DNA of 64,000 bases from NCBI RefSeq assembly GCF_016900775.1, contig NZ_JACJKN010000004.1:1-64000 (forward strand). The letters run 5' to 3'. This DNA is from Olsenella uli. Its GTDB lineage: Bacteria; Actinomycetota; Coriobacteriia; Coriobacteriales; Atopobiaceae. Position numbers and translations under genes: made by a program. The notes beneath the pieces are model-generated. The model ran no database searches and was not told the origin of the DNA. It worked only from the letters and a program-made list of their open reading frames with translations. Positions 1 to 64,000 of this stretch are shown piece by piece. The first letter of the stretch is position 1. The number at the start of each line of letters is the position of its first letter.

Positions 1-19
1 AGATGTGTATAAGAGACAG
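1..19 (+). other. Tn5/Nextera mosaic-end adapter remnant
   Basis: The first 19 bases are exactly the Tn5 transposase mosaic end used in Nextera libraries (AGATGTGTATAAGAGACAG). Genomic sequence therefore begins at about base 20. This is a library artefact left at the contig end, not a mobile element of the organism. Confidence 0.97.
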
Positions 20-31
20 CTTATCGCCCGT

Positions 32-1519
32 CTATGCCGTGGGGCGGCCGGACTCCGCGCGCTCCTCGAGGGCGAGGCGGCTGCGCAGGTCGGCAAGCCC
101 GAGCTCAAGTCCAACGGGATAGGTCTGGGGGTTGAGGAATCGGGCGACCGCCGGGTCGAGCCGCATGAGGGCCTCGCGACAGCGCTCGCGAGCGACCTCG
201 ATGCCCTCGGGGCCTCCCGTGCGCCTGCCGTGCTCGACGAGCTTGACGAGCAGCTCCTCGGGCTCGCCCGAGAGGCGGTGCGTCAGGTACGGGTCGAGGA
301 TGTCGACCATCTCGCGCGGCGTCCCCTCGCGTGCCACGTCGTCGACGACGAGCATGTCGGCCGTGGGGCGGCCCGCCTGGTCGTAGTAGCGCAGGACGTG
401 CTGGACGCCCGGAACGGTGCGCTTGTAGGACTGCTCGGAGAGCTTGATCACGGGCGTCCACGGCTCGCTCTTGTCGCGACGGACGGCGGAGAGCTTGTAT
501 ACGCCGCCGAGCGAGGGCTGCGGGTCGCACGTGGCGAGCTTGGTCCCCACGCCGAAGGAGTCGATCGGGGCGCCCTGGGCGAAGAGCGACTGGATGGTGT
601 ACTCGTCGAGGTCGTTGGAGACCGAGATCTTGACATAGGGCAGGCCGGCCTCGTCGAAGGCGGAGCGGGCCTCCTTGGAGAGGCGGGCGAGGTCGCCCGA
701 GTCGAGGCGCACGGCGGAGAGGCGCTCGCCGCTGCCCTCCATCTCCTTGGCCACGGTGATGGCGTTTCTGATGCCCTGGTGCACGTCATAGGTGTCGAGC
801 AGGAGCACGCAGTTCTTGGGGCTCGACTTGGCAAAGGCGCGGAACGCCTCGAGCTCGTTCGGGAAGGCCATGACCCAGGAGTGGGCGTGCGTGCCAAAGA
901 CGGGGATGCCGTAGATCTTGCCGGCGAGGACGTTCGACGTGGACGAGGCCCCGGCGATGTAGGAGGCACGCGCCACGGCGAGGCCGCCGTCCGGGCCCTG
1001 GGCGCGGCGCAGGCCGAAGTCGGAGACCGGGTGGCCCTCCGCCGCTCGCACCACGCGAGCGGTCTTGGTGGCCACGAGCGTCTGGAAGTTCACGAGGTTG
1101 AGAAGCGCCGTCTCGATGAGCTGGCAGTCGATGACCGGGCCCTCCACCCGCACCATGGGCTCGCGCCCAAAGACGATCTGGCCCTCGGGGACGGCGTGGA
1201 TCGTGATGTCGAGACGGTGGTTGCGCAGGTACTCCAGAAACTCAGCCCTGAACATGGGCCCGCCGCCGGGCGCCTGGATGCCGGAGAGGTAGGCGATGTC
1301 GTCATCCTCGAAGACGAAGTTCTCAACGAGGTCGGCGATCTGGCCGGTGCCGCAGCACACGGCGTAGCCGCCGTCGAAGGGACAGTCGCGGAAGAAGGCG
1401 TTGAAGCAGGCCTCCCCGTCGGCAAGCCCCGCCTCCCAGAACCCCTGGGCCATCGTGAGCTCGTAGAGGTCCGTGTTGAGGCAGACGTCGGTGGGCTTGG
1501 TGCGGTCGGTGAGAGACAT
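32..1519 (-). CDS. pncB: Nicotinate phosphoribosyltransferase
   Basis: It converts nicotinate, PRPP and ATP to nicotinate mononucleotide, the entry step of the Preiss-Handler NAD salvage route in the cytosol. The 495-residue protein has the family N-terminus (TDLYELTMAQGFWEAG, about residues 16-31), the segment FGTHAHSWVMAFPNE near residue 210, and the VRLDSGDLARLS and FGVGTKLATC phosphate-binding region near residues 270-330. Length matches the long NAPRTase class. An AGGAGC ribosome site precedes the ATG. It lies 8 bp downstream of a small membrane protein gene on the same strand, so cotranscription is likely. The stop codon lies only 12 bases inside the real end of the contig. Confidence 0.95.
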   Translation of the reverse strand: MSLTDRTKPTDVCLNTDLYELTMAQGFWEAGLADGEACFNAFFRDCPFDGGYAVCCGTGQIADLVENFVFEDDDIAYLSGIQAPGGGPMFRAEFLEYLRNHRLDITIHAVPEGQIVFGREPMVRVEGPVIDCQLIETALLNLVNFQTLVATKTARVVRAAEGHPVSDFGLRRAQGPDGGLAVARASYIAGASSTSNVLAGKIYGIPVFGTHAHSWVMAFPNELEAFRAFAKSSPKNCVLLLDTYDVHQGIRNAITVAKEMEGSGERLSAVRLDSGDLARLSKEARSAFDEAGLPYVKISVSNDLDEYTIQSLFAQGAPIDSFGVGTKLATCDPQPSLGGVYKLSAVRRDKSEPWTPVIKLSEQSYKRTVPGVQHVLRYYDQAGRPTADMLVVDDVAREGTPREMVDILDPYLTHRLSGEPEELLVKLVEHGRRTGGPEGIEVARERCREALMRLDPAVARFLNPQTYPVGLELGLADLRSRLALEERAESGRPTA

Positions 1520-1527
1520 GGCTCCTC

Positions 1528-1839
1528 CTATCCAAGGACCGTGGCCGCGAGCCAGACGATGGCGACGCCCACCACGGCGAGAATGACGACCTTCTGGCCG
1601 AGCGGCATCCTGAGGTCATCGTCGTCGGGCTCCATGAGGGCGCGCCCGCGCTCCCGGGCCTCGGCGTCGCGCGCGGCGCGGGCCCGATCGGCCTCGCCCT
1701 CCGCCCGCTGCTTGCGCAAGCGCTCGAGCTCGGCGCGCTCCGCGGCGTCGCGCGCGGCCTGCTCGCGCGCGGCCTTCTCGGCGCGCAGCTCCTCGAGCTC
1801 GGCGCGCTCCTCGTCGGAAAGACCGGTCCTGTCCGCCAT
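1528..1839 (-). CDS. Small charged protein with C-terminal membrane anchor
   Basis: This is a 103-residue protein of no recognised family. Residues 1-70 are almost entirely Glu, Arg, Ala, Lys and Leu in an amphipathic pattern typical of a single long helix or coiled coil (for example DEERAELEELRAEKAARE). Residues about 80-100 form one hydrophobic membrane segment ending VVILAVVGVAIVWLAATVLG. The start at 1839 was chosen because GGAGG sits just upstream and the sequence before it is non-coding in character. It resembles, on a small scale, the coiled-coil and C-terminal anchor architecture of the protein at 28094-29428. Position next to pncB gives no clear functional hint. Confidence 0.75.
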   Translation of the reverse strand: MADRTGLSDEERAELEELRAEKAAREQAARDAAERAELERLRKQRAEGEADRARAARDAEARERGRALMEPDDDDLRMPLGQKVVILAVVGVAIVWLAATVLG

Positions 1840-1877
1840 GCGACCTCCGTCAGTCGTGCTGCTGCAGTGACAACAGT

Positions 1878-2882
1878 TTATACCCCAGCCGGGCCGCCCG
1901 GCGCGCCGAGCTCGGGGCCGGCCACGCCCGTGGCGTCGAAGGCGGGCACGAAGCTCTCTGACACGGTGCCGCCCTCCTGCCACCAGATCCGCTCGAAGCC
2001 CAGGTCGTCGGCATGGCAGAGCACGAGCTCGTACTCCTCCTCAGTGACCCCGCGCGCGAGCGCACCGCCCGCGCGGCGGCACGCCTCGTTGGGCGTGTAC
2101 TGGTTCATCACGGAGAGGTCGGCGTCGTTGCCGCAGATCTCCCAGACGAGGTCGAGCGCGGCGCACGAGTCGTCCGCGTGCTCGGGGAGCACGAGGTGGC
2201 GCACGATCACGCCGCGCCGCAGGGCGCCGTCCGGCGCGCAGGCGCGCCCTCCCGCCGCGCGCACGGCGTCGACCATGACCGCGAGCGACGCGGCGGCGAC
2301 CTCGGGATAGTCCCCGGCGCGTGAGAGCTCCTCGGCGAGCGCGGGGCTCGCGTACTTGAAGTCGGTGAGCCAGACGTCCACGACGTCCGCGAGCGCCGAG
2401 ACCACCTCGGGCAGCTCGTAGCCGGACGTGTTGCAGACCACGGGCAGCGCAAGCCCGGCGCCCCGGGCGAGAAGGACCGCCTCGCGGACGTGGGGCGCAA
2501 AGTGGAGGGGGGTCACCAGGTTGACGTTGAGCGCGCCCTGCGCCTGGAGCTCGAGCATCATCTCGGCGAGGCGCGCGGAGCTCACCGGCAGGCCGAAGCC
2601 CCCGCTCGAGATCTCGTGGTTCTGGCAGAAGACGCAGCGCAGCGGGCACCCCGAGAAGAAGATCGCGCCGGAGCCCGCCTCCCCGGATATGGGCGGCTCC
2701 TCCCAGAAGTGCAGGGCGCTTCTCGCCACGGTGAGCTCCGAGGTCATGCCGCACATCCCGCGCCGCCCCGCCGAGCGCGCGGCCCCGCAGCGCCGGGGGC
2801 AGAGCTCGCAGCGGTCGTAGGCCGTCCGGCCGAGGTCGGCGGCGGCCGGGGGCGCGGCGCCGGGGCCCTTCTCGCCCGCCAC
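1878..2882 (-). CDS. PflX-like radical SAM protein
   Basis: A radical SAM iron-sulfur enzyme of the uncharacterised PflX group (COG1313), related to pyruvate formate-lyase activating enzymes. The 334-residue protein opens with a four-cysteine motif (CELCPRRCGAARS... GMCGM, about residues 25-47), typical of this group, then the cluster-binding CPLRCVFCQNHEISSGGFG (C-x3-C-x2-C, about residues 80-98). The radical SAM barrel follows, ending with the VMNQYTPNEAC segment near residue 265. The start is GTG, one base after the stop of the sugar-phosphate transferase gene, so the two are probably translationally coupled. The substrate protein is unknown. Confidence 0.9.
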   Translation of the reverse strand: MAGEKGPGAAPPAAADLGRTAYDRCELCPRRCGAARSAGRRGMCGMTSELTVARSALHFWEEPPISGEAGSGAIFFSGCPLRCVFCQNHEISSGGFGLPVSSARLAEMMLELQAQGALNVNLVTPLHFAPHVREAVLLARGAGLALPVVCNTSGYELPEVVSALADVVDVWLTDFKYASPALAEELSRAGDYPEVAAASLAVMVDAVRAAGGRACAPDGALRRGVIVRHLVLPEHADDSCAALDLVWEICGNDADLSVMNQYTPNEACRRAGGALARGVTEEEYELVLCHADDLGFERIWWQEGGTVSESFVPAFDATGVAGPELGAPGGPAGV

Positions 2883-2883
2883 G

Positions 2884-4068
2884 CTAGCCGTCCCTCCTGT
2901 GCCGGCGGAGGTTCTCCCTCTCCTCCTCGAAGGCGGCGTCCCCCGGCGCGACGAGCTCGTCGGCGCCGGTCTTGGGGTTGTAGTGGTGCAGCAGGACCGG
3001 CTCGAAGAGGTGGAGGTGGCGCGCGAAGGCGACCGAGACGAGCAGCAGCAGGCAGAAGATGGCGATGCGCGGGACGGTCTCCACCTGCGTCATCACGAGC
3101 GACCCCACGCACATGAGGCCCGTCCAGGCATACATCAGCAGCACGGCCTGCCGCTGGTCGAAGCCCTCGTCGATGAGGCGGTGGTGGATGTGGCCGCGGT
3201 CCGCGTGCCCGATCCCCGTGTGCCCGCGCAGGCGCCGCACGATGGCGGAGAACGTGTCGATGATGGGCACGGCGGCGATCACGAGCGGCACGATGATGGT
3301 GGTGAGGCCCGCGAAGCGCGTGACCGAGAGCAGCGACACCGCCCCGAGGGCGAAGCCGAGCGTGAGCGCGCCCGAGTCGCCCATGAAGATCGAGGCCGGG
3401 TGAAAGTTGTAGCGCAGGAAGCCGAGCGAGGAGCCGGCCACGGCCACGGAGAGCGCGGCGGCGTCGAGCCGGCCCGCCCAGACGGAGAGCACGAACATCG
3501 TGAAGCTCGCGATGGCCGAGATCCCGGCGGCAAGCCCGTCGAGGCCGTCGATGAGGTTGATGATGTTGGTGTAGGCCACGAGGTAGACCACGGTCACCGG
3601 GTAGGCGAGCCACCCCAGGTGGATGAAGCCGCCGGAGACGAAGGGGTTGGAGATGTCCCCGATGACGAGGCCTCCCGCCACGGCGATGACGGCGGCGAGG
3701 ACCTGCCCGAGGAGCTTCTGGCGCGGCGAGAGCGAGAAGCGGTCGTCAAGCAGGCCGGTGAGGAAGATAACGACAAACGCGAGCACGAGCAGCCAGTAGT
3801 TGACCTCGAGCCGGGGCGACGGCACGAGCACCACGGGCCAGCCCCAGAAGGTGGTCCCCAGGTACTGGACGACGAAGGCGGCCACGATGCCGAGGAAGAT
3901 GGCGACGCCCCCCATGCGCGGGATGGGCCTCTTGTTGATCCTGCGGGCGTTGGGGTAGTCCACGGCGCCGCACCAGACGGCAATCCTGCGGGCCAGCGGC
4001 GTCGAGACGAGCGAGACGAGGAAGGATGCTGCGAGAAGGCACAGGTACGGTATCAAATCTGAATCCAC
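2884..4068 (-). CDS. WecA/TagO-type undecaprenyl-phosphate sugar-1-phosphate transferase
   Basis: A polytopic membrane enzyme of the MraY/WecA superfamily that moves a HexNAc-1-phosphate from UDP to undecaprenyl phosphate and starts a cell-surface polymer such as teichoic acid or polysaccharide. About ten hydrophobic segments alternate with conserved loops: NARRINKRPIPRMGG near residue 40, the aspartate motif GLLDDRFSLSP near 105, NIINLIDGLDGLAAG near 165, MGDSGALTLGF near 225, and the WecA-type histidine motif GHADRGHIHHRLID near 285. That last motif separates it from MraY. The start is GTG with AAGG upstream. The C-terminal tail of about 50 residues is charged and probably cytosolic. Confidence 0.92.
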   Translation of the reverse strand: MDSDLIPYLCLLAASFLVSLVSTPLARRIAVWCGAVDYPNARRINKRPIPRMGGVAIFLGIVAAFVVQYLGTTFWGWPVVLVPSPRLEVNYWLLVLAFVVIFLTGLLDDRFSLSPRQKLLGQVLAAVIAVAGGLVIGDISNPFVSGGFIHLGWLAYPVTVVYLVAYTNIINLIDGLDGLAAGISAIASFTMFVLSVWAGRLDAAALSVAVAGSSLGFLRYNFHPASIFMGDSGALTLGFALGAVSLLSVTRFAGLTTIIVPLVIAAVPIIDTFSAIVRRLRGHTGIGHADRGHIHHRLIDEGFDQRQAVLLMYAWTGLMCVGSLVMTQVETVPRIAIFCLLLLVSVAFARHLHLFEPVLLHHYNPKTGADELVAPGDAAFEEERENLRRHRRDG

Positions 4069-4244
4069 CTTGCCCCCTTCCCGGCACGTTATCTCGGCAG
4101 TTGCCCTGCCATGATAGCGGAAATCCGGACACGGGCGCGCCGGAGGGCCCCAAGCTGCGACATAACCGCGCGGCGCACACGCTCACACCAACTTTTACGA
4201 AGAACGGAGGCCATGTCAAGACTGGTATCCCCCACGAGAACCCC

Positions 4245-4415
4245 TATAGTAGGTTGTGTCGTCCCCCTGCGGCCAAACTGGGTGAACCGACAAGCGTTAC
4301 GAGGGAGTCCGATATCTCGTGTTCAGTACGGGTATTCCCCGTTGATGGGAAAGCCGGAACGCGCGATGGGGACACCCACCTTTGAGAGGTGGGTTCATTA
4401 TTCGCCGCAGGGGGC
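4245..4415 (+). ncRNA. ssrS: Candidate 6S-like structured RNA
   Basis: No convincing protein is encoded here, but the strand folds well. CCCCCTGCGG (4263-4272) pairs perfectly with CCGCAGGGGG (4405-4414) as a closing stem. Inside are a 6-bp hairpin CCCACC/GGTGGG (4375-4393) on the 3' side, a small ACGGG/CCCGT hairpin (4328-4342), and a possible GCGTT/AACGC upper stem. A closing stem, large bubble and small hairpin on the 3' side is the 6S RNA plan, and GACACCCACCTTTGAG resembles the same part of E. coli 6S. A TATAGT -10-like box lies at 4245-4250. Length of about 155-170 nt is slightly short for 6S. Signature motifs of SRP RNA, RNase P and tmRNA are absent. Confidence 0.45.
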
Positions 4416-4487
4416 GTCTTTGTGCCGCGGCGACGTCCTTCTCGCCCTTCTCTCCCCTTGCCCGCGCCCCGCTACGCGCACCCCCTG

Positions 4488-4629
4488 CGATTGGGTGGCA
4501 TTCTTGATGGCCCACCCCACCGCCAACGCCCCAAAGGCGCTCGCGGGCCCGATTTGCCCCAGACCAGGCGCGATTGGGCACCCTTCTTGATGCAACCGCC
4601 GCCCCGACATCAAAGGTGCCACCCAATCG
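4488..4629. repeat. TIR element A (GATTGGGTGGCA family)
   Basis: A 142-bp intergenic element bounded by about 22-bp inverted ends (CGATTGGGTGGCATTCTTGA on the left; the right end is its near-perfect complement, 20 of 22 matching). A second, degenerate copy of the left end lies inside at about 4571. No protein can be recognised. Related elements occur at 18054, 30738 and 51440. It could be a MITE or a small structured RNA gene. Confidence 0.75.
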
Positions 4630-4843
4630 GGCAGGGATCTTGGCAGGAGGGGCCCGCCCACGAGCGCGCGACCGGCCAATCACCCAATCTCCCCGCGTTT
4701 CTGGCGGCATGTGGAGGTCGCATGCGGAGGCCGCGTGCGGACACGACGCCAGGGCGCCGCAATCCGCCCGCGCGAGGCAATTGCCAATTGGCGCTTGACA
4801 TCTCCGAGGCGCCCTGCCACAATAGCCAACGCGCAATGCGCCT

Positions 4844-4919
4844 GGGGACGTAGCTCAGCTGGGAGAGCGCTGCCTTCGCAAGGCAGAGGCCGGGGGTTCG
4901 AATCCCCTCGTCTCCACCA
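4844..4919 (+). tRNA. tRNA-Ala (anticodon CGC)
   Basis: A complete 76-nt cloverleaf with the CCA end encoded. Acceptor GGGGACG pairs with CGTCTCC, including the G3-U70 wobble pair that identifies alanine tRNAs. The anticodon stem CTGCC/GGCAG holds loop TTCGCAA, so the anticodon is CGC, reading GCG codons. The T arm is GGGGGTTCGAATCCCC. An independent terminator follows 10 bases later. Confidence 0.97.
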
Positions 4920-4929
4920 GGTCATGTCA

Positions 4930-4961
4930 GGCGGGTGCCCGTATAGGGCGCCCGCCTTTTT
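4930..4961 (+). terminator. Rho-independent terminator after tRNA-Ala
   Basis: An 11-bp GC-rich stem, GGCGGGTGCCC against GGGCGCCCGCC with one G-T pair and a 5-nt loop, is followed directly by TTTTT. It ends the tRNA-Ala transcript. Confidence 0.9.
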
Positions 4962-5071
4962 CGTGCGCGCCAGCAGGAGGAGAGCATGCCGCGGCGCACG
5001 GACGGGGCCCTCTGGCGAGAAGAACCGTGCGCCGAGGCATGCCCGGGCACGGGACGGTCAGGAAGGGCGCC

Positions 5072-5926
5072 TCACTCCCCGTACTCCCCGCGCAGGGAGT
5101 ACCAGCCGCACGACTCCCCCACCACGAGCGGCACGTCGAAGAGCCGGCTCATGACCGGGCCCGTGAGGAGCTCGTCCTTGGAGCCGTCGGCGAAGACCTC
5201 GGCGTCCTTGATGAGCAGGACGCGCCCGATGGCGGGGATGATGTCCTCGGGGTAGTGCGTCACGAGCACCACGGAGCGCCCCTCGGCCGCGAGCGTCCCC
5301 ATGGTCTGGCGGACGTGGTACATGCCCTCGGGGTCGAGGCCGGTGCACGGCTCGTCGAAGATGAGGACCTGCGGGTCGCGCACGAGCTCGCGCGCCACGA
5401 GCACGCGCCGGACCTGCCCCGTGGAGAGCGTCATCACGTCGCGGTCGGCGAGCGCGGCGATGCCGAGCCGCTCGAGCGCGTCGGCGGCGAGCGCGCGGTC
5501 ACGCTCCCCCACCTCGCCGCGCAGCGGCACGCCGAGCGTGCCGAAGAGCCCTCCCACCACGATGTCGATGACCGGCAGGTGCACGCGCACCTGGTCGTGC
5601 ATCGTGGAGCTCACGATGCCGAGGGTGCGCTTGATGTCGGCGAGCCTCGGGCGCGCCGCGCCGCGGAAGCGCACCGGGGGCTCCTCGCGCCAGAGCGGGA
5701 AGACCTCGCGCGTGAGCAGCTGGATGAACGTGGACTTGCCCGCGCCGTTAGGGCCGAGAAGCGCCACGTGCTCGCCCTCGGCGAGCGTGAAGTCGCCCAC
5801 GTGCAGGATGGTCTTGCCGCCGCGCACCACGCTCGCGTCGTGGATCTGGAAGAGCGGCGTGACGTCGTTCTTCTCGCCCGCCGCGCCGTTCTTCTCGCCC
5901 GCGGCGTCACTCCCGATGGTTTCCAT
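5072..5926 (-). CDS. ModF/YlmA-type ABC transporter ATP-binding protein
   Basis: A 284-residue ABC ATPase with one nucleotide-binding domain, most like the COG1119 (ModF/YlmA) group. Walker A is LLGPNGAGKST near residue 57; the signature is the variant LSTGQVRR near residue 165; Walker B with catalytic Glu is VLIFDEPCTGLDP near 188; the switch His is VLVTHYPEDI near 220. No partner permease or binding protein is adjacent, so the substrate is unknown. The start at 5926 was chosen because the sequence upstream is promoter-like and non-coding. The first 20 residues contain GEKN twice; each corresponds to a copy of the CGAGAAGAAC word, and this tail looks like added low-conservation sequence. Confidence 0.88.
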   Translation of the reverse strand: METIGSDAAGEKNGAAGEKNDVTPLFQIHDASVVRGGKTILHVGDFTLAEGEHVALLGPNGAGKSTFIQLLTREVFPLWREEPPVRFRGAARPRLADIKRTLGIVSSTMHDQVRVHLPVIDIVVGGLFGTLGVPLRGEVGERDRALAADALERLGIAALADRDVMTLSTGQVRRVLVARELVRDPQVLIFDEPCTGLDPEGMYHVRQTMGTLAAEGRSVVLVTHYPEDIIPAIGRVLLIKDAEVFADGSKDELLTGPVMSRLFDVPLVVGESCGWYSLRGEYGE

Positions 5927-6045
5927 TTGATGCCCCCTCGCGTCGCGCCGGGACAGGCGCGCCCCGGCAGGTCTACTATAGGCAGACCGCAACTGCGCCC
6001 GCGCGCCAACCGGCGCGCCGTCACCAACTGGCAAAGGAGCCCGCC

Positions 6046-7266
6046 ATGGCAGAGATGCTCACGCTCGAGGCCTTCGAGGAGGCGTCCGAGAAGGTCCGCG
6101 AGGTCACGCTCGAGACCAAGCTCGTGGAGAGCCCGCACTTCTCCGCGAGCACGGGCAACCGCGTCTGGCTCAAGCCCGAGAACATGCAGCGCACGGGCGC
6201 CTACAAGGTGCGCGGCGCGTACTACAGGATCTCCACCCTCTCGCCCGAGGAGCTCTCCCGCGGCATCATCACCGCGAGCGCCGGCAACCACGCGCAGGGC
6301 GTGGCCTTTGCCGCCACGCGCGCCGGGGCGCGCTCCGTGGTGGTCATGCCCGAGACCACGCCGCTCATCAAGGTGGAGCGCACCAAGCACTACGGCGCCG
6401 AGGTCGTGCTGCACGGCGACGTCTACGACGAGGCCTGCGACCACGCGCTCGAGCTCGCCGAGCGCGACGGCCTCACCTTCATCCACCCGTTCAACGACCC
6501 GTGCGTCTCCACCGGCCAGGGCACGATCGCCATGGAGGTCGTGCAGGAGCTGCCGCTCGTGGACACGATCCTCGTGCCGGTGGGCGGCGGCGGCCTGGCC
6601 TGCGGCGTGGCCACCTTCGCCAAGCTCTACAACCCCAAGATCCGCGTGATCGGCGTGGAGCCCGAGGGCGCACCCTCGCTCACGGCGGCGCTCGAGGCGG
6701 GCCACCCCGTGAAGCTGCCCTCCGCCAACACCATCGCCGACGGCACCGCGGTGCTCGAGGTGGGAGACAAGGTCTTCCCGTACCTGCGCGACAACCTCGA
6801 CGACGTCATGTGCGTCCCCGACGACGAGCTCGTGGTGGCCTTCCTCGACATGGTGGAGAACCACAAGATGGTCGTGGAGAACTCCGGCCTGCTCACGGTG
6901 GCGGCGCTCAAGCACCTGCCCGCGGAGAACAAGCGCGTGGTCTCCATCCTCTCCGGCGGCAACATGGACGTCATCACGATGAGCTCCGTGGTGCAGCACG
7001 GCCTCATCATGCGCGACCGCATCTTCACGGTGAGCGTGCTGCTGCCCGACCGCCCGGGCATGCTCGTGCGCGTGGCGCAGGTCATCGCGGGCCAGAACGG
7101 CAACGTCATCAAGCTGGAGCACAACCAGTTCGTGAGCACCAACCGCAACGCCGCCGTGGAGCTGCGCGTCACGATCGAGGCTTTCGGCGCCGACCACAAG
7201 GCCCAAATCGTGGACGCCCTCGAGGCCGCGGGCTTCTCCCCCACGCTAGTACAGACGTCGCTGTAG
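6046..7266 (+). CDS. ilvA: Threonine ammonia-lyase with ACT domain
   Basis: A PLP enzyme that deaminates threonine to 2-oxobutanoate, the first step toward isoleucine. The 406-residue protein has the PLP lysine in RTGAYKVRGAYYR near residue 50, the cofactor-phosphate loop VPVGGGGLACGV near 180, and a C-terminal ACT domain from about residue 325 (FTVSVLLPDRPGMLVRVAQV). The single ACT domain and length fit the short TdcB-like class rather than the two-domain biosynthetic enzyme of E. coli, but the ilvDBNC cluster lies 1.2 kb downstream, which supports a biosynthetic role. AAAGGAGCCCGCC precedes the ATG. The stop codon touches the left arm of a long palindrome. Confidence 0.95.
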   Translation: MAEMLTLEAFEEASEKVREVTLETKLVESPHFSASTGNRVWLKPENMQRTGAYKVRGAYYRISTLSPEELSRGIITASAGNHAQGVAFAATRAGARSVVVMPETTPLIKVERTKHYGAEVVLHGDVYDEACDHALELAERDGLTFIHPFNDPCVSTGQGTIAMEVVQELPLVDTILVPVGGGGLACGVATFAKLYNPKIRVIGVEPEGAPSLTAALEAGHPVKLPSANTIADGTAVLEVGDKVFPYLRDNLDDVMCVPDDELVVAFLDMVENHKMVVENSGLLTVAALKHLPAENKRVVSILSGGNMDVITMSSVVQHGLIMRDRIFTVSVLLPDRPGMLVRVAQVIAGQNGNVIKLEHNQFVSTNRNAAVELRVTIEAFGADHKAQIVDALEAAGFSPTLVQTSL

Positions 7267-7341
7267 TGTCCCAAAGGGGGACAGGACGAAATTGGGACAC
7301 CTCTGGGTGTCCCAATTTCGTCCTGTCCCCCTTTGGGACAC
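7266..7341. repeat. Perfect palindrome P1 (BIME-like), downstream of RAYT
   Basis: Two 36-nt perfectly complementary arms separated by the 4-nt loop TCTG. Each arm is itself bounded by GTGTCCCAA and its complement around a GGGGGACAGG core, so the element is a palindrome built from two smaller ones. It starts at the ilvA stop codon and ends 8 bp before the RAYT stop. It may act as a bidirectional transcription barrier between the two convergent genes. Confidence 0.95.
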
Positions 7342-7349
7342 CTCTTGGG

Positions 7350-8162
7350 TCACGTCGTCGCTCGCGTGATGGTCTTCGCCCCGATTCCGGTAAGCCTCTC
7401 TATCTGCCGGACGGAGAGCCCTCCCTCGCGAAGGGCGAGGAGCCTCTCGTTTCTCTCGCCCATGGGAAGCGTCTTCACATCGTAAGCGGGGATGTCCCCG
7501 AGCACGGCCCTCGCCACCTCCCTCATCTCATCGTCGGGAATCCGTACGCCGCCGGAGAACCGATAGTTGACCTTAGGCGCCGCGGCGCAGAACTCCTTGA
7601 AACCCTCCTTTCCGCCGAGCATATCGAGAATGACCTCCCGCTTGGAAATTCCCGAATCGGTCGCGTACTCCGAGTAGCTGCTCCACCGGTACTTGTCGGC
7701 AGGACAGATGCCGCCCCTCTCGGGATTGTTGTGAACATAGCGGACGGCCTCGAGAAGATACGCGTCGCTCTCTATGGGGAAGCTCTTAAACCTCTCCTGG
7801 AAGACGTGCCCAACGTGTCCGGTCCGTGCATTGAAGCGCTGCGCATAGCGCATGGCGAGCGATCCGACGGCTTTGCTCAGACATCCCTCGGAATCGCAGA
7901 GCACAAGATGGACGTGGTTGTCCATCAGGCACCAGGCGACCACGTCCACCCCGCGATCGATTAGCTGCCGGGAGAGCAGCTCGAGAAATGCCCTTCGGTC
8001 GTCATCGTCCTCAAAGATGTTGCGCCTGCCGTCCCCGCGCAGAATCACGTGATAATAGCCCGACTCCGATACCCTTCTCGCCGCGCGCACGCCTGCCCCC
8101 TTCCCCCGGTTCTTCTCTGATACCCGCCTGAGGGACAATCGGGCCCTGAAAGGGCGTCCCAT
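7350..8162 (-). CDS. REP-associated tyrosine transposase (RAYT, Y1/HUH family)
   Basis: A single-strand DNA nickase of the TnpA-REP type that in other bacteria processes REP hairpins. The domestic 270-residue form shows the core RRVSESGYYHVILRG, the metal-binding HUH motif in DNHVHLVLCD near residue 85, and the tyrosine helix YLLEAVRYVHNNPERGG near residue 140. A C-terminal helix-turn-helix-like segment follows (LSVRQIERLTGI). The start at 8162 is the first ATG outside the sequence that encodes a repeat arm; the codon itself lies within that arm. The gene is flanked by related palindromic sequence on both sides and has no terminal inverted repeats or target duplication of an insertion sequence. 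Confidence 0.9.
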   Translation of the reverse strand: MGRPFRARLSLRRVSEKNRGKGAGVRAARRVSESGYYHVILRGDGRRNIFEDDDDRRAFLELLSRQLIDRGVDVVAWCLMDNHVHLVLCDSEGCLSKAVGSLAMRYAQRFNARTGHVGHVFQERFKSFPIESDAYLLEAVRYVHNNPERGGICPADKYRWSSYSEYATDSGISKREVILDMLGGKEGFKEFCAAAPKVNYRFSGGVRIPDDEMREVARAVLGDIPAYDVKTLPMGERNERLLALREGGLSVRQIERLTGIGAKTITRATT

Positions 8163-8190
8163 TTGTATCCTGTCCCTATTTGGGACACCG
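8152..8190. repeat. Single degenerate REP arm at the RAYT 5' end
   Basis: The sequence GGCGTCCCATTTGTATCCTG and the following GTCCC...TTTGGGACACC aligns with the right arm of the palindrome at 7306-7341, with several substitutions. Only one arm is present. The RAYT start codon lies within it, so this arm probably belongs to the transposase promoter or leader. Confidence 0.75.
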
Positions 8191-8517
8191 CTCGCGGGGG
8201 AAACACGACCGTTCACGGGTGATTACCCGCCGGAAACACGAGCCGCGTAGAGTAGCCGCCACTGAGCAAATGCGATGACAGGGCCAGTACGGGCCGCATC
8301 CGTCCCACAGCGAGCGGGCAGCGTGAGAACCCGCGCCGGACGGCCCCGAAGACTCCCTCGAGCAGCTCGCGAGAACCTCCGCGCCGCACGGCGGGCCACC
8401 CCCGCCGAGGCGCCGAGAAGTACCGCGCGCCGGCGGCCACCGTGACGGCTTCGAGGTTTTGTGCCTCGCATTTCTCGCCAGACGCAGAAGCACGCGCAAG
8501 AGAAAGCGAGGGGGAAC
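8191..8517 (+). other. Leader/promoter region of ilvD; no gene seen
   Basis: About 330 bases with no supportable gene. GC-rich inverted segments are present (for example GGCGGGCCACCCCCGCC near 8390). The segment AGAAGTACCGCG near 8419 recalls a T-box, but the essential TGGN is not there. It probably holds the promoter for the ilvDBN operon; no clear -35/-10 pair was found. Confidence 0.4.
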
Positions 8518-10182
8518 GTGGAACTGAGAAGCGACGCCATCAAGCGGGGCCTGGCGCGCGCGCCGCACCGCAGCCTGCTCAAGGCAGACGGCCTCACCGA
8601 CGAGGAGCTCGACCGGCCGCTCGTGGCCGTGGTCTCCGCCCAGAACGAGGTCATCCCCGGCCACATCCACCTGCAGCAGATCGCCGACGCCGTGAAGGCC
8701 GGCGTGCGCATGGCCGGCGGCACCCCGCTGCAGGTCAACACCATCGGCGTGTGCGACGGCATCGCCATGAACCACGCCGGCATGCGCTACAGCCTCACCA
8801 GCCGCGAGGTCATCGCGGACAGCGTGGAGTGTGCCGTCCAGGGCCACCAGTTCGACGCGATGGTCCTGATCCCCAGCTGCGACAAGATCGTCCCCGGCAT
8901 GCTCATCGCCGCGGCGCGCCTGGACATCCCCACCGTCCTCGTCTCCGGCGGCCCCATGCTCGCCGGGCGCGGGCGCAACGGCGAGCAGACCGACCTCAAC
9001 TCCCTCTTCGACGCCGTGGGCCAGGTCACCGCCGGCACCATGACCGAGGAGGAGTGCCACTGGCTCGAGGGCACGGCCTGCCCCACCTGCGGCTCCTGCT
9101 CGGGCATGTTCACCGCAAACTCCATCTGCTGCCTCGCCGAGGCCCTGGGCATAGCGCTTCCCGGCAACGGCACCGTGCCCGCCGTCTACTCCGAGCGCAT
9201 CCGCCTGGCCAAGCATGCCGGCATGAAGGTCATGGAGCTCGTCGAGAAGAACCTCACGGCCCGCCAGATCCTCACGCCCGCCGCCATCCACAACGGCATG
9301 GTGCTCGACATGGCCTTCGGCGGCTCCACCAACACGATGCTCCACCTCACGGCCATCGCGCAGGCCGCCGGCTGCCCCGTCACGATGGAGGACTGGGACC
9401 GCGCTTCCGCCGAGACCCCCAACATCGTGCGGATAGCGCCGGCGGGCCCGCTCCACATCCAGGACCTGAACGACGTGGGCGGCGTCTCGGCCATCATCGG
9501 CGAGCTCGGCCGCACGGGGCACCTCGAGATGGGCGCCCTCACCTGCCACGGCACCATGGCCGAGTGGGTGGCCGCGTGCCCGCCCGTGGACGGCGAGGTC
9601 GTCCGCAGCGTGGACAACGCCTACTCCCCCGACGGCGGCCTCAAGGTCATGCGCGGCAACCTCGCGCCGGACTGCGGCGTGGTCAAGAAGAGCGCCGTCG
9701 CGCCCGAGATGTGGACCCACTCCGGCCCCGCGCGCGTCTTCAACTCCGAGGAGGAGGCCTGCAAGGCCATCTTCGGCGGGGCGATAAACCCGGGCGACGT
9801 GGTGGTCATCCGCTACGAGGGCCCGGCGGGCGGCCCGGGCATGCGCGAGATGCTCACCCCCACCTCCGCCATCTGCGGCATGGGCCTCGCGAGCTCGGTG
9901 GCCCTCATCACCGACGGGCGCTTCTCCGGCGCCTCCAAGGGCCCGTGCATCGGGCACGTCTCCCCCGAGGCCGCGGCCGGGGGGCCAATCGCGCTCGTCC
10001 AGGAGGGCGACGTCATCGACATCGACATCCAGGCCGGCACGCTCGAGCTGCGCGTCGCGGACGACGCCCTCGCCGAGCGGCGCGCCGCGTGGGAGCCGCC
10101 CGCGCCCAAGTACACCACGGGGGTCCTCTCCCGTTACGCAAGGCTGGTCACGAGCGCAGACAAGGGGGCATACCTCTCATGA
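8518..10182 (+). CDS. ilvD: Dihydroxy-acid dehydratase
   Basis: The iron-sulfur dehydratase that makes the branched 2-oxo acids of valine and isoleucine. From the chosen GTG the protein is 554 residues, the usual IlvD length. It contains [13 protein letters not shown] near residue 75, the cluster cysteines in [11 protein letters not shown] near 120 and [15 protein letters not shown] near 190, and [16 protein letters not shown] near 470. The GTG at 8518 ([11 protein letters not shown]) was preferred to an upstream GTG because GAGGGGG is correctly spaced and family proteins begin here. Its TGA overlaps the ilvB ATG (ATGA), so translation of ilvB is likely coupled. Confidence 0.95.
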
Positions 10183-12059
10183 TCACCACCGAGGAGAAGA
10201 TCGCCCGGCGGCAGCGCGCCATCGAGGGGCGCCCGTTCGGGCCGGGAAGCCACACCGAGCACGAGGGCAAGACCATGACCGGGGCGCAGGCCATCATCGC
10301 CAGCCTCGAGGCCGAGGGCGTCGACACCATCTTCGGCTACCCCGGCGGCCAGGCCATCAAGATCTACGACGCCCTCTACGACTCCAAGAAGATCCACCAC
10401 GTGCTCGCCCGCCACGAGCAGGGCGCCACGCACATGGCGGACGGCTACGCGCGCGCCACGGGCAAGGTGGGCGTGGTGCTCGTCACCTCCGGCCCCGGCG
10501 CCACCAACACCGTGACCGGCATCGCCACGGCCTACATGGACTCCGTGCCCATGGTCGTCATCACGGGCCAGGTCACGCGCGGCGTCATCGGCACGGACGC
10601 CTTCCAGGAGTCCGACATCGTGGGCATCACGATGCCCATCGTCAAGCACAGCTTCCTCCTGCAGTCCACCGACGAGCTCACCCGCACCTTCCGCGAGGCG
10701 TTCTACATCGCCTCGACCGGCCGGCCGGGCCCCGTGCTCATCGACATCCCGAGCGACCTCTCCGGCTCCGAGATGGTCTTCCACTACCCGGACACCGTGA
10801 GCATCCCGAGCTACCGGCCCACCTACAAGGGCAACGCCAAGCAGGTCAAGCAGGCGGCCGAGCTCATCTGCCGGGCGGAGCGCCCGCTCATCATGGCCGG
10901 CGGCGGCATCGTGGCGTCGCACGCCTGCCCCGAGCTCGTGGCGCTCGCCGAGCGCATGCAGATTCCCGTGGTCACCACCCTCATGGGCAAGGCGGCCATC
11001 CCCTGCTCCAACCCGCTCAACCTCGGCCCCGTGGGCATGCACGGCTCCAAGTACGCCAACATGGCCGTCACCGAGTCCGACCTCATCATCGCCTGCGGCG
11101 CGCGCTTCTCGGACCGCGTGACCGGCAAGGTCTCCGAGTTCGCCCCGCACGCCAAGATCATCCACATCGACATCGACCCGGCCGAGATCGGCAAGATCGT
11201 GAACCCGGACGTGCCGATCGTGGGCGACGTCAAGGTCGTGCTCGCCGCCGTGAACGAGCGCCTGGAGAAGATGGACGCCCGCCCGGTCGCCGAGGCGTGG
11301 CGCGACGAGGTCTTCAGCTGGCGCGAGCGCTGGCCGTTCTACACCCCCGACTTCGCCGACTACGAGGGCAAGATCGCGCCCGAGGTCCTTCTCGAGACCC
11401 TCTCCGAGAAGCTCGACCCGCATGCCTCCATCGTCACCACCGAGGTCGGCCAGCACCAGATGTGGGCCCTCCAGAACATCCACCGCGAGCACGCCCGCAC
11501 CTTCCTCTCCTCCGGCGGCCTCGGCACGATGGGCTTTGGCTTCCCCGCCGCCATCGGCGCCAAGATCGGCTGCCCGGACGAGCAGGTCGTCTGCATCGCC
11601 GGCGACGGCTCCTTCCAGATGAACAGCCAGGAGATGGCCACCGCCAAGATCAACGACGTGCCGGTCAAGGTCCTCATCATCGACAACCGCGCGCTCGGCA
11701 TGGTCCACCAGTGGCAGCACCTCTTCTACCACGACCGCTACTCGTTCACCGAGCTCGCGGACAACCCCGACTTCGTCAAGCTCGCCGACGCCTACGGCTG
11801 GCGCGCGAAGCGCATCGAGAAGCCCGAGGAGGTCGACGCCGCCCTCGACGAGATGCTCGCCTCCGACGAGCCGTACCTCCTCGACGTCATGATCCCCGCG
11901 CAGCAGACCGTCTACCCCATGGTCGCGCCCGGGGCCCCCATCGACGACATCATCGGCGCCCTCGACGTGACCCTCGGCGGCGTCCGCGTCACCGAAAAGG
12001 GCTTCGGCGAGTCCGGGCGCCCGCGCGTGAAGCCGTCCCACGAAGGAGTTGATGAGTGA
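10179..12059 (+). CDS. ilvB: Acetolactate synthase large subunit
   Basis: A thiamine-diphosphate enzyme condensing pyruvate with pyruvate or 2-oxobutanoate, the shared step of valine, leucine and isoleucine synthesis. The 626-residue protein has the N-terminal domain [14 protein letters not shown] with catalytic Glu in [18 protein letters not shown] near residue 85, a central FAD domain, and the ThDP motif [20 protein letters not shown] near residue 475. An N-terminal extension of about 32 residues (rich in Arg and Glu) precedes the conserved [15 protein letters not shown]; an internal ATG at 10275 is an alternative start. It overlaps ilvD upstream and touches ilvN downstream. Confidence 0.96.
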
Positions 12060-12538
12060 TGAACTACCTGCTCTCCGCTCTCGTTGAGAACAAGCCGGGC
12101 GTGCTCTCCCGCGTCACGGGCCTCATCAGCCGCCGCGGCTTCAACATCGAGTCGCTCACCGTCGCCCCCACCGAGGACGAGAGCCTCTCGCGCATGACGA
12201 TCATCGTGGAGGCCGACGAGGTTGGCTTCGAGCAGATCACCAAGCAGCTGCACAAGCTCGTCTCGGTCTACAAGATCTCCGACCTCACCTACGAGGAGGC
12301 CGTCGAGCGCGAGCTCGTGCTCTTCAAGGTGCAGGCCTCCCCGGAGCGCCGCCACGAGGTCATCGAGATCGCCAACGTCTTCCGCGCCAAGGTCGTCGAC
12401 GTGGGCAAGAACTCGCTCACGATCGAGGCCACCGGCACCGCGAGCAAGCTCGACGCGATGGAGGACCTCTTCCGCGGCTATGGCATCAAGCAGCTCACGC
12501 GCACCGGCAAGATCGCGATGTCGCGCGGCGCGCAGTAG
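12059..12538 (+). CDS. ilvN: Acetolactate synthase regulatory small subunit
   Basis: The regulatory subunit that binds valine and raises acetolactate synthase activity. The 159-residue protein begins with an ACT domain (LLSALVENKPGVLSRVTGLI, residues 3-22) and continues with the IlvH-type C-terminal domain (RHEVIEIANVFRAKVVD near residue 105 and GIKQLTRTGKIAMSRG at the end). The ATG overlaps the ilvB stop by one base; an in-frame GTG three bases earlier is nearer the usual distance from AAGGAG. The long palindrome P2 then separates it from ilvC. Confidence 0.95.
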   Translation: MNYLLSALVENKPGVLSRVTGLISRRGFNIESLTVAPTEDESLSRMTIIVEADEVGFEQITKQLHKLVSVYKISDLTYEEAVERELVLFKVQASPERRHEVIEIANVFRAKVVDVGKNSLTIEATGTASKLDAMEDLFRGYGIKQLTRTGKIAMSRGAQ

Positions 12539-12550
12539 CAGGGTTTCTCC

Positions 12551-12655
12551 GTTCGTGACAATGGTGTCAGGGCAGATTGTCACGAACAGATAAACGTTGA
12601 AATGGAAGTCCGCACATCGAGTTCGTGACGATTTACCCTGACACCATTGTCACGA
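12551..12655. repeat. Nested inverted repeat P2 between ilvN and ilvC
   Basis: Two roughly 36-nt arms, with about three mismatches, separated by 33 nt. Each arm is bounded by GTTCGTGACAAT and its complement around GGTGTCAGGG. It occupies the whole ilvN-ilvC gap except the ilvC ribosome site and could reduce readthrough or stabilise mRNA ends. Confidence 0.9.
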
Positions 12656-12674
12656 TCCCACTAAGGAGAAGAAC

Positions 12675-13673
12675 ATGGCCGTCACCATCTACTACGAGAA
12701 CGACGTCAACCCTGAGGTGATCCTGGGCAAGAAGGTCGCCATCATCGGCTATGGCTCCCAGGGCCACGCCCACGCCCTCAACCTCATGGACTCCGGCGTG
12801 GACGTCCGCGTGGGCCTGCGCGAGGGCTCCGCGTCCGCCCAGAAGGCCCAGGAGGCCGGCCTCAAGGTCATGAGCATGGACGACGCCGCGGAGGAGGCCG
12901 ACGTCATCATGATGCTCGTCCCCGACGAGACCCAGCCCAAGGTCTACGAGGAGCACATCAAGGACCACCTCAAGACCGGCGACACCCTCGCCTTTGCCCA
13001 CGGCTTCAACATCCACTACGGCTACATCAAGGCCCCCGAGGACGTCAACGTCATCATGTGCGCGCCCAAGGGCCCGGGCCACATCGTGCGCCGCCAGTAC
13101 ACCGAGGGCTCCGGCGTGCCCGACCTCGCGTGCGTGGCGCAGGACGCCACCGGCGACGCGTGGGACATCGCCCTGTCCTACTGCTGGGGCGTCGGCGGCG
13201 CCCGCTCCGGCATCATCAAGGCCACCTTCAAGGAGGAGACCGAGGAGGACCTCTTCGGCGAGCAGGCCGTGCTCTGCGGCGGCCTCGTCGAGCTCGTCAA
13301 GGCCGGCTTCGAGACCCTCACCGAGGCGGGCTACCCCGAGGAGCTGGCCTACTTCGAGGTCTACCACGAGATGAAGATGATCGTCGACCTCATGTACGAG
13401 TCCGGCATCCACTTCATGAACTACTCGATCTCCAACACCGCCGAGTACGGCGAGTACTACGCCGGCCCGCAGGTCATCAACGCCGAGTCCCGCGAGGCCA
13501 TGAAGAAGATCCTGGCCCGCATCCAGGACGGCTCCTTCGCGCAGGAGTTCGTCGACGACTGCAACAACGGCCACAAGTGGCTGCTCGAGAAGCGCGAGGA
13601 GATCAACTCCCACCCCATCGAGAAGACCGGCGAGAAGATCCGCTCCATGTTCAGCTGGATCAAGAAGGACTAG
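12675..13673 (+). CDS. ilvC: Ketol-acid reductoisomerase, class I
   Basis: It isomerises and reduces acetolactate or acetohydroxybutyrate to the dihydroxy acid, using Mg and NAD(P)H. The 332-residue protein is the short class I form: Rossmann motif [20 protein letters not shown] near residue 22, cofactor loop GLREGSAS near 50, [10 protein letters not shown] near 107, [11 protein letters not shown] near 130, and the metal-binding [13 protein letters not shown] near 192 and [19 protein letters not shown] near 228. AAGGAGAAGAAC gives a strong ribosome site. It is followed by a small inverted pair of the CGAGAAG word and then a terminator. Confidence 0.97.
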
Positions 13674-13674
13674 C

Positions 13675-13694
13675 GAGAAGACCGTTCTTCTCGG
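13675..13694 (+). other. Inverted pair of CGAGAAG words after ilvC
   Basis: Directly after the ilvC stop, CGAGAAGA and TTCTTCTCG form an 8-bp stem with a 3-nt loop. One arm is an exact copy of the dispersed CGAGAAGRAC word, the other a truncated copy in inverted orientation, an arrangement also common for DNA uptake sequences. Confidence 0.7.
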
Positions 13695-13703
13695 CACGCC
13701 CTT

Positions 13704-13738
13704 GGGGCCCGGCGTCGGATGATGCCGGGCCCCTTTTT
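13704..13738 (+). terminator. Rho-independent terminator of ilvC
   Basis: A perfect 10-bp stem, GGGGCCCGGC with GCCGGGCCCC, a 10-nt loop and TTTTT, 30 bases after the ilvC stop. Confidence 0.93.
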
Positions 13739-13771
13739 GGCCTCCCCTGCCGTCGTCGCGCACGAGGATGC

Positions 13772-13834
13772 TGACAAAGGTGCCGGGGGCGTTTGTCATG
13801 TTTTTCATGACAAACGCCCCCGGCACCTTTGTCA
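13772..13834. repeat. Perfect palindrome P3 (TGACAAA type)
   Basis: Two perfect 29-nt arms with a TTTTT loop. Each arm begins TGACAAAGGTGCCGGGGGC and ends TTTGTCATG, giving the same nested design as P1. A near copy lies at 49213-49284. A further TTTGTCAGC fragment follows immediately. Confidence 0.95.
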
Positions 13835-13894
13835 CGTTTGTCAGCACTCTTGCCTCTGGCACAAAACAGGGGCGGCGCCCCATTGCGCCGCCCC

Positions 13895-14186
13895 GCCTCA
13901 TTACGTATTAGGGTGGAATCACCTGTCTCAGGAGTTAGTGGGCTGACAAGGCAATTCAATGTCTGGACCCGCTCCTAGCGCTTCTTTCAACGGCCTAAAT
14001 CCGATGCTAATGTCGGAGAATGTCGGCGAGTGCGCTCGCCCAAAGTCTAACGGGCCTCGGTCGCGCGGAAGGCGGGCCAAACCCTGCTATCTCTTCTGTG
14101 TTCACTGGACTCGCCTCCTCTGACGGTCGCTTTGTGGGTAGCGACGATGTTCTTTGTTACTGTTCTTGTTCCCTCCGGGCGACGCC
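13895..14186. other. Lower-GC intergenic segment with short minus-strand reading frames
   Basis: GC content drops visibly compared with the surrounding genes. A 10-bp hairpin GGGGCGGCGC/GCGCCGCCCC (13869-13894) borders it. On the minus strand a 32-codon frame (14105 to 14007, GTG start, GAGGAGG at a distance of 8) and an overlapping 50-codon frame ending at 13928 without a good start are open. I recognise neither. It may be a remnant, a small RNA or a peptide gene downstream of the LuxR-type regulator. Confidence 0.35.
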
Positions 14187-15548
14187 TTACTCAGTCGTGA
14201 CAGAGTCATCCGCGGACGGTCGTGTTTTGCCGGCGGACGGCACGCGTCCCACGTCCCGGGCAAGAAGGTCGATGAGCTCGCGGCTGCTGTGCAGCCCCAG
14301 AACCTCGTAGCCCTGCGCGCGATAGGCGTTCACGGTGCCGCGCGCCACGTGCAGGGACTCGCAGATCTCCGGCGTGGTTCGACCGAGCGCGATCTCCGTG
14401 AGCACGTGGGCCTGGAGCTCCCCCGCCCCGCGGCCGCGAAGGTAGAGCACGCAGCGCTCCTCGTCGAGCGACGTGGTCACGCGCTCGCGCGGCCAGAGGA
14501 GGTAGGGCGCAAGCGCCGCCACCGCGCAGGCGTTGCCGATGATGCCGAGCGCATTGAGGCTGAGGAACCCGCCGGGCACCTGAACCTCGAGCCCGTACCA
14601 TCCGCCTCCGGCGAGCAGCCCAAAGAGGGCAAGCGCGAGCAGCACGAGACCGAGCCGCGAGGTTGCCCAGCGCGGGCGCACCCGCATCCCGCGCAGGCGC
14701 GCGTAGACAAGGAGCACGGCCCAGGGCACGGCCAGGGAGGCGGGGACGAGGAGGAGCCCAAGCGCCTGGTCCCACGAGCTGCCGCTCGTCATTGTCACGC
14801 GGGCGAGCAGGCGCAGGGATAGGCCGACGCAGAGCGCCATCGCCATGAGCGCGGGCGCGCCGGGCGAGGCCACGTCAAAGGCCGCGGGCACGGCCCCCGC
14901 GCCCCACACGACCGGGCGCAGCTCGTCGAGCGAGGCCACGCCGAGCTTCTCGCATGCGCGCGAGCGATACGTCATGACGGTGGACGCGCTCAGCCCCAGC
15001 GCGGCGGCCACCTGCGCGACAGTGCTTCCCGTGGCGAGCGCCTCCGCAATTGCGCGCTCGCGCTCGCTGAGGGCGTCTGCCCCGCCAAGCCCGTCGAGCG
15101 GAGAGGCCGAGGCCGTGGGCCTCACCGCGGCACGAAGCGCCCACACGGGAAGCGCCGTGCCCCAGAGGGCCCATGACCCCCAGCGTAGGATGCGCTCGGC
15201 CCAGCCGAGGGCGCGCACGAGACCGCCCATCTTCCAGGGGAACCACAGGTAGTACACCGCCGCAACCAACGCGTAGGCGAGAAGAACCGCAAGCCCGGCG
15301 CCCGTCAGAGCGCATCGCCGGCACTCGAGACGATCGCGGAGCGCCCACGCAACGGCCGCCGTCACCGCAGAGAGCGGAATCGCCGACGTCCAGAGAAAGT
15401 AGCTCAGCGGCAGCCCGTAGCCCTCCCAGCCGGAGGACAGCTGCACGTTGTACCTATACGCCTGATAGGCCGCCGGCAGCAGTAGGAGCGCCAGACCCCA
15501 TGCCGCCCACAGCGCCGTCCGCGCCACCGTCCGTAACCGCTCGCCCAT
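14187..15548 (-). CDS. Membrane-integrated LuxR-type regulator with two HTH domains
   Basis: A 453-residue protein that joins membrane helices to DNA-binding domains. Four or five hydrophobic segments (residues about 10-140) lead to a complete LuxR/GerE HTH (ALSERERAIAEALATGSTVA to EKLGVASLDEL, about 157-215). A second group of about four membrane segments follows (235-355), then another, more divergent LuxR HTH (LTEIALGRTTPEICESLHVA, about 380-440). Membrane LuxR proteins are numerous in Coriobacteriia, usually with one C-terminal HTH; the doubled layout suggests an internal duplication. The start at 15548 follows GGAAAGGGG. Likely a signal-responsive transcription factor; no target or signal is evident. 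Confidence 0.85.
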   Translation of the reverse strand: MGERLRTVARTALWAAWGLALLLLPAAYQAYRYNVQLSSGWEGYGLPLSYFLWTSAIPLSAVTAAVAWALRDRLECRRCALTGAGLAVLLAYALVAAVYYLWFPWKMGGLVRALGWAERILRWGSWALWGTALPVWALRAAVRPTASASPLDGLGGADALSERERAIAEALATGSTVAQVAAALGLSASTVMTYRSRACEKLGVASLDELRPVVWGAGAVPAAFDVASPGAPALMAMALCVGLSLRLLARVTMTSGSSWDQALGLLLVPASLAVPWAVLLVYARLRGMRVRPRWATSRLGLVLLALALFGLLAGGGWYGLEVQVPGGFLSLNALGIIGNACAVAALAPYLLWPRERVTTSLDEERCVLYLRGRGAGELQAHVLTEIALGRTTPEICESLHVARGTVNAYRAQGYEVLGLHSSRELIDLLARDVGRVPSAGKTRPSADDSVTTE

Positions 15549-15657
15549 GGGAACCCCTTTCCGTCCTTCTCGCCTGACTACCAAATCGTAGGCCCCGAGC
15601 AGGTCGGATGTCATGTCGTAAAGGTTATGCGAGTGGCGTGACACGGCCTCTCCGGCC

Positions 15658-15691
15658 AAAAAAAGCGCCCCGGGTGAGAAACCCGGGGCGC
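15658..15691 (-). terminator. Terminator of the infC-rpmI-rplT operon
   Basis: On the minus strand, GCGCCCCGGGT pairs perfectly with ACCCGGGGCGC across a 5-nt loop and is followed by seven T. A short GGGGACGGTCCCC palindrome (15701-15713), like the core of the larger repeats, lies between it and the rplT stop. Confidence 0.93.
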
Positions 15692-15722
15692 GCGATGCGA
15701 GGGGACGGTCCCCTTGCCTCAT

Positions 15723-16088
15723 CTACTCCGCGTCGGCGAGGGCCTTCTTGGCGACCTCGGCGATGTCGGCGAAGGTCTGCTCATCGCTGTAGGCGATCTC
15801 GGCGAGGACCTTGCGGTCGAGCTCGACGCCGGCGAGCTTGAGGCCGTGCATCAGCTTGCTGTAGGACAGGCCGTTGATGCGGGCGGCGGCATTGATGCGC
15901 TGAATCCACAGGGCGCGGAACTCGCGCTTCTTGTTGCGACGATCGCGGTAGGCGTACTGGCCGGAGTGCTGGGCCTGCTCCTTCATGCCGCGGAAGGTGC
16001 GGGAGCGGACTCCGTAGTAGCCCTTGGTGCGCTCGACGAGCGTCTGACGCTTCTTACGGCCGGCGACGGCGCGCTTGACTCGTGCCAT
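15723..16088 (-). CDS. rplT: 50S ribosomal protein L20
   Basis: A 121-residue, strongly basic ribosomal protein needed early in assembly of the large subunit. It starts [23 protein letters not shown], and contains the conserved [20 protein letters not shown] and [28 protein letters not shown]. In other bacteria L20 also represses its own operon by binding leader RNA. It is the last gene of the infC-rpmI-rplT unit. Confidence 0.98.
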
Positions 16089-16134
16089 ATCTGATCAACT
16101 CCTTGGTGAGACTGAATCGAGGACGCTCGCGCGC

Positions 16135-16332
16135 CTAGTTGGAACCCATGCGCTGGGAGACGGTCTTGACGTCCGCGGGGGAGATGACGGTCTCCTGGCG
16201 GAAGCCGCGGATGCGCTTGGGGGACTTCTTGGTCAGGATGTGGCTCTTAAACGCCTTGGCGCGCATAATCTTGCCAGAGCCGGTGCGGCGGAAGCGCTTG
16301 GCCGTACCCTTGTGCGTCTTCATCTTGGGCAT
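16135..16332 (-). CDS. rpmI: 50S ribosomal protein L35
   Basis: A 65-residue basic protein, [20 protein letters not shown] at the start and ending [10 protein letters not shown], the normal length of L35. The start at 16332 is the conserved one. It sits one base after the infC stop, so translation is coupled to infC. Confidence 0.97.
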
Positions 16333-16333
16333 G

Positions 16334-16906
16334 CTAGTTCTCCTTCTCCGTGGTGACATCGCCGTCCCCATCAGCCTTCTTCTCGAAGGCGCCCTTGATC
16401 GGGACGATCGTCATGTGCATGTTGCGACCCTCCATGAGAGGCTTCTGCTCGACCGTGGCCACGTCCTTGAGGTCCTCAGCGAGGCGATCGAGCACCATGC
16501 GACCCTGCTCGGGGTGCGCCATCTCACGACCGCGGAACATGATCGTGATCTTGACGCGGGCGCCCTTCTTGAGGAAGCGGATGACGTGACCCTTCTTGGT
16601 CTCGTAGTCGCCCACGTCGATCTTGGGGCGGAACTTCATCTCCTTGACCTCGACCCTGGCCTGGTTCTTGCGGGCGGCCTTGGCCTTGCGGTCCTGCTCG
16701 TACTTGAACTTGCGGTAGTCGAGCATCTTGCAGACCGGGGGCTCCGCGTTCGGCGCAATCTCGACGAGGTCGAGATTCTGGTCACGCGCGATGCGCAGGG
16801 CGTCGCGCACGCCGAACAGACCAAGCTGCGAGCCGTCGATGCCAATCAGGCGGCACGTGCGGGAAGTGATCTCCTCATTGATGCGAGGACCGTCGTTCCT
16901 GGCTAT
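16334..16906 (-). CDS. infC: Translation initiation factor IF-3, non-AUG start
   Basis: IF-3 binds the 30S subunit and rejects wrong start codons. The conserved N-terminal domain ([20 protein letters not shown]) lies upstream of the first in-frame ATG, so the true start must be earlier. Reading back, the only open stretch begins [12 protein letters not shown] after an in-frame TGA; ATA is its second codon after that stop, with GAAGGTG six bases upstream. I therefore choose ATA at 16906, giving 190 residues. Non-AUG (usually AUU) starts are typical of infC, where they allow IF-3 to limit its own synthesis. The C-terminal domain contains [18 protein letters not shown]. Confidence 0.9.
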
Positions 16907-16945
16907 CGTTCACACCTTCCTCTCGTCGCGGCTCTCGCCGCATAG

Positions 16946-16977
16946 AAAAACTCCCAGCGCCATGCAGCATCCGGGAG
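16946..16977 (-). promoter_or_regulatory. Possible attenuator in the infC leader
   Basis: On the minus strand CTCCC and GGGAG enclose an inner GC-containing loop and are followed by TTTTTCT, about 40 bases before the infC start. Leader terminators are common for this operon. The outer stem is only 5 bp, so the call is tentative. The leader also holds GGGACTTCGGTCCC, a stable hairpin. Confidence 0.4.
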
Positions 16978-17090
16978 ACGACACACGCCCCCACAGGGGC
17001 GAGAAAGCTACGTTGTCTGACCAGACAGCTGCCCGCGGGCGCCGTGTAGGTGGGGACCGAAGTCCCGCTTCGCAAAAAGCACACTAGAGG

Positions 17091-17119
17091 AGAATAGCAC
17101 GCGAGAAGTGCTGGGGCAA
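17091..17119 (-). promoter_or_regulatory. Promoter of infC-rpmI-rplT
   Basis: TTGCCC and TATTCT in sigma-70 spacing of 17 bases on the minus strand. This places transcription about 175 bases before the infC start, leaving a structured leader. Confidence 0.65.
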
Positions 17120-17154
17120 CAGGTTTTTCTCGCCAGACAACCTCCACAATATGG

Positions 17155-17250
17155 GATTTGGGGACGGGTTATTCCCGACAGACGAAACGGGACAGGCCGC
17201 ACGGAAGGCCTGTCCCGTTTCGTCTGTCGGGAATAACCCGTCCCCAAATC
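17155..17250. repeat. Perfect 44-bp-arm palindrome P4
   Basis: The longest perfect palindrome seen here: two 44-nt arms with no mismatch around the 8-nt loop GCACGGAA. Arms start GATTTGGGGACGGGTTATTC and contain GGGACAGG, the core shared with P1 and P5. It ends three bases before the ferritin stop codon and probably separates ferritin transcription from the infC promoter. Confidence 0.97.
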
Positions 17251-17252
17251 GC

Positions 17253-17771
17253 CTAGAGCTTGAGGGAGGCGGACTGCACGTAGGTGCGGGCCTGGTACTC
17301 GCGGTCGAGGTCGTAGAGGCCCTTCGGGTCGCAGCCAAAGAGCTTCATGTTGGTAATCATGTCGCGGGCGTTGGTCTCCTCCTCGCCCTGTTCCTCCACG
17401 AACCAGTCAAGGAACTTCATCGTGCGGACGTCGTGCTCGGCATGCGCGACCTCGTAGCAGTGGTGGATGAGACTCGTGACGTACTCCTCGTGCTCGAGGC
17501 CAGCCTCGAGGGGGGCGAGGTCGTCGTCGAACGCCTTGTCAGGCTTGGCTATGGCCTCCATCGTGGGCTTGAAGTCGTTGTCCAGCAGGTAGCGGCGGAT
17601 GGCCAGCGCGTGGTCCATCTCCTCCTTGGCCTGGATCTCATACCAGTTGGCGAAGCCCTTGAGACCGCGGTCGTCGTAGTAGTCGGCGAAGGTGAGGTAG
17701 AGATAGCTGGAGTAGAGCTCCTTGTTGATCTGCTCGTTCAGGACGGCGGTGACCTCGTTGGAAAGCGCCAT
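17253..17771 (-). CDS. Ferritin
   Basis: A cytosolic iron-storage protein of 172 residues, the usual length of bacterial non-haem ferritin. It has the four-helix pattern and ferroxidase ligands: Glu in LNEQINKELYSSYLYLTFADYY (about residues 9-30), EIQAKEEMDHALAIRRYLL (Glu and His, about 45-63), and the later EEQGEEETNARDMI segment near 125. AGAGAGGAAC precedes the ATG at 17771; an upstream ATG has no ribosome site and falls in the promoter. Iron regulation is plausible but no Fur-type box was recognised. Confidence 0.95.
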   Translation of the reverse strand: MALSNEVTAVLNEQINKELYSSYLYLTFADYYDDRGLKGFANWYEIQAKEEMDHALAIRRYLLDNDFKPTMEAIAKPDKAFDDDLAPLEAGLEHEEYVTSLIHHCYEVAHAEHDVRTMKFLDWFVEEQGEEETNARDMITNMKLFGCDPKGLYDLDREYQARTYVQSASLKL

Positions 17772-17847
17772 GGGAGTTCCTCTCTCTTGTGGGATGTTCA
17801 ACTACGCTAACTATATACCCCACTGGCGACAAAAACGCGCCGTCTGC

Positions 17848-17853
17848 TATAGT
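17848..17853 (+). promoter_or_regulatory. -10 box of tRNA-Leu promoter
   Basis: TATAGT lies 28 bases before the tRNA. A weak TGGCGA lies 18 bases further upstream. A copy of the CGAGAAGAAC word overlaps the expected transcription start on the opposite strand. Confidence 0.5.
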
Positions 17854-17881
17854 TCTTCTCGCGCACACCACGCGCCCTCAG

Positions 17882-17966
17882 GCCCGAGTGGCGGAATTGG
17901 CAGACGCGACGGTCTCAAAAACCGTTGGGGAAACTCGTGCGGGTTCGAGCCCCGCCTCGGGCACCA
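17882..17966 (+). tRNA. tRNA-Leu (anticodon CAA)
   Basis: An 85-nt class II tRNA with encoded CCA. Acceptor GCCCGAG pairs with CTCGGGC; the anticodon stem ACGGT/ACCGT holds loop CTCAAAA, anticodon CAA for TTG codons. A long variable arm (TGGGGAAACTC region) and T arm GCGGGTTCGAGCCCCGC complete it. Confidence 0.97.
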
Positions 17967-18053
17967 TTGGATTTCCCCTTCCCTTTCCTCGCGCATCCTT
18001 GGGCCGCCGCCCGCCGCGATTCTCCGGCGCGCCCTCCCCGCGGCTTCTCCCCG

Positions 18054-18206
18054 CGATTGGGTGGCATACTTTATATAGAGATTCCAATCTATATGAAATC
18101 CCACCCAATCGCAGCGAAAACGTGGCGATTAGTTAATCCATTGCTTTAAGATTGGCCCACACGCCCGGGCAGCGGTCGCCTAGGCATCAAACATGCCACC
18201 CAATCG
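18054..18206. repeat. TIR element B (GATTGGGTGGCA family)
   Basis: A 153-bp element between tRNA-Leu and a convergent hydrolase gene. The outer ends are CGATTGGGTGGCATACTTTA and the complement of CGATTGGGTGGCATGTTTGA. Inside is an extra complement of the end (CCCACCCAATCG, to about 18113) and a TATATAGA/TCTATAT hairpin. The inner segment is AT-rich for this genome. Confidence 0.75.
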
Positions 18207-18268
18207 CGCCGGGGCTTAGGCGACGGAGGGCATCCGGAAGACGCGGGCGCCGCGACGTGGCGCGCCTA

Positions 18269-18901
18269 TCACAGAAACGGGTTCTGGGCGAGCTCGCGCG
18301 CCATCGTCGTGGCGGGGCCGTGGCCGCACAGCAGCGTGGTCTCGGGCGCGATCTCGGCCGCCATCCGATGCAGCGACGCCATGATCTGGCCCTCGTCGCC
18401 GCCGGACAGGTCCGTGCGGCCGTGGCTGCCGGGAAAGAGCGTGTCCCCGACGAAGGCCACCCCCTCGGCCGTGCCGCCGCCCACGAGCACCACGCCTCCC
18501 GGCGTGTGGCCCGGCGTCTCCACCACGGTGAAGGCCGCGGTCCCGACGCGCAGCACGTCCCCCTCGGCGAGAAGGACGTCAGGCTCCGGGGCGTTCTCGT
18601 CGTAGCTCCTGCCGACCTCGCTCATCTCGCCGGCATGGGCCGCGAGCTCGGCATCGGCCGCATGGATGGCGAAAGGCGCACCCGTCGCGCGAACGAGCGC
18701 CGCGACGCCGCCCACGTGGTCGCCATGGCCGTGCGTCGCCGCCACGCAGGCCACGCGAACGTCCGCGAGGTGCTCGGCCACGGCCGCGCCGGAGCCGCCG
18801 GGGTCCACCACGAGGCACTCCCCCGCGCTCACGTACGCGTAGCAGTTGGTCTGCAGCGGCGTCACCACGAACTGCCGCAGCTCATCGTTCTTCTCGGCCA
18901 T
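18269..18901 (-). CDS. Glyoxalase II-like metallo-beta-lactamase-fold hydrolase
   Basis: A 210-residue metal hydrolase with the motif THGHGDHVGG near residue 57 (HxHxDH), followed by TPGHTPGGVVL near 133, GDTLFPGSHGRTD near 155 and the final His in LLCGHGPATT near 192. Such short proteins usually follow rel in this gene order and may hydrolyse thioesters, but the substrate is not established. The start at 18901 is preceded by GAGGAGGAG; an upstream ATG would add residues encoded by the palindrome P5 and was rejected. The second to fifth codons include EKN, a copy of the CGAGAAGAAC word. Confidence 0.88.
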   Translation of the reverse strand: MAEKNDELRQFVVTPLQTNCYAYVSAGECLVVDPGGSGAAVAEHLADVRVACVAATHGHGDHVGGVAALVRATGAPFAIHAADAELAAHAGEMSEVGRSYDENAPEPDVLLAEGDVLRVGTAAFTVVETPGHTPGGVVLVGGGTAEGVAFVGDTLFPGSHGRTDLSGGDEGQIMASLHRMAAEIAPETTLLCGHGPATTMARELAQNPFL

Positions 18902-18916
18902 CTCTCCTCCTCTATC

Positions 18917-18988
18917 GTCCCAAAAGGGGACAGGGTCAAATTGGGACAAATCAATATGTCCCAATTTGACCCTGTCCCCTTTTGGGAC
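18917..18988. repeat. Perfect palindrome P5 between rel and the hydrolase
   Basis: Two perfect 32-nt arms and an 8-nt loop. The arms begin GTCCCAAAAGGGGACAGGGT and end TTGGGACA, closely matching P1 beside the transposase gene. It fills nearly the whole 88-bp gap between the rel stop and the hydrolase ribosome site. Confidence 0.95.
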
Positions 18989-18989
18989 A

Positions 18990-21353
18990 TCACTTCACGC
19001 GCTGCTTCATCTGGTTGGCGCCCTCGCCGGGCATGATGCGGCGGGCGTCGTAGACCGAGGGCACGCGGCTCACGGCGGCCAGCAGCACGTCGAGCAGGCT
19101 CGCGTCGGAGATGGCCACGAGGAAGCGCAGCCGCGCCACGCCCTGCGAGGTGGTCTGGGTGGCCGCGGAGAGGATGTTGGCCCCGGCGTCGCCCACGGCG
19201 ACGGTGATGTCCCTGAGCAGGCCCATGCGGTCGGTGGCCTCCACGACGATCTCGACGCGGAACTCGGTCGCGCCCGAGGTGTCCCAGGCGACCTCGATCA
19301 TGCGCTCGGGGTTGCGCCTGAGGTCGGCCACGTTGGGGCAGTTCGCGCGGTGGACCGATACGCCGCGGCCGCGCGTGATGAAGCCCACGATCTCGTCTCC
19401 CGCCACGGGGTTGCAGCAGTGCGCGAGGTGCACGAGGAGGTCGGCGTCGCCCTTGACCACCACGCCGCAGTTGCTCTTCCGGCGCTTGCCGCGCGTGGCC
19501 TGGGTGAGCGCGTAGGACTTCATGACCGGCGCGCCCGAGGACATGGCCCGCTCGTGGGCGGCGTGGCGCTCCGCCTCGGCGGCGGCCGCGGCCAGCTGCT
19601 CGGGCGAGCCCTCCTCGAGGATCTCCTCGATGCGGTTGGCCGCCTGCTTGACCGAGACCTTGCCGGTGTGGACACAGGCGAAGAGGTCCTCGGGGCTCCT
19701 CAGCTCGAAGTGCTCGCAGACGCGCTCGATGGCCTTGACCGTGCGGCGCGTGGAGATGCCGTAGCCGCGCTTGCGCAGCTCGTGGGCGAGCTCGGTGCGC
19801 CCCTGCTCGGCGTCGTCGTTCTTGGTCTGGGTGGAGAAGTACTTGCGGATCTTGGCGCGGCTCGACGGCATGGCCACGAGCTGCATCCAGTCGCGCGACG
19901 GCTTGGCGTTCTTGTTGGTGAGGATCTCCACGCGATCGCCCATGTTGAGCTTGTAGGAGAGCGGCACCACCGAGCCGTTGACCTTGGCGCCCACGCAGTG
20001 GTTGCCCACCTCGGTGTGGACGGCATAGGCGAAGTCGAGCGGCGTGGCGTCGCGCCTCAGGCTCATGACCTCGCCCTTGGGCGTGAAGACGAAGATCTCG
20101 TGCTCGAAGAGGTCCACGCGCAGGTTGTCGAGGAACTCGTGCGGGTCGTCGATGTCGTCCTCGGCGGCCCAGTCGAGGGTCTTGCGAATCCAGTTGATCG
20201 TGGAGTCGATGGCGCGGTCCTCGGCGCTCATGCGGCCGCGCGAGTTGCCCTCCTTCTTGTAGAGCCAGTGGGCCGCGATGCCATACTCGGAGGCCTCGTG
20301 CATCTCCACGGTGCGGATCTGGATCTCTATGGGCTTGCCGTCGGGGCCCACCACGGTAGTGTGCAGGCTCTGGTAGAGGTTCGCCTTGGGCGTGGCGATG
20401 TAGTCCTTGAAGCGGCCGGGCATCGGGTTCCAGAGCGAGTGCACGGCGCCGAGCGCCGAGTAGCAGTCCCCCACCGTCTGCGTGATCACGCGCAGGGCGA
20501 TGAGGTCGTAGATGTCGGAGAACTCGCGGCCCTTGCGCGTCATCTTCTGGTAGATGCTCCAGAGGTGCTTGGGCCGGCCCGTGATCTGGTAGTTCCTGAG
20601 GCCCGCGGACTTGAGCTCGTCGTCGAGCGTCTTGATGGCGGCCTCGGTGTCGTCCTCGCGCTGGGCGCGCGAGTCCTGGACCATGCGGGCCACGCGCTGG
20701 TACTCCTCCGGCTCGAGCCAGAAAAACGCCAGGTCCTCGAGCTCCCACTTCACCGACGAGATGCCCAGGCGGTCGGCGAGCGGGGCGTAGACGTCCATCG
20801 TCTCGCGCGCCTTGAACTGGCGGCGGTCGGGCGGGAGCGCCGCGAGGGTGCGCATGTTGTGCAGGCGGTCGGCGAGCTTGATGATGACCACGCGGATGTC
20901 GCGGCTCATGGCAAGGAACATCTTGCGGAGGTTCCAGGCCTGCTTCTCGTCCATCGAGGAGACCTGGATGGAGGTGAGCTTGGTCACGCCGTCCACGAGG
21001 TCCGCCACGGTTGCCCCAAAGAGCTCGGCCAGCTCGTCCTTGGTGGCGGGCGTGTCCTCCACCGTGTCGTGGAGCAGGGCGGCGCAGATGGTGTCCTCGT
21101 CCATGCGCAGGTCGTGCGCCAGGATGAGCGCCACCTCGACGGGATGGTTGATGTAGGGCTCGCCGGAGCGGCGGCGCTGGTCGCGGTGGTACTCCGCGGC
21201 AAAGCGATAGGCGCGCTCGACCTTCTCGCGCCCCTCCTCGTCCAGGTACGTCGCGCATGCCGCCTGGAGCAGGCGGTAGTTCGCCGCGTCGGGGACCCCC
21301 TTTTTGGGGTCGCGCGCCGCCGCAGGGGCGGCCGTGTACTCGTTAGCGCTCAT
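18990..21353 (-). CDS. rel: Bifunctional (p)ppGpp synthetase/hydrolase
   Basis: The 787-residue Rel protein makes and degrades the stringent-response alarmone. In order: HD hydrolase domain with YINHPVEVALILAHDLRMD near residue 67 and ALLHDTVEDTPAT near 91; synthetase domain with DIYDLIALRVITQTVG near 280 and RFKDYIATPKANLYQSLHTT near 315 (the RFKD form found in bifunctional enzymes); TGS domain from about residue 425 (IFVFTPKGEVMSLRRDATPL); a helical region; a zinc-finger-like segment with HCCNPV near 650; and a C-terminal ACT domain. All key hydrolase residues appear present, so the enzyme is probably active in both directions. It follows recJ by 19 bases. Confidence 0.96.
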   Translation of the reverse strand: MSANEYTAAPAAARDPKKGVPDAANYRLLQAACATYLDEEGREKVERAYRFAAEYHRDQRRRSGEPYINHPVEVALILAHDLRMDEDTICAALLHDTVEDTPATKDELAELFGATVADLVDGVTKLTSIQVSSMDEKQAWNLRKMFLAMSRDIRVVIIKLADRLHNMRTLAALPPDRRQFKARETMDVYAPLADRLGISSVKWELEDLAFFWLEPEEYQRVARMVQDSRAQREDDTEAAIKTLDDELKSAGLRNYQITGRPKHLWSIYQKMTRKGREFSDIYDLIALRVITQTVGDCYSALGAVHSLWNPMPGRFKDYIATPKANLYQSLHTTVVGPDGKPIEIQIRTVEMHEASEYGIAAHWLYKKEGNSRGRMSAEDRAIDSTINWIRKTLDWAAEDDIDDPHEFLDNLRVDLFEHEIFVFTPKGEVMSLRRDATPLDFAYAVHTEVGNHCVGAKVNGSVVPLSYKLNMGDRVEILTNKNAKPSRDWMQLVAMPSSRAKIRKYFSTQTKNDDAEQGRTELAHELRKRGYGISTRRTVKAIERVCEHFELRSPEDLFACVHTGKVSVKQAANRIEEILEEGSPEQLAAAAAEAERHAAHERAMSSGAPVMKSYALTQATRGKRRKSNCGVVVKGDADLLVHLAHCCNPVAGDEIVGFITRGRGVSVHRANCPNVADLRRNPERMIEVAWDTSGATEFRVEIVVEATDRMGLLRDITVAVGDAGANILSAATQTTSQGVARLRFLVAISDASLLDVLLAAVSRVPSVYDARRIMPGEGANQMKQRVK

Positions 21354-21372
21354 GGCTTCCCCTCCTTCCCCC

Positions 21373-24300
21373 TCACACGATGATACCGAAGTCGGGCGTG
21401 ATGGGTCGGCTCACGCGGGCAAGAAGCTCGTCCGGGCTCGCCTGGAGCGCCCAGGAGCAGAACTCGGAGAAGGCGCGCTGGGCGCGCTGCCCCTCCGCGT
21501 AGCACGCGGACTGGGAGAGCTCCATGCGCGCGGGGGACGGCGCCATGGAGATCCGGCGCGCCTCGCCCCAGCCCGTGACGGAGGCAAAACCGAGCTCCGA
21601 GAAGACCGCGAGCCCGGAGGAGACCTCCGAGGCGTCGAGCGCGACGCGCGGCTCGAGCGCGCACGCCTCCCGGGCGATGCCGTCGTCGTCGAGGGCGATG
21701 GGGCCACCGGAGCGATAGAGCGCCGAGAGGGCGCGATAGAGCGCCACGAGCTGCGGGCGTGCGGGCGCTGCCGCCGAGAGGATGCGCTCGCCGGCGTAGA
21801 CGTCGCGCGAGCCAAAGAGCACGTGCACCGTGGCTGGGGCGCCGTCGCGCCCGGCGCGCCCGCTCATCTGGTTGAACTCGACCTCGCCGAGGGGCAGGCC
21901 GAGGAGCACCACGTGGCGCACGCCCGGGAGGTTGACCCCCTCGCCGAAGGCGCTCGTGGACACGATGCACGCCAGGTCGTCGGCGCGGAAGGCGCGCTCC
22001 ACGCGCCCGCGGGCGTCGCGGGAGAGGCCGGCGTGGTAGAAGGCGACGCGGTGGGCGAGCTCGGGCACGCGGTGGCGGAGCGTCCGCACGAGCGAGACCG
22101 CCTGGTCGCGCGAGCTCACGTAGACGATGGTCTTCTCGCCGAGCGCCACGATCGAGGCGAGGGCCGCGTCGCGGTCCCTGAGCTCGCGGCAGTCGTCGAG
22201 CGCGAGGTTGGGCCGCGAGGACTCGTCCACCACCACGTCGGCCCGGTCGATGGCGAGCAGGTCGCAGACGCGCGACGCCACGTCCGGGGCCGCCGTGGCC
22301 GTCACGGCGAGCGCGACGGGCCGGCCGAGCTCGGCCATGATGGCGGGCAGCTCGAGGTAGGCGTCGCGCTCGCCGGGCTTGGCGAGCCCGGCGTGGTGCG
22401 CCTCGTCCACGACGACGAAGCCCACGCGACGCGACTCGGCAAGCTCGGAGCGGTGGATGGCGAGAAACTCGGGCGTGGTCAGCACCACGTCCACGGACCC
22501 GGAGGCGAGCCCCGCGAGCACGCGGGCCCGCTCGGCCGCGGGCGTCTCCCCGGTGAGCACCTCCACCGAGACGCCGTCCGCGGCGAGGCCCTCGCGCAGG
22601 TGGAAGGCCTGGTCGGCCACAAGCGCCCGGAGGGGGTAGACGAAGATGCTCGCCCGGCCGCGGGCGATGGCCTCGCGCGCGGCGTGGAGGTGGAACACGA
22701 GCGACTTGCCCCGGCCCGTGGCCATGACGGCGAGGCAGGAGCGCCCCGCGGCGAGCCGGTCGAGCGCCGCGCGCTGGGCGGCCAGCAGCGGCGCCTCGCC
22801 GATGAGCGAGCGGCGCAGGACGTCCGTGAGATCCCCGTAGGAGAGGCGCGCGAGCTCCGCGCGGCGGTCCGCCGCGGGCGTCACGGCGCCGTCCCCCGGG
22901 GCGGCGGGCGCCTCGAGCACGCCGTCGGGGACCACGGGGCGGGCGGGGGCGTCGGGCAGGCGGTAGAGGATGTCCCTCACCATGAGCTTGGGCTTGGTCC
23001 TGCCCTGCCAGGTCTCGTTGACCGCCTCGTAGACGAGGTCGACGACGCCCTCCCACGAGCAGGCGCGCTCGGCGTCCGGGGCGCGGAACATGATCGCCGG
23101 GACGCAGCTCGCGCCGTCCGTGGCCACGAAGCGCACGTGGGCGCCGTCGGCCCCGACGCGGGCGCGGCTCCTCATGCTCACGCCCACGGAGGCGAGCAGC
23201 GGCTTCTTGTTGCCCTGGCCGAAGGGCTGGAGGAGCTCGAGCGAGGAGATGCTCTCCACGGAGAGCTCGCCCAGCCGCACGACGGCCGTGACCTCGCCCG
23301 TGTCCTCGAACTGCTCGGCCGGGAGCTCCTCGAGCGCGCGGCACAGCCGCTCGCGGAACTCGTCGACGCGCCCCTCCTCGCAGGTCACGCCCACCGCCCC
23401 GGCGTGCCCGCCAAAGCGCACGAGCACGTCCGAGCACTGCTCGACGGCGTGGAAGAGGTCCACCGAGCCCACGGAGCGGCCCGACCCGCGCGCGACGCCG
23501 TCCGAGACGGAGAAGACGATGGCCGGGACGTGATAGCGGTTGACGAGGCGCGAGGCCACGATCCCCTTGACCCCCTCGTGCCAGCCCTCGCCGGCCACCA
23601 CGACGGCGCGCTCGCCGCGATAGGTGCGCTCCGCCTCCGCGAAGGCCTCCTCGGAGAGGGCGGACTCGGTCTCCTTGCGCTCGGCGTTTATCGCCTCGAG
23701 CCTACCGGCGAGGATCGTCGCCTCGGAGACGTCGTCGGTGAGGAGCAGCTCGAGCGCCACGTCCGTGGAGCCCATGCGCCCCGCCGCGTTGAGGCGCGGG
23801 ATTACGGAGAAGGGCAGGCCGTCGGCCGTGACCTGCGCGAGGTCGACTCCGGCCGTCGCGGCGAGCGCCACGAGGCCGGGGCGCGCGGTCGCGCGCATGC
23901 GCAAGATCCCCTCCGCCACGAGCGCGCGGTTCTCGCCCGTGAGCGGCATCATGTCCGAGAGCGTGCCGAGCGCCGCGACGTCGAGGCAGTCGAGCCAGAG
24001 CTCGGGCGCGCCGCGCCTGCGGCCGAGCTCGCAGACGAGCTTCAGGGCCACGCCGGCGCCCGCGAGGTCGCGCGAGGGGCAGTCCTCGGCGAGCTTGGGG
24101 TCGGTCACGGGCACGCCCTCGGGGACGAGGTCGGCCGGCTCGTGGTGGTCGGTCACCACCACGTCGACCCCCTCCCCCACGAGCCACGCGACCTCGCGCG
24201 CGGCGGCTATGCCGTTGTCGACGGTCACCACGAGGTCCGGCGAGCAGGCGGCGCGGACGCGGGCGAGCGCCTCCCGGGAGAGGCCGTACCCCTCGCCGAA

Positions 24301-24663
24301 GCGATGCGGTATGAAGGGGTGGACGTTTGCCCCAAGGCGCCGCAGGGCGAGCGTGAGCAGGCAGGTCGAGCTCATGCCGTCGACGTCGAAGTCGCCGAAG
24401 ACGGCGATCGCCTCGTGCGCGTCGAGCGCGCGCTCGACGCGGGAGACCGCCTCCGCCATCCCCGGTATGCAGAGCGGGTCCGCCCAGTCCCGCGCGAGCG
24501 AGGGCGTGAGGAACTCCCGTGCCGCGGCGACGTCCGTCACGCCGCGGGCCGCGAGGACGCGCGCCACGAGCGGGCTGACGCCGAGCGCCCCCACGAGCGC
24601 CCGCTCCGCGGCGGCATCGTGCGGCAGGACCGCCCAGCGGCGGCTGTCCGCGAGGCCGGCCAT
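21373..24663 (-). CDS. recJ: RecJ exonuclease fused to a RecQ-like superfamily 2 helicase
   Basis: A 1096-residue fusion. The N-terminal half is RecJ, the 5'-3' single-strand exonuclease: GDFDVDGMSSTCLLTLALRR near residue 91, VVTVDNGIAA near 148, VVTDHHEPADL near 170, DHHA1 domain with VRFGGHAGAVGVT near 420, then the OB-like domain. From about residue 610 a DExH helicase follows: Walker A MATGRGKSLVFHL near 648, VVVDEAHHAGL near 751, and the RecQ-like motif VI QMSGRAGRDG near 931. There is no RQC or HRDC domain; the last 130 residues are unassigned. RecJ and RecQ act together in resection in other bacteria, so the fusion is functionally sensible. Confidence 0.93.
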   Translation of the reverse strand: MAGLADSRRWAVLPHDAAAERALVGALGVSPLVARVLAARGVTDVAAAREFLTPSLARDWADPLCIPGMAEAVSRVERALDAHEAIAVFGDFDVDGMSSTCLLTLALRRLGANVHPFIPHRFGEGYGLSREALARVRAACSPDLVVTVDNGIAAAREVAWLVGEGVDVVVTDHHEPADLVPEGVPVTDPKLAEDCPSRDLAGAGVALKLVCELGRRRGAPELWLDCLDVAALGTLSDMMPLTGENRALVAEGILRMRATARPGLVALAATAGVDLAQVTADGLPFSVIPRLNAAGRMGSTDVALELLLTDDVSEATILAGRLEAINAERKETESALSEEAFAEAERTYRGERAVVVAGEGWHEGVKGIVASRLVNRYHVPAIVFSVSDGVARGSGRSVGSVDLFHAVEQCSDVLVRFGGHAGAVGVTCEEGRVDEFRERLCRALEELPAEQFEDTGEVTAVVRLGELSVESISSLELLQPFGQGNKKPLLASVGVSMRSRARVGADGAHVRFVATDGASCVPAIMFRAPDAERACSWEGVVDLVYEAVNETWQGRTKPKLMVRDILYRLPDAPARPVVPDGVLEAPAAPGDGAVTPAADRRAELARLSYGDLTDVLRRSLIGEAPLLAAQRAALDRLAAGRSCLAVMATGRGKSLVFHLHAAREAIARGRASIFVYPLRALVADQAFHLREGLAADGVSVEVLTGETPAAERARVLAGLASGSVDVVLTTPEFLAIHRSELAESRRVGFVVVDEAHHAGLAKPGERDAYLELPAIMAELGRPVALAVTATAAPDVASRVCDLLAIDRADVVVDESSRPNLALDDCRELRDRDAALASIVALGEKTIVYVSSRDQAVSLVRTLRHRVPELAHRVAFYHAGLSRDARGRVERAFRADDLACIVSTSAFGEGVNLPGVRHVVLLGLPLGEVEFNQMSGRAGRDGAPATVHVLFGSRDVYAGERILSAAAPARPQLVALYRALSALYRSGGPIALDDDGIAREACALEPRVALDASEVSSGLAVFSELGFASVTGWGEARRISMAPSPARMELSQSACYAEGQRAQRAFSEFCSWALQASPDELLARVSRPITPDFGIIV

Positions 24664-26121
24664 CTAGCGGTCGCCCTCCTCGCGCGCCGCGACGCCCCAG
24701 GCGTCGGGGTTGGCGCGCATGGCGCGGGCGCAGAGCCGCGTGAGCGGCAGGCAGACCATGAGCAGCGCGAGGGCGCCCGCCACGGCTGCGACGGGCCAGG
24801 CGAGCCCGGCGGGGCCGGACGCGAGCCCGCCGTCCGAGACGAGGAAGAAGAGCAGTAGGCCACCCACCACGAACGAGCCCGCGGCGATGGCGAGCTCCCG
24901 GCCAAAGCGCCGCAGGGCGACGCGGCCGGCGTCGCGCGGGTCGGTGCCGCCGCGCACGCACGAGCGGACGCGCCACAGGACGCGGAGCAGCTCGAGGAAG
25001 GTCGCGCAGGTGACGATGACGGCCACGACGTAGGCGGTGACGGTGGGGACGAACAGGCCCGCGCGGGAGAGCGCGGCCAGGCCGCCCACCTGGAAGACGG
25101 CGACGCTCACCAGCCCCGCATACGCCACGAGCCCGAGCAGGCGCATGGTGGCGAGCAGCGCCGCGAGAACGACGAGCGCGGCCGCGCCCGCCACGACCCC
25201 CACCCGGAGGAGGCCCGCCTGCGAGACGGCCGGCGCGAGCCCCGAGACCGAGGTCTCCGCGAGCGCGGCGGGCAGCACGCCCGTCCTGGCCGCCGCCTGC
25301 ATGCCCGTGGCCTCGGCGAGGGAGATGCCGGCCGAGACGGTCACCACGCCGTCCGTGATGGGGTCGCTCACCCCGGGGGCCGCGACCACGGTGCCGTCGA
25401 AGACGACGGCGATCTGGCCTCCCACGGGGGCGAGCTCGTCCGTCACGGCGGCAAAGGCCTCGGCGCCCTCCCTCGTGAAGGTGATCTGGATGCCGTAGAG
25501 GTCGGAGGATGCGGAGAGCCTCACCGGCTCGATGGACGCGATCGAGGAGCTGTCGAGGAAGGCCTCGTAGGTGCCCTCGGCGAGCGCCACGCCGGACGCG
25601 CCGGACTGCACCCGGGCGAGCGCGTCGGCGTCCGAGACGGCGTCGAGCCGCACGAGCTCGACCCTGCCCGGCCGCGTGGCCGCGGCGACGGCCTGCCCGG
25701 CGTCCTGGTCGGCGGGGACCTCGACGGTCACGCCGTCACCCTCGGCCGTGACGCGCGCGCCCCGCACGCCGAGCGTGGAGAGGCGCGACCTCACCGCCGC
25801 GGCGCTCGCCCAGGCGTCCGCCGTCTCGTCGGAGAGCGCGTAGGAGTAGGACGTCCCGCCGGCGAAGTCGGCGCCCCAGCCGAGGACCTCGGCGGGCGGC
25901 AGGGCGAGAAGGACCGAGGCGACGAGCAGGGCCAGCGCCGCCGCGAGCACGCCGATCTGCGCCCGCGCGTCAGCGGGAACGCCCGCGCGCGCCCTCCCGG
26001 CCCGGCCCCTCGGCGCGGACCCCGCCGCCGCGGACCAGCGGCTGACGCCCGTCGCGCCCTTAGCGCCCTTAGCGCCCTTAGCGCCCTTCGCGTTCTTCTC
26101 GTCCCTCATGGCGTCTCTCAT
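24664..26121 (-). CDS. secD: SecD-like protein-export membrane protein
   Basis: A 485-residue Sec translocon accessory protein. After a basic, Ala-Gly-Lys-rich N-terminus comes one membrane segment (about 60-80), the opening GADFAGGTSYSYAL typical of SecD, an external domain, the conserved AARTGVLPAALAETSVSGLA near 305 and five C-terminal membrane segments. Size and topology correspond to a short SecD. No separate secF or yajC lies in this operon, which usually reads tgt-yajC-secD-secF. The start at 26121 follows AAGAGG; another ATG lies four codons later. The N-terminus is encoded by a 9-bp tandem repeat. The stop directly abuts the recJ start. Confidence 0.82.
   Translation of the reverse strand: MRDAMRDEKNAKGAKGAKGAKGATGVSRWSAAAGSAPRGRAGRARAGVPADARAQIGVLAAALALLVASVLLALPPAEVLGWGADFAGGTSYSYALSDETADAWASAAAVRSRLSTLGVRGARVTAEGDGVTVEVPADQDAGQAVAAATRPGRVELVRLDAVSDADALARVQSGASGVALAEGTYEAFLDSSSIASIEPVRLSASSDLYGIQITFTREGAEAFAAVTDELAPVGGQIAVVFDGTVVAAPGVSDPITDGVVTVSAGISLAEATGMQAAARTGVLPAALAETSVSGLAPAVSQAGLLRVGVVAGAAALVVLAALLATMRLLGLVAYAGLVSVAVFQVGGLAALSRAGLFVPTVTAYVVAVIVTCATFLELLRVLWRVRSCVRGGTDPRDAGRVALRRFGRELAIAAGSFVVGGLLLFFLVSDGGLASGPAGLAWPVAAVAGALALLMVCLPLTRLCARAMRANPDAWGVAAREEGDR
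26054..26089. repeat. 9-bp tandem repeat in the secD N-terminus
   Basis: Four head-to-tail copies of GCGCCCTTA (the last with one change) encode Ala-Lys-Gly repeats in the cytosolic tail of the SecD-like protein. Being a multiple of three, copy-number change would alter tail length without shifting frame. A CGAGAAGAAC word follows within 3 bases. Confidence 0.9.
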
Positions 26122-26209
26122 GGCATGCCTCTTCGGTTGGATGGCGCGTCGGCGCCCTGTCAATCCGAATTATCATACCGCAGCCGGACAGAAACGCCGG
26201 AGGCGGCCC

Positions 26210-27349
26210 CTACCAGTCGCGCGCTGCGGGCGACGCCATCCAGTCCTCGACGAAGGCGGCGTAGGTGCCCGCCGCCACGGACCTGCGCACGCGGCGCATG
26301 AGGCCGAGCAGGTAGAAGATGTTGTGCTGCGAGATGAGGATGGAGCCGAGCATCTCCTTCTGGCGCACCAGGTGGTGGAGGTAAGCGCGCGAGAAGCCAC
26401 CCGTGCAGGTGGGGCAGGAGCACGCCGGGTCGAGGGGCCCGTGGTCGTGCGCGAAGCGCGCGTGGCGGAAGTTGAGCCGCCCCTCGCTCGAGAAGGCCGA
26501 GCCGGTGCGCGCCGTGCGCGTGGGCAGCACGCAGTCGAACATGTCCACGCCGCAGGCGACGGCGCGCACGAGCGTGGTGGGGTTGCCCACGCCCATGAGG
26601 TAGCGCGGCTTCTCGCGCGGCATGTGCTCGGAGACGAGCGGCGCGAGCGTCTCGAACATGGTCTCGTGGTCCTCCCCCACCGAGTAGCCGCCGATGCCGA
26701 AGCCGGGGAAGTCGCCGATCTGCTCGAGGTGGCGCAGGCTCCGCAGGCGCAGGTCGAGGTGCATGCCGCCCTGGACGATGCCAAAGAGTGCCTGGTCGGG
26801 GCGGGTATGGGCCGCATAGCAGCGCTCCGCCCACAGGCTCGAGAGCTCCACGGAGCGCTCCACCTTGCGCCGCGGCGCCGGGTAGCCCACGCACTGGTCG
26901 AGCTGCATCACGATGTCGGCGCCGAGCTTCTGGGCGATGGCCATGTTCTCCTCGGGCGTCCACTCCACCCAGCGGCCGTCGTAGTCCACCGCGCGGAAGC
27001 GCACGCCGTCGCGCGAGAGCCTGAAGAACTCCTCGTGGCTGAACACCTGGAAGCCGCCGGAGTCCGTGAGGATGGGGTGGTGCCATCCCATGAAGTCGTG
27101 GAGGCCCCCCATCTCGGCCACGAGGTCGGCGCCCGGGCGCATGGAGAGGTGGTAGGTGTTGGCCAGCAAGATCTTGGTCCCCAGCTGCTCGAGCGTGGAC
27201 GGCATGAGGCCCTTCACCGTGGCCTTGGTCCCCACCGGCATGAAGATCGGCGTGGGGACGTCGCCGTGCGGGGTGTGCAGGACGCCCGTGCGCGCGTGCG
27301 TCGTCGGGTCCTCGGCGAGGACGTCATACTTGAACAGGCTGGTATCCAC
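26210..27349 (-). CDS. tgt: tRNA-guanine transglycosylase
   Basis: It exchanges guanine 34 of GUN-anticodon tRNAs for a queuine precursor. The 379-residue enzyme has the family's substrate pocket DSGGFQVFSHEEF near residue 93, GVGNPTTLVRAVACGVDMFDC near 255 with catalytic Asp in DMFDCVLPTRTARTG, and the zinc site CSCPTCTGGFSRAYLHHL near 310. The GTG at 27349 was chosen because GAGGAAGCC precedes it and the protein VDTSLFKYDVL has family length. The queuosine genes queA and queH lie 2.1 and 4.8 kb away on the same strand. It is followed by secD after 88 bases. Confidence 0.95.
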   Translation of the reverse strand: MDTSLFKYDVLAEDPTTHARTGVLHTPHGDVPTPIFMPVGTKATVKGLMPSTLEQLGTKILLANTYHLSMRPGADLVAEMGGLHDFMGWHHPILTDSGGFQVFSHEEFFRLSRDGVRFRAVDYDGRWVEWTPEENMAIAQKLGADIVMQLDQCVGYPAPRRKVERSVELSSLWAERCYAAHTRPDQALFGIVQGGMHLDLRLRSLRHLEQIGDFPGFGIGGYSVGEDHETMFETLAPLVSEHMPREKPRYLMGVGNPTTLVRAVACGVDMFDCVLPTRTARTGSAFSSEGRLNFRHARFAHDHGPLDPACSCPTCTGGFSRAYLHHLVRQKEMLGSILISQHNIFYLLGLMRRVRRSVAAGTYAAFVEDWMASPAARDW

Positions 27350-27371
27350 GGCTTCCTCCGCTCGCGTGGAA

Positions 27372-27469
27372 GGCTGGCGAGAAGGGCGACGAGGTCCGGC
27401 GCTCAGACAGCCTGCCGCAGAAGGCGCGGCAAGAACTCGCGGCGGACCTCGTCGTCCTTCTCGCCAGCC
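27372..27469. repeat. Long inverted repeat between ptsH and tgt, carrying the CGAGAAG word
   Basis: Arms of 27 nt with a single mismatch, starting GGCTGGCGAGAAGG and ending GACGAGGTCCG, enclose 44 nt. The right arm contains an exact copy of the dispersed word on the minus strand; the left has GGGCG in place of GGACG. A separate hairpin GACCCGGCGTCA/TGACGCCGGGTC lies just beyond (27505-27531). Confidence 0.9.
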
Positions 27470-27504
27470 CCATGGCCGAAACAATGACCCATCCCACACA
27501 AAGG

Positions 27505-27531
27505 GACCCGGCGTCACACTGACGCCGGGTC
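27505..27531. terminator. GC-rich hairpin downstream of ptsH
   Basis: A perfect 12-bp stem with a 3-nt loop, 38 bases after the ptsH stop on the minus strand. There is no clear T run, so it is a candidate terminator or 3'-end stabiliser only. Confidence 0.5.
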
Positions 27532-27568
27532 GAACCATCGAGAAAAGGTGATGGGTGTCGCCGATCGA

Positions 27569-27841
27569 CTACTCGCCGAAGCCGGAGTCGATGAGGGCGA
27601 TGAGGGCGTCCAGGGCCTCCTGCTCGTCAGCGCCGTCGCAGGCGACCTCGACCTTGGTGCCGGTGCCGAGGCCGGCGGCCAGGATCATCATGATGGACTT
27701 GGCGTTGACAGGAGCGGAGTCCTTGTCGACGTTCTTGATGGTGACGTTGCACTGGTACTTCTTGGCCTCGGTCACGAAGACGGACGCGGGACGGGCGTGA
27801 AGGCCGGTGGCGTTGATGATGCTCGTCTGCTTAGAAACCAT
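27569..27841 (-). CDS. ptsH: Phosphocarrier protein HPr
   Basis: The small phosphotransfer protein of the sugar PTS. At 90 residues it is of normal length. The phosphorylated His lies in NATGLHARPASVF near residue 15 and the regulatory Ser in NAKSIMMILAAG near residue 46, both intact, so control by HPr kinase is possible. AAAGGGAG precedes the ATG. No other PTS gene lies nearby. Confidence 0.96.
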   Translation of the reverse strand: MVSKQTSIINATGLHARPASVFVTEAKKYQCNVTIKNVDKDSAPVNAKSIMMILAAGLGTGTKVEVACDGADEQEALDALIALIDSGFGE

Positions 27842-28093
27842 GTTGCGGACTCCCTTTCCAATACTCCTAAACGATCGGGGACGTCTGCATCCCCCTGAGA
27901 AACACATAGCACATCCTAGCAAACAAGAGACGCTTTGACGCCAAACTTCTGGCCAAGGGTGCAATCTCTGGGGATAAGCGGAATCAGGCCGGGCGGCGCG
28001 CGGCCGTGCGAGACAATGTGGGAGACGGCGTCGCCCGCCGTCGCAAAGAACGGCGCGCCGCGAGCGCTCGCGGCTGAGAGGAGCGGAAAACCC

Positions 28094-29428
28094 ATGGCAC
28101 ACGATCCCGAGGACGAGGAGCGGCAGGGTCCCGAGGGGGCCGAGAAGGCCGAGGCCGCCGAGGCGGAGACCGAGGCCGGGGCAAAGGCCGCGGACGCCGA
28201 GGCCCCGGTCGCGGACGCCGGCGCGGCGCGCGCGGCGGATGGGGCCGGGCAGGAGGGGGCCGGCTCCGCCCTCGACGTCGCGCTCGGGGCCGCGCGCGAC
28301 GCGGCCGGGACCGCCGCCGCGACCCTCATGAACGGCCTCTCCGCCGTCAAGGACGTCCGCGAGGCCGCGAGGCGGCACGGGTCCGCGCGCGCCCGGCTCC
28401 GCGAGCTGCGCGAGACGCTCGAGGCCGACGAGGCGGAGCTCGCGCACCGCGAGGAGGTCGAGGGCGGCTACGAGGGCATCGTCCGCGAGCAGGGGGCCAT
28501 CGTGGCCGAGGCGAACGAGGCGCTCGTGGCCGAGCAGGGCGCGGTCGAGCGGCTCGAGGGGGAGGCCCGCGCGCTCGAGGAGCAGCTCGCGCGCATGAAG
28601 GTCGGCCACGAGCAGGAGATCCGGCCCTACAAGCGCCTCGCGGACTCCGCGCGGGAGCGCCACGACGAGGCGAGCCGCGTCGTGGCCGAGGCCAAGCGCG
28701 CCATGAAGTCGGCGGAGGCCCAGCTGAAGAGCGCGACCGACCGCAGGGAGCAGGGCATCGCCGCGGCCAACCGCGCCGTTGACAGCTCCCAGGCGCGGCT
28801 GCGCAAGGTGCAGGAGGAGCTCAGGCGCGCCCAGGAGGCCGACCCCACCTCCAACGCCGTCTCCCAGCTCAAGAACGAGATCGTGACCGAGCTCGCCCAC
28901 GTGGAGGCCGCGCGCTCCGACGTCGGCGCCACCACGCACGACGCGCAGGAGGCGGTCGACGCCGCGAGCACGCACCTCTGGACCCAGCGGCAGTCCCTCG
29001 AGAGCGCCCAGCGCGAGGCGGACGAGGCCCGCAGGGAGTACGAGGGGAAGAAGGGCGAGTACGACGAGCTGCAGGCGAGGGCCCGCGCCGAGGAGAAGGC
29101 CCTCGAGGAGCGCATCACCGCGACCCGCGAGGGGACGGAGGAGGCCAAGGCGGCCTACGACGAGGCGGCCGAGCGGCACGACGCCGCGCAGGCGCTCCTC
29201 GACGAGGCGGAGCAGATCCACGCGACGCCCGAGGTGAGCGAGGAGCTCCGGGAGAGCATCGAGGGGCTGCGCGCGCAGATCGCCGACCAGGAGGCCATCG
29301 TCGAGGGGCTCTCCGAGGCGGAGCGCGGCCTCAGGGCGCGGACCCGCCGCGAGCGCGTCGCGCTCGGCGCGGCCGTCGTCGCCGTCATCGCGGTCGTGCT
29401 CCTCATCGTGCTGCTCGTCGTCCTCTAG
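28094..29428 (+). CDS. Long coiled-coil protein with C-terminal membrane anchor
   Basis: A 444-residue protein of no recognised family. Residues 1-70 are acidic and Ala-rich (probably disordered). From about 95 to 410 it is a nearly continuous heptad-like helix rich in Glu, Ala, Arg and Gln (for example ARARLRELRETLEADEAELA and EEKALEERITATREGTEEAK), with a break near PEVSEELRES. The last 23 residues are a pure hydrophobic anchor (VIAVVLLIVLLVVL). The ATG at 28094 follows GAGAGGAG. It stands alone on the plus strand among minus-strand genes. Such proteins can be envelope spacers or cell-division scaffolds, but nothing here decides. Confidence 0.8.
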   Translation: MAHDPEDEERQGPEGAEKAEAAEAETEAGAKAADAEAPVADAGAARAADGAGQEGAGSALDVALGAARDAAGTAAATLMNGLSAVKDVREAARRHGSARARLRELRETLEADEAELAHREEVEGGYEGIVREQGAIVAEANEALVAEQGAVERLEGEARALEEQLARMKVGHEQEIRPYKRLADSARERHDEASRVVAEAKRAMKSAEAQLKSATDRREQGIAAANRAVDSSQARLRKVQEELRRAQEADPTSNAVSQLKNEIVTELAHVEAARSDVGATTHDAQEAVDAASTHLWTQRQSLESAQREADEARREYEGKKGEYDELQARARAEEKALEERITATREGTEEAKAAYDEAAERHDAAQALLDEAEQIHATPEVSEELRESIEGLRAQIADQEAIVEGLSEAERGLRARTRRERVALGAAVVAVIAVVLLIVLLVVL

Positions 29429-29450
29429 CCCCGCCCCGGGGCCCGGGGTC

Positions 29451-30617
29451 CTACTCGATCAGCATGGCGTCGCCGAAGGAGAGGAAGCGATAGCGCTCCT
29501 CGATGGCCTCGTGATAGGCCACCATGATCTGCTCGCGCGTGGCGAAGGCCGAGACGAGCATCATGAGCGTCGAGCGCGGCACGTGGAAGTTCGTAATCAT
29601 GGCGTCCACCACGTGGAAGGCCGAGCCCGGCATGAGGTAGAGGTTGGTGGTGGCGTTCTCGCGCGCCACGATGTCGCCGGCGCCGGCCGCGCCCTCGAAG
29701 CGACGCGCGCTCACGGGCGGCTCGCTCGGCGCGGCGACCGGGTCCCACGCGCTCTCGAGCGAGCGGACCGAGGTCGTGCCCACGGCGATCACGCGGTGCC
29801 CCGCCGCCTTGGTGGCGTGCACGGCGTCGACGACCCCCTGGCTCACGTGGTAGCGCTCGGTGTGCATGACATGCTGGGTCGGGTCGTCCTCGGTGACCAG
29901 GCGGAAGGTGTCGATGCCCACCTCGAGCTCGACGGTCGCCCAGCCCACGCCCTTCTCGCGAATCCGCTCGATGAGCTCCGGGGTGAAGTGGAGCCCGGCC
30001 GTGGGGGCGGCCGCCGAGTGCTCCTCCGCCATGGCGTAGACGGTCTGGTACTTCTCGGGGTCGCCCTCGTACTGCGTGATGTAGGGCGGCAGCGGCACGT
30101 GGCCGGCCGCGTGGATGGCCTCGTCGAGCGTGCGCGGCGAGCCGTCGTCCTTCTCGCCCACCGGCGAGAAGCGCACGAGCCGGCCGCCCTTGCTGCCCTC
30201 GACGAAGTCCATGATCTCCCCGGTGAGGACCACCGGCGCGGACTCCGGCGCGTGGAGGCCCCCCGCGCGGTACTCGATCACGATGCCCGGCTGGCGCAGG
30301 CGCTTGCCGGGGTTGACCAGGCACTCCCAGACGCCGCCGAGCGCATCCACGTCCTCGCGGCGGCGGAGCAGCAGCGTCTCGCAGACACCGCCCGTGCCGC
30401 GCTTGCGCCCGACGAGGCGCGCCGGCATGACGCGCGTCTGGTTGGCGACGAGAAGGTCGCCCGGCTCGAGGTAGTCCACGATGTCCGTGAAGCGGCGGTG
30501 CTCCACCGAGCCGTCCGCGCGGTTGAGCACGAGCAGCCGGCAGGAGTCGCGCGGCTCGGCCGGGGCCTGGGCGATGAGCTCGTCGGGCAGCGGGTAGTCA
30601 AAGTCGTCAGTGCGCAT
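29451..30617 (-). CDS. queA: S-adenosylmethionine:tRNA ribosyltransferase-isomerase
   Basis: It transfers the ribosyl part of SAM to preQ1 at tRNA position 34, forming epoxyqueuosine. The 388-residue protein shows DFDYPLPDELIAQAP at the start, LLVANQTRVMPARL near 60, the conserved AAPTAGLHFTPEL near 205, and the C-terminal NFHVPRSTLMMLVSAFATRE near 345. With tgt (2.1 kb downstream) and queH (1.5 kb upstream), the window covers the last three steps of queuosine synthesis. GEKDDG at about residue 155 is a low-conservation insert that carries a copy of the CGAGAAGGAC word. Confidence 0.95.
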   Translation of the reverse strand: MRTDDFDYPLPDELIAQAPAEPRDSCRLLVLNRADGSVEHRRFTDIVDYLEPGDLLVANQTRVMPARLVGRKRGTGGVCETLLLRRREDVDALGGVWECLVNPGKRLRQPGIVIEYRAGGLHAPESAPVVLTGEIMDFVEGSKGGRLVRFSPVGEKDDGSPRTLDEAIHAAGHVPLPPYITQYEGDPEKYQTVYAMAEEHSAAAPTAGLHFTPELIERIREKGVGWATVELEVGIDTFRLVTEDDPTQHVMHTERYHVSQGVVDAVHATKAAGHRVIAVGTTSVRSLESAWDPVAAPSEPPVSARRFEGAAGAGDIVARENATTNLYLMPGSAFHVVDAMITNFHVPRSTLMMLVSAFATREQIMVAYHEAIEERYRFLSFGDAMLIE

Positions 30618-30737
30618 GGGTTCCTCCTCGCGGTTTCCAGCGCCCTACGATAGCACGGCGCGGACGGCACCTCACGCTCTTCTCGGCCCGCCGCTCGCCG
30701 CGTCTCCCGGAGAGCCGCCCGCGCCAGACTCCCCGGG

Positions 30738-30880
30738 CGATTGGGCGGGATGTTTTATGCAAAGCCGGCACTCCCGGAGGGCACTCGACGCACTCGAACC
30801 ATCTACCTGCGGATTTGCAGGCCCTACACACGCGTGGGGCCATCGAGTGCGGTCCGCGTATCAAGGATGCCACCCAATCG
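30738..30880. repeat. TIR element C (GATTGGGTGGCA family)
   Basis: A 143-bp element between corA and queA. Left end CGATTGGGCGGGATGTTTTA; right end is the complement of CGATTGGGTGGCATCCTTGA. Inside is a second stem (GCACTCGA with TCGAGTGC) and an ACCTGCGGA segment shared with element D. The rest of the 325-bp gap holds nothing recognisable. Confidence 0.75.
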
Positions 30881-30942
30881 CACGCGATTTTGGCGGGAGG
30901 GCGAGCGACGGGCGGCGCGCGCCCGCGCCGCGGGCCGAGCCG

Positions 30943-31917
30943 CTAGTGCCACATGCCCTTGCGCTTGAAGATCCAGGCGGCCACGAGGCACCCCACCGCG
31001 GCCAGCAGCAGCGGGAAGGCCCAGTTGTCGAGCAGGGGCACGCCGTCAAAGGGCAGGTCAACGTTCATGCCGTAGAAGCCAAAGACGATGTTGGGGATGG
31101 CCATCACGATGGTGATGACCGAGAGCACCTTCATCACGATGTTGAGGTTGTTGGAGATGATGCTCGCGAAGGCGTCCATCGTGCCGGAGAGGGTGCCGGA
31201 GTAGATGTTGGCCATCTCGATCGCCTGGTGAATCTCAACGAGCACGTCTTCGAGGAGCTCCTGGTCATCCTCGTAGAGTGGGATGATGCGGCCCTGCATG
31301 ATCTTGTTGAGCGTCATCTCGTCGGACTTGAGCGAGGTCGAGAAGTACACGAGCGACTTCTCGAGGTTGAGCATCTGGATGAGCTCCTCGTTTCTGACCG
31401 ACGCGTGCAGGCGAGCCTCGGTGCTCGAGGAGAGGCGGTCGATGCGCCGCAGGTAGACGAGGTAGAGCTGAGAGATGTGCAGCAGCGCCTGCAGCAGGAA
31501 GCGCGTGCGGTAGCGGGTGTCGACGTTGCGGACGCGCCCGCCCGCCAGGTCGCGCACCACCTCGTTATCGAGGATGGAGATGGTCGCGAAGAGGCCCTTC
31601 TCGGGGAGAAACACCATGGTGAGCGGCATGGTGTCGTACTGCAGCGGACTCTGGGGGCGCACCCCGACGCCGTCCTCCCCCACCACGGGGTAGTCCACGA
31701 TGACAAAGATCTGGCGCGCGTCCTCGTCGTAGTCGATGCGGGAGGTCTCCTCGTCGTCGAGGGCCGAGCTCACGAACTCCGGAAGCACCCCGAGCTCGCG
31801 CTCCAGCAGCTCGCGCTCCTCGGCCGTGGGCGCGACGACGTTGACCCAGCAGCCAGCTTCCGGCGCCGCCAGCCGCTCCATCGTGCCGTCGGCGCCCGTC
31901 TTGAGGTACTCGATCAT
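30943..31917 (-). CDS. corA: CorA-family magnesium/divalent cation channel
   Basis: A 324-residue inner-membrane channel. A long cytosolic domain (residues 1-260, including the helical DDQELLEDVLVEIHQAIEMA stretch that forms the gating helix) is followed by two membrane segments; between them is the selectivity motif FGFYGMNVDLP near residue 285. The C-terminus is basic (FKRKGMWH), as in the family. The ATG at 31917 follows GGTGGGA. No metal-responsive leader was recognised upstream. Confidence 0.94.
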   Translation of the reverse strand: MIEYLKTGADGTMERLAAPEAGCWVNVVAPTAEERELLERELGVLPEFVSSALDDEETSRIDYDEDARQIFVIVDYPVVGEDGVGVRPQSPLQYDTMPLTMVFLPEKGLFATISILDNEVVRDLAGGRVRNVDTRYRTRFLLQALLHISQLYLVYLRRIDRLSSSTEARLHASVRNEELIQMLNLEKSLVYFSTSLKSDEMTLNKIMQGRIIPLYEDDQELLEDVLVEIHQAIEMANIYSGTLSGTMDAFASIISNNLNIVMKVLSVITIVMAIPNIVFGFYGMNVDLPFDGVPLLDNWAFPLLLAAVGCLVAAWIFKRKGMWH

Positions 31918-32144
31918 GGTCCCACCGTCCTTCTCGCTCCGGGGCTGGTTTCGTGACACCTCACCATACGGCAGCGAGACGCCCGCCCGACGAGAAGAAC
32001 CCCCGACTTGCCAAAACCCTTACAACTGGGGCCGCCGGCGGAGGCGACATCTTGACCCCGGCGCGCTGGCCGCCTCGTCATGAAAGGAGCCGGGCGGCGC
32101 CCGCGCATCCTGCGCGAACACGTCGGACCAGAGCCGCTCTATGC

Positions 32145-32762
32145 TTACTGAGCGCCCTCCATTCCGGCCGCGTCCCCCGAGCGCCTCTCGGCTTTTGCGC
32201 GCTTGCGGGCATCGCGGGCCTCATGGCGCTCGATCGCCGCCTCGGCGGCGGAGAAGCGGCAGCCGCAGTAGTTCTGGCGATACATGCCCAGCTCGCGGGA
32301 CTCGCGCGTGGCCTCGGGATAGTACGGGCGGAAGTCGCGCCAGACCGGCGTGAGGCCGTGGGCCGCAGCCGTGGCGGCGAGAATCTCGCCGCAGGCGTCA
32401 AAGAGCTGGTAGGGCGAGACCGCGAGCGTCGTGGAGATGTGCTCGAAGCCCCGCTCGCGCGCGACGCGGCACTCCTCGGCCAGACGCAGCGCGTAGCAGG
32501 CGCGGCAGCGGCGCCCGCGGTCAAAGCCCGCGGGCGCGCAGGCGCGCTCCCAGGCGGCGCGGTCATCGCCCGCCTCGATCACCTCGACGTTCGCCACCTC
32601 CGCCGCCCAGACGCGCAACGTGTCCAGGCGCCGGCGCCACTCGGAGACGGGCTGGATGTTGGGGTTGGTCCAGAGAATCGTGGGCTCGAAGCCCTCCTCG
32701 CGCAGCAGGCGCACCGGCTCGAGCGAGCAGGGGCCGCAGCACGCGTGCAGCAGGAGCGGCAC
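32145..32762 (-). CDS. queH: Epoxyqueuosine reductase QueH
   Basis: The non-orthologous replacement for QueG, making queuosine from epoxyqueuosine. All family cysteine motifs are present: LLLHACCGPCSLEPV at the start, RGRRCRACYALRLAEE near residue 115, and RQNYCGCRFS near 175. The GTG at 32762 gives 205 residues and follows AGAGGGG. A longer reading starting with ATG at 32891 is possible but would be encoded by a 128-bp inverted-repeat element and adds residues not expected in the family. It joins tgt and queA in the queuosine pathway. Confidence 0.9.
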   Translation of the reverse strand: MPLLLHACCGPCSLEPVRLLREEGFEPTILWTNPNIQPVSEWRRRLDTLRVWAAEVANVEVIEAGDDRAAWERACAPAGFDRGRRCRACYALRLAEECRVARERGFEHISTTLAVSPYQLFDACGEILAATAAAHGLTPVWRDFRPYYPEATRESRELGMYRQNYCGCRFSAAEAAIERHEARDARKRAKAERRSGDAAGMEGAQ

Positions 32763-32787
32763 GCGCCCCTCTGCTGCGCGCGTGTTT

Positions 32788-32915
32788 CCGGTTCTAGGTG
32801 TTTTTTGCAGGGACCCCACGATATCCCCCTCCACGCGCGCAGGAAAAGCCCAGCTCAGAAAATGCCATCGACATGATAGTACTTGAGACACGCCGCAAAA
32901 AACACCTAGAACCGG
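32788..32915. repeat. 128-bp element with perfect 21-bp inverted ends
   Basis: The ends begin CCGGTTCTAGGTGTTTTTTG and are perfect complements over 21 bases. The element fills the space between queH and the upstream DUF3267 gene, ending within that gene's last bases. Its interior is not similar to the GATTGGGTGGCA elements. Non-autonomous transposon (MITE) or regulatory RNA are both possible. Confidence 0.85.
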
Positions 32916-32918
32916 AGC

Positions 32919-33449
32919 TCAGTCCTCGGCGAGCAGGTCCAGGCCGACGTCCGTGTCCCGAACGTGCGTGCAGCCGGGCTCGCGCAGGGCGGCCCGCGCC
33001 ATGAGCGCGTCCCCCGAGCAGCCGGAGAGGTGCGCCCCCGCGAGGATGGCCGCGAGCACCGGGCGGCCCGCGCAGAGCGCCGCCGCCACGAGCGCGCCCG
33101 TCACCAGGAGCGCCGGGGCGAGCAGGATCGCCACCATGCGCCCGCGCAGCGCCACGGCGCCGTCGGTCTTGGTGTAGAGAAAGGCATCCTGAAAGCCGAA
33201 GCTCACGCGGCAGCCCGGGCAGAGCAGCTTGAAGGCCGCGGCGTGCACGAGCTCGTGAACCGGGAGCGCCGCGAGCGTCCCCGCGGCGAGCGCGACCCAC
33301 CACCAGACGTCGATGCGCTCGCCTCCCCGCACGACGGCAAGGGCGACGGCGAGCGCGAGCGCCACCGCGATGACCGCGAGCGAGAGGCGCAGCACGCGCC
33401 GCTGCAGCCCGTCGTCCCCCAGGATGTCTATGCGCTCGATGAGTCTCAT
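32919..33449 (-). CDS. DUF3267-like membrane metalloprotease-type protein
   Basis: A 176-residue membrane protein with about four hydrophobic segments and the zinc-protease motif HELVHAAAFK near residue 73 (HExxH) at the start of the second or third helix, as in DUF3267 proteins. A second conserved region, AHLSGCSGDALMARAAL near 145, supplies an Asp that could be the third metal ligand. Function of the family is not established. The ATG at 33449 is uncertain: no strong ribosome site is visible and another ATG lies three codons upstream. The last codons coincide with the right end of the adjacent inverted-repeat element. Confidence 0.78.
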   Translation of the reverse strand: MRLIERIDILGDDGLQRRVLRLSLAVIAVALALAVALAVVRGGERIDVWWWVALAAGTLAALPVHELVHAAAFKLLCPGCRVSFGFQDAFLYTKTDGAVALRGRMVAILLAPALLVTGALVAAALCAGRPVLAAILAGAHLSGCSGDALMARAALREPGCTHVRDTDVGLDLLAED

Positions 33450-33555
33450 GGCGCCCATTCTAGACGAGCCCGCGCCACGGAGGGGACGGCACCCGTGCGC
33501 CCGAGCGTGAGAAGTGCGAGAATGGGAGGCTGCAACCGAGCAATAAGGAGCGCCC

Positions 33556-35583
33556 ATGCCCGAGACCAGCTCACGTCCGAGCTTCCCCCGTCGCGCCGTC
33601 ATCACCGGCGGCATGCCCTACGGCAACAAGAACCTGCACTTCGGCCACATTGGCGGCGTCTTCGTGCCGGCCGACTTCTTCGCGCGGTTCCTGCGCGACC
33701 GCATCGGGCCGGAAAACGTCATCTTTGTCTCCGGCACCGACTGCTACGGCTCGCCCATCGCCGAGGGCTTCCGCAAGAAGGTCGAGAACGAGGGCTACGC
33801 CGGCACCATCGAGGACTACGTGCGCGCCAACCACGACGCCCAGAAGGCCGCGCTCGACGCCTACGGCATCTCGCTCGACCTCTTCGCCGGCTCCGGGCTC
33901 GAGCCCGCGGCAGACGTCCACGCCCGCCTCACCGACGAGCTCATCCGCCGCCTCCACGAGCGCGGCTACCTGCACCGCCGCACCACGCGCCAGTTCTTTG
34001 ACGTCGAGGCCGGCACCTTCCTCAACGGCCGCCAGGTCCAGGGCCGCTGCCCCGTGCGCGGCTGCAAGTCCGAGAAGGCCTACGCCGACGAGTGCGACCT
34101 CGGCCACCAGTTCGACCCCGAGGAGCTGATCGCCCCCGTCTCTCAGCTCACCGGCACCACGCCAGAGCTCCGCCCGGTGGACAACTGGTACTTCGACCTG
34201 CCGGCCTTCCGCGAGGAGCTCGAGCGCCTCATGGACGAGTGGGACACAGACCCGCAGGTGCGCGCCGTGGTCACCAAGACCGTGCGTGAGAGCCTCGTGG
34301 ACCCCGTGATCTATATCCAGACCAAGTTCCGCGAGGCCTACGACGCCGTCGCCGCGGAGCTGCCCGAGCACGTTCTTACGGAGGCCGAGAAGGGCCAGCA
34401 GTCCTTCTCGCTCACCTTCTCCGGCTGGGAGGCCCGCGACGAGGCACGCGAGAAGCTCGACGCCGCCGGCGTGCGCTTCCGCACAGGCAAGTGCCTGCTG
34501 CCCCTGCGCATCACCGGCAACATCGAGTGGGGCGTGCCCGCGCCTGACCTCGAGGGCAGCTCCGGGCTCACCGTGTGGGTGTGGCCCGAGAGCCTGTGGG
34601 CGCCCATCTCCTTCACGCAGACGGCGCTCGGCCTCGCCGAGGACGGCCGTTACTCCTCGACGGACTGGCGCGACTGGTGGTGCGCAGACGACGCGCGCGT
34701 CTACCAGTTCATCGGCCAGGACAACATCTACTTCTACTGCGTGGCGCAGCCCGCCCTCTGGGAGGCGCTCGGCTGGGGCCTCACGCAGGACGTCCCCGTG
34801 GCCAACTACCACATCCTGTTCATGAACAAGAAGGCCTCGAGCTCCGGCAAGATCACCCCTCCCATGGCGGCCGAGCTGCTGGAGCACTACACCCCCGAGC
34901 AGCTGCGCGCGCACTGGCTCTCCCTCGGGCTGGACCAGAAGGCCGTCTCCTTCAACCCCAAGGCCTTCGACACCTCCGTCAGCCACAAGGACAAGGCGAC
35001 CGGCGAGGACGTGCTCGTGCGCGACGACCCGCGCGTGGTTGACCCCGCCCTCAAGGAGAGCGCCTTCCTCACCAACATCTTCAACCGCCTGGCGCGCAGC
35101 TGCTTCTACGGCGCCGCCAACGTCTGCGACGCGCACCTGCCCGCCGTTGCCCCGAGCGAGGGATCCGTTGCCGCGGCGCGCGAAGCCACGCTCGCCTTCG
35201 AGCGCCGCGCCTACGAGTTCGACGCCCACGGGGCGCTGGCGGTGGCCGAGGAGTTCTGCCGCGCCGCGAACAAGCGCTGGGACGAGGCCTCCAAGGCCGC
35301 GCGCGGCGACGACGCCGCCTACGAGGCCGCCCTCGCGGACGCCTTCTGCGCGCTGCGCACCGCCGCGCTGCTCATGCACCCTGCCGTGCCCGCAGGCTGC
35401 GAGAAGATCTGCGAGCACATGGGCTTCTCGCCCGAGGCGTTCTTCTCCTGGGAGCACGCCCTCGAGGGGCCGGCCGAGCTGGCCGCCGCACTCGGAGAGA
35501 CGCCCGAGCAGCACGCCATCGTGCCCCTGCCCCCGCGCTTCGACTTCTTCGAGAAGCACCCGTCGCAGGTCAAGGGCAGGTAG
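33556..35583 (+). CDS. metG: Methionyl-tRNA synthetase (variant KMSKS loop)
   Basis: It charges tRNA-Met. The 675-residue class I enzyme has the HIGH region as MPYGNKNLHFGHIGG (residues 20-34), a zinc-type insertion with CPVRGC and CDLGHQFDPEELI near 155-180, and WPESLWAPISF near 345. The loop normally reading KMSKS is KASSS at residues 426-430, though the rest (FMNKKASSSGKITP) fits. The C-terminal helical domain follows; no tRNA-binding EMAP domain is present. AAGGAGC precedes the ATG and a strong terminator follows. It stands alone; whether the genome has a second MetRS cannot be seen here. Confidence 0.9.
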   Translation: MPETSSRPSFPRRAVITGGMPYGNKNLHFGHIGGVFVPADFFARFLRDRIGPENVIFVSGTDCYGSPIAEGFRKKVENEGYAGTIEDYVRANHDAQKAALDAYGISLDLFAGSGLEPAADVHARLTDELIRRLHERGYLHRRTTRQFFDVEAGTFLNGRQVQGRCPVRGCKSEKAYADECDLGHQFDPEELIAPVSQLTGTTPELRPVDNWYFDLPAFREELERLMDEWDTDPQVRAVVTKTVRESLVDPVIYIQTKFREAYDAVAAELPEHVLTEAEKGQQSFSLTFSGWEARDEAREKLDAAGVRFRTGKCLLPLRITGNIEWGVPAPDLEGSSGLTVWVWPESLWAPISFTQTALGLAEDGRYSSTDWRDWWCADDARVYQFIGQDNIYFYCVAQPALWEALGWGLTQDVPVANYHILFMNKKASSSGKITPPMAAELLEHYTPEQLRAHWLSLGLDQKAVSFNPKAFDTSVSHKDKATGEDVLVRDDPRVVDPALKESAFLTNIFNRLARSCFYGAANVCDAHLPAVAPSEGSVAAAREATLAFERRAYEFDAHGALAVAEEFCRAANKRWDEASKAARGDDAAYEAALADAFCALRTAALLMHPAVPAGCEKICEHMGFSPEAFFSWEHALEGPAELAAALGETPEQHAIVPLPPRFDFFEKHPSQVKGR

Positions 35584-35613
35584 CGAGAAGGACGTCACCG
35601 CACCGCCAGAAAC

Positions 35614-35663
35614 CGTCGCGACGCCCCCGCAGAGCGAAGTTGCGGGGGCGTCGCGACGTTTTT
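35614..35663 (+). terminator. Terminator of metG, first of three related hairpins
   Basis: A perfect 18-bp stem, CGTCGCGACGCCCCCGCA and complement, a 9-nt loop, then TTTTT. It lies 30 bases after the metG stop and shares CGTCGCGACG with the following two hairpins. Confidence 0.93.
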
Positions 35664-35673
35664 CTCACCACTT

Positions 35674-35787
35674 CTGTCGCAATACCCCCGCAGCGCAGCT
35701 CTACGGGGGGCGTCGCGACGTCTGGCGCGGCCTGGGTGTCGCGAGTCCCCCGCACCCAGGCCAAGCGGAGGGCTCGCGACGTTTTTC
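35674..35787. repeat. Two further GTCGCGA hairpins
   Basis: Two imperfect copies of the metG terminator follow in tandem: GTCGCAATACCCCCGCAG against CTACGGGGGGCGTCGCGAC, then GTCGCGAGTCCCCCGC against GCGGAGGGCTCGCGAC followed by GTTTTT. All three share the GTCGCGA ends with changing interiors, suggesting local duplication. Confidence 0.8.
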
Positions 35788-35858
35788 GTCGGGCCGCGGC
35801 CAGACGGAAGCAGCCCCCGGTCTATCATGGTCAGAGACCAACGTGAGAAGGAGCCCCC

Positions 35859-37352
35859 ATGCCCGTCGAGTTTCCGCCCGTGCACGTCCCGCGCCCGTAC
35901 GCGCTTCCCGCCACCGCGCTCGCGGCGCGCGTCGAGGTCCCGACGGAGGACGGCGCCGCCATCGTTGCCTGGACGTACGCACCTGAGGGCGTGGTAGACG
36001 CGCCGGGCACGCCCTTCGGCATCGACCTCTCCGTGCCGCCCGTGCTCATGCTGCACGGCAACGGCGAGGAGCACGGCATCTTTGGCCCCGTGATCGACGC
36101 GGTGTGCGCCACGGGCCGCGCGGTCATCGCCCTGGACTCGCGCGCGCAGGGCGCGAGCACGCGCGGCACGGCGCGGCCGCTCACCTACGAGCTCATGGCC
36201 GCGGACGCCATTGAGGCCTGCGCGCGGCTCGGCGTGCCCGAGGTCCACGTGCTCGGCTTCTCCGACGGCGGCATCCTGGGCCTGCTCCTCGCGCGCGACT
36301 GGGGCGACCACGTCCTCAGCCTGACCGCGCTCGGGGCCAACCTCACGCCGGCGGGGCTGCCCAAGGAGGACACCGACTGGATGGCCTTCGCCGCGGCCGA
36401 GAACCGCCGCTGGGCCGCCGAGGGCCACGAGGGAGCCACGCTCGAGGACGGAACGCCGGTGCCCTCCCCCGCCGAGTCCGCGCAGATCGCCGAGCTCCTG
36501 CAGCTCATGGTGGAGAACCCGCAGATAGACGCCGCCTCGCTCGCCTCCGTGGGCTGCCCCGTCGCCGTGATGGTGGGAGAGTTTGACGAGATCCTCCCCG
36601 AGGAGACGAACCGCATCGTGGCGGCCATCCCCGGAGCGCGCAAGGTGGTGGAGCCCGGCATCGACCACAACCTGCCCAAGATGGCGCCCGCCGCCGTGGC
36701 GCGCGAGCTTCTGGCCACGGTCGAGAGAAACGACGTGCGGCACCCCCGTCGCGCCATCGAGCAGCCCGCCGGCATCGCCATCTGCCGCATCCCCGTCTCG
36801 GGGCGCTGGGCCGAGAAGCTCGACGAGCTCTACCGGCGCGTGGACGCCGAGCCCGGGACCTCGGGCTGGGTGCAGGACGTGTGGCCGCCCGCCGGGATGG
36901 CGGCAGAGCTGCTGGCCGCGGGCGCGTACTGGGGCGCCTTCGACACCGCGGCCGTGCGCGACGGCAAGCCCGCGGACGACGCCGCCCTTCTCGGCGCCGT
37001 GGCCGTGGACCACGACGCAGACATGGGAGACGGCACTGCCCCCGGACACGGCTCCGGCCTCGGCGGCCCCTCCTGGGAGCGACGGGCCGAAAAGGACGTG
37101 GCGTGCTGGCACCTCCTCGCCGTGGACCCCGCCGCACGCGGACGCCACGTGGCCGACGCCCTTCTCGTCGCCGGCATGCGCGGCGCGCGCGAGATCGGCG
37201 CCCGCGCGGTGCGCCTCAACACGAGCGTGGCCAACGTGCCCGCCAACGCGCTCTACGCCAGCCGCGGCCTCACGCGGCACCGCCCGCTCTGGCTCCCCTA
37301 CCCGGGGCTGCCCCTGCCCGGCTGGACCAATCTCTGGGAGCTCGCACTGTAG
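35859..37352 (+). CDS. Alpha/beta hydrolase fused to a GNAT acetyltransferase
   Basis: A 497-residue two-domain protein. Residues about 30-290 are an alpha/beta hydrolase: oxyanion segment VLMLHGNGEEHG near 63, nucleophile elbow VLGFSDGGILGLLLA near 130, acid in VMVGEFDEILPEE near 240, and catalytic His in GIDHNLPKMAP near 268. Residues about 310-497 form a GNAT domain with the acetyl-CoA loop AVDPAARGRHVADALLVAG near 423 and LNTSVANVPANALYASRGL near 450. Both active sites look intact. Substrates are unknown. The gene is preceded by AAGGAGCCCCC and stands alone between metG and the Pho kinase gene. Confidence 0.87.
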   Translation: MPVEFPPVHVPRPYALPATALAARVEVPTEDGAAIVAWTYAPEGVVDAPGTPFGIDLSVPPVLMLHGNGEEHGIFGPVIDAVCATGRAVIALDSRAQGASTRGTARPLTYELMAADAIEACARLGVPEVHVLGFSDGGILGLLLARDWGDHVLSLTALGANLTPAGLPKEDTDWMAFAAAENRRWAAEGHEGATLEDGTPVPSPAESAQIAELLQLMVENPQIDAASLASVGCPVAVMVGEFDEILPEETNRIVAAIPGARKVVEPGIDHNLPKMAPAAVARELLATVERNDVRHPRRAIEQPAGIAICRIPVSGRWAEKLDELYRRVDAEPGTSGWVQDVWPPAGMAAELLAAGAYWGAFDTAAVRDGKPADDAALLGAVAVDHDADMGDGTAPGHGSGLGGPSWERRAEKDVACWHLLAVDPAARGRHVADALLVAGMRGAREIGARAVRLNTSVANVPANALYASRGLTRHRPLWLPYPGLPLPGWTNLWELAL

Positions 37353-37391
37353 CGCTGCCGGGACGCCCGCGCTCGGCGCTTCGCCCGCCGC

Positions 37392-37474
37392 ATCAAATCT
37401 GGCCGCGGCGTTTTGGCACTTTCCGCACCCCCAACGGGCTCCAAAGTGCCAGAAATCCGCGGCCCAGATTTGAT
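37392..37474. repeat. Imperfect inverted repeat downstream of the hydrolase-GNAT gene
   Basis: Arms of about 31 nt begin ATCAAATCTGG-CCGCGG and end TTGGCACTTT, with one gap and three mismatches, around a 20-nt loop. It separates two convergent genes and could end transcription from both sides, although no T run follows. Confidence 0.75.
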
Positions 37475-37513
37475 ATCCTCCCTGCACGGGCACGCAGGGC
37501 GAGAAGGACGCGC

Positions 37514-38905
37514 CTACTGCTTGGGGAACGTCACCGTGATCGTGGTGCCCTCGTCCACCTTGCTCTCGAGGCGGATGTCCGCGCCGTGGTAGGTCGCCGC
37601 GTGCTTGACGATGGCCAGGCCCAGGCCCGTGCCGCCCATGTCGCGGCTCCGCCCTTTGTCCACGCGGTAGAAGCGCTCGAAGACCTTGTCCTGCGCCTCG
37701 GGCGGGATGCCGATCCCCGTGTCGCTCACGCGCAGGCAGGGCCGCCCGCCCTGCGGCAGCACCCACACGAAGACGCGCCCGCCCGGGTGGTTGTAACGGA
37801 TGGCGTTCTCGACGAGGTTGCTCACGAGCTCGTCGAGCAGGCGCGCGTTGCCCATGATGGGCGTGGAGACGCCGGAGACCGTGATGGTCACGTCATACTT
37901 GCGCTGCGCGCGGCCGCGCAGGCGCTCCGCGACGTCACCCGCCACGGACATGAGGTCCACGCGCTCGACGGGGCCAAAGACCTCGCGGTCGCCGGCGCGC
38001 TCGGACTCGTCGAGCTTGGAGAGCATGAGGATGTCGCTCACCAGAAGCGACAGGCGGTGCGCGTCCTTGTAGATCCGCCCGGCGAACCCCTGGACGTCCT
38101 CGGGCCGGGCGATGCCGTCGCGGATGAGCTCGGCCGCGCCCTGGATGGAGGCGATGGGCGTCTTGAGCTCGTGCGTCACGTTGGCCGTGAAGTCGCGGCG
38201 CATGTCGGCCGCGTCCTGGATGGCGTTCATGCGCTGCACGAGCTCCTTGTGTTGCTCGTTGAGGCGGCTCACGAGCGGGTCGAGCTCCACGTAGGGCGCC
38301 ACGCCGTCGCCGGAGGCCGGGTCTATCTCGAGGATCGGCCGCACGAAGCGGCGGGAGAGCCGGCGGGAGACCACCCAGCTCGCCCCCACGAGCAGGACGG
38401 CAAGGGCGCAGAGCATCGCCAGGTCCTGGAAGAGGAAGGCCACGACCCCCGCGCGGTCGACGGACAGGCGGACCACCTCGCCGGACTCGAGCCGCACGGC
38501 CTCGTAGAGGCTCATGTACCCCACCGTGTCGCTCGAGCGCTCGGAGGAGCCCTCGCCCTCGGCGAGCGCCGCGGCGACCTCGGGGCGGTCCGCGTGGTTG
38601 GGCAGGTCGGCGGCATCCGCGCCCGAGTCGTAGGTGACGGCGCCGTCGGGGCTCACGAGGGTCACGCGGATGTCCCCCATGTCCAGCTCGCCGAGGACGG
38701 ACGCGTCGTCCTCGGCGAGGTCGAGCAGCGAGGCGATGGTGCGGCACTCGCTCGCGAGCTGCTCGTGCTCGTCGGAGAGGAAGGCCGACTGGTAGATGAG
38801 GGAGGCCGCCGCGGTAACCGCGACGGCCACGAGGGCGCACGCCACGACGAGCGCCACGAACATGCGATGCGAGAGCGAACCCTTCGCCCCGGGCTCCCTG
38901 GTCAC
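37514..38905 (-). CDS. phoR: PhoR-type sensor histidine kinase
   Basis: A 463-residue membrane kinase, last gene of the Pho module. It has a membrane segment at about 15-37, an extracytoplasmic domain of about 110 residues, a second membrane segment near 155-178, a HAMP-like linker and the kinase core: phospho-acceptor ANVTHELKTPIASIQGAAEL near 235, N box NLVENAIRYNHPGG near 350, G1 DTGIGIPPEAQDKVFERFYR near 385 and G2 GGTGLGLAIVKHAA near 420. No PAS domain is evident. The start is GTG. It probably phosphorylates the adjacent response regulator when phosphate is low, with PstB/PhoU as the sensor relay. Confidence 0.93.
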   Translation of the reverse strand: MTREPGAKGSLSHRMFVALVVACALVAVAVTAAASLIYQSAFLSDEHEQLASECRTIASLLDLAEDDASVLGELDMGDIRVTLVSPDGAVTYDSGADAADLPNHADRPEVAAALAEGEGSSERSSDTVGYMSLYEAVRLESGEVVRLSVDRAGVVAFLFQDLAMLCALAVLLVGASWVVSRRLSRRFVRPILEIDPASGDGVAPYVELDPLVSRLNEQHKELVQRMNAIQDAADMRRDFTANVTHELKTPIASIQGAAELIRDGIARPEDVQGFAGRIYKDAHRLSLLVSDILMLSKLDESERAGDREVFGPVERVDLMSVAGDVAERLRGRAQRKYDVTITVSGVSTPIMGNARLLDELVSNLVENAIRYNHPGGRVFVWVLPQGGRPCLRVSDTGIGIPPEAQDKVFERFYRVDKGRSRDMGGTGLGLAIVKHAATYHGADIRLESKVDEGTTITVTFPKQ

Positions 38906-38926
38906 GGCGCCCCCTTCCTCAGATCA

Positions 38927-38953
38927 TGACAAACGACCCGGTCACCTTTGTCA
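38927..38953. repeat. Single TGACAAA palindrome P7
   Basis: TGACAAA and TTTGTCA bracket a 13-nt CGACCCGGTCACC core, a single-arm version of P3 and P8. It lies between the response regulator and kinase genes. Confidence 0.8.
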
Positions 38954-38970
38954 GGTCCCCCTGTCGGGAG

Positions 38971-39669
38971 TCAGCCGCGGGCGCGGTAGCCCACGCCGCG
39001 GACGGTCTCGATGAGGTCCGACGAGGCGCCGAGCTTGGCGCGGACCTGCTGCACGTGGACGTCCACGGTGCGGGAGCCCCCGTCGAAGTCCCAGCCCCAG
39101 ACCCGCTGGAGGAGCGTCTCGCGCGAGAAGACCACGCCGGGCGAGCGCATGAGGAACTCGAGGAGGTCGAACTCGCGCATGGTGAGCTGGACCTCCCGGC
39201 CGTCGACGGTCACCTCGCGGCGGTCGGGCCAGAGGGTGACGTCGCCCACCGTGAGCGCGGCGGGCTCCTCCTGGGCAACCTGCTCGCGCGCCGCGCGGCG
39301 CAGCAGGGCGCGCGTGCGGCTCACCATCTCCATCATCCCGAACGGCTTGGAGAGGTAGTCGTCCGCCCCGGAGTCGAGCGCCTTCACGGTGTCGAGCTCG
39401 GTGTCCTTGGCGGTGAGCATCATGACCGGCACGTGCGAGAGCCCGGGGGTCCGGCGCAGGCGCGCCAGGATCTGGAGGCCGTCGGTGTCGGGGAGCATGA
39501 TGTCGAGAAGGACGGCGTCGGGCGTGCGCTCGGCGCAGGCGCGGCGGAACTCGGCGTCGTTCGCGCAGCCGCGCGCCTCGATGCCGCCCTGCCCCAGCGC
39601 ATAGACCGTGAGCTCACGGATGTTCTTGTCGTCCTCGACGTAGTAGACCACGCTGCCCGCCTTCCCCAT
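38971..39669 (-). CDS. phoB: PhoB/PhoP-type response regulator
   Basis: A 232-residue OmpR-family regulator. The receiver domain has the acidic pair VEDDKN near residue 11, phospho-acceptor LLDIMLPDTDG near 55, Thr in MMLTAKD near 84 and Lys in YLSKPFG near 107. The winged-helix domain begins near 140 (LTVGDVTLWPDRREV) and ends ETVRGVGYRARG. It presumably binds the CTTACA boxes before pstS. It follows phoU by 20 bases, so it is likely expressed from the pst promoter. Confidence 0.93.
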   Translation of the reverse strand: MGKAGSVVYYVEDDKNIRELTVYALGQGGIEARGCANDAEFRRACAERTPDAVLLDIMLPDTDGLQILARLRRTPGLSHVPVMMLTAKDTELDTVKALDSGADDYLSKPFGMMEMVSRTRALLRRAAREQVAQEEPAALTVGDVTLWPDRREVTVDGREVQLTMREFDLLEFLMRSPGVVFSRETLLQRVWGWDFDGGSRTVDVHVQQVRAKLGASSDLIETVRGVGYRARG

Positions 39670-39689
39670 CGTGTCCTCGACTCTCGATT

Positions 39690-40382
39690 CTACTGCTCCG
39701 CGGGGGCCTGCTGGCTCGCCTTCTCGGCGACGGTGTGCTCCCCCGTCACGCGGAAGACCGCCCAGGCCGCGATGCGCTTGGCGAGGTCGCCGATGCGCTC
39801 GAAGTACTTGGCCACCATGAGCAGCTCCGGCAGGTACTGCGCGGAGGACTTGCCGTCGCGGATGAGGCCGACGAGCTTCTCCTCCACCGTGACGTAGAGC
39901 TCGTTCACGGCGGTGTCGGCCTCCATGACCTGCTGGGCCGCCTCGACGTCGGCGGCGCAGAAGGCGTCGACGGCCTTCTCGACCATGTCGGCGGCGTCCT
40001 GGCTCATGCGCGAGATCTCGCCCTCGATCTTCTTGGCGGCCTTCTCGGGGATGTCCTCGGAGAGGAAGACCGCGTCGCGCGTCATGGAGTCGATGTGGGA
40101 GAGGTCGCTCACCATGCGGAAGGCGCCCGAGACGAAGCGCAGGTCGACGCCGATGAGCGGCTGCTGGAGCAGCATGATGTCGAGGCAGGTGTTCTCGATC
40201 GCGGAGCGCAGGCGGTCCTCCGCCTTGCGACCGTCCATGACGCCCTCTGCGGCGCCCTTGTCGCCCTGGGCGGCGAGGCCGGCGGCGCGGACATCCGCCA
40301 CGGTCTTCTCGCCGAAGCGGCGGATGTAGCCCTCGACCTCGTTGAGCTGGTCGGTGAACTTGGTGCGGGTGCTGATGACCAT
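39690..40382 (-). CDS. phoU: Phosphate signalling protein PhoU
   Basis: A 230-residue, two-lobed helical protein that links the Pst transporter to the kinase and prevents excess uptake. The repeated PhoU helices include RLRSAIENTCLDIMLLQQPLIG near residue 62 and LPELLMVAKYFERIGDLAKRI near 185, the second containing the conserved metal-binding E/D pattern. Its ATG overlaps the pstB stop by one base (TAATG), indicating tight coupling. Confidence 0.93.
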   Translation of the reverse strand: MVISTRTKFTDQLNEVEGYIRRFGEKTVADVRAAGLAAQGDKGAAEGVMDGRKAEDRLRSAIENTCLDIMLLQQPLIGVDLRFVSGAFRMVSDLSHIDSMTRDAVFLSEDIPEKAAKKIEGEISRMSQDAADMVEKAVDAFCAADVEAAQQVMEADTAVNELYVTVEEKLVGLIRDGKSSAQYLPELLMVAKYFERIGDLAKRIAAWAVFRVTGEHTVAEKASQQAPAEQ

Positions 40383-41176
40383 TAGCTGAACCTCCCTGAA
40401 AGGTACTCTTGCGTGCGCTGCTCCTTGGGGTTGCCGAAGAGCTCGCGGGTGGGGCCCTCCTCGATGAGCTCGCCCAGGTAGAAGAAGGCGGTCTTGTCGG
40501 CCACGCGGGTGGCCTGCTGCATGTTGTGCGTCACCACGACGACGGTGTGGTCGCGGGAGAGCTCGCACATGAGCTGCTCGACCATGCTCGTGGAGATGGG
40601 GTCGAGGGCGGAGGTGGGCTCGTCCATGAGCAGGATGTCCGGGTCGGTGGCAAGGGCGCGCGCGATGCACAGGCGCTGCTGCTGGCCGCCGGAGAGCCCC
40701 AGGCCGCTCTTGTCGAGGCTGTCCTTGACCTCGTCCCAGAGCGCCGCGCGGGTGAGGCAGCGCTCGCAGATCTCGTCGCCCTCGGAGCGGGAGATGCGGC
40801 GCTGGCGCTTGGGGCCGTAGAGGATGTTCTCGCGGATGCTCATGGGGAACGGGTTGGGGTGCTGGAAGACCATGCCCACGTAGACGCGCAGGGCGTTGGC
40901 GTCCATCTGGAAGATGTCGCGCCCGTCGAACTCGATCGTGCCCTCGGTGCGCACCGACTCCACGAAGTCGCACATGCGGTTGAACGTGCGCAGGAGGGTC
41001 GACTTGCCGCAGCCGGACGGGCCTATGAAGGCCGTGGCGCGGTTGCGCGGGATCTCGAGGTTGACGTGCTTGAGCGCCTGGAAGTCGCCGTACCAGAGGT
41101 TGAAGTCGCGGACGGTGATGGCGGTCTCAGCCCCCTCGACGTCGCGCTGGGCTCCTTCGGTGATCTCTTGTGCCAT
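40382..41176 (-). CDS. pstB: Phosphate ABC transporter ATPase, copy 1
   Basis: A 264-residue ATPase of the high-affinity phosphate importer. Walker A is IGPSGCGKSTLLRTFNRM near residue 51, Q loop VFQHPNPFPMSIRENILYGP near 103, signature LSGGQQQRLCIARAL near 162, Walker B LLMDEPTSALDPIS near 181 and switch VVVTHNMQQATRVADKTAFF near 212, all intact and typical of PstB. It is one of two tandem, clearly diverged pstB genes; 11 bases separate them. Confidence 0.95.
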   Translation of the reverse strand: MAQEITEGAQRDVEGAETAITVRDFNLWYGDFQALKHVNLEIPRNRATAFIGPSGCGKSTLLRTFNRMCDFVESVRTEGTIEFDGRDIFQMDANALRVYVGMVFQHPNPFPMSIRENILYGPKRQRRISRSEGDEICERCLTRAALWDEVKDSLDKSGLGLSGGQQQRLCIARALATDPDILLMDEPTSALDPISTSMVEQLMCELSRDHTVVVVTHNMQQATRVADKTAFFYLGELIEEGPTRELFGNPKEQRTQEYLSGRFS

Positions 41177-41187
41177 GTTGCCTCCCA

Positions 41188-41982
41188 TCAGCCGAAGCGG
41201 CCCGTCAGGTAGTCCACCAGACGCTGGTCGTGCGGGTTGCTGAAAATCTGCTGCGTGGTGCCCGTCTCGACCATGTCGCCCACGTAGAAGAACGCGGTGC
41301 GGTCGGAGACGCGCGTGGCCTGCTCCATGTTGTGCGTGACGATGATCTCGCAGATGCCCGACTCCGCGATCGTGCGGATGGTCTCCTCGATCGCGAAGGT
41401 CGAGATGGGGTCGAGCGCGGAGCAGGGCTCGTCGAAGAGCACCACGTCGGGCTTCATCGCCAAGGTGCGCGCGATGCACAGGCGCTGCTGCTGGCCGCCG
41501 GAGAGGGCGTGGGCGGACTGCTTGAGCTTGTCCTTGACCTCGTCCCAGAGCGCGGCCTGCCGAAGCGACGTCTCCACGAGCTCGTCCTCCTCGGCCTTGC
41601 TCTTCACGCGGCCGTGCTTCTTGGGCGCGAAGAGGATGTTCTCGCGGATGGACTTGCGGAAGGGCGTGGGCTGCTGGAAGACCATGCCGATGGACTTGCG
41701 CAGCTCGAAGAGGTTCTCCTTGGGCGTGTTGATGTCGTGGCCGTGATAGTAGATCTGGCCGCCGATCGAGCACTTAGGAATCTCGCGGTTCATGAGGTTC
41801 AGGCAGCGCAGGAACGTGGACTTGCCGCAACCCGAGGGTCCGATGAGCGCCGTGACCTGGCCGGCCTCGAAGGAGAGCGACGTCTTGTGCAGGGCCTCGT
41901 GCGTGAGGTCGTAGGTGACCGTCACGTCATTGGTGACGAGCAGCGAGCCCGCGGCCGTCGGGGTGCTGGTGGTGTCTGTCAT
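41188..41982 (-). CDS. pstB: Phosphate ABC transporter ATPase, copy 2
   Basis: A second 264-residue PstB with all motifs intact: Walker A LIGPSGCGKSTFLRCLNLMN near residue 48, Q loop VFQQPTPFRKSIRENILFAP near 99, signature LSGGQQQRLCIARTL near 159, Walker B VVLFDEPCSALDPIS near 177, switch IIVTHNMEQATRVSDRTAFF near 208. It overlaps pstA by 4 bases. The two copies could form a heterodimer on PstC-PstA or act as alternatives. Confidence 0.95.
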   Translation of the reverse strand: MTDTTSTPTAAGSLLVTNDVTVTYDLTHEALHKTSLSFEAGQVTALIGPSGCGKSTFLRCLNLMNREIPKCSIGGQIYYHGHDINTPKENLFELRKSIGMVFQQPTPFRKSIRENILFAPKKHGRVKSKAEEDELVETSLRQAALWDEVKDKLKQSAHALSGGQQQRLCIARTLAMKPDVVLFDEPCSALDPISTFAIEETIRTIAESGICEIIVTHNMEQATRVSDRTAFFYVGDMVETGTTQQIFSNPHDQRLVDYLTGRFG

Positions 41983-42920
41983 TCGGCGGTCAGCCTCCTC
42001 GAGAGGAGCTTGCCGAGCAGGCGGGCAAGCAGGTTGAACAGAAGCACGCAGGCGAGAAGGACCGTGGCGGTGCCCCAGACGATCTCGGTGGAGCCGGCCG
42101 TGGGCTCGGAGGTGAGGCGCCAGATGTAGACGGCGAGCGAGCAGGCCGGGCGGAAGATGTTGAAGGGGTTGGTGGGGCTCAGGAAGTTGACCGAGGCGAA
42201 GTTCAGGCGCGCCGGGGCCGAGCCCGCGGTGAAGATGAGCGCGGCGGCCTCACCGAAGACGCGGCCGGCCGAAAGCACGATGCCGGTCACGATGGCGGGC
42301 ATGGCGGCGGGCAGCAGAACGTTGATCGTGGTCTCCCAGCGCGTGAGGCCCATGGCGAGCGCGGCGTCGCGCTGGCTGCGCGGCACGTCCTCGAGCGCCT
42401 GCTGGATGGTGCGCACCAGGATGGGGATGTTGAACATCGTGAGGGCGCAGGCGCCGGCGAGGATCGAGATGCCCCAGCCGAGCGTCACCACGAAGAAGAG
42501 CGAGCCGAACATGCCCACCACGATCGACGGCAGCGATGAGAGCGTCTCGATGGCCGTCTTGGCCGCGGAGGTGACCCAGTTGTCGGGCGCGTACTCCACG
42601 AGGAAGATGGCCGCGCCGAGCGAGATGGGCACCGAGATGATGAGCGTCACGATCAGCATGTAGAAGGAGTCCCACAGCTGGTAGAGGATGCCCGGGACCG
42701 CCTCGTCGTTGTAGGGGTTGGTGAGGAAGCCGGGCGTGAGGGCGGTGCCCGCGCCGCGGACGAGGATGTAGGCGATAATCGCCACGACGAGCAGCATCAC
42801 GAGGCCCACGATGACGGTGAGCACGCCCGTGGCGACCTTGTCCTGGGTGTCGATGCGGCGCACGTGGGCGTCGAGCGACGCGGAGCGGGCGCTCGGGGCG
42901 GCGCTGGTTTCGCTAGCCAT
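41979..42920 (-). CDS. pstA: Phosphate ABC transporter permease PstA
   Basis: A 313-residue inner-membrane permease with about six hydrophobic segments: one near residue 35-60 followed by GTALTPGFLTNPYNDEAVPG, then the core. The cytoplasmic EAA-like loop is LEDVPRSQRDAALAMGLTRW near 190, which docks the ATPase. It overlaps pstC by 8 bases and pstB copy 2 by 4. Confidence 0.94.
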   Translation of the reverse strand: MASETSAAPSARSASLDAHVRRIDTQDKVATGVLTVIVGLVMLLVVAIIAYILVRGAGTALTPGFLTNPYNDEAVPGILYQLWDSFYMLIVTLIISVPISLGAAIFLVEYAPDNWVTSAAKTAIETLSSLPSIVVGMFGSLFFVVTLGWGISILAGACALTMFNIPILVRTIQQALEDVPRSQRDAALAMGLTRWETTINVLLPAAMPAIVTGIVLSAGRVFGEAAALIFTAGSAPARLNFASVNFLSPTNPFNIFRPACSLAVYIWRLTSEPTAGSTEIVWGTATVLLACVLLFNLLARLLGKLLSRRLTAE

Positions 42921-43812
42921 TGGCCTTGGCCCCCTTCCTGCCGATGAGGTGGATGATCAGGATGAAGATGAGGGACATGGCCAGAAGGATCAGGCCGAGC
43001 GACCAGAGGGCATGGTAGTAGACCGAGCCGGAGACCGCGTTGGAGAGGCCGGCCGTGAGGGCCGCGGTGAGCGTGGAGGCCGGGTCGAGCAGGCCCATGG
43101 GCATGGAGCGCTCGACGCCGCCGATGACCATCTGCACGGCGAGCGTCTCGCCGAAGGCGCGGGTCATGCCCAGGATGACGGCCGTCATGAGCGAGGGCAG
43201 GGCGCTCTTGAGCACCACGTGCCAGGTGGTCTGCCAGCGGGTGCAGCCGAGGGCGTAGGAGCCCTCGCGGTACTGGTTGGGCACGGCGCGCAGCGCGTCC
43301 ATCGAGAGCGTGGTGATGGTGGGCAGAATCATGATCGCCAGCACGATGGCGCCGGACAGGATGCCCGCACCCGTGGGGGCGGCGTCGCCGAAGATGGCCT
43401 TGATTAGGGAGTTGACCACGTAGAGGCCGAGAACGCCGTAGACGACCGAGGGGATGCCCACGAGCAGCTCGATGAAGGGCTGGAACACGCGGCGGCCGAA
43501 GGTGGGGGCCACCTCGACGACGAAGATCGCCGAGCCGATGGCGACGGGAAGCGCGAGGGCGGTCGAGAGCAGGGTCACCGCGAAGGAGCCCACGATCATC
43601 GGCAGGGCGCCGTAGCGCTCCTGCTCGGGAATCCAGTTCTGCCCGAAGAAGAAGTCAGCCGGGTTGAGGCCATCGACGAAGAACGTGGTGAGGCCCTGCT
43701 GGGCGACCATGAAGATGAGCGTGACGACGACGAGCGCGACGAGCGCGACGCAGAAGCCGGTGATTCCCAGACCTATGTTCTCGAGCCTCCGCTTGGGCAT
43801 GAGGTTTGCCAT
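42913..43812 (-). CDS. pstC: Phosphate ABC transporter permease PstC
   Basis: A 299-residue permease paired with PstA. It has six hydrophobic segments, the family N-terminal loop LNPADFFFGQNWIPEQERYG near residue 48, and the ATPase contact loop LRAVPNQYREGSYALGCTRW near 172. A stable hairpin in the pstS-pstC gap probably reduces its expression relative to pstS. Confidence 0.94.
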   Translation of the reverse strand: MANLMPKRRLENIGLGITGFCVALVALVVVTLIFMVAQQGLTTFFVDGLNPADFFFGQNWIPEQERYGALPMIVGSFAVTLLSTALALPVAIGSAIFVVEVAPTFGRRVFQPFIELLVGIPSVVYGVLGLYVVNSLIKAIFGDAAPTGAGILSGAIVLAIMILPTITTLSMDALRAVPNQYREGSYALGCTRWQTTWHVVLKSALPSLMTAVILGMTRAFGETLAVQMVIGGVERSMPMGLLDPASTLTAALTAGLSNAVSGSVYYHALWSLGLILLAMSLIFILIIHLIGRKGAKANG

Positions 43813-43839
43813 GAGGGAGAGCCTTTCTCGTCAAGGGAA

Positions 43840-43868
43840 CGGCGGCGCCCCTCAAGGGGACGCCGCCG
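43840..43868 (-). terminator. Hairpin in the pstS-pstC gap
   Basis: CGGCGGCG and CGCCGCCG with an inner CCCC/GGGG form an almost continuous 12-bp stem. The loop is TCAA. No T run follows on the minus strand. Such hairpins commonly protect the upstream pstS message or cause partial termination, giving more binding protein than permease. Confidence 0.65.
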
Positions 43869-43887
43869 CAGGGAGGGTGGGTCGCGC

Positions 43888-44832
43888 CTAGGCGGCAGTG
43901 ATGTTGCCCTCGGCGTCCTTCTTGACCTGCATGTCGGCCATCGGGATGAAGCCCTCCTCGATGACGGTGGCAGCGAAGTCGTCGGACATCATGAACTCGA
44001 TGAAGGCCTTGGTCACGGGCGCGGTGGACTCGTCCTCGTCCTCGCGGGTGTACATGTGCTCGTAGGCCCAGATGGTGAACTCGCCGTTCTCGACGTTCTC
44101 CTGCGTGGGCTCCACGCCGTCGACGGTGAGGGCCTTGATGCCGTCGCTCTCCATGTAGTTGAAGGCGACGTAGGAGATGGAGCCGGTCGTGGCGGCCACC
44201 TGCTCCACGACGGTGCCCGAGGAGTCGACCTCGGCGACCGGGCGGAAGCTGTCCGGGGCGACCTCGCCGCCGAGCACGGCGGCCTCGAAGGTGGCGCGGG
44301 TGCCGGAGCCAGCCTCGCGCTGGATGACCTGGATGGCGCCCGCGGTGCCGCCGACCTCGGACCAGTCGGTGATCTGGCCGAGGAAGATGCCCTTGAGCTG
44401 GTCGGTCGTGATGTCGTCGATGTCGACATCGGCGTTCACGATCGGGCCCATGCCCACGATGCAGACCTGGTTGTCAACGAGGCCCTCGAGCTGGTCGGCC
44501 TCGAGCTTCTCCTCGGCGAAGACGTCGGAGCGGCCAATCTGCACGGAGCCCTCGGCGACCTGGGAGAGACCCTGGCCGGAGCCGCCGCCGGAGATGGCGA
44601 CGGAGACGTCGGGGTTGGCGTCCTGGAAGGCGTCGCGGGCCTTCTCGACGAGCGGCTGGAAGGACGTGGCGCCGGAGCAGGAGATGGAGCCGACGAGCGC
44701 GGCGGAGTCGCCCTCGGAGGTGGTGTCGGTGGTGGTGTCGCCCGTGCCACCGCAGCCCACGAGGCCGAGGCCGGCCACGGCGGCAACGGCGCCGGAGAGG
44801 CCGAGGAACTGACGACGAGAGAGATCAGACAT
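43888..44832 (-). CDS. pstS: Phosphate-binding lipoprotein PstS
   Basis: A 314-residue extracytoplasmic phosphate receptor, first gene of the Pho operon. The signal region SRRQFLGLSGAVAAVAGLGL ends with the lipobox LVGC near residue 27; the twin arginine suggests Tat export. A Thr/Ser/Asp-rich linker follows. Ligand-binding motifs include SGATSFQPL near 53, GGGSGQGLSQV near 82 and REAGSGTRATFE near 175. GGAAGGAG precedes the ATG. Transcription should begin in the CTTACA-box region upstream. Confidence 0.95.
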   Translation of the reverse strand: MSDLSRRQFLGLSGAVAAVAGLGLVGCGGTGDTTTDTTSEGDSAALVGSISCSGATSFQPLVEKARDAFQDANPDVSVAISGGGSGQGLSQVAEGSVQIGRSDVFAEEKLEADQLEGLVDNQVCIVGMGPIVNADVDIDDITTDQLKGIFLGQITDWSEVGGTAGAIQVIQREAGSGTRATFEAAVLGGEVAPDSFRPVAEVDSSGTVVEQVAATTGSISYVAFNYMESDGIKALTVDGVEPTQENVENGEFTIWAYEHMYTREDEDESTAPVTKAFIEFMMSDDFAATVIEEGFIPMADMQVKKDAEGNITAA

Positions 44833-44956
44833 GGTACTCCTTCCCAAGGATGTGGGCCTGAGCCCCGCGGGACCCGGCCGTTTCGGCATGAATCCTAGGT
44901 TCTTCTCGCCCGTGCGTCCGCCTCGTTTCCGATGGATTACGACCGCCTGACAACGG

Positions 44957-45061
44957 CTTACATTCGACTTACAGAAGGGCTTACATTTGCCGCCAGCTTT
45001 GTAAGCTCCCCGCACAATCCTCCTTACATATCTCTCTGACCTGCTCTTTTCCGACCTTACA
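44957..45061 (-). promoter_or_regulatory. Pho box array before pstS
   Basis: Five direct copies of CTTACA on the plus strand (44957, 44968, 44980, 45023, 45056; TGTAAG on the transcribed strand). Spacings are 11, 12, 43 and 33 bases, close to whole helical turns. This matches TTACA-type direct repeats bound by PhoP/PhoB in Gram-positive bacteria. The divergent neighbour is an ABC exporter operon 190 bases further right. Confidence 0.8.
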
Positions 45062-45166
45062 ATCCGCGGGAGGCCGAGCGAGCGGACCCGCTCCCGCGCC
45101 TAGCCCAGGGGCGGGGCCAGGCTGCGCGGGCACTCCGGGCGGCGGGGCCGGGGCCGTGCGGGCCCT

Positions 45167-45230
45167 ATTTGAAGGTGCCGTGAGATTAATCGCACGGTAC
45201 CTTGAAATCTACCGTTCAGCGGCGCAAAAT
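45167..45230 (+). promoter_or_regulatory. Operator and promoter of ABC exporter 1
   Basis: A 42-bp dyad (ATTTGAAGGTGCCGTGAGAT and its near complement, 17 of 20 matching) ends at a -35 box TTGAAA (45202-45207). CAAAAT follows after 17 bases. The right half, GCACGGTACCTTGAA, recurs before the marR-linked exporter at 60094. A regulator bound here would block RNA polymerase. Confidence 0.7.
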
Positions 45231-45253
45231 GACCACTTGTCGAAAGGAGTCAT

Positions 45254-47104
45254 ATGAAGAAAAAGAAGGCAGGACAGGGCCCCAGCGGCCGAGAGGTGAT
45301 ACGCACCCTTGGCGGGAGCATCCGCGAGTTCAAGGGGGCGTCCGTCGCCACGCCGATCATCGTGTCCGGCGAGGTCGTGATGGAGGTTGCCATCCCGTTT
45401 GTGACCGCGCAGCTCATCAACTCGATCCAGGCGGGCGCCACGCTCGGCGAGATGCTCCCCTACGCGGGCGTGCTCGTGGCGATGGCCCTCGCGTCGCTCG
45501 CCTTTGGCATCGGCGCGGGCGTCACGTGCAGCCAGGCCTCGTGCGGCCTGGCCATGAACCTGCGCCACGACGTCTTCGCCGCGGTGCAGCGCTTCAGCTT
45601 CGCTAACATCGACCAGTTCTCGTCGAGCTCGCTCGTGACGCGCCTCACCACGGACGTCACCAACGTCCAGCTCGCCTACATGATGATCATCCGCACGGCG
45701 ATCCGCTGCCCGTTCCTCCTGCTCGCGGGCATCGTCATGTCCTTCATCATGGCGGGCCCCCTGGCGCTGGTCTTCGTGATCATCGTGCCGATCCTGGGCT
45801 TTGGCCTCTACAAGGTCGTCCGCACCGTGCACCCGATCTTCCGCTCGGTCTTCCACAAGTACGACGCGCTCAACGAGTCCGTCGAGGAGAACGTCACCGG
45901 CATGCGCGACGTCAAGAGCTACGTGCGCCAGGACTATGAGAAGGAGAAGTTCGGCCGCGCCGCCCAGGACGTCTGCGCCGACTTCACCCGCGCCGAGAAG
46001 ATCCTCGCGCTCAACACGCCGATGATGAACTTCGCGGTCTACGCGGTCTTTGCCGTGGTGCTGCAGTTCGGCAGCTACCTCATCATCTCCAGCCAGGGCA
46101 CGCTGCTGAACGTGGGCCAGCTCTCGGCGCTCACCACCTACGGCTTCATGATCCTCATGGCGCTCATGATGGTCTCCATGGTCTTCGCCATGATCACGAT
46201 GGCCCAGGAGTCCGCGGAGCGCATCTGCGAGGTGCTCACCACCGAGCCCACGATCAAGAACCCCGCCCACCCCGAGACCGAGATGCGCAACGGCTCGATC
46301 GACTTCGACCACGTGACCTTCAAGTACTCCGAGAAGGCCGAGCACCGCGCCCTCGCCGAGGTCGACCTGCACATCAAGAGCGGCGAGACGATCGGCGTCA
46401 TGGGCGGCACGGGGTCTGCCAAGACCTCGCTCGTGAACCTCATCAGCCGCCTCTACGACGTCACCGAGGGCTCCGTGAAGGTCGGCGGCGTGGACGTGCG
46501 CGACTACGACCTCGAGTTCCTGCGCAACAACGTGGCCGTGGTGCTGCAGAAGAACGTGCTCTTCTCGGGCACCATCAAGGAGAACCTGCGCTGGGGCAAC
46601 CCGACCGCCACCTACGACGAGCTCGTGGAGGTCTGCAAGCTCGCGCAGGCCGACGAGTTCATCCAGCAGCTCCCCAAGAAGTACGACTACTACATCGAGC
46701 AGGGCGGCACCAACGTCTCCGGCGGCCAGAAGCAGCGCCTGTGCATCGCGCGCGCCCTGCTCAAGCACCCCAAGGTGCTGATCTTGGACGACTCCACCTC
46801 GGCCGTGGACACCAAGACCGACGCCCTCATCCGCGAGGGCCTCAAGACCTACCTGCCCGACGCCACCAAGATCATCATCGCGCAGCGCACGAGCTCGGTG
46901 CAGGACGCCGACCGCATCCTCGTGCTCGACAACGGCCACGTGGCCGGCCTCGGCACCCACGAGGAGCTCATGGAGAGCTGCGCCTTCTACCGCGACACCT
47001 ACCTCGCCCAGAACCGCGCGAGCCAGGACGAGGGCGCGGACGAGAAGGACGACGCGGCCGCGAGCGCCGCGGCGACGAAGGGAGGTGAGGCCGATGCGCG
47101 CTAG
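45254..47104 (+). CDS. Heterodimeric ABC exporter 1, subunit A (degenerate ATP site)
   Basis: A 616-residue exporter half with six membrane segments (residues about 30-320) and an ATPase domain. Walker A is GVMGGTGSAKTSLVNL near 390, with Ala where Gly is usual before Lys; Walker B is VLILDDSTSAVD near 515, with Asp replacing the catalytic Glu. The signature NVSGGQKQRLCIARALL near 490 is intact. It is therefore the non-catalytic partner, contributing its signature to the active site of subunit B. The C-terminal 20 residues are charged and low-complexity. GAAAGGAGTCAT precedes the ATG. Likely role: export of a drug, lipid or peptide; substrate unknown. Confidence 0.92.
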   Translation: MKKKKAGQGPSGREVIRTLGGSIREFKGASVATPIIVSGEVVMEVAIPFVTAQLINSIQAGATLGEMLPYAGVLVAMALASLAFGIGAGVTCSQASCGLAMNLRHDVFAAVQRFSFANIDQFSSSSLVTRLTTDVTNVQLAYMMIIRTAIRCPFLLLAGIVMSFIMAGPLALVFVIIVPILGFGLYKVVRTVHPIFRSVFHKYDALNESVEENVTGMRDVKSYVRQDYEKEKFGRAAQDVCADFTRAEKILALNTPMMNFAVYAVFAVVLQFGSYLIISSQGTLLNVGQLSALTTYGFMILMALMMVSMVFAMITMAQESAERICEVLTTEPTIKNPAHPETEMRNGSIDFDHVTFKYSEKAEHRALAEVDLHIKSGETIGVMGGTGSAKTSLVNLISRLYDVTEGSVKVGGVDVRDYDLEFLRNNVAVVLQKNVLFSGTIKENLRWGNPTATYDELVEVCKLAQADEFIQQLPKKYDYYIEQGGTNVSGGQKQRLCIARALLKHPKVLILDDSTSAVDTKTDALIREGLKTYLPDATKIIIAQRTSSVQDADRILVLDNGHVAGLGTHEELMESCAFYRDTYLAQNRASQDEGADEKDDAAASAAATKGGEADAR

Positions 47105-49118
47105 CAACAACTCCGCAGAGAGCATCCTCAAGAGCGTGACGGGGTCCAACCAGCCGACCGAGCCCGAGAGCGAGCCCGAGCGCCAGAACGTCGCCGGCCG
47201 CCAGGTGGAGCGCCCGCGCCGCAGGAGCACGCGCGCCCACACGCTCGGGCGCCTCATCAAGACGCTCTTCTCGTTCTATCCCAAGATGCTGCCGCTCGTG
47301 GTCCTGTGCATCGTGGTGTCCGCCGTGCTCTCGGCGCTTCCCGCCACGTTCATGCAGCGCACGCTCGAGATCGTGACCGCGCACTGGCAGAGCGGCGACT
47401 GGGGGGCCGTGGCCGGTCAGGTGACCTCGCTCGTGCTCACGCTCGTCGGCATCTACGTGGTCTCGCTCGCCCTCAACTTCACCTGGACGCGCGCGATGGC
47501 CGTCATCACGCAGGGCTCGCTCGAGAAGTTCCGCGAGCGCCTCTTCGGCCACATGCAGGACCTGCCGATCAGCTACTTCGACCAGCACCAACGCGGCGAC
47601 ATCATGAGCCACTACACCAACGACATCGACGCCCTGCGCCAGATGATCGGCCAGTCGCTGCCCAACATCACGCTCACCATGGTCACGCTCGTCTCGGTCT
47701 TCTCCGTCATGATCTACTACAGCGTGTGGATGGCCGTGGTTATCGTGGCGGGCATGCTGTTCATGGCCTACATGACCAAGGTGCTGGGCTCGCGCTCCGC
47801 GCGCAACTTCGTGGCGCAGCAGAAGGAGATCGGCATCGTCGAGGGCCACGTCGAGGAGGTCATGAACGGCCAGCGCGTGGTCAAGGTCTTCTGCCACGAG
47901 CAGGCGGCCCAGGAGGACTTCGACGTCCGCAACCGGCGCCTGTTCGAGGCGAGCCGCGCCGCGAACATGTACACCAACACGCTCGGCCCCATCCTCATGA
48001 ACCTCGGCAACCTGATCTACGTCATCGTGGCGCTCGTGGGCGGCGTGTTCATCGAGACCGGCGTGCCCAACCTCTCCATCTCGGGCCTCCCCTTCTCGAT
48101 TGCCGTCACGGTGCCCTTCCTCAACATGACCAAGCAGTTCGCCGGGCAGATCGGCCAGATCTCCCAGCAGATCAACTCCGTGGTCATGGGCCTCGCAGGC
48201 GCCGAGCGCATCTTCGAGCTTATGGACGAGGAGCCCGAGCACGACGAGGGCTACGTCGAGCTCGTGGCCTGCACGGTCGACGCGGACGGCGCCGTCCACG
48301 AGTGCGACCGCCGCGACGAGCGCTGGGCCGGCCAGTGGGCGTGGCGCCACCCGCACGGCGACGGATCGCTCACCTACACCCCGCTCGCCGGCGACGTGCG
48401 CCTCTTCGACGTCGACTTTGCCTACCGCCCCGGCCACACCGTGCTCCACGACGTGAGCGTCTGGGCCAAGCCGGGCCAGAAGGTCGCCTTCGTGGGCGCC
48501 ACGGGCGCGGGCAAGACCACGATCACCAACCTCATCAACCGCTTCTACGACATCGAGGACGGCAAGATCCGCTACGACGGCATCAACATCAACAAGATCA
48601 AGAAGAGCGACCTGCGCCGCAGCCTGGGCGTGGTGCTCCAGGACGTGAACCTCTTCACGGGCACCGTCATGGACAACATCCGCTTTGGCCGGCTCGACGC
48701 CACCGACGACGAGTGCATGGCGGCCGCGCGTCTCGTGGGCGCCGACGGCTTCATCAAACGCCTGCCCGAGGGCTACAACACGATGCTCTCCGACAACGGG
48801 TCCAACCTCTCCCAGGGCCAGCGGCAGCTCCTCTCCATCGCCCGCTGCGCCGTGGCCGACCCGCCCGTCATGATCCTCGACGAGGCCACGTCCTCGATCG
48901 ACACCCACACCGAGGAGATCGTGCAGCGCGGCATGGACGCCCTCATGACGGGGCGCACCACGTTCGTGATCGCGCACCGGCTCTCCACCGTGCGCAACTC
49001 CGACGCGATCATCGTCCTGGACCACGGCCGCATCATCGAGCGCGGCAGCCACGACGAGCTCATCGCCAAGAGGGGCACGTACTACCAGCTCTACACCGGC
49101 GCCTTCGAGCTCGAGTAG
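47094..49118 (+). CDS. Heterodimeric ABC exporter 1, subunit B (canonical ATP site)
   Basis: A 674-residue partner of subunit A. A charged N-terminal tail of about 55 residues precedes six membrane segments, with the coupling region DLPISYFDQHQRGDIMSHYT near 155. Between the membrane and ATPase domains lies an extra acidic and aromatic segment (about 381-435, including VDADGAVHECDRRDERWAGQ). Walker A FVGATGAGKTTITNLINRFY near 463, signature NLSQGQRQLLSIARC near 570 and Walker B PVMILDEATSSID near 590 are canonical. The ATG at 47094 follows GGAGGTG and overlaps the end of subunit A. DNA after about 48250 is nearly identical to the paralogue at 62480. Confidence 0.92.
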   Translation: MRASNNSAESILKSVTGSNQPTEPESEPERQNVAGRQVERPRRRSTRAHTLGRLIKTLFSFYPKMLPLVVLCIVVSAVLSALPATFMQRTLEIVTAHWQSGDWGAVAGQVTSLVLTLVGIYVVSLALNFTWTRAMAVITQGSLEKFRERLFGHMQDLPISYFDQHQRGDIMSHYTNDIDALRQMIGQSLPNITLTMVTLVSVFSVMIYYSVWMAVVIVAGMLFMAYMTKVLGSRSARNFVAQQKEIGIVEGHVEEVMNGQRVVKVFCHEQAAQEDFDVRNRRLFEASRAANMYTNTLGPILMNLGNLIYVIVALVGGVFIETGVPNLSISGLPFSIAVTVPFLNMTKQFAGQIGQISQQINSVVMGLAGAERIFELMDEEPEHDEGYVELVACTVDADGAVHECDRRDERWAGQWAWRHPHGDGSLTYTPLAGDVRLFDVDFAYRPGHTVLHDVSVWAKPGQKVAFVGATGAGKTTITNLINRFYDIEDGKIRYDGININKIKKSDLRRSLGVVLQDVNLFTGTVMDNIRFGRLDATDDECMAAARLVGADGFIKRLPEGYNTMLSDNGSNLSQGQRQLLSIARCAVADPPVMILDEATSSIDTHTEEIVQRGMDALMTGRTTFVIAHRLSTVRNSDAIIVLDHGRIIERGSHDELIAKRGTYYQLYTGAFELE

Positions 49119-49141
49119 CGAGAAGGACCTCGCGCGGGGAC

Positions 49142-49203
49142 CGGCCCCGGCATCCCTTTGAGAAGTGCGCCGCGCGGAACTTCTCTTCAGGGTGCCGGGG
49201 CCG
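49142..49203. terminator. Imperfect dyad after ABC exporter 1
   Basis: CGGCCCCGGCATCCCTTTGA and the complement of CGGCCCCGGCACCCTGAAGA form the arms, which continue through GAGAAGT/ACTTCTC. No T run follows. Probable transcription end structure. Confidence 0.6.
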
Positions 49204-49212
49204 TCCGCGTTC

Positions 49213-49284
49213 ACCTGACAAAGGTGCCGGGGCAGTTTGTCATGAACCACTTCATGACAAACTGCCCCGGCACCTTTGTCAGGT
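49213..49284. repeat. Perfect palindrome P8 (TGACAAA type) before tetR
   Basis: Two perfect 34-nt arms and loop CCAC. Arms start ACCTGACAAAGGTGCCGGGG and end TTTGTCATGAA. It shares 18 consecutive bases per arm side with P3, 35 kb away. It ends four bases before the tetR operator. Confidence 0.95.
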
Positions 49285-49287
49285 CAT

Positions 49288-49304
49288 ACATACCTGTGGT
49301 ATGT
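49288..49304 (+). promoter_or_regulatory. TetR operator at the tetR promoter
   Basis: A perfect dyad ACATACC-TGT-GGTATGT, 28 bases before tetR. The same half-site recurs before the downstream MFS gene, as expected for a self-regulating TetR with one target. Confidence 0.8.
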
Positions 49305-49332
49305 TTAGCACGGCGAGAAGGACGGAGGGCCC

Positions 49333-50019
49333 ATGGCGCGCAACAAGTACCCGGAGGAGACGGTCGAGAAGATCCTCGACGTGGCCGAGCGGCTCTTCGT
49401 GGAGCGCGGCTACGAGCACACCACGATGGCCGACATCGTCGAGGGCCTCGGCGGCCTCACCAAGGGCGCCGTCTATCACCACTTCAAGAGCAAGGACGAG
49501 ATCTTCGAGGCGGTCTTCGAGCGCGCCACCCGCGGGGTCGCGGCCCGTGCCGACGAGATCCTCTCCGACGGCTCGCTCACGGGCATCGAGAAGATCAGGG
49601 CGCTCGACGGGGCATCCGCCGATGGCCCGTCCGCCGACATGTGGAGGTCCATGCGCCCCTCGCCCGACCCCATGAGGAGCTCGCGTCTCCTGGCGCGCGA
49701 GTTCGTGGACGCGCTCGAGGTGGCGCACCGCTACGTGGAGCCGGCGATCCGCGAGGGGGTCGCCGACGGCACGGTGAGCTCCGAGTACCCGCGCGAGACC
49801 GCCGAGGTGATGCTCCTTCTCGCCAACATGTGGATGGTTCCGCTCTTCCACCCCGTCGCCGACGCGGCCGAGTTCGGGCGCCGCGCGGCGGTGCTCGTGC
49901 GCGTGATGCACGCGCTTGGCGTGGACCTCGCGGACTGGGAGTCCTTCGACCCCGAGCGCATGTGGGGCGACTCCTGGGGCGAGCTCGCCCGCGACCTGAC
50001 GGAAGGAGCGGAGGCCTAG
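49333..50019 (+). CDS. TetR-family transcriptional repressor
   Basis: A 228-residue regulator. The N-terminal HTH is KILDVAERLFVERGYEHTTM to GGLTKGAVYHHFKSKDEIFE (about residues 13-60), standard for the family; the remaining helical domain would bind the inducer. The ATG is preceded by GGAGGG. A CGAGAAGGAC word overlaps the ribosome-site region. The next gene is an MFS transporter with a matching operator, so it probably represses that efflux pump and itself. Confidence 0.92.
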   Translation: MARNKYPEETVEKILDVAERLFVERGYEHTTMADIVEGLGGLTKGAVYHHFKSKDEIFEAVFERATRGVAARADEILSDGSLTGIEKIRALDGASADGPSADMWRSMRPSPDPMRSSRLLAREFVDALEVAHRYVEPAIREGVADGTVSSEYPRETAEVMLLLANMWMVPLFHPVADAAEFGRRAAVLVRVMHALGVDLADWESFDPERMWGDSWGELARDLTEGAEA

Positions 50020-50071
50020 CCAGGGCTTCACGAAAGGACGCCGCGCGAGCGGCTTTCTTTCGCGGCAATAT

Positions 50072-50091
50072 ACATACCAACCGAATGTATG
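50072..50091 (+). promoter_or_regulatory. TetR operator at the MFS gene
   Basis: ACATACC and ATGTATG half-sites separated by 6 bases, immediately upstream of the MFS ribosome site. The first half is identical to the tetR operator. Confidence 0.65.
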
Positions 50092-50105
50092 AAAGAGAGG
50101 AAGCG

Positions 50106-51359
50106 ATGACAAGACGAGACGAGAAGAACCGCACGGGCGAGAAGAACGGCGGCATCGCGACCCCGCGCTTCGCGGCGCTCATGGCGTCCCAGGCGCTCAG
50201 CCTGCTCGGCATGGAGATCCTGCAGTTCGTGCTGCCGCTTCACCTGCTCAACCTCACGGGGTCGGGCGCCCTCTACGGCGGCGTGGTGGCGGCGGGCTTT
50301 GTGCCCTACACGCTGCTTGCGCCCGTGGGCGGCGTCATCGCGGACCGCACGCGCAAGCGGGGCGTGATGGTGGCCGTGGGCGCGGCCCTTGCGGCGGCGA
50401 TGGCGGCCTACCTCGCGTTTGCGGCAACGCCCGCGGTCGTGCCGGCGACGGTCGCCGTCCTCATGCTCGCGTTCGCGGCGCAGGCGCTCGAACAGCCCTG
50501 CGTGCAGTCGGCGATCCCGCACCTCGTGCCACCTGCCGAGGTGGAGCGCGCCGTGGCGCTCGTGAACCAGATGGGCATGCTCACGGGCATCGGCGGGCCC
50601 GTAGTGGGCGGGCTGGCCTTCGGCTTCTTCAGTCTCTCCCCCATCGTCGTCGCGTGCGTGGCCTGCTTCGTCGCGTCCGCCTTCGTGGCGGCGCTCCTCG
50701 TGCGCATCCCCTACGAGCCTCCCGCGCGCACGGCGGGGGCCGTCGCCACCGCCCGCGCGGACCTCGCCGAGGCGCTCGGCTTCCTGCGCTCGAGCCCGCT
50801 CATGTGGCGCACCATCCTGGGCGCTACGCTCGTGAACCTCTTTGGGTCGTCGTTCTTCAACGTGTGCTCGCCCTACATCGTGACCGAGACCCTCGGTCTT
50901 CCCAACCAGCTCATGGGCGCGCTCCAGGGCGCGCTCGCGGTGGGCGGGCTCGCGGGCGGGGCCGTCGTGGCGGCGGCCCCCGGCAGGCTCGGCATCCGCT
51001 CGGTGCCGAGGCTCCTCGCGGGAGTGGCCGGTGGCATCGCGCTTATCGCCGCCGCGCTCGCGATCCCGATGCCGGCGCTCGGCACCTTCGGGGCGCTCGC
51101 TGCGCTTTACCTCCCCACGATGGCCGTCTGCATGTGCATGAGCGTCGTGGCCACGAGCTACCTGCAGATGGAGAGCCCGGGCACCCTCGTGGGCAAGGTA
51201 ATGGCACTCACCCTCATGCTGGCCAACTTCGCCACGCCCTTGGGGCAGCTCGGCTACGGCGTGGCGCTCGACCACGTGCCCGCGTGGGGCATCGCGTTTG
51301 TCGCCGCCCTCGCGACGGCCGCCGTCGCGGCCTGGCTCGCCCGCGCCGCGCGGAGCTGA
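50106..51359 (+). CDS. MFS efflux transporter
   Basis: A 417-residue transporter with about twelve membrane segments and the MFS loop signature between segments 2 and 3 (GGVIADRTRKRGVMVAVGA near residue 78). Overall resemblance is to MFS exporters of the macrolide/tetracycline type (MefA-like), although substrate cannot be inferred. The start at 50106 follows AGAGAGGAAGCG; an in-frame ATG seven codons upstream lies in the operator. The first 16 residues hold EKN twice, corresponding to two copies of the CGAGAAGAAC word in 28 bases; they look like a dispensable tail. Confidence 0.9.
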   Translation: MTRRDEKNRTGEKNGGIATPRFAALMASQALSLLGMEILQFVLPLHLLNLTGSGALYGGVVAAGFVPYTLLAPVGGVIADRTRKRGVMVAVGAALAAAMAAYLAFAATPAVVPATVAVLMLAFAAQALEQPCVQSAIPHLVPPAEVERAVALVNQMGMLTGIGGPVVGGLAFGFFSLSPIVVACVACFVASAFVAALLVRIPYEPPARTAGAVATARADLAEALGFLRSSPLMWRTILGATLVNLFGSSFFNVCSPYIVTETLGLPNQLMGALQGALAVGGLAGGAVVAAAPGRLGIRSVPRLLAGVAGGIALIAAALAIPMPALGTFGALAALYLPTMAVCMCMSVVATSYLQMESPGTLVGKVMALTLMLANFATPLGQLGYGVALDHVPAWGIAFVAALATAAVAAWLARAARS

Positions 51360-51439
51360 GACGGGCTTCTGCTCCGCCGTCCTTCTCGCCCGGCGCGCCG
51401 GTCTGCGCGCCCCGTCCTTCTCGTCTTGCACGATCTCTT

Positions 51440-51597
51440 TGGTTTTGGGTGGCAAGTTTTATGCGGCGTCCCCTCGTGCACGTTATCCTTCGCGCGCCGA
51501 GCGGGACGACCTGCGGAAACGTTGTCGGCCCCCACCGGGGTCAGCTGGGTTTTCCGGGAGTGCGCGCTCCCGACATAAAACATGCCGCCCAAAACCA
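51440..51597. repeat. TIR element D
   Basis: A 158-bp element with 24-bp ends, TGGTTTTGGGTGGCAAGTTT and the complement of TGGTTTTGGGCGGCATGTTT, matching at 22 of 24. Inside are GGGAG/CTCCC and a GACCTGCGGA segment shared with element C. The remainder of the 425-bp gap between the MFS and EFR1 genes has two CGAGAAGGAC words (51379, 51414) and no gene. Confidence 0.8.
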
Positions 51598-51784
51598 GCC
51601 CGAACCTGCCTGATGCGGCGTCCCCGCGAGCGCAAGGCCGGAAATCTCGCCAGGCGGGCGCATCTGAGTCAAAAAAGATGAAAGCATCGACCTCTGAGAG
51701 GGGGAGCCGCCGCCGCGCTCCCGCCGACAGACAGGGCTGCATATGCTTCAATTCTACGTGGGCAACGTGAGACGAGGGGGTCAC

Positions 51785-52567
51785 ATGGAGGTCAGGGCAG
51801 CCACGCTCATCTACTTCAGCGGGGCGGGAACCACGCGGTTCGTCTCCGAGCGGTGCGCGCGGGCGCTCGGCGTCCCGGCGAGGCTGGTGGACATAACGCC
51901 CGCCTCCGCCGAGATGCCGACGCTCGCCGCGGACGAGCTCGCCGTCTTTGCCGTCCCGTCCTACGGCGGGCGCATTCCCGCGCCCGTCCACGAGCGCCTG
52001 GCGCGCTGCGCGGGCAACGGCACGCCCGCGGCGCTTCTCGTCACTTACGGCAACCGCGCGATCGACGACACCCTGCTCGAGCTCGCCGACGCCGTTGAGG
52101 CAAGGGGCTTTGTGCCGGTGTCCGCGGCGGCTGTCGTCGCACACCACTCCCTCATGACCAACGTCGCGGAGGGCAGGCCAGACGCGCAGGACCTCGCGGT
52201 AGTGGACGAGCTGGCGCATGTGACGCTTGCGCGTCTGGCGGCGGCGCCCACGGCGGCCGAGGTCAGGCTGGCCAACCTTCCGGGCAACCGTCCGTACCGC
52301 GCGTTCGGCGGCGTCCCCTTCCACCCGCAGGCCGACGCCTCCCGCTGCACCCGCTGCGGAGCGTGCGCGGCGCAGTGCCCGACGGACGCGATTGACGCCG
52401 CGCGGCCCGCGGGGACCGACGACGCGCGCTGCATCTCGTGCATGCGCTGCGTCGCGGAGTGCCCCGCCGGCGCCCGCTCGATCGGCGGCGGGGCGGCGCT
52501 CACCGCCGCCCGCGCGGCGTTCGCGCTCAGGTGCGCGGAGCGTCGCCCCTCGTACCTCGTGGGGTGA
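51785..52567 (+). CDS. EFR1-type flavodoxin/ferredoxin fusion
   Basis: A 260-residue redox protein. The N-terminal flavodoxin-like domain has FMN loop YFSGAGTTRFVSERCARALG near residue 10 and VPSYGGRIPAPVHERL near 58. The C-terminal part carries two [4Fe-4S] motifs, CTRCGACAAQCPTDAID near 195 and CISCMRCVAECPAGARSIG near 218. This EFR1 arrangement is widespread in anaerobes as an electron carrier of unknown partner. The ATG at 51785 follows GAGGGGGTCAC. Confidence 0.9.
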   Translation: MEVRAATLIYFSGAGTTRFVSERCARALGVPARLVDITPASAEMPTLAADELAVFAVPSYGGRIPAPVHERLARCAGNGTPAALLVTYGNRAIDDTLLELADAVEARGFVPVSAAAVVAHHSLMTNVAEGRPDAQDLAVVDELAHVTLARLAAAPTAAEVRLANLPGNRPYRAFGGVPFHPQADASRCTRCGACAAQCPTDAIDAARPAGTDDARCISCMRCVAECPAGARSIGGGAALTAARAAFALRCAERRPSYLVG

Positions 52568-52612
52568 CGTGCGCCGGCCTGAAACGCAAGGCGACACGGC
52601 GGTAGCGTCTGC

Positions 52613-53326
52613 GGCAAGACCCTGCCCGATGTCCAGAGCATGCTCCTGCTCGCGAACCTCTTCGGCACCACGATCGACGAGCTGGTGAGGGGAGACGTGG
52701 ACGAGATGCACGAGATGGTCGAGAAGAACGAGCAGAGAACGAAGGCATTCGCCATGGCGCTGGGGGCGGTGGAGGTGGCCGTCATTGCCGTGCTCGCCAT
52801 AACGGCGGTGGTGGGGCGCGCGTACCTGGAGCCAGTGCTGCGCCTGCTGCTCGCGGTGCTGGTGCTGGCATCCGCCGTGGTCGTCCTCGTCGCGCGGCGC
52901 CAGGAGGGCGGGCGTGAGGCCAAGAGCGCGGCCGAGCTTCTGGGGGCGGCGTCCGGCGACCCCGTGGAGGCGGCGCAGGAGAGCGCCTCCGCCAACGTCA
53001 TGCGATTGGTGCTCCAGGTGTTCGTGGGGCTCGCTGTGGGCATCGGCGTGCTCGTGCTTGGGGACCTGATGCTTGACGTGCGGCAGTTCATCGGGCTTGC
53101 GGCGGCCGTCGGCGTCGTTGTCGCGCTGGTGGCGGCGCGGATGCTGGGCCGTTACGCCCGCCCGATGTGGACGGCGGCCATCCTGCCGGCGCTCTGGGTC
53201 GCAGGCGCCATCGCCCTCGGCGCCGCCACGGGCGGTCTTGGCTCGCCGCGCGGCTGGATCGCCGTCGCGGGCAGTGCGGTCTCGCTCCTCGCGTTCTGGG
53301 CGATCGGGCGGAAGCGCCGGGGGTAG
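52613..53326 (+). pseudogene. Decapitated XRE-family membrane regulator
   Basis: The frame opens after TGA at 52580. It encodes GKTLPDVQSMLLLANLFGTT IDELVRGD, the usual end of an XRE helix-turn-helix with its dimer tail, followed by five or six membrane segments. The first 35 or so residues of the HTH are missing: only 45 bases separate this point from the preceding gene. Translation from ATG 52640 could still give a 228-residue membrane protein without a DNA-binding domain. The EKNEQR segment carries a CGAGAAGAAC word. Deletion or recombination at the EFR1 gene end is the likely cause. Confidence 0.7.
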
Positions 53327-53368
53327 GCGCGGATCGTCCTGTTGCCCTGCGCCATGGCGGCCTGTGCC

Positions 53369-53665
53369 CTACCGGACCCCCTCGTAATGTGTCCACATGC
53401 GAACGACCTTGACCGTGCCCTGGAACTGCTTGCCGTTAACGGTGACGGGTGTAGCGTCTACGGTGTAGACAAAACGATGCTGCAGGGAGATGCGGCGCGA
53501 ATAGAGCCCTTCAAGGCTGCCGACAGGGCCCTCAAAGGCAGGAGGCGTTCCAAACGGGTTGGCGCGCACGACCTCAACGAGCTGCTTGCCCTTTTTCTCC
53601 AGTCCCGCCGCCTTGAGCTTTTCTGCATCTTTGGCTGCCTGTTTGGTGAAGACGACGCGCCACAT
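53369..53665 (-). CDS. Txe/YoeB-family toxin
   Basis: A 98-residue ribosome-dependent mRNA endonuclease-like toxin. It starts MWRVVFTKQAAKDAEKLKAA and continues with GLEKKGKQLVEVVRANPF, the typical amphipathic helices; the C-terminal sheet has LQHRFVYTVD and ends VKVVRMWTHYEGVR, holding the conserved His, Arg and C-terminal aromatic positions. The ATG lies two bases after the antitoxin stop, so translation is coupled. A remnant of a related toxin is at 58306. Confidence 0.9.
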   Translation of the reverse strand: MWRVVFTKQAAKDAEKLKAAGLEKKGKQLVEVVRANPFGTPPAFEGPVGSLEGLYSRRISLQHRFVYTVDATPVTVNGKQFQGTVKVVRMWTHYEGVR

Positions 53666-53667
53666 GC

Positions 53668-53919
53668 TCACCACTCCAGGGAGCTCTCGTCAACGCATTC
53701 CTCGATGGGGGCGTCGCGGCCGTCGATGAGCGACTGCGCCATGCCGGGGATGCCCATGAGGTAGAGGGTCTCCTCGATGGCCGCCCACTCGTCCTCGCCC
53801 ACGAGTACCGCCCCCTTGCCCTTGGTGTTGGTGATGGCGATGGGCGCGCAGTTCTCGTTGGTCTGGGCGATGATGTTGTAGAGGTCCTTGCGCAGAGCGG
53901 TCGCGCTGATTGAGGTCAT
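53668..53919 (-). CDS. Phd/YefM-family antitoxin
   Basis: An 83-residue antitoxin, first gene of the pair. The N-terminal dimerisation and DNA-binding fold starts MTSISATALRKDLYNIIAQT, followed by PIAITNTKGKGAVLVGEDEW; the C-terminal acidic tail (GRDAPIEECVDESSLEW) would wrap the toxin. TTAGGAGCAGCC precedes the ATG. The operator array upstream suggests normal autorepression by the complex. Confidence 0.92.
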   Translation of the reverse strand: MTSISATALRKDLYNIIAQTNENCAPIAITNTKGKGAVLVGEDEWAAIEETLYLMGIPGMAQSLIDGRDAPIEECVDESSLEW

Positions 53920-53929
53920 GGCTGCTCCT

Positions 53930-53981
53930 AACGTACGTTGTCGCGTACGTTGATTCTAGCGTACGCAACAACGTACGTCAA
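53930..53981 (-). promoter_or_regulatory. Promoter and operator array of the toxin-antitoxin pair
   Basis: On the minus strand TTGACG and TAGAAT are 17 bases apart. Four palindromic GTACG cores (53933, 53945, 53961, 53973) lie in two pairs 12 bases apart and 16 bases between pairs, covering both promoter boxes. This is a textbook arrangement for cooperative binding by a YefM-YoeB complex. Confidence 0.88.
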
Positions 53982-54459
53982 TCAAACGTGAGTTGGAACT
54001 GGATATGTCCTGCGCCTACCTGAAGACGCATATCCCGCTAGCGACTGAGCTTGGGCGTTCCCCGTTCGGGCGGCGTGACAGGGCTCGACCAAGGGAAGCA
54101 CGCCATGGATCAAAAGCGCAGTCGATGTCTTAGAGACGAAGCGAAATCGCTCGGCCTTTATAAAGGCCCTTTGCGCGGACTTTTTTCGAGTACGCCTGAA
54201 GCTTTGTACATCTAAGCAGTAGGTTTCAGCTATACCTGAAACTTCGATGTGCGTCGTAGGGGCGGAATCGCCCCCTAGCCCGGATGAACCGTCGGGCGCC
54301 CCGCGGGAGCCTCCCGCGGGGCGCCCCCGTCTCCGCGCATCCATATGCCCCTCTGCGGGTAGAATCACCCCAGATGTCCCCTCCCGAGGAGGCAACATAT
54401 GACGACAGACCTCTAGCCGATGACGCCAGACGCTTTCGCTATCGGATGGAGGGACAGGT
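53982..54459. other. Lower-GC intergenic region with several hairpins
   Basis: No gene is supported in 478 bases. Visible structures: perfect GGCCTTTATAAAGGCC (54153-54168), GTTTCAG/CTGAAAC (54223-54242), GGGGCG/CGCCCC around 54259-54274, and a 16-bp perfect stem GGGCGCCCCGCGGGAG (54294-54326). The first half has lower GC than the surrounding genes. It may contain a small RNA or a decayed gene. Confidence 0.4.
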
Positions 54460-55575
54460 ATGTCGAGAATCAGGGAGATGCTGCCCGGTGAGTACGGGCT
54501 GCTGGACGAGTTCCTGTACCAGGCGATCTACACCGAACCGGGCGAGCCGCGCCCGCCGCGCGCCGTGCTCGCGGACCCGTCGCTGCGCGCCTACGTCGAG
54601 GGCTTCGGCCGCGCCGGCGACGTCGCCGTCTGCGCCGAGGAGGACGGCGAGGTCGTGGGGGCCGCGTGGGCGCGTCGCATGCGCGGCTACGGCTTTGCGG
54701 GGGACGGCGTGCCGGAGCTCGCCGTCTCCGTCCTGCCGGGCCATCGCGGTCGCGGCGTCGGGACCGCGCTGCTCTCCGCCCTCGTCGAGCGATGCCTCGA
54801 GCTCGGCTACCCCGCGCTGTCGCTCTCGGTCCAGCGCTCCAACCCCGCCGCGCGCCTCTACGAGCGACTTGGCTTTCAAGAGGTCTCTGGCGACGACAGG
54901 GAGGCCGTGATGGTGCTGCCGCTCGGCGGGCGTGACGAGGGTACCCGCGGGGGAGCCCCCTTCGAGCAGGCGCGTGCGGCCGCCCTGCGGGTGCTGACCG
55001 CCCCCGGCCTCGCCGGGAGGGCGTACCTCCAGGGAGGGCTCGTGCCCTGGGTCGCCTCCGGGCGCGACTCCGGGAGGCCCCACGGCGACGCGGACGTCTC
55101 GGTGCGCCTGGGCGACATGCCCGCGGTGCGCGCCTGGCTTGCCGCCGAGGGCCTGTACGACCCCGCGCTCGACTCGCTCAGCCTGGGATGCAACGAGGGC
55201 CGTGGCGACTTCGGCGTCCACGCGATCGTCGACGGCGTGCTCGTGAGCTTCTGCCCGTTCCGCTTCGAGGGTCGCGATCTGTGCCAGCGCAACGCCGCGC
55301 TCGCGGCGACCGACGGCTTCGACGCCCTGCTCGAGGCGGTCGTCCCCGGCGTCGAGGAGGGCGACCTCTTCGAGGGGCGCGCGCTGCCGGGCGGCGCCGT
55401 CGTCGGCTGCGCGACGCTCGAGTCCGTCCGCGCCGCCAAGGTCGCGAGCGGGCGCGAGAAGGACGCACATGACGTCGCCGAGATTGACCGCATCGGCTTC
55501 GACCCCGCACGCTACGCCCGCGTTGCCGCCGCCTACGCCGCCATGCGCATCGAGTGCGTGGCCCACGGGGAATAG
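54460..55575 (+). CDS. GNAT acetyltransferase fused to a nucleotidyltransferase-like domain
   Basis: A 371-residue fusion. Residues 1-155 are GNAT, with the acetyl-CoA loop VSVLPGHRGRGVGTALLSAL near 92 and LSVQRSNPAARLYERLGFQE near 122. Residues about 170-371 resemble aminoglycoside nucleotidyltransferase-type proteins: LQGGLVPWVASGRDSGRPHG followed by DADVSVRL near 190 fits the G-S/G...DxD nucleotide-transfer motif. A join of these two modification domains suggests modification of a small molecule such as an antibiotic; the actual substrate is unknown. The GTG/ATG choice is clear: ATG at 54460 after GGACAGGT. Confidence 0.82.
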   Translation: MSRIREMLPGEYGLLDEFLYQAIYTEPGEPRPPRAVLADPSLRAYVEGFGRAGDVAVCAEEDGEVVGAAWARRMRGYGFAGDGVPELAVSVLPGHRGRGVGTALLSALVERCLELGYPALSLSVQRSNPAARLYERLGFQEVSGDDREAVMVLPLGGRDEGTRGGAPFEQARAAALRVLTAPGLAGRAYLQGGLVPWVASGRDSGRPHGDADVSVRLGDMPAVRAWLAAEGLYDPALDSLSLGCNEGRGDFGVHAIVDGVLVSFCPFRFEGRDLCQRNAALAATDGFDALLEAVVPGVEEGDLFEGRALPGGAVVGCATLESVRAAKVASGREKDAHDVAEIDRIGFDPARYARVAAAYAAMRIECVAHGE

Positions 55576-55616
55576 GCTCTTTCTGGGGGCTGGGTGTCGT
55601 TGGCCGGCGCCCAGCT

Positions 55617-56159
55617 TCAGCGCTTCAGCTTCTTGCGGAGCTTGAGCTCGATTCCCCTCCGAGCGGCAATCTCCTTGAGCGCGCATGCCATGCGCGCCGC
55701 CCGCTCCCTGATGGGTGCCTCCCCGACGGAAGCCTCGCACTCCCTGAGGGCCGCCTCGACATCCCCGATATCGAGCAGGTTGGTTGCGACGCAGTAGAGC
55801 GTCTTCCTGCGTCCGTCGTTGTATCCGGAGAGGAGGCGATCGAGCAGCAGGCGCTTTCGCCGCTGCTCCTCCCCATAGGCGGCGGTTCCGACAGCCTGCG
55901 CTTTCTCGAGGTCGCGCAGCTGGTTGCGATGGGTAATGAAGGAGTCATGCTCATCCGCGTCGTCGTACTTCTCGCATGGAAAGCTGGGGCACTGAAAGCA
56001 GTATTCGAAAGAGCCGTGCTCAAGGCTGCATCGCGCTGCGGGGCACGATTGGTTGCCGTTTCCGCACCCTCCGCAGTGCCCGCCGAGTTGCATGGGGCAG
56101 AGCAGGCAGTTGAGCCCGCAGAGCGAGAGGCTGCGGTCGGCCCTGGAGAAGCCCCTCAT
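55617..56159 (-). CDS. DUF3795-type cysteine-rich protein
   Basis: A 180-residue protein whose first 65 residues hold eleven cysteines, beginning LCGLNCLLCPMQLGGHCGGC and continuing CPAARCSLEHGSFEYCFQCP SFPC, the DUF3795 pattern, probably binding zinc or an iron-sulfur cluster. The remaining part is helical and basic, ending KLRKKLKR. Function is unknown for the family. It is convergent with the GNAT fusion gene, 41 bases away. Confidence 0.82.
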   Translation of the reverse strand: MRGFSRADRSLSLCGLNCLLCPMQLGGHCGGCGNGNQSCPAARCSLEHGSFEYCFQCPSFPCEKYDDADEHDSFITHRNQLRDLEKAQAVGTAAYGEEQRRKRLLLDRLLSGYNDGRRKTLYCVATNLLDIGDVEAALRECEASVGEAPIRERAARMACALKEIAARRGIELKLRKKLKR

Positions 56160-56365
56160 GTTGTCACCTCGATCCTGTCAGACGGAGGCCCACTGCCGCA
56201 GGGCGCGCAGAGCGTTTTTCGTCCCTGTGGTACTTGTACTCGAAGTCCGGCTGCTTGCCGCTCGGCTTCTGGTCCCCGATCGCTCCCATTATCCCATGGG
56301 TGCGTCGGGGTCGGCGACACGCCCGGTATAATCAGGAGCGTGAGCCCGACCAGAGGAGGCACGCC

Positions 56366-56752
56366 ATGGACCTCACGCGCATAGACGCCCGCCTGCTCTC
56401 GCGCCCCGGCGCCAGCAAGGCGTTTCACGAAAAGTGGGGCTGGATGGTGTACTGGGTGGGCAGCAGGCAGTTCGCCTGCGAGTTCACCGCCTCGCCCGAC
56501 GCCAAGCCGCCCTACGCTGGGCGCCACCTGCTGTCGCTCAAGTGCGACCCCGACCGCATCCTTGAGCTGCGCGCCGAGTACCCGGGCGCGGTGCTGCCCG
56601 GCTACTACTCCGACGGGCGCACGTGGGTCTCCGTCGACCTTGACGCAGACCTGCCCGAGGACCTCGTGCTCGGCCTCTGCGACATGAGCTACGGCCTCGT
56701 CTTTTCCAAGCTGCCCAGACGCACGCAGCGAGAGATCACCGGGACAGAGTGA
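56366..56752 (+). CDS. MmcQ/YjbR-family DNA-binding-like protein
   Basis: A 128-residue protein of the MmcQ/YjbR family, with the alternating strand-helix fold seen in CyaY-like DNA-binding domains. Conserved parts are FHEKWGWMVYWVGSRQFACE near residue 20, LLSLKCDPDRILELRAEYPG near 56 and LPGYYSDGRTWVSVDL near 78. The ATG follows AGAGGAGGC with good spacing; a longer reading upstream is not supported. Its cellular role is not established. Confidence 0.88.
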   Translation: MDLTRIDARLLSRPGASKAFHEKWGWMVYWVGSRQFACEFTASPDAKPPYAGRHLLSLKCDPDRILELRAEYPGAVLPGYYSDGRTWVSVDLDADLPEDLVLGLCDMSYGLVFSKLPRRTQREITGTE

Positions 56753-56780
56753 GAGACGCGGTCGGTTCTGGAGCAGTCCC

Positions 56781-58121
56781 TCATTCCGCCGCGTCGATCC
56801 TGTCGGGCAGGAGCCCGGCGGCGTAGAGCGGCACGTTGGTCATCCACGGCTGACTCTCGAACCCCGAGAGCGACAGTCTGATGCCACGCTCCAGGTGGAA
56901 CCGGTCAAGAAACGCCTTCAGGCTCTTTGAGCGGAGGTTCTGCTCGGCTTTGACCTCTACGGGCACGACTCGACTCTTCCATTCGTATACGAAGTCGACT
57001 TCACCCGTCGAGTTTTCAGCGGACCAGTATCGTGGGACCACCTTGCTCGATGCGGTGAGCGCCTGGCACACGTAGTTCTCGGCAAGCGCTCCCTTGAATT
57101 CGGTGAACAGGCGGTTCCCTGCCAAAATTGTTGACGCATCGAGTCCGCTCGCTGCTCCCAGGAGACCCGTGTCAAGGAGGTAGAGCTTAAAGGCGCTTGG
57201 GTCCTCATAGCCGGAGAGGGGGAGTCCTGCCTTGGTGATGCGCCTCACGCGCAGGGCGAGCCCCGCGTCAACGAGCCACTGTATGGCTTCCTCGTAGCCA
57301 CGGGCCCGCGCGCCGGGTCGCACGGCCGAGTAGATGAACTTCTTGTTCTCACGGGCGAGCTGAGATGGCAGCGACTGCCAGACGTAGCGGATGCGCTCGC
57401 TGACCTGAGGGGTGGTGTATTTTGAAAAATCTAGTTCATAGGCAGTGAGCAGATTTGTCTGGACGTCACGGACGGCTGAGTAGTCATGGATTTCTGCGTA
57501 GGTCCTGACCGCCTCCGGCATGCCGCCCACGAAGTAGTACCGACGCAGATGGTCGGTAAAGCGTTCAGAGAACGCGTCGAGAAGGGACGTGTTGGCCTCG
57601 CTGATTACGCTCGCCATGCGGCTCTCGCCCACGGCGTCGAGGTACTCCTTGAACGTCATGGGGTACATGGTGAGAAAGTCAACCTTGCCGACGGGGAAGG
57701 AGATGCGCGGTTCGTCGTTCCCCGACTGCCTTCGCCCGTGCAGGGCAACGCCAAGGAGCGACCCCGCCGCGACGATGGGCACGTCGGGCCGCCGCTCGCA
57801 GAAGGTCTTAAGCGAGCTGAGGGCTCGCGGGCACTCCTGAATCTCGTCGAGCACAACAAGGACGTTTGACTCTCCCGCGTCGGTGCTTGTTCTGAGGGAG
57901 ATTGCCTCAAGGAGGCGCTCCGGATCGAGGCTTCCGTCAAAGACGGCCTTCATGTCCTCGTCGGTGAGAAAGTCAACGTAGGCTATATCGTCGAACTCAC
58001 GTCGCGCAAACTCCTTGATGGCCCAGGTCTTGCCCACCTGACGCGCACCCTGAACGAGCAGGGGCTTCCTTGTTGGACGCCGCTTCCACTGGACAAGCTG
58101 GTCTAGGACATTTCTTTTCAT
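56781..58121 (-). CDS. AAA ATPase with DUF4143 C-terminal domain
   Basis: A 446-residue protein common in anaerobes and archaea. The N-terminal AAA_14 domain has Walker A LVQGARQVGKTWAIKEFARR near residue 23 and Walker B VLVVLDEIQECPRALSSLKT near 88, with sensor-like IVAAGSLLGVALH near 118. The central part carries FLTMYPMTFKEYL and the YYFVGGMPEAV motif near 195. The C-terminal DUF4143 has a PD-(D/E)xK-like site, TGEVDFVYEWKSRVVPVEVKAE near 385. Function is unknown; a DNA-related or defence role is often suspected. Codon use is less GC-rich than its neighbours, suggesting transfer. Confidence 0.9.
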   Translation of the reverse strand: MKRNVLDQLVQWKRRPTRKPLLVQGARQVGKTWAIKEFARREFDDIAYVDFLTDEDMKAVFDGSLDPERLLEAISLRTSTDAGESNVLVVLDEIQECPRALSSLKTFCERRPDVPIVAAGSLLGVALHGRRQSGNDEPRISFPVGKVDFLTMYPMTFKEYLDAVGESRMASVISEANTSLLDAFSERFTDHLRRYYFVGGMPEAVRTYAEIHDYSAVRDVQTNLLTAYELDFSKYTTPQVSERIRYVWQSLPSQLARENKKFIYSAVRPGARARGYEEAIQWLVDAGLALRVRRITKAGLPLSGYEDPSAFKLYLLDTGLLGAASGLDASTILAGNRLFTEFKGALAENYVCQALTASSKVVPRYWSAENSTGEVDFVYEWKSRVVPVEVKAEQNLRSKSLKAFLDRFHLERGIRLSLSGFESQPWMTNVPLYAAGLLPDRIDAAE

Positions 58122-58139
58122 GGCTGCCTCCCACCTTCT

Positions 58140-58290
58140 TTCATCATTATATGGCGGAAGAAGCTTGCTACCAATAAATAGTCCATAAGATTGGCAATAT
58201 AACCAAAAAAACGTCCTTAAAAATGGCTATAACACCAGAATCACGTTCTTTTTTCGTTTTAGTCTGTTCATATAGGATGTTCTATCGGGC
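58140..58290. other. AT-rich promoter region
   Basis: The most AT-rich stretch in the window (runs such as CCAAAAAAACG and TTCTTTTTTCG). It precedes the DUF4143 ATPase on the minus strand and the YjdF leader on the plus strand, so it likely contains divergent promoters or marks a junction of acquired DNA. No gene is seen. Confidence 0.5.
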
Positions 58291-58305
58291 GCGGCAGCAG
58301 TGTGC

Positions 58306-58372
58306 TCACATGCGGACGGCCTTGAGCGTGCTCTGGGGCTGCTTGCTGTCAGCAGTGACAGCTGCGCTACAA
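58306..58372 (-). pseudogene. 3'-terminal fragment of a Txe/YoeB toxin gene
   Basis: The minus strand reads AAVTADSKQPQSTLKAVRM and stop, aligning with ATPVTVNGKQFQGTVKVVRM of the intact toxin at 53369. DNA alignment of about 70 bases is also good by eye. Everything upstream of this piece is missing, and the YjdF riboswitch begins there instead. Confidence 0.75.
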
Positions 58373-58456
58373 TCGACACATCGGAGATGAAAACACGACC
58401 CCGTCGGGTAGTCGGGGTGCGGGCGCCGCCCGTCAGTAACCTGCCTCCTTGGTTGT
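58369..58456 (+). ncRNA. Candidate yjdF riboswitch
   Basis: A structured leader 42 bases before a yjdF-family gene. ACAATC (58369-58374) pairs with GGTTGT (58451-58456) as P1; inside, ACCCCG pairs with CGGGGT around GTCGGGTAGT, followed by GGGCGCCGCCC and GTAACCTGCC. The known yjdF motif (Rfam RF01764), which senses aromatic heterocyclic compounds, occurs before genes of exactly this family. I could not check its consensus base by base. Confidence 0.7.
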
Positions 58457-58497
58457 CCCTTCTCCGCGTGGCTCTCTACATAAAGGAGGGATTCGCC

Positions 58498-58920
58498 ATG
58501 CGGAAAACAGCCGTGTCCTCCACCCTCGTCGTGTGCTTCGACGGACAGTTCTGGGTGGGGATCGTGGAGCGCGTCGAGGACGGCGCGCTGAGCTCGTGCC
58601 GTGTCGTCTTTGGCGCCGAGCCCTCGAACGAGGAGGTTCTCCACTTCGTGCTCAGGGAGTGGGCGAGGCTCCCCCTCGGCCCTGCCGTCGCCTGCGAGGA
58701 GCGGGCGATGGCGAGAAACCCGAAGCGCCGGGCGCGCCAGGCCGCCCGCGAGCTGAAGCAGCACGGCCCCTCGACGAGGGCCCAGATCGCGCTCGCCGAG
58801 CAGCGCGAGGCCCTGACGCAGAAGTCCGCCGCCCGAAAGAAGGAGCGCCGAGAAGAGGAGAGACGCCGGCGCTTCGAGCTGGGGCGGGAGAGGGCGAAGC
58901 GGAAGCGCCGGGGACGCTAG
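58498..58920 (+). CDS. yjdF: YjdF-family protein (DUF2992)
   Basis: A 140-residue protein. Residues 1-70 match the YjdF fold start (STLVVCFDGQFWVGIVERVE and PSNEEVLHFVLREWARLPLG); the rest is very basic and helical, with NPKRRARQAARELKQHGPST near 80 and a C-terminal run of Arg and Lys ending KRKRRGR. The strongly basic tail suggests nucleic-acid or ribosome binding. AAAGGAGGGATTCGCC precedes the ATG. Its riboswitch-like leader implies induction by small aromatic compounds. Family function remains undefined. Confidence 0.85.
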   Translation: MRKTAVSSTLVVCFDGQFWVGIVERVEDGALSSCRVVFGAEPSNEEVLHFVLREWARLPLGPAVACEERAMARNPKRRARQAARELKQHGPSTRAQIALAEQREALTQKSAARKKERREEERRRRFELGRERAKRKRRGR

Positions 58921-59142
58921 CGGGCCCTCCCGTCAGAGGCCTTGCGGAGCGGCGGGGCCCACCTCTTGGACCGGAGAGCAACGGCGTGCATAGCCACTCT
59001 GCCGCCAGGACGCCAAGAGAGAAGATGTCCCGCACCGCAAGGCCGCTCGGCATCCCCCCTCGCTGAACCGGGCGGCCTTCTTCGCCAAGTTCTTCTCGGC
59101 AGGAAACGGGCGTGCAGAGCCACCGTGAGCGCCGGCAGCCGC

Positions 59143-59173
59143 TTGACCCTTCCGCTACGGGAGGGTTTATCGT
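59143..59173 (+). promoter_or_regulatory. MerR-type promoter with 19-bp spacer
   Basis: TTGACC and TATCGT are separated by 19 bases, the overlong spacing remodelled by MerR regulators. A dyad ACCCTTCCG-CTA-CGGGAGGGT lies exactly in the spacer. Confidence 0.82.
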
Positions 59174-59194
59174 CTCTGGGCAGGGAGGTGCGAG

Positions 59195-59959
59195 ATGGAA
59201 GAGGGCTACACGGTGGGCGAGCTCGCGAGGCTTGCGGGCACGTCCGCGCGGGCGCTCAGGTTCTACGAGGAGTCGGGTCTTCTCGTCCCGGGGCGCGACC
59301 CAAGGAACGGCTACCGGCGCTACGGCCCCGGGGACGTCAACCGCCTGCAGGAAATACTGCTGCTGCGCAGCCTCGGCGTGGCCGTGCGCGACATCGCGCC
59401 GCTCCTGAGCACGTCGGGCGAGGCGCGGCAGGCGTCTCTCTCCCGCCACCTTGGGGCCCTCAGGGCGGAGCGCTCGCGCCTGGACGCGCTGATAGCGACG
59501 GTCGAGCGCACGCTCGCCGCGATGAGAGGAGATGCGGACATGACCGACGAGGAGAAGTTCGAGGGGCTCAAGCGCGAGCTCGTCGAGAAGAACGAGGGCC
59601 GCTTCGGCGCGGAGGCGCGCGGGCGCCACGGCGACGCGGCCGTCGACGAGGCAAACCGGAGGCTGCTGGGCATGAGCGAGAGGGACTACGGCGACTGGCA
59701 GGCGCTCGACGCGCAGATTCGCTCCGCGCTCGAGGCGGCGGTGACCGCGGGCGTCGACCCCGCGGGCCCGGAGGGCGAGCGCGTCTGCGGCCTCCACCGC
59801 CGATGGCTTGCCCGCACGTGGCCGAGGTACTCCGCCGAGGCGCACCGCGGCCTGGCCGAGTCCTACGTGGCCGACGAGCGATTCCGCGCCTACTACGACC
59901 GCGAGGTCCCCGGCTGCGCCGCCTGGCTTCGCGACGCGATCGCGCGACATGCGCGGTAG
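59195..59959 (+). CDS. MerR-family regulator with TipAS-like drug-binding domain
   Basis: A 254-residue regulator. The winged helix YTVGELARLAGTSARALRFY to GYRRYGPGDVNRLQEILLLR (residues 5-60) is standard MerR. After the coiled-coil dimer helix (to about 105) comes a C-terminal domain of about 145 residues like TipAS (CGLHRRWLARTWPRYSAEAH RGLAESYV and DERFRAYYDREVPGCAAWLR), which binds thiopeptide-type antibiotics in TipA. An internal ATG near 59540 could give the drug-binding domain alone, as known for tipA. AGGGAGGTGCGAG precedes the ATG. It probably activates its own promoter; no target gene follows immediately. Confidence 0.87.
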   Translation: MEEGYTVGELARLAGTSARALRFYEESGLLVPGRDPRNGYRRYGPGDVNRLQEILLLRSLGVAVRDIAPLLSTSGEARQASLSRHLGALRAERSRLDALIATVERTLAAMRGDADMTDEEKFEGLKRELVEKNEGRFGAEARGRHGDAAVDEANRRLLGMSERDYGDWQALDAQIRSALEAAVTAGVDPAGPEGERVCGLHRRWLARTWPRYSAEAHRGLAESYVADERFRAYYDREVPGCAAWLRDAIARHAR

Positions 59960-60028
59960 GGCCTAACGAGCCAGCCGCATCAGGTCGCGACCCAAGCGTG
60001 CCCGCCACAATGCCCTCTCCCCCTTCTT

Positions 60029-60059
60029 CCTGACAAAGGTGTCAGGGTCATCTGTCAGG
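60029..60059. repeat. Single TGACA palindrome P9
   Basis: CCTGACA and TGTCAGG bracket AAGGTGTCAGGGTCATC, the core of P2 and P3 in one-arm form, between the MerR and MarR genes. Confidence 0.7.
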
Positions 60060-60093
60060 TATCGCCCCGCGCCCCGCGCGCGGAAAGGTTTTT

Positions 60094-60110
60094 CGCATGG
60101 TACCTTGACT
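60094..60110 (+). promoter_or_regulatory. Shared operator-like motif before marR-ABC exporter 2
   Basis: CGCATGGTACCTTGACT overlaps a TTGACT -35 box; CAGAGT follows after 17 bases. The same motif and layout occur before ABC exporter 1 (CGCACGGTACCTTGAAA). A loosely matching left half lies 10 bases upstream. Confidence 0.6.
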
Positions 60111-60175
60111 TCTTGGGTCGACGGTCTCAGAGTGGGCTTGGACCGTTTTCAGATTGGTGAGGAAAGGGGGCTGCC

Positions 60176-60640
60176 GTGTGCGATAAGGGGGAGAAGGACC
60201 CCGGGCAGAGCACCGAGATGCGCATCCTGCGCAACCTCGGCTACTTTGGCTACTATCTCCACGTCCATTGGGGCGGCAGAAACGGCAAGCAGCACATTCT
60301 CATCGAGCTTCACGCCCATGACGGGCAGATGACGCAGCGCGACCTGCAGGAGGCGTCGTGCATCACCTCCGCCTCGCTCTCGGAGGTCATCGCAAAGCTC
60401 GAGGCCGAGGGGCTCGTCACGCGCGAGCGCTCGGAGACGGACCGCCGGCAGCTGACGGTCACGCTCACGGAGGAGGGGTCCGCCCGTGCCCGGGAGGTCA
60501 TCCGCACGCGCGCGGAGTTCGAGCGGGCGGCCTTCGACTGCCTCTCCCCCGAGGAGACGGCGCGCCTCGCCAGCACGCTCGACCGCGTGGCCGCGCGATG
60601 GATGGAGATAGAGGCAGAGAAGAAGGGGGATGAGAGATGA
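60176..60640 (+). CDS. MarR-family transcriptional regulator
   Basis: A 154-residue winged-helix regulator. The HTH is MTQRDLQEASCITSASLSEV IAKLEAEGLVTRERSETDRR (about residues 52-92), including the wing with the usual DRR. It starts with GTG; the ribosome site AAGGGGG is adequate. TGA overlaps the ATG of the exporter gene (ATGA), so regulator and exporter form one operon. It probably represses that operon and perhaps exporter 1, in response to an exported compound. Confidence 0.9.
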   Translation: MCDKGEKDPGQSTEMRILRNLGYFGYYLHVHWGGRNGKQHILIELHAHDGQMTQRDLQEASCITSASLSEVIAKLEAEGLVTRERSETDRRQLTVTLTEEGSARAREVIRTRAEFERAAFDCLSPEETARLASTLDRVAARWMEIEAEKKGDER

Positions 60641-62487
60641 GCCTGCTTCCGAAGAAGCCGGTCATCGACCAGGAGTTCGTCAAGACCGCGGCGCACGTGG
60701 GCTACGGGACGGTGGGCCGCAGGCTCACGCAGAGCGTGCGCGAGTACAAGACCGCAGCCATCGTCACGCCGCTGCTCGTCCTCGGCGAGGTCGTCTTCGA
60801 GGTCATGATCCCGCTCTACACGGCCGACCTCATCGACGCCATCAAGACCGGGGCCGACCTGGGGCAGATCCTCTCCACGGGCGGCGTGCTCGCCCTCATG
60901 GCGCTCGTCTCGCTCGCATTTGGCGCGGCGGCCGGCCTCACCTGCGCGAAGGCCTCCACGGGCTTTGCCAAGAACCTGCGCAAGGACATGTTCTACAACA
61001 TCCAGACCTTCTCCTTCGCGGTGATCGACCGCTTCTCGAGCTCCTCGCTCGTGACGCGCATCACCACGGACGTCATGAACGTCCAGATGGCCTACATGAT
61101 GCTCATCCGCACGGCCATCCGCTCGCCGTTCATGCTCGTGCTCGCCTTCATCGCCGCCTACAGCATGGCGGGCTGGCTCGCCCTCGTCTTCGTGGTCATC
61201 ATCCCGGTGCTCGCCGTGGCGCTCTTCGCCGTGATCCGCAAGGTCGTCCCGGTCTTCCGCCGCATCTTCCGCAAGTACGACGCCCTGAACGAGCGCGCCG
61301 AGGAGAACCTCGCCGGCATCCGCGTGGTCAAGTCCTACGTGCGCGAGGAGTACGAGAAGGAGAAGTACGAGCGCGCCGCGACCGAGGTCCAGGGCGACTT
61401 CACCTACGCCGAGCGCATCCTCGCCCTCAACGCCCCCATCATGAACTTCTGCGTCTACACGGTCATGGTCTTCGTGATCTACGCGGGCTCCTACGCCATC
61501 GTCTCCACGCGCGGCGAGCTGCTCGACGTGGGCCAGTTCTCGTCGCTCATCACCTACGGCTTCATGATGCTCATGCAGCTCATGATGCTCTCCATGATCT
61601 TCGCCCAGGTCGTCATGAGCGAGGAGAACGCGCGACGCATCTACGAGGTCCTCGACGCCAAGACCACGATCGACCAGCCGGCCGAGCCCGTGCGCGAGGT
61701 CGCGGACGGATCTGTCGACTTCGACGGCGTCGGGTTCTCCTATCGCGGCGACAAGGACCACGAGGCCCTGCGCAACATCGACCTGCACATCAGGAGCGGC
61801 GAGGTCATCGGCGTCATCGGCTCGACGGGGTCGGCCAAGTCGACCCTCGTCCAACTCATCCCGCGCCTCTACGACGTCACGGAGGGGTCCGTCCGCGTGG
61901 GCGGGCGCGACGTGCGCGAGTACGACCTCGAGTCCCTGCGCGACGCCGTGGCCATGGTGCTTCAGAAGAACGTGCTCTTCTCGGGCACCATCGCCGAGAA
62001 CCTGCGCTGGGGCAACGAGCACGCCACCGACGAGGAGGTCCTCGAGGCCGCACGCCTCGCCCAGGCCGACGAGTTCGTCCAGACCTTCCCCAAGAAGTAC
62101 GACACCTACATCGAGCAGGGCGGCACCAACGTCTCCGGCGGCCAGAAGCAACGCCTGTGCATCGCGCGCGCCCTGCTCAAGAAGCCCAAGATCCTCATCC
62201 TGGACGACTCCACCTCGGCCGTGGACACCAAGACCGACCGGCTCATCCGCGAGGGGTTCCGCAACTATCTGCCCGAGACCACCAAGATCATCATCGCGCA
62301 GCGCACTTCGAGCGTGGAGGACGCCGACCGCATCGTGGTCATGGACTCCGGCACCATCAACGACATCGGCACCCACGAGGAGCTCCTGCGCAGGAACGCC
62401 ATCTACCGGGAGGTCTACCTCTCCCAGAACAAGCAGAGCCACGACGAGCGCGAGCTCGGCGAGCTGGAGGTGAGCGCCGATGAGTAG
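60637..62487 (+). CDS. Heterodimeric ABC exporter 2, subunit A (degenerate ATP site)
   Basis: A 616-residue paralogue of the exporter subunit at 45254, with the same length. Six membrane segments, then an ATPase domain with Walker A VIGSTGSAKSTLVQLIPRLY near residue 393 (Ala before Lys), signature NVSGGQKQRLCIARALL near 497 and Walker B ILILDDSTSAVDTKTD near 517 with Asp in place of catalytic Glu. As in exporter 1 this is the non-catalytic half. It is coupled to marR upstream and overlaps subunit B by 8 bases. Confidence 0.93.
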   Translation: MSLLPKKPVIDQEFVKTAAHVGYGTVGRRLTQSVREYKTAAIVTPLLVLGEVVFEVMIPLYTADLIDAIKTGADLGQILSTGGVLALMALVSLAFGAAAGLTCAKASTGFAKNLRKDMFYNIQTFSFAVIDRFSSSSLVTRITTDVMNVQMAYMMLIRTAIRSPFMLVLAFIAAYSMAGWLALVFVVIIPVLAVALFAVIRKVVPVFRRIFRKYDALNERAEENLAGIRVVKSYVREEYEKEKYERAATEVQGDFTYAERILALNAPIMNFCVYTVMVFVIYAGSYAIVSTRGELLDVGQFSSLITYGFMMLMQLMMLSMIFAQVVMSEENARRIYEVLDAKTTIDQPAEPVREVADGSVDFDGVGFSYRGDKDHEALRNIDLHIRSGEVIGVIGSTGSAKSTLVQLIPRLYDVTEGSVRVGGRDVREYDLESLRDAVAMVLQKNVLFSGTIAENLRWGNEHATDEEVLEAARLAQADEFVQTFPKKYDTYIEQGGTNVSGGQKQRLCIARALLKKPKILILDDSTSAVDTKTDRLIREGFRNYLPETTKIIIAQRTSSVEDADRIVVMDSGTINDIGTHEELLRRNAIYREVYLSQNKQSHDERELGELEVSADE

Positions 62488-64000
62488 GAACATGCACCGA
62501 GGCCGTGCGCCCAAGTCCATGGGCAGGACCGCCCTCAGGGTCCTCAGGATGCTGCGCGGCTTCTACCCGGTCATGCTGCCGGCCGTCGCATGCTGCATCC
62601 TCGTCCAGTGCATCGTCCAGGCCATGCCCAACGTCTTCATGGAGCGCGCCCTCACCGTCGTGGGCCAGACCTGGGAGTCCGGCGACTGGGCGGCCGCGCA
62701 GCCCGAGGTCTTCGCCAACGCCGCCATTCTCGCCGTCCTGTACTTTGCGAGCCTCATCTGCAACGCGGTGTGGCAGCAGTGCATGGCCATTATCACCCAG
62801 GGCTCGCTCAAGAAGTTCCGCTGCCTCATGTTCGACCACATGCAGGACCTGCCGATCAAGTACTTCGACACGCACCAGCACGGCGACGTCATGAGCTACT
62901 ACACCAACGACATCGACGCCATGCGCCAGATGATCGCGCAGTCGCTGCCGCAGCTCTTCCTCACGACGCTCATGCTCTGCTCCGTGGGCTGCATCATGCT
63001 CTGGTACAGCCTGCCGCTCACGCTCGTCGTGGTGGGAGGCGCCGTCATCATGGCCCTTCTCGCCAAGGTACTCGCGGGGCGCTCGGCCAAGAACTTCCTG
63101 CGCACGCAGCGCGCGGTCGCAGCCGTGGAGGGCCTCGTGGAGGAGGTCATGAACGGCGAGAAGGTCGTCAAGGTCTTCTCGCACGAGCGCCAGATCGAGG
63201 CCGCCTTCGACGAGCTCAACGACGAGTACCAGGACGCCGCCTGTACGGCCAACTCCTATGCCAACACGCTCATGCCGATCCTCATGAACGCCGGCAACCT
63301 GCTCTACGTGATCGTGGCCGTGGCCATCGGCGTCTTCCTCGTGCTCGGCATCCCCAACCCGGCCATCTCCGGCCTGCCGCTCACCATCGCCGTGGGCGTG
63401 CCCTTCCTCAACATGACCAAGCAGTTCGCCAACCAGATCGGCCAGATCTCCAACCAGGTGAACTCCGTGGTCATGGGCCTGGCGGGCGCCGAGCGCATCT
63501 TCGAGCTGATCGACGAGCCGGTCGAGCAGGACGAGGGCTACGTCGAGCTCGTTGCCTGCACGATCGACGCGGACGGCGCCGTCCACGAGTGCGACCGCCG
63601 CGACGAGCGCTGGGCGGGCCAGTGGGCGTGGCGCCACCCGCACCAGGCCGACGGCACGGTCACCTACACCCCGCTCGCCGGCGACGTGCGCCTCTTCGGC
63701 GTGGACTTTGCCTACGAGCCCGGCCACACCGTGCTCCACGACGTCTCGCTCTACGCCAAGCCGGGGCAGAAGGTCGCCTTCGTGGGCGCCACGGGCGCGG
63801 GCAAGACCACGATCACCAACCTCCTCAACCGCTTCTACGACATCGAGGACGGCAAGATCCGCTACGACGGCATCAACATCAACAAGATCAAGAAGCCGGA
63901 CCTCAGGCGCTCGCTCGGCGTGGTCCTGCAGGACGTGAACCTCTTCACGGGCACCGTCATGGACAACATCCGCTACGGCCGGCTCGACGCCACCGACGAG
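62480..64000 (+). CDS. Heterodimeric ABC exporter 2, subunit B (cut by window end)
   Basis: The first 507 codons of the catalytic half. It has six membrane segments, the coupling region DLPIKYFDTHQHGDVMSYYT near residue 132, the same extra segment between domains as its paralogue (VELVACTIDADGAVHECDRR near 355), and Walker A FVGATGAGKTTITNLLNRFY near 434. The reading frame is open to the last base, ending RYGRLDATDE, so signature and Walker B lie outside. DNA from about 63537 onward is nearly identical to 48250-48720 in the paralogue, while the membrane half is well diverged. Confidence 0.93.
   Translation, partial: MSRNMHRGRAPKSMGRTALRVLRMLRGFYPVMLPAVACCILVQCIVQAMPNVFMERALTVVGQTWESGDWAAAQPEVFANAAILAVLYFASLICNAVWQQCMAIITQGSLKKFRCLMFDHMQDLPIKYFDTHQHGDVMSYYTNDIDAMRQMIAQSLPQLFLTTLMLCSVGCIMLWYSLPLTLVVVGGAVIMALLAKVLAGRSAKNFLRTQRAVAAVEGLVEEVMNGEKVVKVFSHERQIEAAFDELNDEYQDAACTANSYANTLMPILMNAGNLLYVIVAVAIGVFLVLGIPNPAISGLPLTIAVGVPFLNMTKQFANQIGQISNQVNSVVMGLAGAERIFELIDEPVEQDEGYVELVACTIDADGAVHECDRRDERWAGQWAWRHPHQADGTVTYTPLAGDVRLFGVDFAYEPGHTVLHDVSLYAKPGQKVAFVGATGAGKTTITNLLNRFYDIEDGKIRYDGININKIKKPDLRRSLGVVLQDVNLFTGTVMDNIRYGRLDATDE

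Follow-up and report, generated by a model that had tools for sequence, protein, structure and literature searches.

Why a single membrane protein should carry two DNA-binding domains, and whether these domains would read one DNA site or two, is the question raised by a gene at positions 14187 to 15548 (minus strand) of the window, the whole 64,000-nucleotide stretch of DNA that was analyzed. The gene is predicted to encode a double-HTH membrane regulator of 453 amino acids (aa), based on its open reading frame, Pfam matches, and about 20 orthologues. The ATG at 15548 and the stop at 14187 on the minus strand agreed exactly with a preliminary description of the locus, and a ribosome-binding stretch, GGAAAGGGG, was found directly 5' of the ATG. 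The host organism was a Thermophilibacter-like gut bacterium (92% protein identity to Thermophilibacter provencensis).

The protein was laid out as four TM helices, a GerE/LuxR-type HTH (HTH1), four further TM helices, and a second GerE/LuxR-type HTH (HTH2). The first membrane block (TM helices 1 to 4, aa 1 to 146; 15111 to 15548, minus strand) and the second (TM helices 5 to 8, aa 229 to 354; 14487 to 14864, minus strand) were assigned from hydropathy, an AlphaFold2 model, and loop charges. Hydropathy alone recovered seven of the eight TM helices, missing the Trp-rich fourth, and the AlphaFold2 model, built from 21 orthologues (pLDDT, 73; pTM, 0.56), showed HTH1 and then HTH2, each after a set of four membrane helices. 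Across 21 sequences, the short loops predicted to be inner carried 2.1 to 5.0 Lys plus Arg residues per loop and those predicted to be outer carried 0 to 1.4; these charges place the N terminus inside and both HTHs in the cytoplasm in the predicted topology. No known fold was found for the membrane part: Foldseek returned no match with an E value of ≤0.001, and in the comparison with an MFS-like transporter domain, matches to transporters had rmsd values of >20 Å on a model with a pLDDT of 73.

HTH1 (aa 157 to 214; 14907 to 15080, minus strand) and HTH2 (aa 377 to 434; 14247 to 14420, minus strand) were delimited by Pfam, the AlphaFold2 model, and alignment. The two GerE stretches found by Pfam (whole-protein E = 6e-22) place the protein in the LuxR/GerE HTH superfamily (PF00196), and when each HTH was scored separately in a genome-wide GerE search, HTH1 reached 53.5 bits and HTH2 reached 31.7 bits (gathering cutoff, 23.5 bits). 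In the model, the HTHs extended over about aa 162 to 210 and 377 to 432, and these parts matched the structures of VraR, NarL, LiaR, and GerE (TM-score of 0.64 to 0.79, normalized to the HTH). The HTH fold is shared with GerE and with NarL/FixJ response regulators, whereas the window's protein differs from both in being membrane bound, in having two HTHs, and in having no receiver domain; no Pfam match to a receiver (REC) domain was found, and NCBIfam response-regulator models matched the HTHs only. The membrane-HTH-membrane-HTH order proposed in the preliminary description therefore held, with two genuine LuxR-type HTHs above the Pfam cutoff, both predicted to be cytoplasmic, and with GerE-, NarL-, and VraR-like folds in the structural model.

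A search of 30 congeners found orthologues that were full length or nearly so (about 20) in most of them, with identities down to 40 to 44%. Even at 40% identity, these orthologues retained the complete layout together with both recognition helices, which argues that the layout is the product of neither chance nor an alignment artefact. Single-HTH homologues, which the preliminary description had named as evidence that the second HTH might be such an artefact, were sought, and every full-length homologue carried both HTHs; together with the Pfam scores, this rules the artefact out. The sole exception was an in-frame, internally deleted copy of 216 aa on contig 24 of a MAG, in which TM helices 1 to 3 were fused to HTH2 and the promoter element described below was intact; the deletion may have arisen naturally or through misassembly of the MAG. 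One orthologue was reported with a single in-frame TGA and may be a pseudogene or reflect a sequencing error.

Conservation was highest in HTH2 (0.85), followed by the lead-in directly before it (aa 355 to 376; 0.80) and HTH1 (0.79); the membrane blocks were less conserved (0.52 and 0.58). Recognition-helix residues showed little or no variation in either HTH (T193, Y194, R195, and R197 in HTH1 and N407, A408, Y409, R410, and A411 in HTH2), and, on the strength of this near invariance, both HTHs are probably in use. The C-terminal tail (aa 435 to 453; 14190 to 14246, minus strand), which contains a VPSAGK motif within the pattern DVGxVPSAGK..PSA, was strongly conserved among orthologues, although model confidence was low there, and may serve in docking or processing.

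Among described regulators, the nearest are DadR, HcdR, and CadR of E. lenta, recently reported LuxR regulators of Coriobacteriia with 10 to 12 TM helices and one C-terminal HTH (PMC9734109). A further mark of this group is small-molecule-dependent activation of a specific gene. The window's protein resembles this DadR type in having a polytopic membrane part and a C-terminal LuxR HTH, in being a one-component regulator, and in being abundant in the same class, and it probably works similarly. It differs in carrying 4+4 TM helices in two blocks instead of 10 to 12 N-terminal ones and in having the additional internal HTH1, where the DadR type has a single C-terminal HTH; because of these two departures, it was not filed as a member. 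Like the proteins in a survey of transmembrane regulators, in which Coriobacteriia were enriched and multi-pass forms were included (PMC10269533), it bears DNA binding on a membrane protein. In a term search, neither GerE/LuxR nor a pair of DNA-binding domains turned up in that survey, and no paper on double LuxR/GerE proteins was found in a literature search largely confined to nonsubscription papers.

The preliminary description had regarded the two halves of the protein as similar and had suggested an internal duplication. Similarity was upheld for the HTHs, which are homologous to each other (hhalign E = 8e-9); between the membrane blocks, none was detected (hhalign probability of 0.29% versus 0.14 to 0.20% for reversed-sequence controls). 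Duplication of a whole TM-plus-HTH block was not supported, as the TM parts were not detectably related. In a tree of 105 HTH domains that included the copies from 47 double-HTH proteins, all 47 C-terminal copies fell on one side of a branch (support, 79/82), and these copies grouped (99/94) with the lone C-terminal HTHs of five other membrane LuxRs, among them Eggerthella-type proteins, leaving every N-terminal copy outside; with 67 columns in the tree, the deeper branching order was not settled. The tree indicates that HTH1 and HTH2 are two old, distinct lineages that separated before the double-HTH proteins diversified, and the internal-duplication reading is judged mostly wrong. HTH2 shares its lineage with the single C-terminal HTHs of the order's membrane LuxRs (99/94, in a tree without DadR itself). 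Read most simply, HTH2 is the HTH typical of membrane LuxRs, and HTH1 belongs to an extra, separate lineage that accompanies it in fixed order.

These lineages bear on the alternative that one HTH binds DNA and the other is a dimerization or regulatory module, the protein acting as an ordinary homodimer like DadR. The lower Pfam score of HTH2 and its departure from the usual LTxRE start (GAGELQ/GLSExQ instead) are consistent with this alternative, as is the sufficiency of a C-terminal HTH of the HTH2 lineage in single-HTH membrane LuxRs (PMC9734109). Retention of the recognition-helix residues in both HTHs across the orthologues argues against it, and it is considered unlikely.

Seven proteins with any GerE domain were found in the window's genome, four of them with two. 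Besides the window's protein, these were a TM-HTH1-TM-HTH2 paralogue on contig 35 (about 38 kb); a protein on contig 10 (about 35.5 kb) in which HTH1 and HTH2 in tandem precede a single TM helix and extracellular PASTA domains; and, on contig 24 (136 kb), a tandem HTH-HTH protein. HTH types and order in the double-GerE paralogues were the same as in the window's protein, but the number of TM helices differed, or the HTHs were in tandem with a single TM helix and a PASTA or other extracellular part. The contig 35 paralogue was followed by two small same-strand proteins with signal-peptide-like N termini, which may be its targets, and the contig 10 protein represents a possible direct, kinase-free route from cell wall sensing to transcription.

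Many more doubles were found across Coriobacteriales. Their HTHs were separated by 3 to about 11 hydrophobic helices or by none at all, and HTH1 followed by HTH2 was seen in TM-HTH1-TM-HTH2, HTH1-TM-HTH2, and HTH1-HTH2-TM-PASTA forms as well as in soluble tandems. Very long double-HTH membrane proteins (about 800 to 970 aa, with 4 to 8 hydrophobic helices before HTH1 and about 8 to 12 between the HTHs) occurred in several Coriobacteriales genera. No match to a double HTH was found outside Coriobacteriales among 296 Actinomycetota genomes searched with a profile of the tandem form (E ≤ 1e-12). The HTHs were sorted with profiles made solely from the family of the window's protein. In a first set of 21 other doubles, the N-terminal copy never fit HTH2 better than HTH1 (21/21, with one tie), and the C-terminal copy scored better with HTH2 in 19; in a second set of 22, chosen by a tandem query and including near-copies and one protein related to the window's family, the N-terminal copy was HTH1-like in 22/22 and the C-terminal copy was HTH2-like in 19/22. 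Because HTH type and order were constant over 40-odd doubles with varied membrane parts, soluble tandems included, the pair is interpreted as a functional unit. In an AlphaFold2 model of a tandem relative, each HTH was well folded, the orientation of one HTH to the other was not fixed (pTM, 0.47), and no PDB match spanning both HTHs was found. The window's protein is one of a wider and apparently undescribed class of double regulators in Coriobacteriales, and its novelty is a new architecture within membrane LuxR regulators.

The surroundings of the gene were examined for a DNA site. The same upstream order, in the same direction, was present in 14/14 loci (relA, an MBL-fold hydrolase gene, a ferritin gene, infC, rpmI, rplT, and then the regulator gene); these neighbors are housekeeping genes, and no metabolic target gene was apparent beside the regulator. 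A strong intrinsic terminator after rplT (15665 to 15691, minus strand) parts rplT from the regulator gene and is followed by the gene's own promoter-like site, a sigma-70-like ATGACA - 18 nt - TACGAT (15585 to 15614, minus strand) with TACGAT as the -10. Overlapping the -35 was a putative operator, TGTC-N9-GCATA-N8-GACATGAC (15610 to 15643, minus strand), which was found once in the genome.

An element of the form TGTC-N9/10-GCATA-N8-GACRTGAC (34 to 35 bp), upstream of and overlapping the -35, was common to nearly all orthologues, to about 44% protein identity, a conservation that is partly that of an ordinary promoter because the -35 hexamer lies inside the element. The pattern TGTCN{8,11}GCATAN{6,9}GACRTGAC had exactly one occurrence in each of 14 gene-bearing genomes, in every case immediately upstream of the regulator, and the reversed pattern, used as a control, occurred 0 times. 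The element was absent from 19/19 genomes without an intact close orthologue, an absence that is partly automatic, since the element is that gene's promoter; it was present in the MAG with the internally deleted gene. A regulon search that allowed up to 3 mismatches returned the regulator's own gene plus isolated 3-mismatch matches, each different. A 43% identical relative was encoded in another Coriobacteriales family (MAG contig 35), with an apparent variant of the promoter element nearby; as that MAG is 85% complete, transfer or contamination is possible.

That the conserved element was found only at the regulator's own promoter suggests self-control, and we infer that autoregulation is the best-supported target. 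The element could instead be bound by another regulator or be simply an extended promoter, with the protein acting on unlinked targets; overlap with the -35 and the well-conserved -35/-10 spacing would fit such an arrangement, but another regulator's element should be carried by further genes, and this one was found once per genome in 14 genomes. This alternative is regarded as doubtful, if worth keeping in view. A third alternative, raised in the preliminary description, is DNA bridging, in which HTH1 and HTH2 would bind two separate sites and tether both to the membrane. Separate specificities are conceivable, given that the two HTHs differ in lineage and recognition helix and have a whole membrane block between them. 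The HTHs are adjacent in soluble relatives, however, which suits one composite site, and the single conserved element is unique in the genome and lies at the regulator's own promoter, which fits an HTH pair on one operator better than two sites. Bridging is accordingly judged improbable.

LuxR HTHs normally bind DNA as homodimers. The reading preferred here, to which a probability of roughly 0.55 is assigned, is that the protein is a membrane one-component regulator in which HTH1 and HTH2 would form a built-in heterodimer on a composite operator at its own promoter. The protein would be a membrane-embedded transcription regulator with its HTHs joined through the second four-helix block, and when a signal is perceived within or across the membrane, its two membrane blocks would shift against one another, so that the HTHs gain or lose the register needed for DNA binding. 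The covalent HTH1-HTH2 heterodimer would then read one composite, imperfectly symmetric operator over its own -35, and the outcome would be autoregulation, by activation or repression. We infer both the membrane sensing and the heterodimer action from the architecture. The inverted repeat in the element reached 12/15 pairs in one clade and was weaker elsewhere; pairing in the window's clade was limited to the outer TGTC/GACA arms (5/15, no better than shuffles). A heterodimer might favor such an imperfect dyad.

Extended to the order, and held more tentatively, the reading describes a Coriobacteriales class in which an ordered pair of noninterchangeable HTHs, HTH1 and HTH2, stands beside or between varied membrane blocks and a signal alters the spacing of the heterodimer over a composite operator. 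The protein bears on how a multi-pass regulator might reach DNA while staying in the membrane: two covalently joined, dissimilar HTHs with membrane helices between them, and a predicted operator that occurs once per genome, make a compact test system in which the HTHs and the half-sites are open to mutation one at a time. Should the pairing rule prove correct, many membrane LuxR proteins of Coriobacteriales would be built-in heterodimers, and the strategy for finding their binding sites would change.
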